From the NCBI RefSeq assembly GCF_040869045.1, contig NC_090320.1, forward strand, positions 144,234,941-144,298,940: a stretch of 64,000 nt of DNA, read 5' to 3'. This document shows, piece by piece, positions 1 through 64,000 of this stretch. Origin of the DNA: Eurosta solidaginis (lineage: Eukaryota > Arthropoda > Insecta > Diptera > Tephritidae). The notes under the pieces are model-generated. The model searched no databases. It was given only the letters and a program-made list of their open reading frames with translations, and had not been told where the DNA came from. How positions within the stretch are numbered: the first letter of the stretch is position 1; the number at the start of each line of letters is the position of its first letter. Position numbers and translations under genes: made by a program.

Positions 1-657
1 CCCCGTTTTGTAAATTTGGCCACACTTTTGACAATTTGTTCTTTGTGTATTTGCTTGTGAATTATTACGGGATTTTCGAATAGCTCCCACTAGTTCAATG
101 TTCCTTTGACTTTTGCTGACCTTGTGAATCTAGGCTGCATTGCTTTTTGGTGCTTCGAGGTTTTTTGCTATTTCCATTTATTTGTCTATTGTTATGCCAC
201 CTTCACTTAAAAGCCGTTCTTTAATTTGATTTAAATGAGGTGATAAACCGCATACGAATATATCTTTCGTTAAACTGTCTCGCAGCGTTCCAAATTCACA
301 TGAAAGACTTAAATTTTTTAGGCATGTCATATATTCATCTATTGATTCCTCACTTTGTTGTTTACGTGTAAAAAACGTATGCCTTTCCATCGCAATATTT
401 ACTTTTGGCTGGAAATACCCATTAAACCTGTTGAGTAAATTGCTAAAAGTCACCGCGTTGACGTCAAGGTCAAATGAATAAAATATTTCCAAACACTCTG
501 CACCCAAATGATGCAGCATTAAAGCCACTTTTCTTTTATCATTTTGGTCTTCTAACCCGGAGGCTCGCAAAAATATTTCGAGCTGCAATTTCCAATTTTT
601 CCACGCCATTGCTAAATTGGTTGCTTTTACTTTTAATGGTGCTATTGTAGCCGTCAT
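1..657 (-). pseudogene. Ty3/gypsy retrotransposon gag, 3' end beyond window, two in-frame stops
   Basis: The first 159 codons (ATG at 657) encode a capsid-like protein of the Ty3/gypsy type. It opens with a Trp-rich block (AWKNWKLQLEIFLRASGLED) and a SIDEYMTCL segment resembling gag/capsid domains. A TAA at 178-180 interrupts it. The same frame continues through a TAG near 133 to the window edge, where a CxxCG motif (CQKCGQ) looks like the start of a CCHC zinc knuckle. Continuity of frame past both stops argues that they are nonsense mutations in a once longer gag. The LTR and primer site lie just upstream at 780-964. Which Ty3/gypsy clade it belongs to is inference (mag/CsRn1-like). Confidence 0.75.
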
Positions 658-789
658 AGGTAGAAATTGAGATAGCTGCAGACTATAATATTTTTGACTT
701 CTTCGGCTTCTTTACCCATAATTATAAGCACAGTAAATATTTATATATGTAAACTTATACTATCACGTTTAAGGTAGTACCTGACACCA

Positions 790-964
790 TGTTGTGTACT
801 GTTCACATAGTCTTTTATTACTGAATTCATAAGTGAAGTTATAACTAGTATAAAGTAAGATATCATAAGTATGGTAAGAATAATAGTGTATGGTGAGTAT
901 AGAATATCGGTGTGAAGGAAAGTAGATAGTACATATAAATATCCAACGGTATATTTACACAACA
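790..964 (-). repeat. Short 5' LTR of the minus-strand Ty3/gypsy element
   Basis: Read on the minus strand, the segment starts TGTTGTGT at 964 and ends ACACAACA at 790, a perfect 8-bp terminal inversion with canonical TG...CA ends. An AATAAA signal lies just inside the 3' end. The next bases (789-780) read TGGTGTCAGG, placed and shaped like a primer-binding site, and the gag start follows about 120 bp downstream. At 175 bp this is a very short LTR. The partner LTR would lie left of the window, so the call rests on this one copy. The tRNA was not identified. Confidence 0.6.
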
Positions 965-1181
965 ACGCATTAAACGGCAAAAGAGAAGTGGAAGAAATTG
1001 TTAAAAAATCACCACCGAGAGATGTCGCCTCTGGTTCGACGGCGAACGGAAGCAGCCAGTTAGGTTTGATCCAAGCATTAACTTTGCAACCTAATGGATT
1101 CGAAGTAAATTTAGGGGTATATTCAAATTTAAGTGGGGGGAATGTTAGAGCTAACCTGGTAAATCTTTATTTGTCAAGTTA
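965..1181. other. Unassigned interval
   Basis: This interval holds an open stretch of 64 codons on the plus strand (988-1182) with no recognisable domain. It lies between a gypsy LTR and the truncated LINE and is probably the pre-insertion sequence. I see no promoter or RNA gene in it. Confidence 0.3.
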
Positions 1182-1192
1182 AGCAATGTTCT

Positions 1193-1409
1193 CGGCAGTG
1201 TTTGGCAAGCGCTCCGGGTGTATTTCTGCCATGAAAAGCTCTCAGTGAAAACTCATCTGCCTTGCAGATGCCGTTCGGAGTCGGCATAAAACATGAAGGT
1301 CCCGTCCGGCCAATTTGTAGCGAAAATCAAGATGAGCACGACGCAAATTGGAAGAGAAGCTCGGCCTTAGATCTCTTCGGAGGTTATCGCGCCTTACATT
1401 TATTTTTAT
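1193..1409 (+). mobile_element. 5'-truncated tRNA-derived SINE (copy S1)
   Basis: This is the 3' two-thirds of the SINE seen complete at 2466-2837 and 9594-9957. It lacks the tRNA-like head and starts at CGGCAGTGTTTGG. Perfect 14-bp target-site duplications (TTAAGCAATGTTCT) flank it at 1179-1192 and 1410-1423. The right-hand copy runs straight into LINE sequence, so the SINE landed at or next to the truncated 5' end of LINE copy 1. It ends in an ATTT-rich tail. Confidence 0.85.
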
Positions 1410-1423
1410 TTAAGCAATGTTCT

Positions 1424-4069
1424 GGATATTACATTGAGCTCCGAGCGTGATATATCAAGGTATGATTGGATGGTTCTTGATAGACCATACTTCTCCGACC
1501 ATGCGTATATCACCTTCAGCATCCCCCTAAAGAGGGTAAAGAAGGGGGAACTTTTAGAAACCCTAGGTCAGCGAACTGAACTAAATTCCAGAAACAGGTA
1601 GAAACAAAACTGGGGCAACCCAAAGAGGTTGCCAATGTGGAGGAACTGGAGGAGTCGAATGAACTCCTAACAAGGACGCTTATGACTGCGTATAACAAAG
1701 CTTGCCCTCTAAGCAGATTCAGAGGAAAAGCAAAGCCGGTATGGTGGAGCAATGAGCTGCGTCTTTTAAGAAGACAGGTAAGAAAAATGTTTAAGCTAGC
1801 AAAGGCTGCGGAAAACGAAGCGTGTCGGGACGAGTACAGGGATCTACAAGCGTGACATTTCCAGGGCGAAGAGAATCTCATGGAAAAGTTTCTATACGGA
1901 CATAGAGTGCTCCAGCGAAACAGCACGGTTGAAAAAAGTCCTAGCAAGGGGGAACATAGTCCAGTGACTAATAATGAAAGAGAACGGGGAATGGTCGCGT
2001 AATAGTGAGGAATCCCCTGAGGTGCTTTTCGACACACGTTTCCCATCGGGTGACGGTTTAGAAGAGCCAGCAGATAACACTCACACTTCGATCACGGAGC
2101 GGGTAGTGCCTTGGTGAGCGATACCTCGATCGAATGGGCAGTAAAGACGTTTTCTAAGTCTAAATTGCTAGGCCCAGATGGTATATTCCCGGCCATACTA
2201 CAAGTTTCAAGTAGCGCGGTCGTGGGATGGCTTAACATAATATTCGATGGGTGCATAAGACTGAATCATGTACCGCACTCTTGGAGAACTGCTCGTGTAG
2301 CTTTCCTACTATAGACCCGTTAGTATAACATCATTTCTGCTCAAAACTTTTGAGAGGCTCATAGATGTGTACATAAAGTCCAACGTGGATGAAAAGCTGC
2401 TCTCCATAACACAGCATGCGTACACCAAAGGCAAGTCGGTAAACACCGCATTGCATAGGGTGGTAATAAAATAAATAAATAAAAATAAATGTAAGGCGCG
2501 ATAACCTCTGAAGAGATCTAAGGCCGAGCTCTCTTCCAATTTGCGTCGTGCTCCTCTTGATTTTTCCTACAAATTGGCCGGACGAGACCTACATGTTTTA
2601 TGCCGACTCCGAACGGCATCTGCAAGGTGTATGAGTTTTCACTGAGAGCTTTTCATGGCAGAAATACACTCGGAGCGCTTGCCAAACACTGCCGAGGGGC
2701 GAACCCGTTTAGAAAAATTTTCTTCTAATTGAAAAACCTTATTTCTAAAATTTTGATGTTGCTTTGCCCGGGGTGCGAACCCAGGGCATAAAGTGTGATA
2801 GGCGGAGCACGCTACCATCACACCACGGTGGCCGCCAGCTGTCATGTAATCTCAACGTATAGGAGAGGGTGAAGAAGGCTTCAACGGCACTTTATCCATG
2901 TAAGAGAATGCTGGGGTGTACATGGGGCTTATCGCCATCTCTATCTCATTGGGTTTTTACAGCGATTGTAAGACCTATTCTATACTATGGAGTTCTTGTT
3001 TGGTGGAAAGCCATACAACAAACAACATATGTACCTCAAAAAATTAAATTAGGTATGAATACTATCAATGCTTAGCATTACGGGAGCCCTGAAAACAACC
3101 CCGACGGCTGCAATGTATGCCATTCTGCACATTCCACCTGTAGGCCTGGTAGCAAAGAACAAAGCATTAACAACTGCAACCAGGCTCGGTGCCTCGGGCC
3201 AGCTTGAGCGCCGACCATACGGCCATAGTAGTATAGCGTTCTCAATCACAAGGCGAACAGACTACCTGATTCCCTCTCTGCGCTTCAAGGGAGGTCTTAA
3301 GGCCACAATAGAGGTAGACGGTTGGCGCAAGCGTGCGCAAATGGCGGACGAGGTGATACATGTGTACACAGATGGTTCCAAAGTAGTGGAAGGAGTAGGG
3401 TCTGCGGTATACTGTGCTGATCCGGAAATAAATAGATCCTGCATTCTGCCGGATTACTGTAGCGTTTTCCAAGCGGAAATATTAGCCGTAAATATTACCT
3501 GCAACCGCGTTAAATTTTATATTGACAGTCAAGCAGCAATTAAGGCAAAAATCTCGCATACCACAACATCTAAATGCGTGTTATAGGGTAAGCAGTCTCT
3601 GGAGTGAATCGGGGCAAAAGCATACATCTATATTGGGTTCCAAGGCATATGGGAATAGATGGGAATGAAAAAGCGGATGAACTAGCTAAAAAGGGCGCAT
3701 CTCTTGAAGCTTGCTCCGTAGGCGTCCCACCTAGACATGGCGAGAAATCGATCAAGCGGGAAAGGCGTGGGTTCAAGAGCGGGGCTATAAAGTGTCGAAG
3801 ATTATGTGTAGATCTTACAACCTGAGACTAACAAAGTTGCTTATATCATTAAAAAGATCAGTGATAGCAGGTGTAGGAAGTGCGGGTTGGTGGAGGAAAC
3901 GATCGAGCACGTCCTGTGCTCGTGCCCTGTGCTTGCGAAGCTAAGACTCCAGCTATTAGGAGTGATACAGCTGTCAGATCTAGAAGCAGCAAGTAGCTTA
4001 ATTCCTAGGAAGCTTCTAGTATTTGCCAAGAGGACGGAGTTATTTTATAACATAAGTCCTGGTTTTTGA
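1424..4069 (+). pseudogene. LINE ORF2 remnant (endonuclease end, RT, RNase H, C-terminal zinc motif)
   Basis: Pieces of ORF2 appear in different frames. An endonuclease C-terminus and linker lie near 1424-1855 (WWSNELRLLRRQV at 1741-1780). An RT N-terminal part lies at 2111-2314. Thumb and connection lie at 2869-3250. An RNase H block at 3350-3586 contains YTDGSKVVEGVGSAV and FYIDSQAAIKA, and WVPRHMGIDGNEKADELA follows at 3630-3690. A C-terminal Cys/His stretch near 3865-3920 closes the reading frame before the 3' UTR. The RT catalytic YADD box is missing, lost with about 510 bp at the SINE junction (2466-2837). Numerous frameshifts make it non-functional. Confidence 0.85.
2466..2837 (-). mobile_element. 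Full-length tRNA-derived SINE (copy S2)
   Basis: The minus strand begins with a tRNA-like head. A box A-like TGATGGTAGCGTGC lies at 2807-2820 and a box B-like GGGTTCGCACCCC at 2770-2782. The latter can pair as a T-arm (CTGGG/CCCGG around a 7-nt loop). These are internal RNA polymerase III promoter elements. The conserved body and an AATAAATAAAT tail follow. The insertion lies inside LINE copy 1, but the flanks do not form a duplication: compared with the full LINE, about 510 bp are missing exactly here. Confidence 0.9.
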
Positions 4070-4176
4070 TATGAATTTTCAGTTTGGTGGTTAAAACAAA
4101 CTTCTGGTAACACTACGGACTCAATCAGTCTATGTGAGGTCCTCATGGACCGGCCAGCTCAACATAACCTAACCTA

Positions 4177-4600
4177 AGTCCTGGGGCTTTAAAGGTCGCG
4201 AAAATCTTTTTGGGGAAATGCCATGGAAATTGGGGACATTTTTCCTAAACAAATTTAGGGAATAATTTTTCTAAAAATGGGGATTATTTGGTAGTACCTT
4301 CTTGCTCTCGTAAAAAAATGGTCATAGCATGACAAAGTGCTTAACAAGTATATCGAATTTCACCTCAAAATATTTTATTTCGAAGTAAAGTAATATTGGT
4401 AATGCATATCAAAAGTAAACGGTTTTTGAGTACATACATCTTATATATTGAAAAAATGTAGTAAGTGTTGAATAATAATTGTTTAATAAAAATAACAAAG
4501 AAGAGATTATTAAATTCATGTATACAAAGCCATAGTAATGGCGGTCCATTCGTACGTCCGACCATCTGTTCGTAAACCGATAAATTGAGTAAACTTTGAG
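4177..4600. other. Unassigned AT-rich interval
   Basis: Nothing recognisable lies between the LINE 3' end and the next SINE. There are no convincing coding stretches, only short AT-rich runs. Confidence 0.4.
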
Positions 4601-4609
4601 GTAACTTAA

Positions 4610-4839
4610 AATAAATAAATAAATGTAAGGCGCAATCTAAGGCCTAGCTCCTCTTCCAATTTGCGTCGTGCTCCTTTTTCTTTTTTCCTACAAATTGGCG
4701 GGATGGGATCTATTTCTTTTATGCCGACTCCGAACGGCATCTGCAAGGCAGTTTGAGTTTTCACTGAGAGCTGGGCGTGAACCCAGGATCTTCGGTGTGG
4801 TAGGCGGAGCACGCTACCATCACACCACGGCGGCCACCA
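4610..4839 (-). mobile_element. Internally deleted SINE (copy S3)
   Basis: Same family as the other copies, but the stretch linking the box B region to the body is missing, giving about 230 bp. The tRNA-like head (minus strand, box A near 4810-4823) and the AATAAAT tail are both present. The duplication GTAACTTAA flanks it at 4601-4609 and 4840-4848, so the element probably integrated in this shortened form. Confidence 0.85.
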
Positions 4840-4848
4840 GTAACTTAA

Positions 4849-5278
4849 TGAAACTTAATATGAAGGTTCGTTGCCCCTTATCGCCCACCGCTATTTAAAA
4901 CGAGCGATTTATAAAGTCCTTTATATAAAATATCTTTCAAAGAGTGTAAAAGGTAATAATGGACAATATCTCTGTGAAAACTAACTTTATATTTATTCTA
5001 GTTTGCTTCCGAAAAGAGAGAAAGTTATAACATTTTGAAATGGGCGCTGCCAGCCCTGTTTTGACTAAGCATTTTCCGTTGTCGATTTTTTTGTATATTT
5101 TTATCATCATTTGAACACAGTGCACTTTATTTTCATTGCTCACCGTTTCGCATATGATATTATGGTATTTTTATGTGACAATTATCTTTTACTCACGCCG
5201 CGAAAACAGTTTAAAAGTAAAGAAATCACCAAAGAACTAATTTTATTTATGAAACGTCAAAACTTCTGAATAAGGGTT
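4849..5278. other. Unassigned flank left of the 412-like element
   Basis: No gene or repeat recognised. It is the left target flank of the LTR retrotransposon that starts at 5279. Confidence 0.4.
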
Positions 5279-5715
5279 TGTAGTGGCAGGTTGGGCCACT
5301 TCATTAAATTGCAGTAAAGATGGCAAATCCCGCTCGTATACAGAATGCAGATGCAACCCTTATTTTAATACTTGGCATCACTGAAAATGTTGGAGTAAAA
5401 CAACCCGATTGGTTGAATCTCCCGTTATTCAATTCCATCACGCCATTGTACCGGTATGCGGTATGCATATCGACAAGGTGGCTTTGAAAAAATGCAAATC
5501 AGTTCAGTTTTAAGTAAACCGGCCGCCGCGCTTGACGCGCAAATAACGCTAAAACTAAAACCAAAGTGTGTAAATCAAAAACTAAGTGTGAAACTAAAGA
5601 CAAGTATTTTATAAACGAAAATTTAATAAGTTTTTATTAATTGGAAAAAGAAGGAATAGAAAAAAACTCAGTGAGTGTGTGCGTGTAGGTGTGGGTATAA
5701 AATCCCCATTTTATA
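5279..5715 (+). repeat. 5' LTR of the 412-like element
   Basis: It begins TGTAGTGGCAGG and ends at TTTATA just before a tRNA-type primer site. It matches 35877-36350 along its length, with several short indels (437 versus 474 bp). A TATAAAA-type box lies close to the 3' end (5696 region). Confidence 0.85.
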
Positions 5716-5728
5716 TGGCGACCGTGGG
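5716..5728 (+). promoter_or_regulatory. Primer-binding site, tRNA-Arg type
   Basis: TGGCGACCGTGGG immediately follows the LTR. Elements of the 412/mdg1 lineage use a TGGCGACCGT primer site for tRNA-Arg; this is family knowledge, and the tRNA itself was not checked. Confidence 0.7.
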
Positions 5729-8611
5729 CCGAAGGCCTGCAAATACGGCGAGTGGTTGAAAGGAGGCAAGCTTCCTTCCTAACAGGTGCAACAACATTTT
5801 TTTTTGTTTTTTCATTTTAAAATGGAATAATCGAACACACATGTGTGCATAAATTTAATACAAAAAAGAAAAAACCCTACAATGTGGGAAACTGCAAAAA
5901 ATAAAAAATAAAATCAGAAAAATTACAAAAAAATTGAAAAACTGAAAGAAAAAAAACTACCAAAAATACAAAAATTTAAGAATATAAAAAAAAAACAAAA
6001 ATATAAAAACCAAAAACCAAATAATTTTTTTTGTTATTGAAATAAAAAATCAGTTGTCGAAAAAAAAACTACAAAAATACAAAAATTTAAGAATATCAAA
6101 AAAAAAAAAAAAAAAAAAACCAAAAATCAAAAAAATTTTTTGTTATTGAAATAAAAAATCAGTTGTCGAGGGTGGCAGACATAGTTATTGAAACGGTTTA
6201 AAGGGAAAGGCTTGTAAAACAACTCTGTACGTACTTAAATACATATTAAATGTTCATGCCAAGAAAGTGGCTGCAAAAATTTCTACATGTTACAACAAAG
6301 AAAATGAAAGATTATAGTTTGCCAATCCTCGAGTTGAGTTTGATTCTCATAGCCAAAAATTTTAAATCTACAATAATGTTGAAATAAACAAAAAAATGTG
6401 TTAAAATCATCAAAAACTACACAATTATACAGAAAACCTTCAAAAATACAAAAAAAAGTACAAAACCTAAAAATCACAAAAAAAATGTTAAAATCAAGAA
6501 AAACTACAAAAATATGTATATGAATTCTTCACAAAAATATAGTATGCACAAAATTAAAAAAAAAAATAAATTACTAAAATTCAAAAATTGGAAAAATTTC
6601 AAGAACACTAAAAATTCCAAACTACATATATGGACAATGAAAATTTTTTCAAATACCTACAAAAAAAATCTACTAAACACATACATCAAATTCTAACAGC
6701 TTTCAAAAAATTAACAAAAAAAAATTTTTTTAATCCACAAAAAAAAAATGTTGAAATTGAAATAAACAAAACTACAAACAATATATAAAATCCACAAAAA
6801 AAGTACAAAATCTAAAAAATTACAAAAAAAAAAAATATTTAAAAACTGAAAAAATACAAAGAAAAATTTTACATAAAAATTCAATAAAAAATTCTTTAAA
6901 CACAAAATTTCAAAATAAAGAAACATAACTGTACGGAGAAATTTAAAAAACAACATTAATTTTGAACAAAAAAAAAAAAAAAATTATCGACAAAAAAATT
7001 TTCGCAAAACTTTTAAAGAGAGTAAATCCACAGCAAGCTTGGCTTACATATATATATGCTCGGTCGTACAGCATGCTAAAAAGCAAACCACATGGGTAAC
7101 GGCACATAATCACGCCAGAAACCAATTAATATATCGGCGATAAATAACGGCACTAAACCGTCAAATCAACTTTACCAGCAGAAAAAGAAAAAAAAAACGA
7201 AAGAGCAAACGCTAACAGAGGTATCCCCAGTAAGACAGCAGCAGCAGAGAGCATACTGCAGCAGCGCAACAACATCTAAAGCACCACATCCGCAGCAGCA
7301 ATACCTGTATGAAACATTCATTTCATCGAATTATATTATTTCATTCAATTTATTCCACTTATGTCATATCCAATCTCATTTAATTATATTTTAATTATTA
7401 TCACCATATACAAAAAAAATCATTTTTTCTAAAATAAGGCTTTTTTATAAATATTTTTCCAATTCTTTTAAACCATAAATTTTTCATTTCAATCAATTAT
7501 TTCAATAATTCTTCGTTTAATATATGTACACATATAATAATAATACATATATAAATTCCTAATTTCATAAACACATTTGATAAATTTTAGATAACATTTT
7601 AACGAATTCCCAGGGAATTCAAGAAACGCTTTGAATACAACCATTCTCTTTCACACACAAACGTTTATGAAAATTTTGTTTTTTTAATTTCCAAGTCGGA
7701 AAATTTAAAAAAAAAATAATTTTTCGTATTTTGTAAACATCTACAAGTAACATTTCGTTTAAATACGTATAAATATATACCTTCAATACCAAATGCTTCA
7801 AAAATTAAATTAAAAATTTTAAACATGAATTTATCGTTAATCACAGCAAGTTTCTTTTAACAACATTCAGAGTTTTTGTGCATTTGATGTTGAAAAAAAA
7901 ACAATTACAACCTATGAAAAAATTCGGGGTTTGATGTTGATACAATATAAGGTTTTTTTGATAGAAAGCGGTGCGTCCGTGATATAATAGAAGATTTTTT
8001 GATATAAAGCGGTGCGTCCGCGATACAAAATACGTTTTTATACTTTCGATATAAAGCGGTGTGGCCGTAAACATCGCCGTATATTCGAAAAAAATTAAAT
8101 GAAATTCTGGTTAGGCTTGTAAAACAAGTGCGGTTTTGTATATTTTTTCCAATAGGTTTCCACAAAATAAATTTCGATTTAAAAAACCGGAACACGCTTG
8201 CCTATTTCCTTTTGTAAAGCTCATTCGGGGGGGGGGGGGGGGGGGGGGGGGGAAACACAGACAAAGTGTCCTTTTTAGTACATCCTGTCCATTGAATAGC
8301 TAGCTGGACTAGCCTAGTGGGGGATAGTCTGTAAGTACGAGTAAGTTCGGCACGGAAGGGGGTAGGCATTCTCTAGCCTATAATTTAGAGAAAATCCGCA
8401 GACCGGATTTTCCCTTGTTTAAAAAAAAAACAAAAAAAAAAAAACAAATTATATAATTTACCAGATTTACCATTTTTTATATCAAACGCGACAAATACTT
8501 ACCGTATTTACAAAAAAAAATTCTCGGACTTACGAAATATTTACTTGATTTACACCATTTTTTTCCTTTAAAATAACAATTTTCAATAAAAATTACCCTG
8601 CTTTCAAACAC
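5729..8611 (+). other. Long AT-rich leader of the 412-like element with simple repeats
   Basis: This is about 2.9 kb of A-rich sequence with many variations of AAAACTACAAAAAT, a CAG-rich patch near 7231-7300, three spaced copies of an AAAGCGGTGCGTCCG-type motif (7960-8067) and a 26-base G run (8227-8252). Short open stretches here are Lys/Asn- or Phe-rich by composition only. Whether all of it is native leader or partly inserted DNA cannot be decided from one copy. Confidence 0.5.
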
Positions 8612-9003
8612 ATGTCCGATTCTGAGGGCAATTCCACCGATAAATCAAACGCCAAAGAAGGTGTTCACTAGATCGTCAAGAATTTAATAACATAGATATC
8701 GTAGCTACCAATAATTCAAATTTTTAGTCAATAATTAATATTATACATTCTCAGCCTTCAGCAAATTCGTCTAATAATTCAGACAACTTACTAACTAGTA
8801 CTTCCAATTTTCAATCAGAAACTGGCTTTTCCAATTCTCATTCTACTTCAAATCCTTCTAATTTGCCTTCAATAAATAACTCCTCAAATTGGCAATTTTC
8901 AAATAATTCTTCAAATTTACAATCAAATAACAACAGAAACAGAAAAAATCGTTCGTTACCACTTTCGCTTCAATTATTAGACAAAACTACACAGAGGAAG
9001 ACT
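8612..9003 (+). pseudogene. gag N-terminal remnant of the 412-like element
   Basis: An ATG at 8612 opens MSDSEGNSTDKSNAK, an acidic start like other gypsy gags, but a TAG stops it at 8669-8671. A shifted frame from about 8752 is rich in Ser and Asn (for example SNPSNLPSINNSSN) up to about 8985. The Penelope-like element then interrupts it. The rest of gag is not recognisable in the window, so it was probably deleted when or after that element inserted. The assignment relies on its position between the leader and the protease. Confidence 0.45.
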
Positions 9004-9042
9004 TAACTCAAAACTACAAGTGTATGTCAAAAAAATGTTGAA

Positions 9043-11392
9043 ATGTTTGGTCTAAGGACGAACGAAGAGTGGTTTATAAAGGAAACCAATATATCAGTAT
9101 CACCAGAGAACCGTTGGCTACTATCAATGGGGAAAAAATTTGCGTTACCAGTTTCGAAGAAAACCTGTTCACCCATTCATTTGATTGCGGACTTAGAACA
9201 AGGCATTCAAACAATAGAAGATGAGAGACAAAAAGATATACTGAGATATAATCTAGCAACGAAAATAAACACATATAAAAACAAAATACCAAACAATCCA
9301 AAAGAGAAATTTATTTTAAACATATTTGAAAACACCAGAAGCTTTGTTAAAAAACATAAATATTCAATAATGGTTACAAACGCAGGCAAAAGAAACAAAA
9401 CCGTAATGATGTACAAAATGGATTATGAACAAAAAATGGAACAATTACGCAGTGACAAAAACACATACAAAACAATAAGAAATGATCCCACGCAACAGTT
9501 GTTAAGGAAAAACAATAATATACTAAACAACATCTACAAACAGAAAAATATTAATCTTAAAATTAAAAAACAGCTCACTTGTACAGCGGCCACTAAATAA
9601 ATAAATAAATGTAAGGCGCGATAACCTCCGAAGAGATCTAAGGTCGAGCTTCTCTTCCAATTTGCGTCGTGATCCTCTTGATTTTCCCTACAAATTTGCC
9701 GGACGGGACCTACATGTTTTATGCCGACTCCGAACGGCATCTGCAAGGTAGATGAGTTTTCACTGAGAGCTTTTCATGGCAGAAATACACCTCGAGCGCT
9801 TGCCAAACACTGCCGAGGGGCGATCCCGCTTAGAAAAATTGTCTTCTAATTGAAAAACCTTATTTCTAAAATTTTGATGTTGCTTTGCCCGGGGTGCGAA
9901 CCCAGGGCATACGGTGTGATAGGCGGAGCACGCTACCATCATACCACGGTGGCCGCCTACACCAAGGCTACATGGACTTCCAAAGATCCATAAAGAGAAC
10001 AGCCCTCTGAGACCAATATCATCTTCCGTAGGTGTGCCATTCTATAAACTCTCTAGACACATAGGGCTAATAATGAAAAATTTAATTAGTGATACCCTAA
10101 ACATAAGTAGTTCTCTACAACTAAAGAACAGCCTTAGAGATGTGACGGTGGAAGATGACGAAATGGTAATATCGTTTGATGTAATATTCCTTTTTACCAA
10201 CATTCCGGTACAATTGGCTATTCGCACAATTATGAGACAATGGGGAACGTTAAAAGATCACACGACGTTAACAAACAAACAATTTCAAACCTGCTTGGAT
10301 TTTTGTTTGAGTGATAATAATTATTTTACATACGATGGAAAATTCTACCAACAGGTGTACGGAATGCCAATGGGCAACCCACTGTCACCAACTGTAGCCG
10401 ATACAGTGCTGGATAAGATTCTTGACGACAGCATTGCCGAATTAAAAACTAAGGACATATATATCAAATACATCATAAAGTATGTAGATGATATATTCGC
10501 AATAATTAAAACCAAGGACGCAGAAGAACTCTTAAAAACTTTAAACAGACAACATATTAAAATCCATTTCACAATAGAAAAAGGGAAAGAAAACAAAATA
10601 GCCTTCCTAGACGTTGAAATAATAAAATCAAACAATAAACTTACAACTAATTGGTACTCTAAGGCCGTAACATAATCAAGGATGATAAACTTTCACTCCA
10701 ACCACCCATGGGTGCAGAAGAAAAATACGGCAATTAACTTTATTAAGACAGTTCTAAACTTGAGCGAACAGGAGTTCATGAAAGAAAACGAACGACGAAT
10801 TAAAAATATTTTATACAAAAATGCTTACCGTAATAAACTCATAGACGCATGGATTACAACAACCAAGGCAAACATACCTAACAATGCGCGAAGTAATGTA
10901 AGCTTAAGACCTGAAAACGAAAAGAAAATATACACAGGCGTCAAATACATACCAGGCCTAAGAGACAACAAATCAATGCAAAGCTTTACAAAGAACAACA
11001 ACATAAAAATTGCACACAAACCAAACCAAACACCTCGCACACTATTTACACAAACAAAGGACAAGATAAGCAAAAACCAACAACACGACGTAGTCTATGA
11101 AATGAAATGCAATGGAGCAATAGGAGAAGAATGTGATAAAATATATATTGGAACCACGAAGAGATCGTTAAATATAAGAACAAATGAGCATTAAACCGAC
11201 GCGAAAAACAAAAAAAAAAACACTACAGTGCTTGCTGAGCACCTGACTAGCACAGGCCATACAGCAGATTTTGAAAACAGGAAAATTATAGATATTGAGA
11301 GGAGAGTGAAAACGAGATTAACTTTAGAAGGGCTGCGCATACAACAAAAAGCAAACAAAACGATGAATTACAAAGAAGATGTGATCACATAA
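9043..11392 (+). pseudogene. PLE-1 RT/GIY-YIG polyprotein, interrupted by SINE and two stops
   Basis: The N-terminal part (9043-9593) carries the conserved WLLSMGKKFALPVS stretch. After the SINE, the RT continues with PRLHGLPKIHKENSPLRP, SFDVIFLFTNIP, a GMPMGNPLSPT loop and the catalytic KYVDDIFAI (about 10480-10506). An in-frame TAA at 10673-10675 is followed by the same frame at 10682. The endonuclease reads CDKIYIGTTKRSL (about 11132-11170), the GIY-YIG-type core. A TAA right after it (near 11193) is again in frame with a further 65 codons ending at 11392. Without the SINE and the two stops the frame is continuous, so decay is recent. It differs clearly from the PLE copies at 28.7-35.7 kb and so belongs to another subfamily. 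Confidence 0.85.
9594..9957 (-). mobile_element. Full-length tRNA-derived SINE (copy S4) inside PLE-1
   Basis: This complete copy has its tRNA-like head at the right end (box A near 9928-9941, box B near 9891-9903, minus strand) and an ATTT-type tail at the left. It splits the RT frame between LTCTA and PRLHGLPK codons; the flanks share only a few bases (GGCC), so no clear duplication. It is inserted in the opposite orientation to PLE-1. Confidence 0.88.
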
Positions 11393-11621
11393 ACTGCGCC
11401 TACGCAACTGCAATCAATCACAATGTACGAGGCAATGGACGCAGTCGAATGTGCTGAATGTTGTGTTGTTTATTATTGTTATTGTTTTAGTCACAATTAA
11501 ATGATATTTTAATGTGTGTAATTATACAACTTAATGTAAGTGAAATACTGATGAATGTTGTTTGTTGTGAAAATATTAATAATTGTCATTTTTGTTTTAT
11601 GTTTTATGTTAAATAAACCAG

Positions 11622-11664
11622 TCTCCCTGAAGAAGATGTAGAAAATATCGAAACGCGTAGGAGA
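11622..11664 (+). ncRNA. Hammerhead-ribozyme-like motif at the PLE-1 3' end
   Basis: The order of parts matches a type I hammerhead: stem I strand TCTCC (11622-11626), core CTGAAGA (11627-11633), a helix GATGT/ATATC closed by AGAAA, core GAAA (11650-11653), then CGCGTA with GTA as possible cleavage triplet, and GGAGA (11660-11664) able to pair with TCTCC. One extra A separates the first core from stem II. Hammerheads are established in Penelope-like elements; activity of this one is inference, and the extra base may weaken it. Confidence 0.5.
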
Positions 11665-11704
11665 ACAAGAAAAAGTTTGTTTTTGTCTTTCCCTAACGGC
11701 CTTA

Positions 11705-11856
11705 AAGCTATGAAAATCAAAATATTGAAACAATTTCAATTTTAGGCACCTTAAAAACAAACTTGATTGCATATAATTTTTTAATACCGCATACTTTACA
11801 TATAGTTAACGACCATTTTAATATATACCTTCAGACGGAATATTCGGAAAAGACTT
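11705..11856 (+). pseudogene. Protease segment of the 412-like element, upstream half
   Basis: Open codons read LGTLKTNLIAYNFLIPHTL and, after a 2-base slip, PSDGIFGKDF, the C-terminal landmark of gypsy-type aspartic proteases. The frame ends exactly where the BEL/Pao element begins and resumes after it with FLKLSKCIINYASITI at 17851. This junction shows that the two parts were once contiguous and fixes the borders of the insertion to the base. Confidence 0.75.
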
Positions 11857-12346
11857 TGTTGAGCTACTAAGCCTTTTTAGCAGCTATACAAAATCAAGTA
11901 AAAGACCGATTCCGATTTGCACTAATTTATTTCAGCAAAGTTATACAACGAATGACTTAAGAACTATTTTGCGTTTATATTTCCTAATTTACGATGATTC
12001 CAATTACAAAAGAATGTGTCCCAAAACTGTTTTTATATATTCTTAAACAATTGTTTTTTTGGAGCTCTAAGTAAATGCATTCCATCCCATATATTGCATG
12101 TGTGGATATACACACATTACGCACATAAATATTTATGCGCCTAATTGTTTTGCATTTAACGTACCTATGTTCATATGTTTCTACAATAGGTTTGTGTGTT
12201 ACTAGTGAGGGAATAGGAAAATATGCAAAAAGGTTATCGCACGTATGTACATAAGTTTAAATTGTAATAGTTAAATTAGGGTGGTTCTAAAATTTTTGAC
12301 TTCAGTATGTGAATATATTCTATTGATTTTCAATGTCGGCTGCTGC
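11857..12346 (+). repeat. Left inverted terminal repeat of the BEL/Pao-type element
   Basis: 490 bp that match the reverse complement of 17359-17850 with only about eight differences visible by eye. The outer end is TGTTGAGC. The inner end stops at ATGTCGGCTGCTGC; read on the minus strand this edge encodes the last residues of the polyprotein (AAADIENQ and stop). Confidence 0.92.
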
Positions 12347-12865
12347 TCCGAACATCCCCCTCCCCGTTGAAAGGTTAGGGCTTTCAACAGAATCATTTAC
12401 TGGAAGGACGCACAGCTTATGCACTGCTCGACGAGTTGTACCAGTAGATGTACGCAGGACTGCCACTCGCACTACCCCATCTTCTCCATGTATTACTTCG
12501 ATTACGCGTGCTAAGGGCCACCTTAAGGGTGGCGAGTTTTCCTCCTTTAGACAAACGATGTCACCGACTTTAATGTTGGCCTGAGGTGTACGCCATTTGG
12601 AGCGTTGTTGAAGAAGAGTTAGATACTCGCGAGACCACCGCTTCCAAAAAACTTGTTGTATGTATGTTGCGCGCTGCCATCGGCCAAGTCGATTATAGTT
12701 TAAACTTGTAATGTCTGGTTCAGGAAGAGCTGTCATCGGACCGCTGATTAAAAAATGGCCTGGTGTTACACATCTAGATCTTCTGGATTTTCTGAAAGAG
12801 GTACTAGAGGACGCGAATTAATTATAGCGGATATTTGACATACCAATGTACGCAATTCATCGAAG
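12320..12865 (-). pseudogene. BEL/Pao integrase C-terminal region
   Basis: From 12736 down, 138 codons read through LNYNRLGRWQRATYIQQVFW, KVGDIVCLKEENSPPLRWPL and VVRVAVLRTSTGTTRRAV, the characteristic C-terminus of Pao-family integrases (DUF5641-like). It ends GMFGAAADIENQ, whose final codons lie in the left inverted repeat. The preceding part (12780-12960), which contains the expected Glu region (FGGLWEAAVKTAK), is in another frame. Two single-base shifts, near 12775 and 12950, separate the pieces. Confidence 0.85.
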
Positions 12866-14575
12866 TCAAGCATGAATGAGCCAATGGAACGGTAAAAATG
12901 CTGTTTTGCTGTTTTTACGGCCGCTTCCCACAAACCGCCGAAGTGTGGAGAGCGAGGTGAAATTATCGCTGAGGACTAAGTTTCGCAGCTCGCGGAGCTC
13001 ATTCTTGGCACCTACGAAGTTTGTGGCGTTATCCGACCAGATACAGCTTGGGATGCCCCGGGTAGCGATAAATCGTTTTAGTGCATCAATGAATGCACCA
13101 GTTGACAGGTCTCTTACCAACTCCATCCAGACAGCCTTTGTGGCGAAACATATAAATACGCTAACATAACATTTTTGATGCGAATTGTTGCGTACTTCAG
13201 ACTTGTAATAAAGCGGGCCGCAGTAGTCTACACCAGTAACTATGAAAGGGCGTGAAGCCTGAATGCGCTCTTTAGGTAGGTCACCCATTATGTGCTGGAC
13301 GAGTCGTGGCCTAGACCTGCAGCAAATGATGCATTTCTGAAGAACTCGTGAGACGGTTTTGCGTCCACTTATTGGCCAGAACTGCATACGAATGAAGGCA
13401 AGCAAGGCTTGCGGGCCTGCGTGATGATGTTTTCGATGAAAGTATGTGATTATTGAATTTGTAAGTGGATGGGCTTTTGGTAGAATACATGGGTGGCGCG
13501 ATTCAAAACTGAGCAACGAATTTTTCAATCTACCGCCTACGCGAATCACTCCGAAGTCATCAAGAAATGGTGATAGCGAAATAATATTGCTGGAAGTCGC
13601 GACGCATTTATTGGCTTGCAATGCGGTGTACTCGGGCCAAAGTTGCGCTCTTTGCACTATGCGAACGAGCAATTGTGTACCCTTTCGAATATCCGCAGCC
13701 GTGAGCTGGGATGACTTTGGCGCTTGTTTAATATTTAGGAATTTGCTGACATATCCGAAAATCCGCTGCATTGTCGTGAACGAATTGATGTATTTGAAGG
13801 ACAGCGTAATGTCAATGCGATTATTTTCGACAAGCAATACCTTTTTCCGAACCTCAGGAAGTTTTGGTTGGGAAGCGCACATGCGTGGCCAGCTCTTCTC
13901 TGTTTCTTGTAAAAAGGGTGGGCCGTGCATCCAAAGTTTTGAAATTAGAAGTTCCTTCGGCGTAGCTCCTTTGGATAAAATATCAGCGGGGTTCATTGCT
14001 GAAGGAACATAGTGCCACTGCATGCCTTCTGTCAATTGCTGTATGGTGGAAATTCGGTTCGCCACAAAGACATTGAACTTCGATGGTTCTTCTTGCAGCC
14101 ACGATAGCACGGTTGAAGAATCTGACCAGCAATGAAAAGAACAGTTAAAAATCTTCATTTTTGTAAACTCACCCACAAGCTGTGAGAGCAATGTAGCAGC
14201 GCAGAGTTCCAACTTGGGTACGGTAATGGTTTTCAGGGGTGAGACCCGGGCCTTTGAACACAAAAGGTGCACTTGGAAGCTGTCATCCTTGATTGATCGA
14301 ATGTAAGTACAGGCACCGTAGGCTTCAAGGCTTGCATCGCAAAATGCATGAATTTCGGTGATGGCCTCAGGCTGCAAAATATAACGAGGAAATGATAAAT
14401 GTTGCATTTCTGCAAACCCGTTGCAGAAATCGGACCAGGCAGTAACTAACGATTGTGGTAAACTCTCGTCCCATTCAAGCTTGTCTCTCCACATACGTTG
14501 AAGAAGAATCTTTGCCCTGGTTAGGGTTGGGCCCATTAGTCCAAGTGGGTCGTAGCACCGAGCTAGAGTAGACAA
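12866..14575 (-). pseudogene. BEL/Pao RT C-terminus, RNase H region and integrase core
   Basis: These 569 codons start at the STLARCYDPLGLMGP landmark that follows the RT palm in BEL/Pao. They run through an RNase H-like region (IHAFCDASLEAYGACTYI, KLELCAATLLSQLV, CWSDSSTVLSWLQ, FVANRISTIQ). The integrase zinc region follows (HRKHHHAGPQALLAFIR ... CIICCR). The catalytic core then shows its first two Asp residues in TGVDYCGPLYYKS and IWSDNATNFVGAK. The third acidic residue is past a frameshift near 12950. Frame entry at the N-terminus is through a shift in a seven-base A run near 14593. Confidence 0.88.
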
Positions 14576-15035
14576 AGCAGAGCGCTTGGAGTTTTTTTCC
14601 TAAATCTTGTTGCGGTGTGAAAGAGAATAGTAGGCTGTCCTTAATCGGGTTCCAAATTAAACCCAATGTTTTGGTGATGTTGCTGCCATCATCGAACTTC
14701 AGAAAACTTTCTTTGTCTTCATCTGGAATTTCACAAAGAATGTCGGTATTATTCGAACACCACTTACGCAGCTTGAAGCTTCCTTGCGCAAGGAGACTGG
14801 CTGTCTGTAACTTGATATTGCGGACTTCTTCCACGGAATCACCACCAGATATCATGTCATCTACGTAGAAATCTCGAAGCAAAGTTTTTGCACCAATAGG
14901 ATAAGTCGAGGATTCGTCAGTTGCGAGTTGATGCATCGCTCTTATTGCCAGAAATGCAGCAGGTTTGGTTCCGTACGTTACGGTATCCAGCTTATAAATC
15001 TGGAATTCTTCAAGCGGAGATTCCCGCCATAATAT
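14576..15035 (-). pseudogene. BEL/Pao RT palm with YVDD
   Basis: The same frame as the upstream 778-codon block continues past a TGA at 15036-15038 into ILWRESPLEEFQIYKLDTV, then TYGTKPAAFLAIRAMHQLA and the catalytic RDFYVDDMISGG. The catalytic Asp pair is intact. The frame is lost near 14593 at a homopolymer A run, where the downstream frame begins. One nonsense and one homopolymer slip are the only lesions in the RT. Confidence 0.88.
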
Positions 15036-17372
15036 TCACTGGAGCATGTTATCCGGAGGGGTGACGCGGACACACCGATACATTTTGCAAATGTCACCAG
15101 TAAGTGCTATAGGAAATGTGCGAAATCTGATTAAAATGTTAAATAATTTTTCTTGAATGGTTGGACCTGCCATGAGCAAGTCGTTCAATGAGAAACCAGA
15201 AGTAGTAGCCGCTGAGGCATCGAAGACCACTCTAAGTTTTGTGGTGCTACTGCTATCTTTGATGACGCAGTGATGCGGTAAGAAATATTTGCATTTGTGA
15301 AAACTATCGTTAGAGACTAAAGACATGTGATTAAGGTCAATATATTCCTTAATGAACTTACTATATTCTGTCTTAAGGTCAGGGTTTCGAGCGAATTTCC
15401 TTTCAAGACCTTCGAAGCGTTGACGCGATCTCAAATAAGAATTTCCAAGTACCTCCGGATTCTGTTTGAGGGGCAGACGAACCGAGTATTCGCCTAATGG
15501 TAAACGCGAATAATTCTGTTGAAAGTGTGCTTCACAAACGATGTCTTCCTGAGTGGCTTTGGATATGGGTTCGAAGTTTGTCTCAACTTCCCAAAATCGT
15601 CGCACTAGATCATCAAGTTTTGAGTCAAGGATGGTGTTGTTTGAAGATTTCTGCTGTCCAATAAAGGATGATAGTTTTGGAGCGCGTTGCCCTCCACCAG
15701 ACAACACCCATCCGAAGAGAGTCTTTTGGAGCAGAGGTAAGCCGGGCGCCAAGCGTATCTGCCCCACACAGAGTAAGTCGAAGAATAGGCCTGCTCCGAT
15801 GAGCAGATCAATGCGTTCTGATAAGTGGAACCCCGGATCAGCTAGTTGAATGTTAGATGGAATGTTCCACTCACTGGTGCTTACGAAGCACCCAGGCTGA
15901 TTGTCGGTGATGGTGCGCACCACAACTGCTGTGATATTTGTTGAGAACTCTGATATTCGCGACCTTAGTAGGAGCTCCACTGAATAGCCTTCCGTTGAGA
16001 AGTTGGCATCTCCGATGCCGGAGACTGTAACCGAAGATTTTGTCTTCAGCAGTTGAAGTTGGTTTACGAAGCGAGATGTGATAAAATGTAGTTGGGAGCC
16101 AGAATCCAAAAGCGCACGGCAGGGCACGAAAGATCCAGCGCGATTTTTTATGAGAACGACGGCAGTAGTAAGAAGCACAGAATCAGACGGAGAAACCGAG
16201 GCATGGGGCAAGGCAGATATCGACGCAGTCATGGCATTGGATTGGCGTGTAACTGGCGGCGAAGACTTGATTTGACCATCAGTTGACGACACTGTTGAGC
16301 GGTTCAGGTGCAAGAGAGTATGGTGTTTGCACTGGAAATTGCGGCAGGTACCGGATTTGCAGTCCCGCAGTTGATGACCGCGCTTCAGACAGTTTATACA
16401 AAGAGCGAGCTTTTTAACTTCTTTAAGTCGTAAGTTCGGAGATAAATTTGCGCAGCGTTGGCAGCTATAAATTGCGTGATCGACCGACTCACAAAACACA
16501 CAAGAACTTGTTGAGCCCTTTGACGCAACGAAGGATTTCTTTTGGTTTGTACTTACACCTTTGTTCGGTTTCACGACCTGACCAGTATGTACCTGAGTGG
16601 CATGCTCAACATTCTCGAGTGTTCTACAGCGCTTTTCCAAAAAGGCAGCCAGCTGTTCCCATGAAGGTAATTCGCTAACAGAAGAGTTCTCCTCCCATTT
16701 AGCTTGTGTTGTTTTGTCGAGCTTCTGAAGTATCAAGTAAATGATGATGCAATCTGATATTTGCCCGTTGGTTGCCAGTGACTGCAATGCTCGTAAATGC
16801 GCAGTTACCTTGTCTGTCAACTCTCGAAGTTTGATTGCGTTGGAATCTGCCTTGTCCATCCCGAATATCTCCCTGATGTGTGCCTGAAAGATAAGACGTT
16901 TGTTATCGAAACGCTTGTGTAAGAGCTTTAAAGCGATTTTGTAATTGGAATCACTTATCTCTAGTGAGCGCACGGTGTCGAGGGCAGCGCCGCTCAAACA
17001 CGACCGCAGATGCTGCAATTTGTCGATGTTGGTGAGGTCGCTATCTTTGTCGATGATTGAGGTGAACATAGATTTGAAATTTGTCCACTCAGTATAAGCG
17101 CCGCTAAATTTTGGTAGTGTTAACCGTGGTAAGCGGGAACTATTGGCATTAACAATGATAGATTGCCCCTCGCTGGAGTTCATCTTAAGCGTGGAACAAT
17201 GTTGCGGGACACTACGTTTGCCAATCTCCCTCTGTATAGTTGCTCTTAGGTTGATTAAGGCGGTGTCGAAATTGGCTGGCAAGTCACTGCTGATAGATTC
17301 GGGCGCCAATCGAACTTCGAGAGTTGACAGACAAGGCAACTGCGCATTTACGAGCATTGCAGCAGCCGACAT
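15036..17372 (-). CDS. BEL/Pao gag-protease-RT N-terminal polyprotein (778 codons, ends at a nonsense)
   Basis: The ATG at 17372 is the last bases of the right inverted repeat; the first residues are MSAAAMLVN. Residues about 85-230 form a DUF1759-type gag (LPRLTLPKFSGAYTEWTNFK, LQHLRSCLSGAALDTVRSL). Residues about 290-360 hold Cys/His clusters (CVFCESVDH, CINCLKRGHQLRDC). Residues about 420-560 are the DUF1758-type aspartic protease, with active-site ALLDSGSQLHFIT and later LLIGAGLFFDLL. From about 640 the RT begins (KCKYFLPHHCVIK, TKLRVVFDAS, LTGDICKMYR). It is uninterrupted up to the TGA. Length and domain order are normal for BEL/Pao. Confidence 0.9.
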   Translation of the reverse strand: MSAAAMLVNAQLPCLSTLEVRLAPESISSDLPANFDTALINLRATIQREIGKRSVPQHCSTLKMNSSEGQSIIVNANSSRLPRLTLPKFSGAYTEWTNFKSMFTSIIDKDSDLTNIDKLQHLRSCLSGAALDTVRSLEISDSNYKIALKLLHKRFDNKRLIFQAHIREIFGMDKADSNAIKLRELTDKVTAHLRALQSLATNGQISDCIIIYLILQKLDKTTQAKWEENSSVSELPSWEQLAAFLEKRCRTLENVEHATQVHTGQVVKPNKGVSTNQKKSFVASKGSTSSCVFCESVDHAIYSCQRCANLSPNLRLKEVKKLALCINCLKRGHQLRDCKSGTCRNFQCKHHTLLHLNRSTVSSTDGQIKSSPPVTRQSNAMTASISALPHASVSPSDSVLLTTAVVLIKNRAGSFVPCRALLDSGSQLHFITSRFVNQLQLLKTKSSVTVSGIGDANFSTEGYSVELLLRSRISEFSTNITAVVVRTITDNQPGCFVSTSEWNIPSNIQLADPGFHLSERIDLLIGAGLFFDLLCVGQIRLAPGLPLLQKTLFGWVLSGGGQRAPKLSSFIGQQKSSNNTILDSKLDDLVRRFWEVETNFEPISKATQEDIVCEAHFQQNYSRLPLGEYSVRLPLKQNPEVLGNSYLRSRQRFEGLERKFARNPDLKTEYSKFIKEYIDLNHMSLVSNDSFHKCKYFLPHHCVIKDSSSTTKLRVVFDASAATTSGFSLNDLLMAGPTIQEKLFNILIRFRTFPIALTGDICKMYRCVRVTPPDNMLQ

Positions 17373-17850
17373 TGAAAATCAATAGAATATATTCACATAC
17401 TGAAGTCAAAAATTTTAGAACCACCCTAATTTAACTATTACAATTTAAACTTATGTACATACGTGCGATAACCTTTTTGCATATTTTCCTATTCCCTCAT
17501 TAGTAACACACAAACCTATTGTAGAAACATATGAACATAGGTACGTTAAATGCAAAACAATTAGGCGCATAAATATTTATGTGTGTAATGTGTGTATATC
17601 CACACATGCAATATATGGGATGGAATGCATTTACTTAGAGCTCCAAAAAAAACAATTGTTTAAGAATATATAAAAACAGTTTTGGGACAAATTCTTTTGT
17701 AATTGGAATCATCGTAAATTATGAAATATAAACGCAAAATAGTTCTTAAGTCATTCGTTGTATAACTTTGCTGAAATAAAGTAGTGCAAATCGGAATTGC
17801 GTCTTTTACTTGATTTTGTATAGCTGCTAAAAAGGCTTAGTAGCTCAACA
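17359..17850 (-). repeat. Right inverted terminal repeat of the BEL/Pao-type element
   Basis: The mirror partner of 11857-12346. Read inward on the minus strand it runs from TGTTGAGC to the gag ATG (17370-17372) with no gap for a primer-binding site. It should contain the promoter. A TATATAAAAACAG-like AT stretch is near 17667-17680, but no start site can be assigned. Confidence 0.92.
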
Positions 17851-17855
17851 GACTT

Positions 17856-20226
17856 TTTAAAATTAAGTAAATGCATAATTAATTATGCAAGCATAACTAT
17901 TAATACCGGCTTAAAAAATCTAAATATTCAAATTTTACACGGCACAAGTACCGATTATTTAGTTATTCCTCAAAGATACGAAGTTTATCGTTCATTTAAA
18001 TTACCAAAATGCGACAATCCTGTTTTTGTAGACTCACAGGAAATCTGTAGTGAAGTTTTTACGGGTTGACACAAATAATCCAGTTATAAAAATTTTAAAT
18101 GTTACTGACGAACTAAAACATGTCAACAATTGCAATATCGTAACAGAAGATATCACCAACAACAATGTCTACAAAATCAATGAAACTTCTAAAGATCAAA
18201 AACGCTTAGAGGAATTAACGAAAATTTTGAAAAATCAAATGCCAGGTTATGCTCAAAAACAGTTGCTAGATTTACGTTTAAAATATGCCGACGTATTCGC
18301 TTTAAAAACTGATCGTATGACTTGAAATAACTTTTACGAACAAAAACTACGTTTAACTGATAAAAATCCAGTATATATAAAAAATTATCGTTTTCCATAT
18401 ACACAACGCGAAGAAATTAATAAACAAGTCGAAAATTTAATGCGAAATGATTTGATAGAACCCAACTTTTCGAATTACAACAGTCCTTTAATTTTGGTAC
18501 CGAAAAAGGGTTCCTACAGGCCAAAAGTCTTATCGTGTGTGCGTTGATTTCAGAGCAGTCAACAAAAAGCTTATAGCAGACAAATTTCCATTGCCACGTG
18601 TAGACGACATACTCGACAATCTTGGCAGAGCCAAATACTTTTCAACTTTATATTTTTTTCTGGTTTTCACCAAATACCAATTTATGTCAATTCTAGAGAC
18701 GTAACATCTTTCAGTACAGATCGAGGAGGTTTTCGTTGGAAAGTGTTACTTTTTGGCTTAAATATAGCACCAAACGCTTTTTCACGTAAGATGTCATTAG
18801 CATTTTCAGGCATTTCGCCAAATAAAGCTTTTATGTAAATTAACGATGTTATCGTCATCGGTTGTACCGAAGCACATCTCCTCAAAAATTTGGAAAAAGT
18901 TTTCGAATTTAAAGTTAAATCCCAACAAATGCAATTTCCTTCGTTCCGAAATAACTGTTCTAGACCATAAATGTCCCTCGAAGGGCCTGCTGCCAGATGA
19001 CTCAAAAATAGAGGCAATTAAAAAATACACTAAGCTTGAAGACAAAGATGGTGTTAGGCGATTCGCAAATTATTATAGGCGTTTTATACCTAACTTCGCG
19101 TCATTGGCAGCCCCTTTAAATCGTCTAAATCGGAAAAAAAGTTTAATTTGTTTGGGATGATGCTTACGAAAATGCTTTCGAAAAACTAAGATTTTCGTTA
19201 ATGTCTCCTCAACTTTTACAATACCCTGATTTTTCAAAAGAATTTATTATCATTGCAGATGCTTCTAAGAGTAGTTGTGGCGCTATATTAAGCCAAAAAC
19301 ATGGAGATAATGATTTACCGATTTGCTTTGCATCAAACTCTTTCAATAAAGCCGAACAGAAAAACGCAATCATATAATTAGAACTTTTAGCAATACATTT
19401 TGCTATTAAACATTTTCGGCCGTATGTTTACGGTACACATTTCACGGTAAAATCAGACCATTGACCATTAGGTTATCTATTTAAATGAAAGATCCTTCCT
19501 CGAAACTCTCTAGAATCAAATTGGATTTATCAGAATACAAGTTTACAATTGAATATATTAAAGGAAAATCCAATGTTGTGGCTGATGCACTTTCGCGTAT
19601 AAGTATAGACGAAACTAAAGATTCGACAAATCACGTTTTAGCCGTTAAAACGCGATCACAAACTAAACAACAAGAATTACAAAACGAAAAAATAAGTTTA
19701 AATGATACGACTTCTAACGATAATAAAGTACAAGTTTATGATAAATTTTCATACGATTTTTCAAAAAAGATATCGCGAGTAAAATCATCTATGCAATATA
19801 ATAAAAAAAGGAGATCTCCAATTTACAAATTTATGTGCATTTAAAACATAAAAAATATAATTTACTTAATCTCGTGACTGATAACGAAATAACAAATTTA
19901 GATGAGTTACTTTCGAGGCTTGAAAAAGCAACCGAAAATCATATTAAAGAGTTAGAATGGCCAAAAAACGATATATTTTTCAATAATTTTTCTATTACGA
20001 ATTTTAAAATCCGCAGAAATGAAATTTTGAAATCATTACAAATAATATTGACGGACCCTGTAGAGACCGCAACAGACAATGAACAGAGGCAAAAACTTAT
20101 GACAATTTATCACGAAGACCCACTGTTAGGCGGTCATTGCGGTACAAAAAGGTTATATGCCAAATTACGAACTAAATATTACTGGAAAAGCATGACACGT
20201 GATACAGCGAAATTTTTAAATAAAAT
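17856..20226 (+). pseudogene. 412-like pol: protease end, RT, RNase H, integrase N-terminus
   Basis: The frame continues from the protease through LSKCIINYASITINTG to a linker, then the RT: VYIKNYRFPYTQREEINKQV, NSPLILVPKKG (about 18478-18510), YRVCVDFRAVNKKL, and FKVLLFGLN-type codons at 18730-18770. Spacer and RNase H follow (PDFSKEFIIIADASKSS at about 19225-19275, then a segment ending [11 protein letters not shown] at 19569-19602), and the integrase zinc region (GGHCGTKRLYAKLRTKYYWKSM at about 20126-20195). Many stops and frameshifts occur; for example the RT catalytic box region near 18835 is damaged (an INDVIVIG-like stretch). Clearly dead, and older than the elements inserted in it. 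Confidence 0.8.
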
Positions 20227-20239
20227 AATTTTAAACAAA

Positions 20240-20643
20240 ATTTTTAAGTTAAACGGTTTTATCGAAAACAATACTTACATGAAGTAATAATAATACTAAA
20301 AGCTAGAAAATAATTAGGTAGGTCCTAGGTACTAGTCATCACACTCCTCATCAATCTAGGGCGTTGATCAGACAATTAAATAAAAGCGTTGGGCGCGTAA
20401 AATTTCTAAAACTGTGAGGCGTAGCAAAACCTGATTATGGTTCAGTTGGTCTTATATATAACTATCAATAGAAATTTGACGCGTCCGACGCTTTTATTTA
20501 ATTGTCTGATCAACGCCCTAGATTGATGCGCAGTGTGATGACTAGTACCTACGACCTACCTAATCATTTTCTAGCTTTTAGTATTATTTTTACTTCAAGT
20601 AAGTATTGTTTTCAATAAAACCGTTTAACTTAAAATTTTTTTT
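20240..20643. repeat. Foldback: two 170-bp inverted arms
   Basis: The left arm (about 20242-20405) and right arm (about 20478-20640) are near-perfect reverse complements; for example AGACAATTAAATAAAAGCG on the left is mirrored by CGCTTTTATTTAATTGTCT on the right. The centre is about 70 bp of unrelated sequence. Large cruciform potential. Confidence 0.9.
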
Positions 20644-20879
20644 TATTATTTTATTTTAAAGTTTTTAGTCTTTATTTAATTGTCCATTATTTCTCATTCT
20701 ATTTAGTTCATTTAGTGACTCATTATTACAAGGACTCTTTCCTGACAATTTGTTACAATCTAAATCCTCAATACATAAACCTTCCAAAGACTTTACTCGA
20801 CTATGCGGCACGTATGCCCGTCCATCCTCCAACTCCAAAATATTTTGATGTCACCTCTACCGGACTGTATGTAATATTT

Positions 20880-21815
20880 GTTCCAAATATGAGCCAAATC
20901 GGGCATCATAGGTCGCTTTCTATTCATGTATGTATTGTGTGTTCCAAATATGGACCAAATCGTACCACAAATACGATTTTTTTGAATATCTCGAAAGTTT
21001 GTGTCACCTTTTTATAGGTCGCTTTCTATTCTCGTATGTATTATGTGTTCCAAATATGGATCAAATTGGACCACAAAGACGATTTTTTTGAATATCTCGA
21101 TCTTTGCGCCACCTAGCGCGATTTTTTTTTTATAGGTCGCTTTCTATTCTTGTATGTATTATGTGTTCAAATTGAGCCAAATCAGACAACAAAAAGATTT
21201 TTGTGAATATCTCGATCCTTGCGCCACCTAGTGGCAATTTTTTTATAGGTCGCTTTTTATTTTTGTGTGTATTATGTGTTCCAAATATGAGCCAAATCGG
21301 ACCACAAATGCGATTTTTGAATATCTCGATCCTTGCGCCACCTATCGACGATTGTTTCATGGGTCGCTTTTTATTCTTGTGTGTACTATGTGTTCCAAAT
21401 ATGAGCCAAATCGGACCACAAATACGATTTTTGAATATCTCGATCCTTGCGCCTCCTAGCGGCGATTTTTTATGGGTCGCTTTTTATTTTTGTATGTATT
21501 ATGTGTTCCAAATATGAGCCAAATCGGACCACAAATACGATTTTTGAATATCTCAATCCTTGCGCCACCTAGCGGCGATTTTTTCATGGGTCGCTTTTTA
21601 TTCTTGTATGTATTATGTGTTCCAAATATGAGCCAAATTGGATCACAAATACGATTTTTGAATATCTCGATCCTTGCGCCTCCTAGCGGCGAATTTTTTT
21701 CATAGGTCGCTTTCTATTCTTGTATGTATTATGTGTGCCAAATATGAGCCAAATCGGACCACAAATAGGATTTTTGTGAATATATCGATCCTTCCGCCAC
21801 CTAGCGGCGATTTTT
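20880..21815. repeat. Minisatellite, about nine units of 112-117 bp
   Basis: The anchor TTCCAAATATG(A/G) recurs near 20881, 20941, 21048, 21281, 21391, 21507 and 21620, with degenerate forms near 21165 and 21737. Each unit carries GAATATCTCGATCCTTGCG and GCCACCTAGCGGCGA. One left unit is half length. Open reading frames across it are periodic artefacts. Confidence 0.92.
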
Positions 21816-21975
21816 TTTCTTATTATTGCATTGTCATCGGGTTTTGAACTATATTCCAAGTTTCAAGCTTGTAGCATATCGGGAAGTTACTTAAATTTCA
21901 ATTACAAAGTTCGTTCACAACAGCCGTGCATGCGGCCTGCCTGTCAAGTCAAGTTAAATAAAACCGTTTAAAAAT

Positions 21976-22110
21976 TGCAGTAAATGTCTTTTAAATAAAG
22001 TGAGACCTAAAACAAAGGAAAATCTTGTCCTTGCTCCAACACCCTGTAAACCATTTGACATAGTAATTGTCGATACAAATGGTCCACTTCCAGAATCAAA
22101 CTATGTACTA
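21976..22110 (+). pseudogene. 412-like integrase zinc/core fragment
   Basis: Codons read CSKCLLNKVRPKTKENLVLA then PCKPFDIVIVDTNGPLPESN, the HHCC end and the first catalytic Asp (VDTNG) of a gypsy integrase. Upstream, its partner lies at 20100-20226 beyond the foldback element; downstream it is broken by the GC-rich repeat. Confidence 0.78.
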
Positions 22111-22111
22111 T

Positions 22112-22990
22112 TGTACCCACGGCGAAGTGTCTCTATTAGTACGAGGCTAGTTTAACTAACTACAATATATTGGCCCCGGTATTCGACTAGGGTAGTAGGG
22201 GAGTTTGTCCCGCCGCAGGCGTTGGGACGTGTGCCCCTCTTACCTGAGCCGTATATTCGTGCATTACTCTTCCTCTGAGTAATAGGGAGGGGGGGGGGGG
22301 GGGGGTGAGCCCCGTCTTACTCAGAGGAGATGATTACAAAATGTTAGGGCTGCCAAATGGGCCGGGGGGAAGTACCATCGGCAGAACCGACCTTGTAACT
22401 TTACCCCCCGTCGACCCAAAGGGAGTCCCTGGAATGTATTTATATTGGCTCGGGCAGTCTGCCAGGGTAGTGGGGAAATCCGCCCCGCCACTGGCGTTGG
22501 GACGGGTTTCCTTCCTATCCGAGAAGGCTGCTCGTGCATTACCTTTCCAGTGAGTAATAGGGGGTGTAAATCCCGTCTTACTCACCGGAAATGTGGGTAA
22601 ACCGGCAGGGCGCCCGATAAGCAGGGAGGGCGTACCATCGGTGGAACCGACCTTGTAACGCACCCTCCTAACCCAAAGGGCACCCCTTGTCGAGCGCCGA
22701 TGGCGGCGGACACGCACTTCACTTACCTACGGCGAAGTGTGCCTGGTGTATTCCGGCCAATCATTATATTCATATGTAACTATGAACACATTGAGAATTA
22801 TGCTCGCATTGTCGCGCACAGCGCACCACGAAGGAAAATTCTCAAGCATTGTGCGTTCACCATCGCTGGCTTGCCTAGTGCTTGCGCGATGGTTGTTGGG
22901 CCAGTATGTATGTATGTCGGTACATACAATACTAGGGGTGGGCAGTAAATGGAAAATATAATGTTAGGGGTGGGCGCTAAATGGGAAATA
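22112..22990. repeat. GC-rich tandem repeat block interrupting the integrase
   Basis: Two units of about 265-275 bp. GGCGTTGGGACG occurs at about 22218 and 22493, and TACCATCGG followed by GAACCGACCTTGTAAC at about 22372 and 22636. Each unit contains a short inverted repeat around AGTAATAGGG. CGGCGAAGTGT also occurs at both edges (about 22121 and 22730). The right part (22740-22990) is unique and ends with two copies of a GTTAGGGGTGGGC-like motif. The GC content is unlike the AT-rich surroundings. It may be the 5' region of a LINE or other element; no coding domain was recognised. Confidence 0.7.
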
Positions 22991-22999
22991 GATATTGTG

Positions 23000-23240
23000 G
23001 CGTAGCATTTGCTACGTTACAAATTAGAAAAAAGAATTGTACGATAGAACGTTTAGTCCATTACAAATTAGTGTTAATGATAGAGCTTTAGTAGAAACAG
23101 AACCTAGAAATAAACAAAGAAATATATATTAAGGTCCCTCCATCATAAAGAATATTGATGGACCCAATGTAAAAATTTACGATGAAATGAATAAAATTGA
23201 AAAAACTATACATAAAAATCGTATCCAAAAATTCAATTAA
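23000..23240 (+). pseudogene. 412-like integrase C-terminus
   Basis: Codons read LVETEPRNKQRNIY, a TAA, then GPSIIKNIDGPNVKIYDEMN and IHKNRIQKFN with a stop at 23238-23240. The GP(F/Y)-like block followed by the hydrophobic ladder is the GPY/F module of gypsy integrases. Only four bases separate its stop from the LINE target-site duplication. Confidence 0.75.
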
Positions 23241-23627
23241 AATTGACAGTCAGTACTACCCGCACTACGGTAGGCACCTTGTCGTTGGTGTGAGGGCTTA
23301 GCCGAACTCCATAGCGCCCGACGACTATGAGGCGGAGCTGTTTAGGACTGACATCTACGCCTCATAGGAGGGCGGCGGGATGTCGGTGACCAAGAACTGC
23401 CAACCCCTTAATCCAGGGTGTTATGCGGACCGTGCTTATTGGACGATTTGCAACCAGGGGATAAATTTGGCTGTATTCGAACGGAGCCTTCCCGATGCCG
23501 GGCCACCTCGGGAAGTATTAATGGCCTTACCACAGTAAGGGGCGCTGCTGTGGCGGACGGTTCTTTCCCCGTATATAATACTTGACCGCTGAGCCCGCCT
23601 TGTCGGGCAGGTGGTCGTACGACCAAG

Positions 23628-24116
23628 ATGAACGACTCATTACCTGATTGTAATAAGGACGATGTAAAGAGGATGACTGAGTCGCAATCCAAGGACGGCA
23701 AATACGAATTAAGCGAAGCGTCGGACTCGGGGAGCGAGAGTAGTGCTGATTCAATGAACTCCGTGTTGGAGAAGCACACAAATGAAAACGGAGTAGAAGA
23801 GTGGAGAAGGGTACGGAGCAGAGGAAGTAAAAGAGCTCTCTCGCAGTACCGTACAGCACTAAGAATTGTATAACGCATGGGAGCAGTGGTCGACCCAACA
23901 GAAGTGGATATCGAGCGCTTGGAATGGGCCCATGAAACGGTAGAAGTAGGTCGAAGGCAGTTCAAAAGGTTTGCTGCGAGAAACCCTCGGTTCTGCAACC
24001 GGTACGAGAAGGAAGAAGCGTCGAATGAAGAGACAACGTTTGGCGGAAGGCGACAAGCCTGCTTTAGAGGCAGAAAGAACTCAGTCCTAGAGCCGCGAGG
24101 CAGGGCAGTCGCATAG
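23628..24116 (+). pseudogene. LINE copy 2 ORF1, N-terminal part
   Basis: An ATG at 23628 starts an acidic, Ser-rich stretch (SDSGSESSADSMNSV). A TAA at 23871-23873 is in frame with a continuing Arg-rich block (MGAVVDPTEVD ... RFAARNPRFCNRYEKEE) to 24116. The next segment (24149) is in another frame. The ORF1 protein of such LINEs binds element RNA. The basic and acidic blocks here are consistent with that but diagnostic of nothing by themselves. Confidence 0.6.
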
Positions 24117-24148
24117 ACAAGACAAGTAGGCCCAAAGCTGTAAGACAG

Positions 24149-24733
24149 ATGGGCTCCAATAGCGAGGTAGCAACTACGTCGAAAGCTGCGAGTCAGAGGG
24201 AAGTTCCAATTACGGAAGTAGGAGATAAGCCAAAGGGAGATAACGCTAAGACTCCGGCTTTCTCGGAGGTGCTAAAGGGAGTTAACGCTAAGACTCCGGC
24301 TTTCTCGGAGGTGCCAAAGGGAGATAATACTAAGACTCCTTCCTTTCCCGAGAAGATGAGTGATGTGGCAAAGAAGTCACTGACTGTGGCGCTGGTTGAT
24401 CGTAGCAGTCCTTTCGGACAAATGACTACTGAAAGGTGGAGATCTGTGGAAAGGGGGCTTATTAGCTTAATGCTTAAGATGATGCGGGAACAACCAAGTA
24501 AGCCCCTTCCAACCTTTGATTCGGGGGGATGGTATGATGGTGTGAAGATGATAGCGTGCGACAATATCGCGAGCTTGCGGTGGCTGGAGGAAGTGGTCCC
24601 AAACCTCCAAATGCAAGGCACGAACGCGCGGTTTGAGGTGGTGGATAAAGCGCAAATCCCCACGTTACCAAAAGTTAAGCTATGGATACCATGCGTGATG
24701 AAGTCGAAGGAAGCTTGGCAAAATGTCCTTTGA
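24149..24733 (+). pseudogene. LINE copy 2 ORF1, DUF4780-like domain with triple repeat
   Basis: Residues about 30-75 hold three tandem copies of a 14-residue unit with core KTPAFSEV (the third reads KTPSFPEK). From about residue 78 the sequence LTVALVDRSSPFGQMTTERW, then PTFDSGGWYDGVKMIACD and NARFEVVDKAQIPTLPKVKL, matches the DUF4780-like domain common in ORF1 of dipteran RNase H LINEs. It stops at 24733 and the downstream codons are in another frame before ORF2. Confidence 0.72.
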
Positions 24734-25029
24734 CACTGGCAAAATTTACATGCGACTCAGGAAAAGAAGTCCCGAGGATAAAAACCCTAACACGCTAGAG
24801 GTGGGCGAAGTCGAAAAGGGCCTAAGGGAAAAAGACAGATGGAGGTCCCCGACGTCACCACGAACGTGCTAGAAGAGGACCAACCGCTAAATGCTGCTGT
24901 GACTCGCACAGAGGAACACCCGGCACAACAGTCACGAGAGGCTGAAGGGCCTCGAATACTCTAAACCGAAAAGGCAAGGGGAGGACGACGACGTCAGGAC
25001 GAAGGTGCTGGAGGGGGACAAACAGCCCA

Positions 25030-28000
25030 ATGGTGCTGCGAGTCCTACAGATAAACCTCCAACACCATAAAATGGCGTCGAGCGAACTCCTCTTAACCCT
25101 TGATGAGGGTTCATTTGACGTGGCGCTGATCCAGGAGCCGAGGCTCTCATCGGGAGGAAAGTTTTCTGGACCTAGCACGCGCGGGTTTGGCGTTTACTAC
25201 GCGCAAACGGAAGGACGGGTGCGAGCTGTAGTAATGGTAAGGAAACAGCTGCATTCATATATGCTGCCTAATTACACCACTGAGGATCTCGTAGCGGTGG
25301 CCGTTGAGCAAAAGAATAAGCAGGCATTTATCCTGGCGTCCTGCTACATGGCCCATGCTGCGGAGGTTCCACCGATGGAGCGCAAAAGGCTAGTACAGGA
25401 GGAAGGGCGCAAAGGGCGGTTGGTCATAGGCGCAGATGCAAATGCGCACCACAATGCGTGGGGAGGAGCAGATACGAACGAGAGAGGCGAATCTCTGTTT
25501 TGTTACATCCTGCAAACCAATTTGCAGATAGCCAACAGGGGAAATGTCCCTACATACATTCGTCCAACATCTAGCAATGTTCTGGATATTACATTGAGCT
25601 CCGAGCGTGATATGTCAAGGTATGATTGGATTGTTCTTGATAGACCATCCTTTTCCGACCATGCGTATATCAGCATCCCCCTAAAGAGGGTAGAGAAGGG
25701 AGGAACCTTTAGAAACCCTAAGTCAACGAACTGGACTAATTCCAGAAACATGTAGAAACAAAACTGGGACAACCCAAAAAGGTTGCTAATGTAGAGGAAC
25801 TGGAGGAGTCGAATGAATTCCTAACAAGGACGCTTATGACTGCGTATAACAAAACTTGCCCTCTAAGAAGATTCAGAGGAAAAGAAAAGCCGCCATGGTG
25901 GAGCAATGAGCTGAGTCTTCTAAGAAGACAGGTAAAAGAAATGTTTAAGCTCGCAAAGACCGCGGAAAGCGAAGCGTGTCGGGACGAGTACAGGGATCTA
26001 CTGAGGATCTACAAGCGTGAAATTACCAGGGCGAAGAGAAACTCATGGAAAAGTTTCTGTACGGACATAGAGTGCTGCAGCGAAACAGCACGGTTGAAAA
26101 AAGTCCTAGCAAAGGAAACATAGTCCAGGGACTAATAAAGAAAGAGAACGGGGAATGGTCACGTAATAGTGAGGAATCCCTTGAGGTGCTTCTTGATACA
26201 CATTTCCCACCGGGAGACGGTTTAGAAGAGCCAGCAGACATCACTCACACTTCGATCACGGATCAAGTAGTGCCGGGCTTGGTGACCGATACCAATATCG
26301 AGTGGGCAGTGAAGACGTTTTCTAAGTTTAAATCGCCGGGCCCAGATGTTATATTCCCGGCCATGCTACAAGTCTCAAGTAGGGCGGTCGTGGAATGGCT
26401 TAAAATAATATTCGATGGGTGCATAAGACTGAATCATGTACCGCACTCTTGGAGAACTGCTCGTGTAGCTCTTCTACCAAAGGCGGGGAAGATCGGTCAC
26501 GTGTATCCCAAAAACTATAGACCTATAAGCTTAACATAATTTCTGCTCAGAACCTTTGAGAGGCTGATAGATGTGTACATAAAGTCCAACGTGGATGAAA
26601 AGCTGCTCTCCGCAACACAGCATGCGTACACCAAAGGCAAGTCGGTAGACACCGCATTGCATAGGGTGGTAATAAGCATAGAGAAATCCCTGGAATATAA
26701 GGAGTATGCTCTAGGAGTCTTCTTGGACATTGCCGGGGCTTTCAATAATGTTGCAAAATGGTCGATTATGGATGGTCTTAATTACATTAAAGTACATCCT
26801 GCCTTAATCAGATGGATCGGCTGCATGTTAAATTGCAGAAAGATTACATCACAATGGGGATTGTACGAGGCCACAAAATCAGTGGACAGGAGCACGCCGC
26901 AGGGAGGGATGCTATCACCTCTGCTGTGGACGCTGGTCATCAACCAACTGCTCAGGCATTTCGATGAGGGACCCGTAAAACTCACGGCTTACGCAGATGA
27001 CGTTGTAATAGTAGAGATATTCATACCTGGGCATCTAATGTCGGGTTGAAAGTCAATGCGGAGAAGACGGATATGGTCTTGTTTACAAATAGGTACAAGG
27101 TCCCAAATTGGACCAGGCCTAAGTTAGGAGGGGTGACCTTACAGGAGAGACCTTGCACAAAATATTTAGGAATCATCCTAGACAGTAAGCTGTCATGGAA
27201 GCTCAACGTGGAGGAGAGTGTCAAGAAGGGCTCAACGGCACTCTATACATGTAAAAGAATGCTGGGATGTACGTGGGGCATATCGCCCTCTCTTTCTCAT
27301 TGGGTTTTTACAGCGATTGTAAGCCCTATTCTATACTATGGAGTTCTTGTTTCGTGGAAAGCCACACAAAAAACAACATACCTCAAAAAATTAGAGGGGG
27401 TATGCAGACTATCGATGCTTAGCATTACGGGAGCCCTGAAAACCACCCCGACGGCTGCACTGTATGCCATTCTGCACATCCCACCACGGGGCAACTTGAG
27501 CGCCGACCATATGGCCATAGTAGTATAGCGTCATCAATCACAAGACGAACAGACTACATGATTCCCTATCTGCGCTTCGAGGGAGATCTTAAGGCCACAA
27601 TAGAGGTGGGCAGTTGGCGGGTGCGCAAATGGTGTGTACACCGATGGTTCCAAAGTAGTGGAAGGAGTAGGGTCTGCGGTATACTGTGCTGATCCAGAAA
27701 TAAGCAGATCCTACAGGCTGCCGGAATACTGTAGCGTTTTCCAAGCGGAAATATTAGCCGTAACCAAAGCAATAGAAACCCTGGAAGAGAATAGCTTAAG
27801 CTGCAACCGTGTTAACTTTTATATTGACAGTCAAGCAGCAATTAAGGCAATAGTCTCGCATAGCACAGCATCTAAATGCGTGTTAGAGTGTAAGCAGTCT
27901 CTGGAGAGAATCGGGACAGGGAGAAGCATACATCTATATTGGGTCACAGGGCATATGGGAATAGATGGGAATGAAAAATCGGACGAACTAGCTAAAAAGG

Positions 28001-28475
28001 GAGCATCCCTTGAAGCTTGCTCCGTAGATGTCCCAATTAGATTGGGCGAGATTAAGCGAAGGCTGAGGTGGACATTATCGACCAAGCGGAAAAGGCGTGG
28101 GTTCAAGCGCGGGGCTGTAAAGTGTTGAAGATTATGTGTAGGTCTTACAACCTTAGATTAACACAGTTGCTTCTATCATTAAAAAGAGAGGACTGTAGAC
28201 TCATGACGGGTATTCTGACTGGACACTGCTTTCTGGCGTCACATGCCTTTAAATTAGGCTTGGTCAATGATAGCAGATGTAGGAAGTGCGGGTTGGAGGA
28301 GGAAACGATCGAGCACGTTTTGTGCTCGTGCCCTGCACTTGCCAGGCTAATACTCCAGCTATTAGGAGTGATACAGCTGTCAGATCTAGAAGCAGCAAGT
28401 GGCTTAAGTCCTAGGAAGCTTCTAGTATTTGCCAAGAGGACGGAGTTATTTTATAACATAGGTCCTGGTTTTTGA
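25030..28475 (+). pseudogene. LINE copy 2 ORF2: endonuclease, RT, RNase H, zinc motif
   Basis: Endonuclease at 25030-25740: LRVLQINLQHHKMAS, ALIQEPRL, GADANAHHNAWGG, SNVLDITLSS, FSDHAYISI, an APE-type fold with its catalytic residues visible. RT at 26280-27200: SPGPDVIFPAML, a SVDTALHRVV block, STPQGGMLSPLLW and TAYADDVVIV. RNase H at 27634-27990: MYTDGSKVVEG, FQAEILAV, FYIDSQAAIKA, GNEKSDELAKKGA. A C-terminal CRKCGLEEETIEHVLCSC zinc motif lies at 28280-28334. Lesions: frameshifts near 25739, 26115 and 28065, a TAA at 26537-26539, and short deletions near 27018, 27487 and 27630. LINE copy 1 lacks some of these, so they are private mutations. Confidence 0.9.
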
Positions 28476-28759
28476 TAGGGTTTTTCAGTTTGGTCGTTAA
28501 AACAAACTTCTGGTAACACTACGGACTCAATCAGTCTATGTGAGGTCCTCATGGACCGGCCAGTTTAACCTACCTACCTGACAGTCAGTACCATTAAATT
28601 TTACTTAATAATCTTAAAATATAAATATATTTTAAGAATGCGCCAATGAATGTCAAAAACAAAAAACAAAAAAACAAATTTTTTTAATTTAGTTTTTTAA
28701 TAAGCTGATGCGGTCTGATGTGCGCTAGTGCAAGAAAAAAAGATACACTTTTTCTCCAC

Positions 28760-28806
28760 TTAACTCCCTACGTTTCGCCAATCTCCTTGGCATCCTCAGG
28801 GGCAGG
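28760..28806 (-). ncRNA. Hammerhead-like motif of PLE copy A
   Basis: The minus strand reads CTGAGGA, one extra T, helix GCCAA/TTGGC with a GGAGA loop, GAAA, CGTA, then GGG that can pair with the CCC preceding CTGAGGA. Same layout as at 11622-11664 and in copies C and D. Confidence 0.5.
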
Positions 28807-29014
28807 ATCTTTATTTTATAAGACACAAACAAAGATAATACATAAGAGACAATATCATCAAAACATGTATAAGTGTCACTTACATTGAAAAGTTGGAAAA
28901 AATGTATAATCTAAAAACATTAAACAATAACAAAAAAATTTTTTAAATTTGAGTCACATAACATAATTTATCTGTACCATCAATGTCAGGTACATTTGTC
29001 AGACTGATTTGTTA

Positions 29015-31450
29015 TCATAAACATAACAAATATGCTGCCGCGATTTCGTCGCTATCTTCCTTTTTGTTTATTGTTTTTTCTCTGTTTTTCAAAATATGTA
29101 GGCTCTCCAGTGTATATCTTGTTCTCTCTCTTTTCTCTGTGTCTAAAATTCTGGCGTTTTGTATATCAGCTGTATGCGCATGTGTCAGTATATGTTGCGC
29201 AAGAGCTGTACCGCTTTTGTTTCTTCTTATATCCGATTCGTGTTCTTGTAATCGCACTCCTAGTGGTCTTTTTGTCGTTCCAATGTATATTTTGTTACAG
29301 TCGTTGTTCTCTCCTCCGTTGCATTTAATTTCGTATATGACATTGTTTCTATGTTGTGATTCTATTTTGCTTTTGGTTTTGGTGTATACAGTTGAGAGTG
29401 TGCAATTTGATTTGTACGCCAGAGATATGTCTTGTTTGTGTTCTTTTAAGTTTTTGTTTAGCTCTTCTGAGAATTTTGGAATATATGTGATGTTGTGGTA
29501 TCGTTTTGTCTCATTTGTTGTTTGTGAAAGGGTTATTTGTTTGGACTTATTATTCATTTCTTTGGTTTTTTGTTCAATGAGAGTATTTACTAAATGACGC
29601 GTGTAGTTATTATTTATAAGCACTTTGCAAATTTTTTCCTTGTTCGATTCCGTAAATTGTTCATGGCTAAGGGTTAAAACTTTATTTATCATATTTTTAG
29701 CGGTATTGATTTTGTATTTTTTCGGATGGGCTGAGAGAAAATTGATTATTCTGCCTGACGCTATAGGTTTCGAGTACCAATTGAGAAAAATTTCATTGTT
29801 GTTTCTGTGTATAAGGACATCCAAAAACGGGATCTTTTGGTTTTCTTCTTTTTCCATAGTAAACTGTAATTTGTTATGATACTGGTTGAAAGTGTTCAGA
29901 ATGACCTCAACGTCGCTTTGTTTTACAATAGCAAAAATGTCGGCTACATATTTTACTATAAACTTTATATTTATGTTGTGAAGTTTCTTTAATTGTAAAA
30001 TGGTGGCATCGAGTAAATCGTCCATGATTACGTCCGCTATTGTCGGAGATAGGGGGTTGCCCATGGGCATTCCAAAGCTTTGCGTATAAGTTTTGTTATC
30101 GTACATGAAATAGTTATTGTCCTTCAGACAGAAGTTCAGTATTTCCAGAAACTTATTTCTCGGTATGTTTGTTTGGATCTGATGAAACTTACTCATTATG
30201 ATTTTGATAGCAAGATATGTGGGTATGTTAGTGAATAATGACACCACATCGAAAGATACCAATAAGTCGTTTTCGCATATTTCAACCTTCTCCAACCTAT
30301 CTTTGAGTCTAAAAGAGTTTTTTATATTGTACTCGTCAGAAATTAAGTCGTTCAGCAATTTTCCAACAAATTTGGACAAACCATAGCAGGGAACATTGAC
30401 CGAGGATGCTATTGAACGCAGAGGTAGATCCGGCTTATGAGTTTTCGGTAAGCCGTACAGTCGTGGCGCATTAGGTGCTGTGCATGTAAGTTGCTGTTTG
30501 TCTTTAAAGTTAATTAGTTTGCTTTTGTAGAGTTCGTCGACGATATTGTTGTTCTGTTTCTGTAGCTTGTTAGTTGGGTCAGTTCGGGCTACTCCATAAG
30601 TGCTTTTGTCTCCAAGCAACTTATTCATTTTCTCCCTGTAATCAGCTTTGTACATGACCACTGTTTTGTTTCCTTTGTCGGAATCTGTTATGATAATATC
30701 ATTTTTGTATTGTTTTAAAAAGCTTTTTGTTTTATTGAACGTTGCGACTATAAATGTGTCTACTGGGTTGTGCTTTATGTTACGTCTGTATTGATTTATT
30801 CTGCTGCTTAGGCGACATCTCTCCATTTCTTTCGTTCTCTCATCCTCAATTTGTTGTATGACTTGCTAAATCTCAGGTATGATCTTTAGCGGTTTAAAGG
30901 TGGTATTAGTAGTTGGTAGTGCAAATTTCTTACCAAGGGAGAGCAACCATTTAACGTCCTCCGGAAATTGAATGTCAGTTTTGTTGATAAAACAATTGTT
31001 GTTCATACACATACCTAAAGATTGCAGTTGCATTTGTTTCAATCTCTCGAGCTTCGATGTTTGTGTCTTTTTTAAATCGTTCGCCACTCTCTGGCTTAAC
31101 ATGTTCTGAGTGTGCATGACGGAGTTGAAATCACTTTCACTGAGGTTGCGCTTTAGTTGTTGTTCAGCATATATAATTTGATCCCGTATAGATTTTATAT
31201 TAATATTCGTTTGTGTGATTTCTATGTTCAGTATTTTCTTCTGGAACTGTTTTTTCGCTCTCTCTATTTGTTGCTTTATATTTTGTGATGTGGTTTATAT
31301 CTGTGTTCTTTTTGTTAAGTCCGTCAGATGCTGTGGTAGCATGTCGAACTTCCTACATTCCAATAGGAATTTTAGTGTAGCTGTCTGTTTTGTTAGTTTT
31401 TGTTTTTGTTTGCTGTGGTGTTTTAGATATGCGTGTACATCCTCTCCGTA
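29015..31450 (-). pseudogene. PLE copy A RT/GIY-YIG polyprotein (mutant YVAD)
   Basis: The best preserved PLE frame in the window: 603 codons open from 30826 to 29015, extended upstream through a TAG (30866-30868) to a 5' break at 31450 (KYGEDVHAY-type codons). Landmarks: WLLSLGKKFALPT, PRLYGLPKTHKPDLPLR, SFDVVSLFTNIP, GMPMGNPLSPTIAD, then KYVADIFAI where the catalytic second residue is Ala (plus-strand 29942-29944). The GIY-YIG endonuclease (CNKIYIGTTKRPLGVRLQEH) is complete to the C-terminus. The missing 5' end and the active-site change make it dead, although the rest is intact. Confidence 0.88.
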
Positions 31451-31453
31451 TTT

Positions 31454-31933
31454 AACAAATATGCTGCCGCGATTTCGTCGCTATCTTCCTTTTTGTTTAT
31501 TGTTTTTTCTCTGTTTTTCAAAATATGTAGGCTCTCCAGTGTATATCTTGTTCTCTCTCTTTTCTCTGTGTCTAAAATTCTGGCGTTTTGTATATCAGCT
31601 GTATGCGCATGTGTCAGTATATGTTGCGCAAGAGCTGTACCGCTTTTGTTTCTTCTTATATCCGTTTCGTGTTCTTGTAATCGCACTCCTAGTGGTCTTT
31701 TTGTCGTTCCAGTGTATATTTTGTTACAGTCGTTGTTCTCTCCTCCGTTGCATTTAATTTCGTATATGACATTGTTTCTATGTTGTGATTCTATTTTGCT
31801 TTTGGTTTTGGTGTATACAGTTGAAAGTGTGCAATTTGATTTGTACGCCAGAGATATGTCTTGTTTGTGTTCTTTTAAGTTTTTGTTTAGCTCTTCTGAG
31901 AATTTTGGAATATATGTGATGCTGTGGTATCGT
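31454..31933 (-). pseudogene. PLE copy B, endonuclease-only fragment
   Basis: It encodes the C-terminal endonuclease half on the minus strand (CNKIYTGTTKRPLGVRLQEHE ... DEIAAAYLL). At 31453/31454 it joins head-to-tail, without its own stop or 3' UTR, to the 5' region of copy A (KYGEDV-like codons). One arm of the 480-bp palindrome. Confidence 0.85.
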
Positions 31934-32428
31934 TTTGTCTCATTTGTTACGATACCACAGCATCACATATATTCCAAAATTCTCAGAAGAGCTAAACAAA
32001 AACTTAAAAGAACACAAACAAGACATATCTCTGGCGTACAAATCAAATTGCACACTCTCAACTGTGTACACCAAAACCAAAAGCAAAATAGAATCACAAC
32101 ATAGAAACAATGTCATATACGAAATTAAATGCAACGGAGGAGAGAACAACGACTGTAACAAAATATACATTGGAACGACAAAAAGACCACTAGGAGTGCG
32201 ATTACAAGAACACGAATCGGATATAAGAAGAAACAAAAGCGGTACAGCTCTTGCGCAACATATACTGACACATGCGCATACAGCTGATATACAAAACGCC
32301 AGAATTTTAGACACAGAGAAAAGAGAGAGAACAAGATATACACTGGAGAGCCTACATATTTTGAAAAACAGAGAAAAAACAATAAACAAAAAGGAAGGTA
32401 GCGACGAAATCGCGGCAGCATATTTGTT
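31454..32428. repeat. Palindrome with 480-bp arms and a 15-bp spacer
   Basis: The arms 31454-31933 and 31949-32428 are near-identical reverse complements around the spacer 31934-31948. Visible differences are few. The arms are the C-terminal coding parts of PLE copies B and C. Confidence 0.93.
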
Positions 32429-32436
32429 ATGTTTAT
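31949..32436 (+). pseudogene. PLE copy C, endonuclease-only fragment with 3' UTR
   Basis: From 31949 the plus strand encodes YIPKFSEELNKNLKEHK through CNKIYIGTTKRPLGVRL and ends AAAYLLCL with a stop near 32438. Unlike copy B it keeps its 3' UTR and hammerhead-like motif, and then runs at about 32810 into the 5' region of copy D. It is thus the upstream partial unit of a head-to-tail pair. Confidence 0.85.
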
Positions 32437-32647
32437 GATAACAAATCAGTCTGACAAATGTACCTGACATTGATGGTACAGATAAATTATGTTATGTGAC
32501 TCAAATTAAAAAAATTTTTTTGTTATTGTTTAATGTTTTTAGATTATACATTTTTTCCAACTTTTCAATGTAAGTGACACTTATACATGTTTTGATGATA
32601 TTGTCTCTTATGTATTATCTTTGTTTGTGTCTTATAAAATAAAGATC

Positions 32648-32688
32648 CTGCCCCTGAGGATGCCAAGGAGATTGGCGAAACGTAGGGA
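32648..32688 (+). ncRNA. Hammerhead-like motif of PLE copy C
   Basis: CTGAGGA at 32654-32660, T, helix GCCAA/TTGGC, GAAA at 32677-32680, CGTA then GGG pairing with the CCC before the first core. It lies between the copy C coding end and the start of copy D. Confidence 0.5.
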
Positions 32689-32899
32689 GTTAAGTGGAGA
32701 AAAAGCGTATCTTTTTTTCTTGCACTAGCGCACATCAGACCGCATCAGCTTATTAAAAAACTAACACTTATAAAAAAAATCCATAAAGTGGTCAGCAAAT
32801 AAATATAATAAATTTCACATCGGAAAGCCTGCCGAAAACTGTTCATCACCTTTATTTTATTTGATTATCTACACAAACAAAGTAATAAGAGAGGTAAAT

Positions 32900-35320
32900 A
32901 TGCGGAATTTCTACAAACACATGAAATATAAATACGGAGAGGATGTACACGCATATCTAAAACACCACAGCAAACAAAAACAAAAACTAACAAAACAGAC
33001 AGCTACACTAAAATTCCTATTGGAATGTAGGAAGTTCGACATGCTACCACAGCATCTGACGGACTTAACAAAAAGAACACAGATACAAACCCCATCACAA
33101 AATATAAAGCAACAAATAGAGAGAGCGAAAAAACAGTTCCAGAAGAAAATAATGAACATAGAAAATCACACAAACGAATATTAATATAAAATCTATACGG
33201 GATCAAATTATATATGCTGAACAACAACTAAAGCGCAACCTCAGTGAAAGTGATTTCAACTCCGTCATGCACACTCAGAACATGTTAAGCCAGAGAGTGG
33301 CGAACGATTTAAAAAAGACACAAACATCGAAGCTCGAGAGATTGAAACAAATGCAACTGCAATCTTTAGGTATATGTATGAACACCAATTGTTTTATCAA
33401 CAAAACTGGCATTCAATTTCCGGAGGACGTTAAATGGTTGCTCTCTCTTGGTAAGAAATTTGCACTACCAACTACTAATACCACCTTTAAACCGCTAAAG
33501 ATCATAGCTGAGATTGAGCAAGTCATACAACAAATTGAGGATGAGAGAACGAAAGAAATGGAGAGATGTCGCCTAAGCAGCAGAATAAATCAATACAAAC
33601 GTTCAATAAAACAAAAAGCTTTTTAAAACAATACAAAAATGATATTATCATAACAGATTCCGACAAAGGAAACAAAACAGTGGTCATGTACAAGCTGATT
33701 ACAGGGAGAAAATGAATAAGTTGCTTGGAGACAAAAGCACTTATAGAGTAGCCCGAACTGACCCAACTAACAAGCTACAGAAACAGAACAACAAATTCGT
33801 CGACGAACTCTACAAAAGCAAACTAATTAACTTTAAAGACAAACAGCAACTTACATGCACAGCACCTGATGCGCCACGACAGTACCGCTTACCGAAAACT
33901 CATAAGCCGGATCTACCTCTACGTCCAATAGCATCCTCGGTCAATGTTCCCTGCTATGGTTTGTCCAAATTTGTTGGAAAATTGCTGAACGACTTAATTT
34001 CTGACGAGTACAATATAAAAAACTCTTTTAGACTCAAAGGTAGGTTGGAGAAGGTTGAAATATGCGAAAATGACTTATTGGTATCTTTCGATGTGGTGTC
34101 ATTATTCACTAACATACCCACATATCTTGCTATCAAAATCATAATGAGTAAGTTTCATCAGATCCAAACAAACATACCGAGAAATAATTTTCTGGAAATA
34201 CTGAACTTCTGTCTGAAGGACAATAACTATTTCATGTACGATAACAAAACTTATACGCAAAGCTTTGGAATGCCCATGGGCAACCCCCTATCTCCGACAA
34301 TAGCGGACGTAATCATGGACGATTTACTCGATGCCACCATTTTACAATTAAAGAAACTTCACAACATAAATATAAATAAAAAAATATGTAGACGACATTT
34401 TTGCTATTGTAAAACAAAGCGACGTTGAGGTCATTCTGAACACTTTCAACCAGTATCATAACAAATTACAGTTTACTATGGAAAAAGAAGAAAACCAAAA
34501 GATCCCGTTTTTGGATGTCCTTATACACAGAAACAACAATGAAATTTTTCTCAATTGCTACGCGAAACCTATAGCGTCAGGCAGAATAATCAATTTTCTC
34601 TCAGCCCAGCCGAAAAAATACAAAATCAATACAGCTAAAAATATGATAAATAAAGTTTTAACCCTTAGCCATGAACAATTTACGGAATCGAACAAGGAAA
34701 AAATTTGCAAAGTGCTTATAAATAATAACTACCCGCGTCATTTAGTAAATACTCTCATTGAACAAAAAACCAAAGAAATGAATAATAAGTCCAAACAAAT
34801 AACCCTTTCACAAACAACAAATGAGACAAAACGATACCACAGCATCACATATATTTCAAAATTCTCAGAAGAGCTAAACAAAAACTTAAAAGAACACAAA
34901 CAAGACATATCTCTGGCGTACAAATCAAATTGCACACTCTCAACTGTATACACCAAAAACAAAAGCAAACTAGAATCACAACATAGAAACAATGTCATAT
35001 ACGAAATTAAATGCAACGGAGGAGAGAACAACGACTGTAACAAAATATACATTGGAACGACAAAAAGACCACTAGGAGTGCGATTACAAGAACACGAATC
35101 GGATATAAGAAGAAACAAAAGCGGTACAGCTCTTGCGCAACATATACTGACACATGCGCATACAGCTGATATACAAAACGCCAGAATTTTAGACACAGAG
35201 AAAAGAGAGAGAACAAGATATACACTGGAGAGCCTACATATTTTGAAAAACAGAGAAAAAGCAATAAACAAAAAGGAAGATAGCGACGAAATCGCTGCAG
35301 CATATTTGTTATGTTTATGA
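32900..35320 (+). pseudogene. PLE copy D RT/GIY-YIG polyprotein, 5' complete, frameshifted
   Basis: The ATG at 32900 (MRNFYKHMKYKYGEDV) gives the N-terminus that copy A lacks. Compared with copy A, an extra A near 33165 shifts the frame, about 40 bp are missing near 33610, an A is missing near 33688, and a deletion near 34376 puts the catalytic YVDD codons (34385-34396) out of frame. The RT landmarks (RLPKTHKPDLPLRPI, GMPMGNPLSPTIAD) and the endonuclease (CNKIYIGTTKRPLGV, stop at 35318-35320) are otherwise present. It has a normal YVDD where copy A has YVAD. Confidence 0.88.
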
Positions 35321-35529
35321 TAACAAATCAGTCTGACAAATGTAGCTGACATTGATGATACAGATAAATTATGTTATGTGACTCAAATTTAAAAAAATTT
35401 TTTGTTATTGTTTAATGTTTTTAGATTATACATTTTTTCCAACTTTTCAATGTAAGTGACACTTATACATGTTTTGATGATATTGTCTCTTATGTATTAT
35501 CTTTGTTTGTGTCTTATAAAATAAAGATC

Positions 35530-35570
35530 CTGCCCCTGAGGATGCCAAGGAGATTGGCGAAACGTAGGGA
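35530..35570 (+). ncRNA. Hammerhead-like motif of PLE copy D
   Basis: CTGAGGA at 35536-35542, helix GCCAA/TTGGC, GAAA at 35559-35562, CGTA and GGG. Identical core to copies A and C. Confidence 0.5.
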
Positions 35571-35703
35571 GTTAAGTGGAGAAAAGCGTATCTTTTTTTC
35601 TTGCACTAGCGCACATCTGACCGCATCAGCTTATTAAAAAACTAACATTTATAAAAAAAATCCATAAAGTGGTCAGCAAATAAATATAAAAAATTTTTTT
35701 AAT

Positions 35704-35876
35704 GTTAATTTTGATACGGGCTTATTTACCAAAATAATGTCACCTCATAATAGATAATATATATCAACTTACTGACGTTAGGTAGTAATTTCATTTTTAA
35801 TTCTCGTTGGTAAAGCCTAAAGAAAATGTGGCAAGATTGATCACCTTGCCAAATTCTTCTTTTCTAAAGGGGATTT
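35704..35876 (+). other. 412-like 3' untranslated region and polypurine tract
   Basis: The sequence directly before the 3' LTR ends in CTAAAGGGGATTT (35864-35876), a purine-rich tract in the position where plus-strand DNA synthesis is primed. It ties the right LTR to an internal region of the same strand as the 5' half. Confidence 0.6.
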
Positions 35877-36350
35877 TGTAGTGGCAGATTGAGTCACTGC
35901 ATTAAATTGCAGTAAAGCTGGCAACTCCCCCTCGTATATAGAATGCAAGATGCTACCCTTATTTTAATACTTGGCATCACTGAAAATGTTGGAGTAGAAT
36001 AACACAGAGATTCAACCCGATTTGTTGAATCTCCCGTTGTTCGATTTCATCACGCCATTGTACCGGTATGCGCAAATACATACCGACAATGGCTTTGAAA
36101 AAATGCAAGTCAGTTCAGTTTGAAGTGAACCGGCCGCCACGCTTGACGCGCAAATAAAAACGCGAAAACTAAACCCAAAGTGTGTAAATCAAAAACTAAG
36201 TGTGAAACTAAAGATGGAAATAAAGGCAAGTATTTTATAAACGAAAATGAAATAAGTTTTTACTAATTGAAAAAAGAACTAAAAGAAGGAATAGAAAAAA
36301 ACCCAGTGAGTGTGTGCGTGTAGGTGTGGGTATAAAATGCCCACTTTATA
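35877..36350 (+). repeat. 3' LTR of the 412-like element
   Basis: Same start (TGTAGTGGCAG), same body and same end (TTTATA) as 5279-5715. It is about 37 bp longer, mainly through small insertions such as ACACAGAGATTCA-like and AACTAAAAG-like stretches. Confidence 0.85.
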
Positions 36351-36446
36351 AGTTCCAGCAGCTATTGAATGCGAGTACTATTTTTGGGTATTGTTGATTT
36401 AATTATTTTAGTCCCGGAGCCCACTGCAAAAAATATGTTGCATGTT

Positions 36447-36480
<34 letters not shown>

Positions 36481-37022
36481 TAAATCTGGAAGCACGGCGA
36501 CCTTTGTGCAGATGTATTGTGTAAGACCTTTCAACCTTATTTTGTATCTGGAGGCTATTGATGTATCTAAGTACCACTTCAGGCTTATTAATCCATATCA
36601 CATAGGGATTAAGAGTCCCACCACCTAGATGGGATAGTCTCTGCCTAGCCAGAGCGACGCATTAGCACAGAATATGAACCGGCGTTTCATCATCCAGATT
36701 ACAGAAACGACAAATTTGGGTATCGGATAGATTAAACTTACTTAGGGGATTTCGTAGACCGCAATGTCCCGTATAGTAGCCAGTAAGAGTTTTTAGGTCC
36801 TCCCTGCTTAGATTAATGAGTTTGGCTGATACTTTCGTTGTCGGAAGTATAAACAGTTTAGCCTGTCTTTGTCCTGGCCAGTCAATCTAGTGACTGTCTG
36901 AATATTTTAGTTTCTCAGTTACTTATAGTTTCCCTGGTGTGTGCTTTTGTAAGTCCACAAAAGGGCTCTGGACCATAGAATTCTGCTATAGCACCCTGGT
37001 TTGCTAGGTAATCTTCATGTCC
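36351..37022 (-). pseudogene. LINE ORF2 C-terminal fragment with poly-Asn microsatellite
   Basis: The minus strand encodes an RNase H tail (GHEDYLANQGAIAEFYG), then LTGYYTGHCGLRNPLSKF and CRFCNLDDETPVHILC, the C-terminal zinc motif region of RNase H-bearing LINEs, with a stop after HILC. The frame resumes to 36362 and contains ten Asn residues from a TAT microsatellite (36448-36479). It is cut on the right by the giant-LTR element. It is not the same family as the LINEs at 1.2 and 23.3 kb. Confidence 0.75.
36448..36479. repeat. TAT/ATT microsatellite
   Basis: Ten to eleven uninterrupted trinucleotide units, read as Asn codons on the minus strand. Confidence 0.95.
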
Positions 37023-40000
37023 TGTTACGTGGCTGGCTTGTTGGGGTGGTGAGGAGCGGCGGCAAGCAGGTATGCTTGCGGGCCTAGGCTAGCTCGTCGT
37101 CTTGGGCGGGGTATTGCACCACCGACCTCACCCGCAGCCACATGAACAAAAAGGGTTCATACCTACATGTGTATATAAATGAGAGAAAAACTGAAACAAA
37201 TAGAAATAAATGTGAGGGGCAGAGTTAAGAGGGGGAAAAAGATGAAGGCCTGTCCTGTCAGGTGGAGTCTACCCTCCCTCTGCAGTGCAACTTGAACCGC
37301 ACCGTAGGCACTGTGCTGACTCCTATCTACTTACAGTTCCCCCAAACCTGACACTGCTCGGTCCCCTGTCACTCGGTCATTTTCCATAAACCCTCACCTT
37401 CACCTTACCTTGCCACGCACAAGCGCAGCACCAACACCGAATGGATTCAACCTAGCCCTGCATACTTGCAAAAACGACTAAAATTTTCATCTATCCATAA
37501 TTTACAAATTTTATTTACGAAATACATCCCTGATTAATATTAATAAGTAATGCCTTAATGCTAATATGCCTACTTCAAATATACTTAGATTCAACCTAGG
37601 TAAAAGAAGTTACAGCGGAATTCAAAAAAATTATAATCCAACTTAACGTCTAATTATTAATCATTCAAATTCAAAATTTCAAATACCGGAGGTACTAATA
37701 TAAAAGCAATAAAAATTAAGTACAAAAAAAGTTAAATTGGAAATCTGTATATTTCGTTCCTGATTCAACCTCCCAGGTTTAGATATTTCACAGCAAACAA
37801 ACTTCAAGGCAACAAAATTTCACCAACTTAACTTAGGTATAATGATAATACGAAAACTGCTACTTCCTAACACTAAGCTTCGAATTCAGTTTGACTTCCT
37901 TTGACAGAAATATATATACATAAGCTTAATAATTATCCCATAAGTATCCTAACCAAAAGACCTGACAATTTGGGGGGCCACCCTAATGGCTATGCCAAAG
38001 TATCTACCCCAATCGTTCAAGATTCAAAACTGCGGTATCCGCAAGGTTTATCAAGGTGGAGCAAGTAATAACAAATATATGTGATTTTGCTTGTTATCTG
38101 CAAATCCCTGACATTCCTCAATGATCAATTATGGAAGCAGAAGCAGTTCATAAATAGAGCAAAAAAAAAAAAAACGTTTGGCTTAAGGCAAAAAATAAAT
38201 ACTTGTATGTAAATACGTATGTGCATTAAATCTTGTATGCAAATATATTATTACTCCTTGTCAATTCCTATCCTTTACAAATGTTGAGCATAAATTTAGG
38301 AATAGCAATTCAATATATGTGCATACTAGTATATATACTCAAATGACATCGTATAACTTTTACTCACTCACCATGTCACTCAATGTGTTGGAGGCGCCTT
38401 CAAGCTGTAGAGTAGCTATGCTGAAAAGCAGAGCCGGCCCCACAAATACTAAAACAATTGCATAAGTGTGTGTAAAAATTTAGTGACAACTCCCCACAGT
38501 GTGCTAAAAGAAAATGTGGACTGTGAAGTTCGAAATTAAAAAGGACTCTGGTTATTTATTTCAAGCTAATCCTAACAATATTTACTTATATTCATATAAC
38601 TAAGAACGCGGAGGTCGGGATAGCCAGATAAAACTTTTTTATAAAAGAAGGTATGGTGTTTATTCAATGCAAAATTTACTTAAAAAAATCACTTTTTCAT
38701 TAAGAAAGAACTATAAAACAAAGTAAATGTAAAGATAGAAATATATATTTTCAAAACATAAAGTTATTCAATAAAAAAAATGTATAAAAATTAATAAAAC
38801 TAAGTGGAACGTACAAAAAGGTACTTATATTGAATTGTCAATATTTATTAATAATTAATTAATTATTATTAATTATTAATATTTAAATTGTCAATATTAA
38901 TATGTGTGTTCAAAGGAACTTAATAATACTAACTAAAACGTATTAAAATTCACTTTAACCTTGCAGTATATTGCTTTTATTATGTGCCCAAAAAGTAGCA
39001 TGGACTTTTCCTTTTGCATTCACTGTTAGTTTTAGTGAGTGACAAGCGAAAGCAAACGATTGTGATCGCAAATCGTTAGTGTCTGTGTTAAAATACGAAC
39101 TCAAATTGCACAATGTGCAACTTTTGGCCGGCTCTGCTGAAAAGTGTAAAAAAGCTAAACATACATGTATACATAAAGCTACCCTCAATCACTCAGCCAG
39201 ATCGCTCGCTTGCGATCTTGGTTTATGAGTTAATTAGTATGTTGCTTATGTCCGGGCGATGATGCACGCGGCAAAATGAAAAGACTTGTGTACGAAAAAA
39301 TGTTTAATAAAAAAAGGTAACGAAAAAAACTTTATAAGGAACAAAACAAAACGGCTGATGATACAAAAAGTATAAAGCGAAGCTTTATACCTTTAGTGCC
39401 AACCGATGTGTTTAAAGTTAAAAGAAAAAAATCCCGACAAAAATTAAAAAAAAACATGTGCTAAAAAAATTCTGAAAGCAAGTAGGAATTAAAGCGAATA
39501 AAAAAGTTAAAACATATGCAAAATTAGGAGAGGTGGGCTTTCGGAGGCAAATGTCAAAAGAAATAGAAAATTCAATAAAAGAATTTAAAGCGAATGAAAT
39601 GAATAAAACTGTATAGGTAAGGAAAAAATTTACGGAATAGAATCAAAAATGTATAAACCCAAAACGAATCGAAGGGATTCAAAGCGAAAAATTAAAGTTA
39701 TGAGAAAACTAAATAGCAACAAAAAAACGTTGAAATGCCCTTATGCCCCTAGACCCCTGTTGCTATACCTTTTTCTTCGTTTGTGTGACCCTAGGCTGAG
39801 CAGATATTGCTAAGTTTCTTTTTCTTTCTTTCACTAAAAAATTAAGACATAAGCCATATACATATAGATGTACAATAACAAAAAAAATTCCAAAAAGTTG
39901 ATGTTGATGTTGTTGTGGTTGTTGGTGGCCTCTGCAATCGCGGTCGCAAGGGAGATGTTGTGCGCTTGATAGCATAAAGCTGATATTACCAGTGATCGTG

Positions 40001-41341
40001 AGTGTTGCTGATAGAAAAAAAAAATCCTCGAACTCAGAAGTTGTAGTTGTCGTTACTGCTGGGACCGAGTATCGCCAATAGAATGCATCGCAGTTGTTGT
40101 TGTTGTTGGCGTTGCGGCACCAAAAAGAAGAAGTTGTGTCTCTTGCTGGAAGATTTTGGTGTTGCCGTTGTTGTTATGATGTCAATATATCGCCGGTAAG
40201 AATGTTGTTGTTGACGCGTTCTATTCCCGCCAATAAAAAAATGTTGCCAAAATGGTGTATCGAAGGTGTTGTTGTTGGGTGTTTTGCCGTTGGCTAAGAG
40301 GCTAAAAGGGTAGTGTTGTTGTTGTGGTGACAATATATTGCCGATACCAAAATATGTGGCCGCAGGTGGGAGTTATAATTGCCAGTAGAAAAGGTGGCGT
40401 ACTTGTTGTTGGCGTTGCGCCGCTGATGACCAAATAAGGGAATAACGAGTCATTGCTGGTGAAAGCAAATGGTGTGCCGTTGAAAAGAAAAGTGTGTTGT
40501 GTTGTTGTGGATGCTGTGTGCCGTAGGACAACTAAAGACAGTGTCCAGTGTGTTGTTTTGAGGTGATCTGCGAAAATTCAAAAAGCAAACTTATTAAACC
40601 AATCAAAGCAGATGTTATAAAAAACTGATATTACAAACGTGTGTACATATATTAGTTTCTTGTTTGCATGGTTTATATGCTCACCTAAATACATATCTTT
40701 GTATAGAGGCGTGAACATAAACCTGCAATTTTGCTTTTGGCTTCCTTGAAAACTTTGCTATGTGGAAGCCAAGTTCCCAGTGGGCACGCCAGATGATAAA
40801 AATCATGGCTAGACTTACGAAGAGTATTTCGGGTGCGAGTCTGAGTAATAGCCCCCTTGGCTGTTGATGGGATTGCCTTCCTTGGTTTTTGGTACGTTTC
40901 GCGAGACTTTGCGGCGCGCACAACACTGTTTTTAGGAACAGATACCCTTAACTTGCGAATTTATTCGCGCGCTTCACTTTAAAACTTAAATTTTTCTTTT
41001 TTTCACTCGCGCTTAGCGAACTGGCACTTTCACTGGACACTGATTCAACGAAACTTTGGCCGTTGTCTAACGTTCTACCTTTTATCTCTACCGCCGTGGT
41101 AAGGAAAGTTACCCAAAACATATACTTTTAACACATACAAGCTACTTACTTTCGGATTTCCCGTACTTCCCTTTATGCATTCACACAATCATGCATTCAC
41201 GCATTTGTACGTTCACACAAAATAACACCTACACAGATACATCTAGATCGCGTCTTGGCCGCAATATTGCAATGCTGTTGGCAACATGGTAGTACCGCCA
41301 ACAACATGATGCCAACGCGCTGTGTTGCTTCCGCTGTAACA
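37023..41341 (-). repeat. 3' LTR of the giant-LTR element (4.3 kb, with hAT insertion)
   Basis: Collinear with 48448-54660. Contains a 708-bp non-autonomous hAT-type insertion. Without it the LTR is about 3.6 kb. It retains about 200 bp (38146-38347) and about 400 bp (39791-40191) that are missing from the other copy. Poly-CAA/GTT tracts at 39890-40530 give Gln-rich open stretches without genic meaning. Confidence 0.82.
38429..39136. mobile_element. Non-autonomous hAT-type element (708 bp)
   Basis: Terminal inverted repeats CAGAGCCGGCC/GGCCGGCTCTG are flanked by a perfect 8-bp duplication CTGAAAAG (38421-38428, 39137-39144). The other LTR keeps the empty site with a single CTGAAAAG at 49654-49661, which proves the insertion. 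The interior is AT-rich with no transposase frame. TIR type and 8-bp duplication are those of hAT elements. Confidence 0.93.
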
Positions 41342-42035
41342 ATGCGGCAGACACTTAACCTAGAAACATGTTGACGTACATTTAGCCCAGTCTGGTGAAA
41401 GGCTGTCTTACAGGCTCGCAGCCGCCGATGGTGCCTGCACTATGGAGCGTGCGGGTAAAAATATTCAAACGCAGCCTGCAACTTCTTGTTTCCCGTCCAA
41501 CGTTCGGCCTCGACCCACGACTCAATGCCGGGCCTAATCTTTTGTTAAAGTCTCATAGCTTGCCTCTCGCATTAATTTTGTTGCAACATCAAGGAACTAG
41601 GAAACTGGGTCACTGCTAACATTTATCTCCTACTTAAGCTATATCACAGAGAAATTCTACAAACTAAAAGTCAAATAAAATAAAAAAATAAAGAAAATAT
41701 CACATATAAAAGGAGCGAAGATTTAAAGATAAGATAAAAATAAAATTGAAAAAAATATCACAGATGCAAATAAAATTAATAGGAAAATATCACAGCAAAA
41801 TGGTAAAGTTATACAAAAATTTAAATAAAATAAATAATTGCAAAAATAATCAAATAAATAAATTAAAAAAGTCAAGAAGCAGGTAAATAATTTCGTACGT
41901 CAAGAGTCGAATAAATAACATGCGTCAATAAATTTGAGTAATAAAATAAATCGAATGCTACCACAACAAATACAAACACATTAAACAGAGGTACTAGCAC
42001 TACAATTAACATGTAACTATTTTGCAAAAATATCT
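41342..42035. other. Interval between integrase end and 3' LTR, no env recognised
   Basis: In coding orientation this is the region where an env or 3' UTR would lie. I see only AT-rich sequence with AAATAAA-type repeats and no envelope-like frame. There is no obvious polypurine tract next to the LTR. Confidence 0.45.
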
Positions 42036-42428
42036 TTAGCGTGGTATACACCGATCCTTTTCCCCTTTGCTTTCGCCAAGCTCATACATAGAATTCCCTA
42101 TGGAATTAAGTTCGATACATTTTATTTGTTTCGGAGCTAGCTTGGCGTTGTAGTTATCGACTTGGACACTTTGCTTAAAGTTTCGGCGGTATACCACTTG
42201 TCCAATTTGAAACTTAATATCCTTACTCCTAGTGTCATATACTCTTTTACTTCTTTCATGGGCCAACTTCAGTTCTTTCATAATCTTATTTCTTATCATC
42301 TGCATTTTATCGCTTTGCGCTCCTTTCTCGCAATCAACATCTTTCACTGCCGCCATCTTTCGGTATAGTTCATATGATGCAGCATGCTGTATCATAGGCA
42401 TACCGAAAATGGCATAATATGGAGACAT
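42036..42428 (-). pseudogene. Giant-LTR element integrase C-terminal region
   Basis: The frame MSPYYAIFGMPMIQHAASYE is the region after the integrase catalytic Glu. KFQIGQVVYRRNFKQS and KLAPKQIKCIELNSIGNSMYEL form the C-terminal SH3-like fold. Separated by frame changes from the core at 42527-42730. Confidence 0.75.
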
Positions 42429-42526
42429 GTTGATCGCTGAGTGTGCAACGCTGCGGAGGGCAAAGGCATTTATCCCAGTTTTTCTGGTTATCCTTTATAA
42501 AGGATCTAATGATCTGCAGAACAGAT

Positions 42527-42730
42527 CTATTTGCCCTGTGGCGAATAAAATGCAGTTTTTATGTGTTTGGTGCCGTATTTTTCCAGAAAGTGGTTGAAAA
42601 CTTCTGACACAAACTGCTTTCCATTATCGGAGTGGACATACTCAGGCACACCGAACACATGGAAGACGTCCCTCTCCAAGAACTTGACGACTTCGGCTGA
42701 AGTTGCCCTTCTCATCGGTTTTAAAAACAC
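42527..42730 (-). pseudogene. Giant-LTR element integrase core fragment
   Basis: FLKPMRRATSAEVVKFLERD followed by VFGVPEYVHSDNGKQFVSEVF contains the second catalytic Asp (SDNGKQF). A stop after YSPQGK interrupts it before the third acidic residue. Confidence 0.75.
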
Positions 42731-42876
42731 AAACTTACTAAAGTGATCTAGACAAACAAAGCTTACACGTTACCATCACAAGAACGAGGATAGGGACCCA
42801 TAAAATCAATAAAAAGGCGCTGGAAAGGTCGCTCTGTGAGCTTTTGATTTCTCATCATGGGTTGTTTAAACACATT

Positions 42877-43881
42877 TTAAGTTTTGTTTGTTTTGCAAGT
42901 TTCGCAATCTTTTATATGAGCGCATACATCTGTGACCATTCCTGGCCAGTAATATTTCTGACGTAGTCTGGATAGAGTTTTGTGGATGCCACCATGACCA
43001 GCGTACGGTGAGATATGAGACGACTCTACCAGCCCCGGTCGCAACCCCGACGGAACCCAGAGCTTCCAGGTCTGGTGCGCTGGAAGGTCGTCCCCCCTGT
43101 CGAATTGCGTCCGTTTATAGACGTAACCGTCCGATATGCATAAGTCTGGTAACTTATCCTGGTTCTCGGTCACCGTCTTTTTTAACTCCGCATACTCCTC
43201 CGACTCGAAGCACGGTGACTCGAGACATACGTCGATGGCTCTGTCGTTCGTCTGTATTTCGTCCATGTGCATTCGTGAGAGTGTGTCAGGAACCACGTTT
43301 TGTGCATCTTTTCGATGTTGAATATCGAAGTCATAACCTTGGAGTTTCAAACTCCACCTTGCCAACCTCCCAGAAAGATCTTTCTGATTCATGAGGCATT
43401 TGAGGCTGGCATGATCAGTTATGATGGTGAACGGGGTTCCTCCCACATAAGGTTGAAATCTTTTAACACTCGCGATCGCAGCATAACATTCTAGTTCTGT
43501 TATGCTGTAGTTTTTCTGCGCTTTATTTAGTTTTGCCGAAACGTAGGCAATCGGTCTTTTGTTCTGGTCATCGTCCAACTGAAACAAAACCCCTCCCACT
43601 CCGTCAGTTGATGCATCACATTTTATATAAAAGCGACGATTAAAGTCAGGATGTGTGAGCACTGGTTCAGAAACCAAACTTAGCTTTAAAATTTCAACTG
43701 ATTTTGTTGCTTCGTCCGTCATTGCAAACTTTTTGATTTTGTCTTTCTTGAGGCAGTCGTGCAGCGGAGCTGCAATAGTCGCATAGTCCTGTATGAAACG
43801 TCGGTACCAGCCCGACATACCCTGGAACCGTCGTAGTTGCTTCGGGGTTTTCGGAACTGGAACGTCCCTCACAGCCACCAC
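42877..43881 (-). pseudogene. Giant-LTR element RT thumb, RNase H and integrase zinc domain
   Basis: 334 codons open. LRRFQGMSGWYRRFIQDYA is the end of the RT. RNase H shows KCDASTDGVGGVLFQ, YSITELECYAAIASVKRF, FTIITDHASLKCL and DALSR-like (PDTLSRM). The integrase zinc finger follows as SSHISPYAGHGGIHKTL ... CETCKTNK. It opens after a frameshift near 43885 from the RT block. Confidence 0.82.
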
Positions 43882-44400
43882 TTTATTGGCATCTGTCCTA
43901 ATGCATCCATCGCGACCACGTACCCTAGATATCGAACTTCTTTGAAATAGAACTTGCTCTTTTCTACATTTATAGTTAACTTAGCCTCACGAGGACACCG
44001 AGCGACCTTTTCCAACAAACAAATATTAGACTCGAAATCTACCGAACACACTAACAAATCGTCAAGGTAAACAAAAGCACATTCACGTAAAGCGGCCGGA
44101 ATGACCTTGTCCATGAGACGACACATTCGTTGTGCTGCATTGCACAACCCGAAAGGCATTACAGTGAATTGGTATAGGGGTCGGCCAGGGACAGTGAAGG
44201 CGGTGTTTTCCCTTGACTTCTTCTACAGAGGAATCCGCCAGAACGCGTCCTTTAAATCGATGGCGGAGATAAATCTGGTATTTTGTAATCGGCTAAGTAT
44301 TCCGTCGATGTGGGGTAATGGGTAGGCATCCTTTATCGTCCTTTCATTGACTTTGCGGGCGTCGAGGCAGAGACGTTTTGGTCCCTTTGATCACCAGTGA
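43869..44400 (-). pseudogene. Giant-LTR element RT palm with YLDD
   Basis: Contains the FISAIDLKDAFWRIPL region, a TAG, then FTVPGRPLYQFTVMPFGLCN and the catalytic FVYLDDLLVCS. The catalytic residues are kept. It is separated from the protease block by a frameshift near 44380 and from RNase H by one near 43885. Confidence 0.82.
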
Positions 44401-45024
44401 GACTGGAGAGTTCCAACTGCTGTTGGACTCCTCGATGACACCCATGCTCAGCATCCTGTCCAGCTCCGCATATATTAGTTTTTGAATAGCGGGTGAAATC
44501 GGGTAATAGCGCTGCTTTACTGGCAGATTCTCGTCAACCACCTCGATGACGTGTTCCTCCTTATCTGTTTGGCCTAACCCTAATACCGCGAAGGACGGGA
44601 ATTGGGCCTTCACACGCTCCAACATTGTATTTTGCTCCGGCGTCAAAACGTGCTGCACAGCGTCGAAAGACAAGTCACCCTCGGCAGGTACGAGCTCCGC
44701 CACACTGGCAACATTCACACTGCCATTCACACTGCCATTCACACCTTTACTAACAACACTCATACCGAATGCCTGCCAAAAGTCGACGCCTAGGTAGACT
44801 TCTTGTTGAAGGCCGGGAACGATTAAAAATTCAAGTTCTCTGGTGGTGTTATCATACACCACAGGTAGCGTTAATACCCCTACCACGGCGGTTTCCTCCC
44901 CGTTCGCGGTCCGGATATTTTGGCCCCTGATTGGCACAATCAATGCCTCTTTACCGCCAAGGAGTGCCGCTGAGCCTTTTCCAAAGCAGCTGGCACTCGC
45001 CCCTGACTCCAAGAGAGCCAGCAC
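44344..45024 (-). pseudogene. Giant-LTR element protease and RT N-terminus
   Basis: The protease starts LALLESGASASCFGKGSA, where the canonical active-site Asp (D-S/T-G) is replaced by Glu (ESG). FLIVPGLQQEVYLGVDFWQAF is the flap and ILG-like end. PVKQRYYPISPAIQKLIYAE and GVIEESNSSWNSPVSLV are the RT fingers. The frame is lost just after SLVIKG. The Asp-to-Glu change would be expected to inactivate the protease. Confidence 0.78.
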
Positions 45025-45270
45025 CTCATGACCTCCTATATTTGTTTTGGCGAAACCTATTATCTCCTTTCACTGTAACAATTGTTGAAACTATCTTCGT
45101 AAAACTTCTGTTTTTCCTACTTGCATTTATTGTATCACAAGATATTCTCTTTCTTGCTTCTTCGTAGTCCAGCTTTCTTTGGTGTAAACTCTTAATCTCC
45201 TTCTTTTCCGGTGTTATTCTTGCTTGCTTCACTTCTTCCCTGTTTTCCGTATCCCTTCTCCTCAAAATTT

Positions 45271-45699
45271 TTACTTGAGTGTTGCCGGGTTGCCTGTCTC
45301 CTGGCTGGCGTCCCCGGTCATCTCCGCCAGCCTCGGGTTTCCCTGTTTGGGCTTAAAAACACAAAATGACGAATCACTACCACAGGCAAAACAGACCATA
45401 TTGTGGAACGAGGACGAACATTTATTTGGCTTTTGTGCTTCTGCCGGGTTTTTCACAAAGTGATCCACCGGCATACCACACGAAAAACACAACATCAAGT
45501 GGAAGGGAGAAGCACAAAAGGAATTCACAGTCGACTTAGACGCAGGACTAACAGAAGGACGAGCACTATTGGGATTGGCTGTGGTTTGGTGTTGGGGTAA
45601 GGATTGGGATTGGTGTTGGGGTGGGCGCTGACGCTTCCTATCAAACGCTTCGACTTTTGTTTCCCCCAAACTGCTCTGGCTGTTCAAAATGAATTTCAT
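45271..45699 (-). pseudogene. Giant-LTR element nucleocapsid-like region
   Basis: A basic, Gln/Pro/Ser-rich linker (PPQHQSQSLPQHQTTA) is followed by two Cys-rich knuckles, CFSCGMPVDHFVKN and CFACGSDSSFC. They resemble CCHC zinc knuckles but spacing and last ligands are off in both, so they look degenerate. Confidence 0.6.
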
Positions 45700-46273
45700 T
45701 AACGACCCTCGACCTACTTTTATTTTCTTTAATATGCTTTTCGGCTCTCTTGCATTCCGACTTGAGCTCCGCCAACGAGTCCATTTTTATGGTGAAGGTC
45801 AAGTTGGCCAGGTACGGTTTGAGGTTGCCCCTGATTATGCCAACCAATTCCCTCTCGGGGATCCTCTTCCGCAAACGGAATGTCATATTGTGGACTTCGG
45901 CATAAAAGCCGTCGAAAGCTTCCGCGGGTAGCTGCTTCCTTTCCATGATTTCACGGATGATCTCATAGTCGGACTCGGCGGATTTGAAGTGGCTTAGCAT
46001 TTCGGATTTCAGCTCGAAGTAGCCGAAATCGGGTTCGTCTGCGTGGTCCTCAAGGACCTGCCAATACCACTTCAAAGCACCGCCGGAAACCAGACTATGA
46101 AAGTCCGTGAAGGGCTGGAAGTAGGAAATATTATGCTGCTCGCGCATCCTCTCCACCCGAAAGATGAATCTTTCGACGCTTACACCTTTACTGATCCCAT
46201 CGAATTTGATGTGCCACTTTTCTAAATCTAAATTTTTCCACCTTGGAGGGTCACTACCTTCTCGCTCAGTCAC
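45641..46273 (-). pseudogene. Giant-LTR element gag capsid region
   Basis: 210 codons with EKWHIKFDGISKGVSVERFI, FRVERMREQHNISYFQPFTD and a GGALKWYWQVLED helix, then MTFRLRKRIPERELVGIIRG: the pattern of a gypsy capsid/retrotrans_gag domain. The start is not an ATG; the upstream frame ends within a GAGTGAGTGACTGAG slip-prone stretch near 46258-46275, indicating a frameshift joining it to the N-terminal part. Confidence 0.75.
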
Positions 46274-46947
46274 TCACTCGGAATACCGTTGCGGGTAGCA
46301 GGCTTCCCCCTACGATTCTGAGGCTCGAGCGTGGATGCCACAGCGGACCGATGTCCCACCGCGTGACTGGATGCCTCCATCTCTGCCACGCGACCACCAA
46401 GATGATCGACGTTGGTCTTGATGCTCCGCCCTTCACCCGCTATTTGCACCACCAAATCTTGTTGTTGCGCCATCATCGCCATCATGCGGCTCAGCTGTTC
46501 AACATTGGTTGCGTGCTCACTGGCGTCGGTGCGAGGAGAATTTAGGCCGCCGTGAACCATTGCTGGTGCGTTTCGCGAATGAACATCGCCCCCCTGTGCA
46601 CCCACGTTCTCGCTATCGGACATTTGGCACACCAAATCGATTTTCTGCGAGAAGTTCAAACTGTCCCCTGTCTCTTTAAATTACACTCCATTCGCGAAAG
46701 AGGCCCTAAGCGGACGTTCAGGGCCAAACGATCCAAAAATCCGCGACGCGCACCTAGTAAAATAGTCCGTAGGGACAAAATCTATGGGCCACGGAATCCC
46801 CGTGTCAATTTGTGTGAAAAGTAAATCAGCAATCAGGTTTTCAAGAGCCCTGGCACGACTCCTTGTAACACGCCTATTGGAATCTAAAATTCCCAATCCC
46901 CTAAAAGGTCTTTCCTCCGTATATTTGTCCCGGCCTTGGTCAGACAT
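46270..46947 (-). pseudogene. Giant-LTR element gag N-terminal frames
   Basis: Two consecutive open frames: 46947-46681 (MSDQGRDKYTEERPFRGLGI) and 46659-46270 (MSDSENVGAQGGDVH region, then a coiled-coil-like LSRMMAMMAQQQDLVVQIAG). They precede the capsid in order and strand. No known domain was recognised; the call comes from position. Confidence 0.5.
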
Positions 46948-48447
46948 TCACTGTCTGCAGCGGCAACAACTTTTTACCAAAAATCCAACAAAACGCAAGA
47001 AAAATAAAAAAATAAAAAGAGCTAACTAGAGATTTTGTCCCGGACACCCTAATAGCTCCAAGGACACGATATCCCGACCGCAACCCAAAAGGTAAAAAAA
47101 AAACTTATGCGAAAAAGAAAAAGATGAGATGCAAAGAAAATATTCCGATAAAACAATCTGTTTGTATTTTCAGATCCAAATAATAAAAAAGTAAATATAA
47201 GATCAATAATAGGTCTAAATTCACCCAGAACCGAATACAAAATGTATAAATAAAGGATATTAAATAATCGGTATAAAAGTTACAATAAATGTATATAAAA
47301 TTCAATTCAATTATTAAGTAATATGTTTGTGTGTATGTCTGTAGGTGTATTGTAGATCAAGTAATGGTGTATATGCAACAAAAAAACAAAAAGGATTAAA
47401 TTTTATGCCTTAAATGGCTAGCAAGCTGACTCATAAAGATTGACCCCAAACCAATAAAAAATAACGGGGGGTGTATATAAAAAGAATATTCAAATTCGAG
47501 TTAATTACAAATTATAAGAAAAAATGTAAATAGCGAAAATGCTCCAGAATCCCGAAATAAAAAAAAAACCCAAAAGTACAACGCTAATTATTCTTTGAAC
47601 GCGAACAACTATCAAAATATTAAAATTAAATAAAAATAACAAAGTTTGATAGTATTCAGGCACTTGGTTAGTGGTTGTATTTATAGTGGATTACCCAAAC
47701 CCAAAAGTTTTAAAACACAGTTTCAAAAAAAATGTTTGGAAACAATCCTTATAAGAAAATAATCAGTAAAATAAAAATAATAATAATTGTTTATAACCTC
47801 GAAACTTCAAAAATATTAAACTTTTATTTGAAATAAAAAGTTAACAAATGAAATTTAATGTATTTGTATTGGTGTCCGTGGTGCTGCCTTGGCGAAGGTT
47901 CAGCGAAGGTGGTTAGTCCGTCTCTATTTATTTGAAGTCTGTTCAATCGTGCCGTCCGTGGAAGTGTGGCACTTCACGTTCAAGAACTTATTCCTAAGCG
48001 TGGATGCCACACCTCCTACTCCTAAATATCGTGGCGATGACTGTAAACCTCACTTACCGGCAGAGCTGGACTCCCGGTAAGGTAGCTTGAACAGCTCGCC
48101 ACGATCTCCTACCTAAGTCCGTCGCTAGCTAAGTGTCATACCAGTTACCACTTTGTCGAGCTGTTGAAGTTCAACAAAGGAACCCTGACATGGACACTAA
48201 GCTAATCCCTATCCTCTGGTAATGATGACACTTGTCGATCAGGTGAACCCAATCGGCGTTGCCATCATGACTGTCCTTGTTCTGTCAAAAGACGGAAATA
48301 AGGATTGGGTTTGAAAGAAACATAGGATAAAAAAAAAACAAGGAAATCTGGAATAAAAGTGGGAAAATTAAGGAATAGTGAAAAATAGAGTTAGTTGACA
48401 CAGGTAGGGGATAAAAAGAGGATCGGGCTATTACCGTTAGGAGCCAT
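46948..48447 (-). other. Leader of the giant-LTR element with primer-site-like start
   Basis: In coding orientation it starts at 48447 with ATGGCTCCTAACG; TGGCTCCTAACG is two changes from the tRNA-Lys-type TGGCGCCCAACG. The remainder is AT-rich (47040-47870) with a GC-richer part at 47880-48260 and no supported gene. Confidence 0.5.
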
Positions 48448-50019
48448 TGTTACGTGGCTGGCTTGTTGGGGTGGTGAGGAGCGGCGGCAAGCAGGTATGC
48501 TTGCGGGCCCAGGCTAGCTCGTCGTCTTGGGCGGGGTATTGCACCACCGACCTCACCCGCAGCCACATGAACAAAAAGGGTTCATACCTACATGTGTATA
48601 TAAAGGAGAGCAAAACTGAAACAAATAGAAATAAATGTGAGGGGCAGAGTTAAGAGGGGGAAAAAGGGTAAGGCCTGCCCTGTCAGGTGGAGTCTACCCT
48701 CCCTCTGCAGTGCAACTTGCACCGCACTGTGGGCACTGTGCTGACTCCTATCTACTTACAGTGCCCCCAAACCTGACACTGCTCGGTCCCCTGTCACTCG
48801 GTCATTTTCCCCAAACCCTCACCTCCACCTTACCTTGCCACGCACAAGCGCAGCACCAACACCGAATGGATTCGACCTAGCCCTGCATACTTGCAACAAC
48901 GACTAAAATTTTCATCCATCCATAATTTACAAATTGTATTTACGAAATATATCTCTGATTAATATTAATAAGTAATGCCTTAATGCTAATATGCCTACTT
49001 CAAATATACTTAGATTCAACCTAGGTAAAAGAAGTTACAACGGAATCCAAAAAAATTATAATCCAACTTAACTTCTAATTATTAATCATTCAAATCAAAA
49101 TTTCAAGTACCGGAGGTACTAATATAAAAGCAATAAAAATTAAGTACAAAAAAAGTTAACTTGGAAATCTGTATATTTCGTTCCTGATTCAACCTCCCAG
49201 GTTTAGATATTTCACAGCAAACAAACTTCAAGGTAACAAAATTTCACCAACTTAACTTAGGTATAATGATAATACGAAAATTGCTACTTCGTAACACTAA
49301 GCTTCGAATTCAGTTTGACTTCCTGTGACAGAAATATATATACATAAGCTTAATAATTATCACATAAGTATCCTAACCAAAAGACCTGACAATTTGGGGG
49401 GGGGGGGGGGGGGGGGCACCCTAATGGCTATGCCAAAGTATCTACCCCAATCGTTCAAGATTCAAAACTGCGGTATCCGCAAGGTTTATCAAGGTGGAGC
49501 AAGTAATAACAAATATATGTGATTTTGCTTGTTATCTGCAAATCCCTGACCTTCCTCAATGATCAATTATGGAAGCAGAAGCCGTATAACTTTTACTCAC
49601 TCACCATGTCACTCAATGTGTTGGAGGCGCCTTCAAGCTGTAGAGTAGCTATGCTGAAAAGTGTAAAAAAGCTAAACATACATGTATACATTAGACCTGG
49701 CGTAGCTTATATGAGATTTTTTTTTTTGGAATTTTGAGTACGGGGATTGGCAAATATGCGATTCGATGTAGTAATTCATGTGGTAAATTTTTAACTCGGA
49801 TCAGAGTGTGCCAACCTGTGCCATAATGAGGTCAAAGGTCAAAATATAGAAAAACACTTGGATTTTTTACTGTTATCTGTTTATTTATTATATATAGAAT
49901 GTAATGACCTCATTTTTCCTCAATATTTTGCACAGTAATTTTTTCTATATGTCCAATAATGATAAGAAAATTTATAAATATTAGAAAAGAGTAAATTAGT
50001 AAAAATTCCATTGAACTAA

Positions 50020-50145
50020 GGCGGGCCACTGACTACACAAATTATCTGCACAAGACTGTTGTTGGAATTGAGCGGAATTGCGTTCACTGAGTTCACAACA
50101 ACAAATTACTCGAATTTGCGCAGATAATGTAGTCAGTGGCCCGCC
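50020..50145. mobile_element. Nested 126-bp MITE
   Basis: Ends GGCGGGCCACTGACTACA and its reverse complement, flanked by TAA on both sides (50017-50019, 50146-50148). It sits between the transposon's left end and its first coding exon. Short, non-coding and hairpin-forming. Confidence 0.75.
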
Positions 50146-50312
50146 TAACGGTAAATTCATACATTACGGTTCACATACGCCAATGTTGATAATTAGACAG
50201 ACTTAGACGTGCAAATAGAGCTTTTAATATTTTGTCATTGCGAAATTGACTGTGGTTAAGAAAGGGTCTTTATTAAAATAATTAAAAATAGTAAAAGTTA
50301 TACTGCAATATC

Positions 50313-52670
50313 GTGATGGCTGTAAATAATTTTGTTACACTTAGATCTGCTGACACAAACGTATATTTGATAGGAAAATGTGAAAAAAATATACTTGGAA
50401 GCAAGTTACCGTCAAAACTACAAGTGCTGAAATGTTTTTTTTACTATGTGCGGTGTGAAAAGAAAACAATTAAGGAAAGTGCTAAATTGGCTTCGAAGGA
50501 AATATTGCCTTTTTGGGAAAGAGCACGTGTTCCAACGTTAAACAAAAAAACATGTGACGATAAATTGGTTAAATTATATGATGAGTGGAGAACAGTACAG
50601 AAATTTTGTACATCTTCGTTTCCTAGTTCTCGTAAAAAGGAAAATGATTTCAATGATAATTTGAACAATTTATTCGATATTGCACATGCTGATGCTTTAG
50701 AAATGATAGCTATTCCTAAGGACCGAGACTTTTTAATTAAACAAAGAGAGCCAGGTCGTGTTGGGAGCATGATTTCTATAGATCAATGTCTCGCAAATAA
50801 AGAAAAACGGAAGGCGCAAAGGTTAGAAGAAGAAAATCGACGCAGAGCAAAGTATCAAAGATTGGAAAGCACTCAAGGTATTTAGTTAATTCTGCTGAAA
50901 CAAATAATATGTAAGTTTCTCTTTCAACTAATTTTTTTTAGAGTTGAGTGTAGACTATGATGTAAGTGATGAAAGTGAATGTGAGTCTGAAAAATCTGTA
51001 GAGCAGTTGATGATCGTATCAAACACAACGAGCTGAAAAAAAAAACGTGGCAAATAGAATGCTTGCTTGCATGGATGCTGGCAATATGTCAACCCCACTC
51101 GCAATTCATTTTATTATTGCAACAGCTAAAGCTTTGGGTCACAATATTGAAGATCTGGTTATTAATTGTACAAGTTTGAGAAAACAGCGCAAGGAATATC
51201 GTCGGCGTCATGATACAGAAATTATTGAGAATTTCAAGGTATAAAAGTTTTTTTTGGATTTGTTATGAATACTTCTCAGAGCGAAAATTTTTCAGATCCC
51301 TGATACATTTGTGTTACTGGGACGGTAAACTACTTCCTGCAATGACTGGAAAGGAAAAAGTAGAACGCCTAGCTAATGTTTTAACGGCAGATAATATAGA
51401 AAAATTAATTTCCATTCCAATTATTGAATGTGGAACTGGTGAAGCAATCGCCCAGTCCATATATAATTACTTAGAAAAAATGAATATGATAAATTCGGTG
51501 GAAATGGTATGCTTTGACACGACAGCTACAAACACTGGTAAACGTAACGGTGCTGGAATGTTGCTGGAACAAAAATTGAAACGTAGCTTGTTGTGGTTGC
51601 CATGCAGGCATCATATTGCAGAAATCATACTACGAGCTGTATTTGAAATATATTTTGGAAAATCTTGTGGCCCGGAAGTTGCCATATTTGAACGTTTTTC
51701 GCGGGAATGGAACACTTTCAATTTAAAAGATCTTTCAATTGGAATCATGGATGAAGAAGTGCGACGTGCTATAAATGCAGAGGAATGTGAAGCCAATAAA
51801 GAATTTTGCATCAAAAATATAGCAAAAGACCACATTCGCCATGATTACAAAGAGCTATTGCAACTCATGTTTATTTTCTTAGGTGGCAGCATCCCGAACT
51901 TTTCCTTTCGTGCACCTGGCGCGACGTCACATGCCAGGTTTATGTCAAAAGCGATATATGCCTTAAAAATGTTTGCTTTGCAAAAACAATTTAAAATGTC
52001 TTCCAGCCATTTGACTGGATTCCGCAATGTGTGTATTTTCCTGGTGCGTCTTTATATTCCGTATTGGTTTCGAACTACTAATGCAGTCGAAGCACCAAAT
52101 TTGGATTTGCAGCTGGTAAAAAACATTGCCGGTTATTACGACCCAAAAATATCTCTAGCCTTATTAGATAAAATGAAAAACCACTTATGGTATCTGTCCG
52201 AGGAAGCCGTTGGTCTCGCCTTTTTCGATTCTAATGTGGACTTAAATGTGAAAAGAAAGATGGCTGAAGCACTAGCATTAGAAAAAAAGTTTGAAAGCAA
52301 TGACGACAATGGCGTTTATCTGCATAAAAATGTAAATGCCAGCATTGAAGAAATGAAAGCATTCATAAGTAAAGATTTAAGTTGTTTTGTAACGCAAAGA
52401 ACTAGAAATATCTTTTCACGATTGGAAATAGACGTAAAATTTTTCAACTTAGATCCCTCAAACTGGTGCGAAAATGCAGAATATTTAAAAGGTGTTCAAA
52501 TCCTCAAAAACGTCACTGCTGTTAATGATTCTGCTGAGAGGAAAGTAAAACTAATAACAGATTTTAACCGGTCTTTAACTCATAGCGAAGAAGATAAACA
52601 ATACTTGCTTCATATTGTCGAGAACTACAGGCAAAAGTTCCCTTCATATACTAAAACTTCGCTTTTGTAA
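50313..52670 (+). pseudogene. Transposase-like gene of the 3.2-kb DNA transposon
   Basis: The first open part (50313-50885) is Lys/Arg-rich and ends LEEENRRRAKYQRLESTQ. A plausible intron follows, with GT after the ACTCAAG stretch near 50878 and TTTTTTTAG near 50940. A middle part (51047-51238) contains NRMLACMDAGNMSTPLA, broken from the previous exon at a run of ten A near 51036. A second plausible intron is 51239-51294 (GTATAAAAG ... TTTTTCAG). The last part (51330-52670) has YWDGKLLPAMTGKEKVERL, VCFDTTATNTGKRNGAGMLL and LPCRHHIAEIILRAVFE. A one-base slip near 51312-51318 breaks the entry frame. The CFDTT..N.G and HH patterns recur in uncharacterised insect and cnidarian transposase-like proteins; I cannot name the superfamily. 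No BED finger or typical hAT C-terminus was seen. Confidence 0.7.
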
Positions 52671-54846
52671 TATTCTTGAGACATATATTAATGATTGAAA
52701 TGCAAATTGTGGAAAAATTGCGTCATTTTATTTTTTCTTTAATAAATAAACAGATAACAGTAAAAAAAACCAAGTCTTTTTCTATATTTTGACCTTTGAC
52801 CTCATTATGGCACAGGTTGGCACACTCTGATTGAGTTAAAAATTTACCACATGAATTATTACATCGAATCGCATATTTGACCAATCCCCGTACTCGCTCG
52901 CTTGCGATCTTGGTTTATGAGTTAATTAGTATGTTGCTTATGTCCGGCCGATGATGCACGCGGCCAAATGAAAAGACTTGTGTACGCAAAAATGCTTAAT
53001 AAAAAAAGGTAACGAAAAAAAACCTTATAAGAGACAAAACAAAACGGCTGGTGATACAAAAAGTATAAAGCGTAGCTTTATACCTTTAGTGCCAACCGAT
53101 GTGTTTAAAGTTAAAAGAAAAAAATTGCCGACAAAAAGTAAAAAAACATGTGCTAAAAAAATTCTGAAAGCAAGTAGGAATTAAAGCGAATAAAAAAGTT
53201 AAAACATGTGAAAAATTAGGAGAGGTGGGCTTTCGGAGGCAAATGTCAAAAGAAATAGAAAATTGAATAAAAGAATTTAAAGCGAATGAAATGAATAAAA
53301 CTGTATAGGTAAGGAAAAAAACTTACCCGAAGAAAAAAATTTACGGAATAGAATCAAAAATGTATAAACCCAAAACGAATCGAAGGGATTCAAAGCGAAA
53401 AATTAAAGTTATGAGAAAACTAAATAGCAACAAAAAAACGTTGAAATGCTCTTATGCCCCTAGACCCCTGTTGCTATACCTTTTTCTTCGTTTGTGTGAC
53501 CCCGGTAAGAATGTTGTTGTTGTTGTTGACGCGTTCTATTCCCGCCAATAAAAAAATGTTTCCAAAATGGTGTATCGAAGGTGTTGTTGTTGGGTGTTTT
53601 GCCGTTGGCTAAGAGGCTAAAAGGGTAGTGTTGTTGTAGTTGTTGTTGTGGTGACAATATATTGCCGATACCAAAATATGTGGCAGCAGGTGGGAGATGT
53701 AATTGACATTAGAAAAGGTGGCGTACTTGTCGTTGGCGTTGCGCCGCTGATGACCAAATAAGGGAATAACGAGTCGTTGTTGGTGAAAGCAAATGGTGTG
53801 CCGTTGAAAAGAAAAGTGTGTTGTGTTGTTGTGGATGCTGTGTGCCGTAGGACAACCAAAGACAGTGTCCAGTGTGTTGTTTTGAGTTGATCTGCGAAAA
53901 TTCAAAAATCAAACTTATTAAACCAATCAAAACTGATGTTATAAAAAAACTTATATTACAAACGTGTGTACATATATTAGTTTCTTGTTTGCATGATTTA
54001 TATGCTCACCCAAATACATGTATAGAGGCGTGAACATAAACCTGCAATTTTGCTTTTGGCTTGCTTGAAAGCTTGGCTATGTGGAAGCCAAGTTCCCAGT
54101 GGGCACGCCAGATGATAAAAATCATGGTTAGACTTACCAAGAGTATTCCGGGTGCGAGTCTGAGTAATAGCCCCCTTGGCTGTTGATGGGAAGGCCTTCC
54201 TTGGTTTTTGGTACGTTTCGCGAGACTTTGCGGCGCGCACAACACTCTGTTTAGAAACAGAAACCCTTAACTTGCGAATTTATTCGCGCACTTCACTTTA
54301 AAACTTAAATTTTTCTTTTTTTTCACTCGCGCTTAGCGATCTGGCACTTTCACTGGACACTGATTCAACGAAACTTTGGCCGTTGTCTAACGTTCTACCT
54401 TTTATCTCTACCGCCGTGGTAAGGAAAATTACCCAAAACGGATAGTTTTAACACATACAAGCTACTTACTTTCGGATTTCCCGTACTTCCCTTTATGCAT
54501 TCACACAATCATGCATTCACGCATTTGTACGTTCACACAAAATAACACCTACACAGATACATCTAGATCGCGTCTTGGCCGCAATATTGCAATGCTGTTG
54601 GCAACATGGTAGTACCGCCAACAACATGATGCCAACGCGCTGTGTTGCTTCCGCTGTAACTTTTAATGCCACAAGTCGAACAAAAATTTACCAATCCTTG
54701 TGAAATTTGGTAGGGACTTAGACTCTAGGACGATACTTATTTTCTGTGAAAAACGGAGAAATCGGGTGAAGCCACGCCCAGTTTTTATACACAGTCGACC
54801 GTCTGTCCTTCCGCTCGGCCTTTGACACGATAACTTAAGCAAAACT

Positions 54847-55117
54847 CTTGTTATTATAAAAAATTTTTGAGCTGATAGGTCTTAGTTAAATAAAACACAA
54901 TATTTAAAGTTGTATTTTAGTTTTACTTCGTCGATATTTCGATTTCAGTCTGAAATCATCTTCAGGAACATATGACGATCAAACATAGTCATATGTTCCT
55001 GAAGATGATTTCAGACTGAAATCGAAATATGGACGAAGTAAAACTAAAATACAACTTTTAATATTGTGTTTTATTTAACTAAGGCCTATCAGCTCAAACA
55101 TTTTTTATAATAACAAG
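54847..55117. repeat. Palindrome of two PLE-like termini head to head
   Basis: The arms 54847-54976 and 54988-55117 are near-perfect reverse complements around the 11-base centre 54977-54987. The right arm reads CTGAAGA, T, helix GATTTC/GAAATC with loop AGACT, GAAA, TATGGACGAAG. This is the same arrangement as the hammerhead-like motifs of the Penelope-like copies; the left arm is the mirror. Confidence 0.9.
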
Positions 55118-55539
55118 TAATTACAAGGCTATCAAAAATCATCAATAATAATTGAGCACAAATCGATATATCTTTACTAAACTCAATTCACGTACTTATC
55201 TGAACTCACTTTGTATTGGTGTAAAAAAGGGTCGAAATCCGACTATGACCACGCCCACTTTTTCGATATCGAAAGTTACGAAAAATGAAACAAATGACAT
55301 AATTATATACCAAATACGAAAAAAGGGATGAAACATGGTAATTGGATTGGTTTATTGACGCAAAATATAACTTTAGAAAAAAACTTTGCAAAATGGGTGT
55401 GACACCTACCATATTAAGTAGAAGAAAATGAAAAGGTCTGCAGGGCGAAATCCAAAGCCCTTGGAATCTTGGCAGGAATACTGTTCGTGGTATTAAATAT
55501 ATAAATAAATTACCGGTACCCGACAGATGATGTTCTGGG

Positions 55540-56420
55540 TCACCCTGGTCCACATTTTGGTCGATATCTCGAAAACGCCTTCACATATACAACTACCACC
55601 ACTCCCTTTTAAAATACTCATTAATACCTTTTATTTGATACACAAATCGTACAAACAAATTCTAGAGTCACCCCTGGTCCACCTTTCGAAAAGGCGTCGG
55701 ACCTATAGAACTAAGGCCCACGCCCTTTTAAAATACTCATTAACACCTTTCATTTGATACCCATATCGTACAAACAAATTCTAGAGTCACCCCTGGTCCA
55801 CCTTTATTGCTATATCTCGAAAAGGCATCCACCTAAAGAACTAAGGCCCACTCCCTTTTAAAATACTCATTAACACCTTTCATTTGATACCCATATTGTA
55901 CAAACAAATTCTAGAGTCACGCTGGTTCACCTTTATGGCGATATCTCGAAAAGGCGTTCAACTATAGAACTAAGGCCCACTCCCTTTTAAAATATTCATT
56001 AACACTTTTCATTTGATAACTATAGCGTACAAACAAATTCTAGAGTCACCCCTGGTCCACCTTTATGGCGATATCTCGAAAAGGTGTCCGCCTATAGAAC
56101 TAAGGCCCACTCCCTTTTAAAATACTCATTAACCATTTTCATTTGATATTCATATCGTACAAACAAATTCTGGAGTCACCCCTGCTCCACCTTTATGGCG
56201 ATATCGCGAAAAGGCGTCCACCTATAGAATTAAGCCCACGCCCTTTTAAAATACCCATTATCACCCTTCATTTGATATCCATATCGTACAAACAAATTCT
56301 TGAGTCAGCCCTGATCCACCTTTATGGCGTTATCCCTAAGGCGTTCACCCACCTATGGCCTACTCCCTCTTAAAATACTCTTTAATACCTTCCCTTTGAT
56401 ACACATGTCATAAAAACACA
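55540..56420. repeat. Minisatellite, about seven units of 127-130 bp
   Basis: The anchor TTTTAAAATACTCATTAA recurs near 55605, 55725, 55855, 55984, 56113, 56242 and (degenerate) 56368. Units include GGCGATATCTCGAAAAGGCG and CATTTGATACCCATATCGTA. Spacing shortens at the first unit. Confidence 0.92.
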
Positions 56421-56510
56421 TTCCAGGGTTACCCTAGGTTCATTTTCCTACATGGTGATTTTCCCTTATTTTGTTCGGTTACACCCGAACTTAGCCTTCC
56501 TTACTTGTTT

Positions 56511-57469
56511 AACAACTGTTTTTGTTTTATCGGCCTATTAATAAAGGATCCAAGGTTCGACTCTAGCTCAAGGCCAGAACAATAACTCTTATGATAGTTT
56601 TTGCATTTTTTTTAATTTTTCTGTAATTTAAAATAATTTTTATTTTTTTCGAATAGAAGGTAGACAGTTTTTCAGACAACCTGCCATAGCTGCGCAGATA
56701 GATCCATTTCGAATGTTCCTGCTGCCCTAACCAATTAGCTATACAGCGGTGATTTGTTTGACTGGTAAATTGCTATTGCTTTTCCTCTTGACCAACTATA
56801 TTTTACCAGCGTTGCGCCATCTGTTGCCAATCACTGAAAATTTTGGATCACATATACTGAATCTAGCCGTGGGCCTCAGATACAAAATCAATCGTCTTAA
56901 AAGTTTCAACTGTGCAAAGACGGAACCTGAACATTTTATAAAGTAGTAGAAATTAGTTAACAGTGTTGTTATTAAAGTTTATGGGGCTCTGTACCCAAGG
57001 AAATAACTTTACGCAAAACACTCTTCCGAAATCAAATCCCTTTTACATTTGCTTCAAAATCTGTATATAAAAATACATTTTTTCTATCGCAATTCGTTGT
57101 ACACTTGTAAAGTTATCGCTTTCAAGAAGTATTTCTACCTATATGACACTACTTTATTTTGCCTTGGATTCCAAACTTAAAAAACTGACGAAACTTTGTC
57201 GGAGCGTCAAATTACAAGAACAGTATTGCACAAGAGAAAGCGAGACCAATATTCCCCCAAAATGATTGATTTTGGCATGTTGTAATTGTAATTGTAATTG
57301 GACGTTGTGGCAGCGCACTGCCTTCAAGTGGCCCAATGACACCAGTTTATTATTTTTTTTTTATTTATTAATTTTATTACATACTTATAATTTTATTTTT
57401 TTTTTTGCCGAGTCATTGATGGCCAGTGGTTTGTCAAGCGTCGAGATCTAAAACTGCTCAGCTACAGAA
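56511..57469. other. Unassigned interval
   Basis: No gene recognised. A GGTTCGACTC box B-like string at about 56555 and the short TGTAATTGTAATTGTAATTG repeat near 57279-57300 are the only structured items seen. Confidence 0.4.
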
Positions 57470-59440
57470 GAAATATCATCAGCTGAGGGTTAAACTTAAA
57501 TGAATAGAATATAGAAACAAAACTATATTAGCATTAACGATTAAGAGAGATAAGGACAGTCTTTTTTATAGAAAAAAGGGAGTCCGACATATCAAATGTG
57601 TTTGAGTGAGAGTTATAATCTTGGCACAAGCATCGGAAAGGTTCGTTAAGTTAGGGGACACTAAAGTTCACTTCGTTCAGAAGAAATGGGCTTGAAATCG
57701 ATCCGTGCAGTAGTTTTGTCATAAATATTACGCCAAGCGTTTCTCTACGACTAGCAAGAGTTGGAAGATTGATAAGTTTTAATCGATTAGTATAAGGTGA
57801 AAGATTAAATGAAGAGTCCCATTGAAAATTCCTTAAAGCAAATAGTAAAAACTGTTTTTGTATTGATTTGTGCCTGTCAGTATGGACTTGAAAACGCGGA
57901 TTCCGGACTATTGAGCCATACTCTAATATCGGTCTAACCAATGTTGTGAAGAGGGTTTTCGTAATGTAGGGGTAGCTAAACTCTTTTGACCACATTTTCA
58001 CAAATGCTAAGACACCTTTAACTCTATTGACAGTGACACTTATATGAGTGTTTAAGCTAAGTTTGCAGTTCACTGTAACTCCCAAGTCTACAAAAACATT
58101 AACACTTTCAAGGTTTTGGTTGGTAATTGTGTAAGAATCTAGTTGTAAAGTCCTACGCGATAAACACATAAATTTACATTTCTGAAGATTAAGCGGCATG
58201 TGGATTACATTGCACCAAGCAGCTAAGCAATTTAAATCCGTCTGAAGTAAAGAACGTTCTTCAATCGACGCATAAGTCTTAAAAACCTTTACATCATCAG
58301 CATACATCAAGATTTTAGAATATTTTATAGTTGTAGAGATATTGTTTATAAATCGCAAAAACCGAATCTGGCCAAGATTGCTGCCCTGAGGAATACCAGA
58401 GGTGACACTAATGGTACTCGAAAACATATTTTTAAAAATTACTCTTTATGTTCTGCCACAGAGATAGGAGGAAATCCAACGAGCATGTCGAGTTTATATA
58501 CAAGTAAAGAGTGGCATACTTTATCGAATGCTTTACTAAAATCGGTGTATATAACGTCGGTGTGAAGATTTTCTCTGAACCCGTTCGAAATGTGAGTTGT
58601 AAACTCAAGTAAATTAGTTATGGTTGATTTGCCCTTACAAAACCCATGCTGAGAACTTGCAATTAATGTTGAAATCGAAAATGTTAGGTGAATTGTAGCA
58701 ACGCTTTGGAATAGCGGACAGTCTAGGTATGCCACGATAGTTTACAATGGACGACTTAATGTCACTTTTATGGAGAGGGATGAGAAAGGATTCCTTCCAT
58801 GCCGCCGGGAAAATTCCATACTTCAAAAATAGGTTAAACAGATCAGTAAGAGTTTTGTAGATGAATTGGGCACATTTTTTAAGAAAGCATGTGGGAATTA
58901 AGTCAGGGCCGTATGTAAAAATTCTTTTAGGGTCTTTAGGTACAATAAAACATCTTCAGATCTTCAGGTAATAAGTGTGGAGCAGGGATTGAATTACTCG
59001 AATGCAGTTCAGAAGGATATTTCCCAGGTGGCAAAGCAATATCCTCGGAATAATTACATTTGAAAAATAAAGCGAAGAAATTCGCAATCTTTTGATTGTC
59101 GCTAGAAATGTTACCATTAAACTTCATAGCGGAAGGAAAACCCTTTACCCCACGTTTAGAATTTATGAAACCATAAAACGACCGCGGGTTGCTAATAATT
59201 TTCTTCTTAATTTTACAGGCGGAAGCTTTATAGCACTTTTTATTAAGTTCAAAATACTTATGACGCAGAATAGCATAACGAACATAATCGGAATGTAAGC
59301 CAGTCTTCTTATATAATTTTAAGTAACGTGACTTTTTGTGTTTCAAAGATTTTAGTTCTTTAGTGATCCAGGTTTGCATTGGTTCATCATATGAACAAAT
59401 ACGTTTGGGCACATACTTTTCAAACAAGTTATAAATGATA
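57470..59440 (-). mobile_element. 5'-truncated LINE of jockey/CR1 type (copy 3)
   Basis: The minus strand carries an ORF2 RT without an upstream endonuclease, the usual result of 5' truncation. Left of it lies unassigned DNA, right of it a gypsy LTR. The 3' end is near 57470-57540 and no poly(A) tail is obvious. Confidence 0.75.
57540..59427 (-). pseudogene. LINE copy 3 ORF2 reverse transcriptase
   Basis: In coding order: a linker KRICSYDEPMQTWITKELKS (59427-58936). RT fingers FPAAWKESFLIPLHKSD (58826 downward). SSQHGFCKGKSTITNLLEF and DVIYTDFSKAFDKVCHSLL (58735-58439). TSGIPQGSNLGQIRFLRFIN and the catalytic ILMYADDVKVFKTYAS (58427 downward). PILEYGSIVRNPRFQVHTDR and a C-terminal block follow. 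Stops and shifts occur near 58935, 58640 and 58438, plus a TAA after FSVP (57651). The GIPQGS...YADD pattern fits the jockey/CR1 group; there is no RNase H. Confidence 0.83.
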
Positions 59441-59461
59441 CTGTAATGAATTTAGTGCAAT

Positions 59462-60000
59462 TCCGCTTATTCGCAACCTTCTACTAATCGTTCGAATCAC
59501 TAAAATGTTGAATAAATAACTCCACTATTCAATAATGCAAAATGGCCTTCAATAACACTTCTACTTCTCAACAGATAGCGTTCTTAAATCAAACTGATTC
59601 TGATTCTCAGCTTTACCTCATTTTGTACTCTGTGATTTCCTCGTTCGCATATTTTTAGGCGTTTCTATTTCTAGAATTTACTACTCATTTACCAGCTATA
59701 AATATCTCAGCTATAACTACAGATGCACGATGATTATAGCTTCTCGCATAGCTCATGTGCGTGTATATGTGAGTGATACTTCCACAGACGATTGCCTACT
59801 TTTGGGAGCATCTCAGATAAGATATATGCATGTGTTTGTGCGTGTCTCTCTGCTGCGTGTACGAACATATTTGTAGACATAATGACTGATTCGTTTATGT
59901 AGATACAAGTGACTGTCTGCTTTATTGTTGTTGTGGCTTCATTTACTTAGCATCAGACTAGTGATGTGAGTATCACTTAGTGTCACTAATATTCGCCACA
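59462..60000 (-). repeat. 3' LTR of the deleted gypsy element
   Basis: Matches 61593-62074 over its length with many substitutions and indels, for example in the central 59560-59800 part. AATAAA-type signals lie near 59506-59516 in reverse orientation. Confidence 0.85.
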
Positions 60001-60017
60001 CTGCCGCCCACCTAAGT

Positions 60018-61022
60018 CTAATCATCCCGATCAGACAAATCTCTCGATCTAACAGCTGCTAGTCTCTCCAAATGAACCACCCTTCTATTTCGTGGTTTCC
60101 CAATTGTCTGTATGCGGTAGATGACATCACTGATTCTCTTCACAACTCTGAACGGGCCTTCCCAACTGCACCAAAATTTGGATGGAACACCTTTCCGCCG
60201 GTGAGGGTTGTATAGTAGTACCAAATCTCCCTCCAAGAAACCTTACGAATTATTGTTCTTGTCGTACCTGGGTTTCATCCTACTACTCATTATCCTGGAC
60301 CGTTCCCTCGCACTCTGTTGTTTGGCCAATGAACTACTTCGTAGAGCTTGCGCTTGACGGATTGGCTTTGCATAATCAGTATCGTTCCGACGTTTCACAA
60401 CAGTAGTGCGCCCTGGCTTGAAACCACCTTTGAATTCTTTCTGGGAAATTCTGTCGTTAGTTTTAGTGCATCCATTAGGGTTTGTCAATGGCAGTGTTTT
60501 TCTCGCGGGTACCTTCGGTTTTGACTTGTTTGGCGCATTCATGCCATCAACATTTGCCCGATCTGCTGCCTTTGACTTTTGTGGTCTTTGTCGAATCGCC
60601 GCCACCAGGACTCGCTTATTGCTGAACCCTTTCTCCAAACTGAAGTTAAGTGGTATATCCTGGTTCTTATAGCGCATATTCCTTCTTTGCATGTCGATCC
60701 TGATGTCATGGTCAACTAAGAAGTCCACTCCCAATATGACTTCATCAACAATCTCCGCCACAACGAATTTGTGTAGAATCGTGACCTTTCCAATTAAGAC
60801 CTCGCATATCACTTCTCCCTGGACTTGGTTATACTCGCCAGTGACCGTACGCGACCTTGCTCCAGGTAACCGTTTTACTCTCCTGATGACCGAGTCAGAT
60901 CGGATTAAGGAATGAGATGCGCCCGTATCTACAGTCAGTACACGTTCTTTGCCATCCACATTTCCTCTGACGGTAAGACTGCTGAGTTTCTTCCAATTTC
61001 TGAGATAGATATCACAGGGCAT
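60018..61022 (-). pseudogene. Protease joined directly to integrase C-terminus
   Basis: From 61022, TVDTGASHSLIRSDSVIRRV (active-site DTG) and VILGVDFLVDHDIRID form an intact-looking aspartic protease, followed by a basic linker. At about 60300-60360 the frame passes into QQSARERSRIMSSRMKPRYD, which is integrase C-terminal sequence, and stops at 60243. A shifted frame (60236-60018) completes it with GDLVLLYNPHRRKG and WEGPFRVVKRISDVIYRI, the GPY/F module. RT, RNase H and the integrase core are absent between the two. Confidence 0.8.
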
Positions 61023-61070
61023 CCAATAGCTGGGGCAAGTTTTCGATCTTTACATCTAACTCGGTCTTGC

Positions 61071-61592
61071 TTATCTCCTGCGTTTACGACCAGCCAAGTT
61101 GGAACTACCAGGACCGGTGCTGCAATGACGAGCAATGTGGCCTGGCTTTCCACACTTAAAGCATTTGACTTCATTATTATTCTTCTGCTGCTTGCTGTTC
61201 AATGCTTCCAAAATTGTGTCTACCCACTCTGGTCTTTCTACTTCCACACGATGAGTCTTGTATGCTAGTTTACTCAATAGGGAGGAAGTTTCCTGAGTCA
61301 ATGCATGGGATACCGTTTCAGCAAATGTCAGCTTTGGGTTTGCGTATGTAGCTCGCTTCGTTTCCACGTCCCGTATGCCATTTATAAAGCTCTGGATTTT
61401 TACCCTCTCGGTATATTCCACGGGCGCGTCCGCATTTGCTTGATAGGCCAGCCTTGCGACATCCGACGCAAACTCCTGCAAAGTTTCATTCGCTTTTTGT
61501 TAGCGGCTTTGCAACTCTATTTGGTATATCTGCTTTCTGTGTTCGCTTCCGTATCGCCTCTCTAGAGCGCTCATCAATGTTTCGCAGGAAGA
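61071..61592 (-). pseudogene. gag C-terminal half with CCHC zinc knuckle
   Basis: Codons beginning just inside the 5' LTR read LMSALERRYGSEHRKQIYQI, a TAA near 61500, then ETLQEFASDVARLAYQANAD, GIRDVETKRATYANPKLTF and the zinc knuckle CFKCGKPGHIARHC (61135-61180) with a basic tail. Capsid C-terminal domain followed by nucleocapsid. The N-terminal half is missing. Confidence 0.82.
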
Positions 61593-62074
61593 TCCGCTTA
61601 TTCGCAACCTTCTACTAACGTTCGTATCGCTAAACTGTTGAATAAATAACTCCAATATTCAATAATGCAAAATGGTCTTTATTAGACTACTTTGAAAATA
61701 CCTCACAATAACACTTATACTTCGCAACTCATAGCGTGCTTAAATCAAACTGATTACGGACTACTTAGCTTCTGCTGCTTTTAAACTCTCTGCCCAAATG
61801 TCTAGACGTTTCTTCTTCTAGAGTCCTCTACCTGGTCAGCAGCCATACGCGCGTGTTTTATGTAGTGTGTAACCATATGCGTGTGTATATGTGAGCGAAG
61901 TAGTAGCTGATGATGGCATGCATTTGTTAGTATCTCTCTGCTGTTTGTATGTATGTGTGTACATGTTGATTAATTATGCAAGTGTGGCAGCTTGCTTTAT
62001 TGTTGTTGTGGCTTTATTATTTAGTATCAGATTTGTGATGTGAGTATCACATAGTGTTGCTAATATTCGTCACA
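61593..62074 (-). repeat. 5' LTR of the deleted gypsy element
   Basis: Begins TGTGACGAATATTAG at 62074 in coding orientation. Ends GCGGA at 61593, where it abuts gag codons directly. Partner of 59462-60000. Confidence 0.85.
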
Positions 62075-62507
62075 ATATGTTATTATTAGAAAACCAAAAA
62101 GTATCAACAAACATTCACTACACACATCTTAACCTACGTAAGTGAAGTTTGCCCAAAAAAATTGGCCGCTTGAAAATTAGTTACATTTAAGGTTTATTTA
62201 TGCGCTAAAATTATTTTGAAACTATTTTTTAGGATATTGGTAGAGACCAATATAGGTTAGTGGGAACAAAGCTTCTTTTTATTAGAAGTCGCGCGGATTA
62301 ACCGTGAAATAAAAGAGATTTTATATGAAAATATCTTGATTGAACAAATCGAAAAACAAGAATGAGCTGTTAATTTTTCTTGTCATTGAAAATATTGTCA
62401 AAATGTAAATGAGAATATGTTCTGTTGCTACAGTAGATATTCAAGTGTATTTGCTGTACAGTATATTTCAAAGCTCCTTCTCAACGTAAACATATCTCAT
62501 TCTTATA
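62075..62507. other. Unassigned AT-rich interval
   Basis: No coding or repeat structure recognised. Confidence 0.4.
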
Positions 62508-63160
62508 TCTATATATTAATACGCTAACAAAATTTCCATACAATCAATTGACAGGCTGTTTCGCATACTTAGCATACGTAAAATCATATAAAAGTTATAT
62601 GAATCGATTCGTATTGATCAGCCGCAGTGCATAGGCCTATTTTTGTTAACAAATATTACTCTATTGGTTTATAATTAATAGAAAAAGTTTTTTGTAAATT
62701 CGAACAATTCATACAAATATCGTAATTCATTTTCGTGCACAAGCGCGCCATCTTTGGGAACAATTATCTAAGTTTGCTAATGCGAATTTCAAAGACCTAA
62801 ACCTTTATGCACAAGCGCGCCGTCTTTGGGAACAATTATCTAAGTGTTTAATGTGAATTTCAAATTTTATGTATCCCCGCTAAATTCGAAGGCACAAATG
62901 TTTCACCTGCATACAAATATGGTTTCCCATTGTTGCCGCTTACCTATAATAGCCTCTACCAAAATCCTAAAAAATTGTTCCAAAATAATTTATAGCGTAC
63001 CAAAAATCTTAAATAGAATTAATTTTTGACCGGCCCATTTTTTGTGGCAAATTTTACCTACACGTAAATACATAAGTCTTTATTTAACAGATTCTTTGTT
63101 TTTTATTTTAATTGTTTTCAAAAAAACATGAAATCACAAATAATGAGTTAACTTTTGTTA
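62508..63160. repeat. Direct duplication, unit 1
   Basis: Starts TCTATATATTAATACGC and ends GAGTTAACTTTTGTT. Matches 63411-64000 with scattered differences. It contains an extra internal 72-bp tandem duplication starting GCACAAGCGCGCC (62737 and 62809) that the second unit lacks. No gene recognised; whether it is a transposon end or a segmental duplication is open. Confidence 0.85.
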
Positions 63161-63410
63161 AAACTAATTTATTTATAGCAATTAATGGCAAATTTGCTCG
63201 AAAATATTGTTGCATTTGCAGATTTAATCCTCATTTTAGATAAAGTACGTCTTATACTGAACAAAAAAGAAAAAGTTAAAAAAATATAACATTACATTTT
63301 TCATATCGCCTTTTATGCTAATTACGAAACAAAAAAACGTCCCAAAAACTTTTTTGATTTTAGGTCAGAGCGGCAACCGGCATCATAGCGGCCGTCTTGC
63401 ATAGGCAGTA

Positions 63411-64000
63411 TCTATATATTAATACGCTAACAAAATTTCCATACAATCAATTGACAGGCTGTTTCGCATACTTAGCATGCGTAAAATCATATACAAGTTA
63501 TATGAATCGATTCGTATTGATCAGCCGCAGTGCATAGGCCTATTTTTGTTAACAAATATTACTCTATTTGTTTAAATTAAGAGAAAAAGTTTTTTGTAAA
63601 TTCGAACAATTCATACAAATATCGAAATTAATTTTCGTGCACAAGCGCGCCATCTTTGGGAACAATTATCTAAGTTTTCTAATTCAAATTTCAAAGACCT
63701 AAACCTTTATGATTCCCTGCTAAATTCGATAGCATAAATGTTTCACGTACATACAAATATGGTACCCAATGCTGCCACTTACCTAAATAGCCTCTACCAA
63801 AATCCTAAAAAACTGTTCCAAAATAATTTGTGGCGTACCAAAAGACCTTAAATAGAATTAATTTTTGACCGGCCCATTTTTTGTGGCAAATTTTACCTAC
63901 ACGTAAATACATAAGTCTTTGTTTAACAGATTATTTGTTTTTTTTATTTTAGTTGTTTTCAAGAAAACATGAAATCACAAATAATGAGTTAACTTTTGTT
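63411..64000. repeat. Direct duplication, unit 2 (runs to the window edge)
   Basis: Second copy of 62508-63160, separated by about 250 bp of unassigned sequence. It may continue beyond the window. Confidence 0.85.

Follow-up and report, generated by a model that had tools for sequence, protein, structure and literature searches.

DIRS-type elements carry inverted terminal repeats and leave no target-site duplication, and BEL/Pao LTR retrotransposons are marked by direct LTRs, a short target-site duplication and a characteristic set of gag/pol domains. An inverted orientation of LTRs also arises by autointegration, which yields inverted two-LTR circles as described for retroviruses and Ty (PMC4751563). 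With respect to the integration step, PMC3790719 describes concerted insertion in vitro of two U5-type ends by Rev-A integrase with a 5-bp duplication, 26 concerted products having 5 bp and <1 having another length; two-U5 insertion with a 5-bp stagger is therefore biochemically possible. Switching of templates, both inside one packaged RNA and from one to another, has been reviewed (PMC3187697). We analyzed a stretch of 64,000 nucleotides of Eurosta solidaginis DNA (the window), contained in an assembly of 1.9 Gb and 569 contigs, in which a BEL/Pao unit at 11857-17850 lies between inverted arms. This element is one aberrant copy within an ordinary family of BEL/Pao LTR retrotransposons; its inverted-arm structure is real and defines no family. 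Both ends of the element are the same (U5) end, probably because its DNA was joined incorrectly when it was copied; the insertion was clean all the same.

The limits of the element (11857-17850) were set by a perfect GACTT at 11852-11856 and 17851-17855, a short target-site duplication as in BEL/Pao elements (probability of a 5-bp match by chance, ~0.0013 at the base composition of the window). The outer edge at both sides was TGTTGAGC. The perfect duplication, the common outer-edge start of the two repeats and the resumption of the host reading frame after the unit had all been described in an earlier sequence-only reading, and all three were confirmed. Joining of the flanks gave ...YIPSDGIFGKDFLKLSKCIINY... 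in an unbroken frame, which we take to be that of a Gypsy-type protease; the uninterrupted host site was ...YIPSDGIFGKDFLKLSKCIINYASITINTG... A stop codon is located just upstream of the insertion site in the host frame, and the host copy was thus already degenerate beforehand. The downstream ORF at 19835-20287 matched Integrase_H2C2, and a Pfam scan of two further downstream ORFs gave no match. Elsewhere in the window, several long inverted repeats (~97 to 100% complementary) surround reverse-transcriptase-like ORFs at 28689-35645 and resemble head-to-head copies of a Penelope-like element, and tandem arrays with units of ~114 and 130 bp are present at 20903-21818 and 55543-56323, respectively.

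The left arm is a normal 3' LTR of 498 bp on the minus strand (11857-12354; TGTTCGG...GCTCAACA), the start and end of which are as in other copies, and the left outer edge of the element is its U5 end. The right arm (17359-17850, plus strand) is the same LTR turned round, minus its first 8 nt (nt 9 to 498), and the right outer edge is again the U5 end. The earlier reading needs correction here: the repeat is the ordinary LTR of the family, with the left arm in its normal place and orientation. The statement that a polypurine tract was lacking also proved wrong, since GGGGAGGGGGA (12355-12365, minus strand) directly precedes the 3' LTR. At this position, GGGGAGGAGGA or a close variant was found in 24 of the 25 other loci with two LTRs, the exception being L033. 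The repeats are indeed ~490 bp in length, as had been reported: alignment of 11857-12346 with 17359-17850 covered 490 positions with six substitutions and two 1-nt indels. The arrangement at 11857-17850 is known from the assembled sequence alone, and an assembly artefact was accordingly considered; it is extremely improbable, because arms that differ by six substitutions are not one sequence placed twice and because misassembly would not yield an exact duplication at the U5 edge.

Comparison of the arms with other LTRs of the family bore on their source. At LTR nt 58, both arms have A, where 19/19 other LTRs have C; among other sites with exact flanks, C was present in 41/41 and A in 0/41. The arms differ by six substitutions, every one of them private to a single arm relative to the 19 other LTRs. 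One of the two indels was private to the 3' LTR; the other, in an A-run, was also found in 5/19 other LTRs and therefore need not postdate the insertion. Because the arms have a common nt-58 variant and their substitutions are private to single arms, the simplest reading of these comparisons is that both arms came from one source and were nearly identical at insertion, and they were probably identical at that time. Their divergence (6/490) fell inside the range found for 22 standard copies (the 25 two-LTR loci minus L033, L035, and L038), 3 of which were more divergent.

At the inner side of the right arm we found a second inverted piece that was absent from the earlier description. This 56-nt piece (17307-17362, plus strand) copies gag backwards from 16782-16837 (minus strand), with 54/56 positions identical and the two differences found only in the inverted piece. 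Antisense gag is joined to the antisense LTR with a 4-nt overlap (GCAG), and gag is joined to antisense gag with another 4-nt overlap (ATTG/CAAT). At the gag/inverted-gag junction, the window copy has GCGC (17303-17306), where 26/26 alignment rows from other copies that span this junction had GACT (24), TACT (1), or GATT (1). Compared with a standard copy, 408 bp comprising the primer-binding site (PBS), leader, and gag start were missing; in the 11857-17850 copy the polypurine tract is present and the PBS region is deleted. The reported absence of a PBS is thus true, through deletion: in 25/25 other two-LTR loci, a PBS directly follows the 5' LTR (TTTGGTGACCCCGACGTGAT in 22 and a one-base variant in 3). 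In the other copies, the PBS (TGGTGACCCCGACGTGAT) is presumably complementary to tRNA-Trp.

The coding region on the minus strand is of BEL/Pao type, as had been proposed, with Pfam matches above the cut-off to the gag/pol domains DUF1759, Peptidase_A17, Integrase_H2C2, and DUF5641; a match to DUF1758 was below the cut-off. It is split over four ORFs, all on the minus strand: the end of pol with DUF5641 (12320-12736; E = 3.9e-36), a pol piece with Peptidase_A17 and Integrase_H2C2 (12866-14575; E = 1.6e-46 and 1.2e-07, respectively), a pol piece without a Pfam match containing YVDD, which we take to be the reverse-transcriptase motif (14475-14936), and an ORF running from gag to reverse transcriptase (15036-17372; DUF1759, E = 1.2e-34). 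In the last ORF the first 22 codons are chimeric, being contributed by the inverted LTR together with the inverted gag piece. The Pfam scan of these broken ORFs gave no match to a reverse-transcriptase or integrase-core model. With its PBS, leader, and gag start lost, its LTRs facing outward, and its coding region split, the copy is dead on arrival, unable to repeat the cycle.

We then compared the window copy with its relatives in the assembly, in which 40 of 91 candidates from an LTR search were scored. Among the 29 other loci that were fetched, 25 had two full LTRs, and these were direct in 25/25, a proportion that is not unbiased because fetched loci had mostly been picked for same-strand LTR pairs; the 25 also include the overlapping loci L012 and L035, as well as L017 and L024, ~107 kb from each other and with the same duplication. 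LTR matches on both strands were found in 0/33 loci besides the window copy (the 29 and four more). A less biased sample, restricted to exact 19-mer ends, was provided by the U5 end itself. The exact 19-nt U5 end was present at 69 sites in the assembly, two of them in the window copy, and of 27 pairs of neighboring exact ends <12 kb apart, 26 were on the same strand and 1, the window copy, was on opposite strands. Seventeen exact sites had no neighbor within 12 kb; nine of these are inside fetched loci (L032, L034, and L036 to L042), mostly in a one-sided view, and the other eight are outside the inspected set. For one of these eight (C1:313882982), the LTR search gave a same-strand LTR ~5 kb away. 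The family habitually makes 5-bp duplications, which were exact at 20/25 two-LTR loci. Of the five loci without an exact duplication, L012 and L035 are overlapping parts of a single tandem array with outer flanks that share GTGGG, L033 belongs to an array, the duplication of L038 is off by one base, and the flanks of L027 do not match. A same-family tandem array with three LTRs and two internal regions, the outer flanks of which share GTGGG, is present at G000:C229:148883-160652.

These counts leave a negligible chance that the normal form of the family carries inverted terminal repeats, of which the window copy would be the single example: 26/27 U5-end pairs were on the same strand, no other locus had LTRs on both strands, and the internal sequence of the window copy was ~95 to 98% identical to that of direct-LTR copies. 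In its DUF1759 gag, Peptidase_A17, Integrase_H2C2, and DUF5641 domains, as well as in its LTR, polypurine tract, and 5-bp duplication, the window copy resembles the other copies, and it alone has an inverted 5' LTR and lacks the PBS, leader, and gag start; direct LTRs are found in the family (25/25) and not in this copy. The proposal of a family that replicates or integrates by another route was thus unsupported, all other two-LTR loci examined being direct and most having 5-bp duplications. Direct LTRs in every other two-LTR copy examined are also what the sequence-only reading itself had named as speaking against a new family. DIRS-type elements resemble the window copy in their inverted terminal repeats, whereas the window copy has an integrase zinc-binding domain and an exact 5-bp duplication. 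The Pfam scan of the four ORFs gave no tyrosine recombinase, and with the exact GACTT in place membership in DIRS was rejected and the comparison drawn with DIRS found inapplicable.

The alternative that had been offered, a rare rearranged LTR, was correct in outline, and its timing can be added: since the U5 edges and the duplication are exact and the frame is restored, the rearrangement is to be placed ahead of integration. The copy has the features of a two-U5 integrant, with a U5 terminus at either edge and a duplication as long as is usual in the family. Rearrangement of a standard copy after integration, with the 5' LTR swapped for an inverted one, is very improbable. The two internal junctions show that some rearrangement took place, and internal inverted pieces occur at two other loci of the family, but a later inversion would require a break precisely where the duplication meets the LTR, with GACTT and the U5 terminus left intact, and what is inverted is an internally deleted gag-LTR unit rather than simply the 5' end. 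With the autointegration products described in PMC4751563, the window copy shares an inverted LTR orientation arising before integration; unlike them, it is linear, is inserted with a duplication, and lacks LTR nt 1 to 8 at its inner LTR edge, which was therefore not produced by integrase. Autointegration was rejected, since it predicts that the inner junction falls at an exact, processed end of the LTR.

Inverted internal pieces were seen at two other loci. In L039 (G000:C1:183974601-183981600), at ~2557-2996, a ~300-nt inverted internal piece (2681-2977) adjoins a duplicated internal stretch and is possibly another strand-switching scar. In L017 (G000:C3:246540100-246549900), a ~1.1-kb extra stretch at 3016-4130 includes 63 nt of the element itself in inverted form and is absent from the close copy L024.

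The best explanation, to which we assign a probability of roughly 0.75, is that the element is a defective BEL/Pao copy for which aberrant reverse transcription, by joined minus strands or by fold-back, gave a linear two-U5 DNA that was inserted by integrase. Synthesis of every minus-strand cDNA begins from the tRNA primer next to U5. A first minus-strand cDNA (U5'-R'-U3') would jump at CTGC from U3 to gag and stop at ...ATTG-3', and a second, nearly full-length minus strand would stop in gag at ...CAAT-3'. These two 3' ends, complementary over 4 nt, would pair and extend on each other, giving a duplex with U5 at both ends because every minus strand starts beside U5; alternatively, one strand would fold back on itself and later jump into the LTR, with an identical final sequence. 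Integrase would then join both U5 ends as it does a normal U3/U5 pair. This explanation is supported by the exact GACTT, the exact U5 edges at both sides, the continuous frame of the joined flanks, the 5-bp duplications usual in the family, the nt-58 variant common to both arms and absent from the other LTRs compared, the substitutions private to single arms, and the GCAG and ATTG overlaps at the two inner junctions, and by the published work on two-U5 insertion (PMC3790719) and template switching (PMC3187697). The reaction in PMC3790719 is similar in that both U5 ends are joined with a 5-bp duplication, and differs in that it took place in a test tube with short retroviral oligonucleotides, whereas the window case is a genomic copy. 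Counting against aberrant reverse transcription are that there is one copy only, that neither template accounts for GCGC at the gag junction, that the A-run indel between the arms may predate the insertion, and that 4-nt overlaps are short and fit end joining as well. Short overlaps and unaccounted-for bases such as GCGC are typical of end joining, and host end joining may have linked two linear cDNA fragments, of which one had an internal deletion, into the two-U5 DNA before integration, leaving integrase to use the U5 ends. We consider this unlikely, as two cDNAs would have to be broken in gag, one of them deleted beforehand, and joined and would still have to reach integrase; the final sequence is the same for two joined strands, one folded strand, or host end joining.

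Among the matches listed in a search of titles and abstract openings in an open-access literature collection, none described an LTR element integrated with U5 at both ends. More broadly, we tentatively suggest that both RNAs of one particle may be reverse transcribed, with minus strands joined 3' to 3' and a U5/U5 copy integrated, as a by-product that LTR retroelements make recurrently and that annotation overlooks because LTR finders seek direct repeats, and that some 490-bp inverted arms could be sources of hairpin RNA against their own family. Such a role would be possible for the window copy. The 11857-17850 copy is not a new kind of element; it is a readable record of a copying accident, at base level a record of strand joining that went wrong in reverse transcription. 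It also teaches that other copies should be checked before inverted LTRs in one copy are called a new family. The integrase of this lineage is indicated to have accepted two U5 ends in a living genome, and because a two-U5 insertion is indicated here, a clean, duplication-flanked insertion is no proof of a normal U3/U5 donor.
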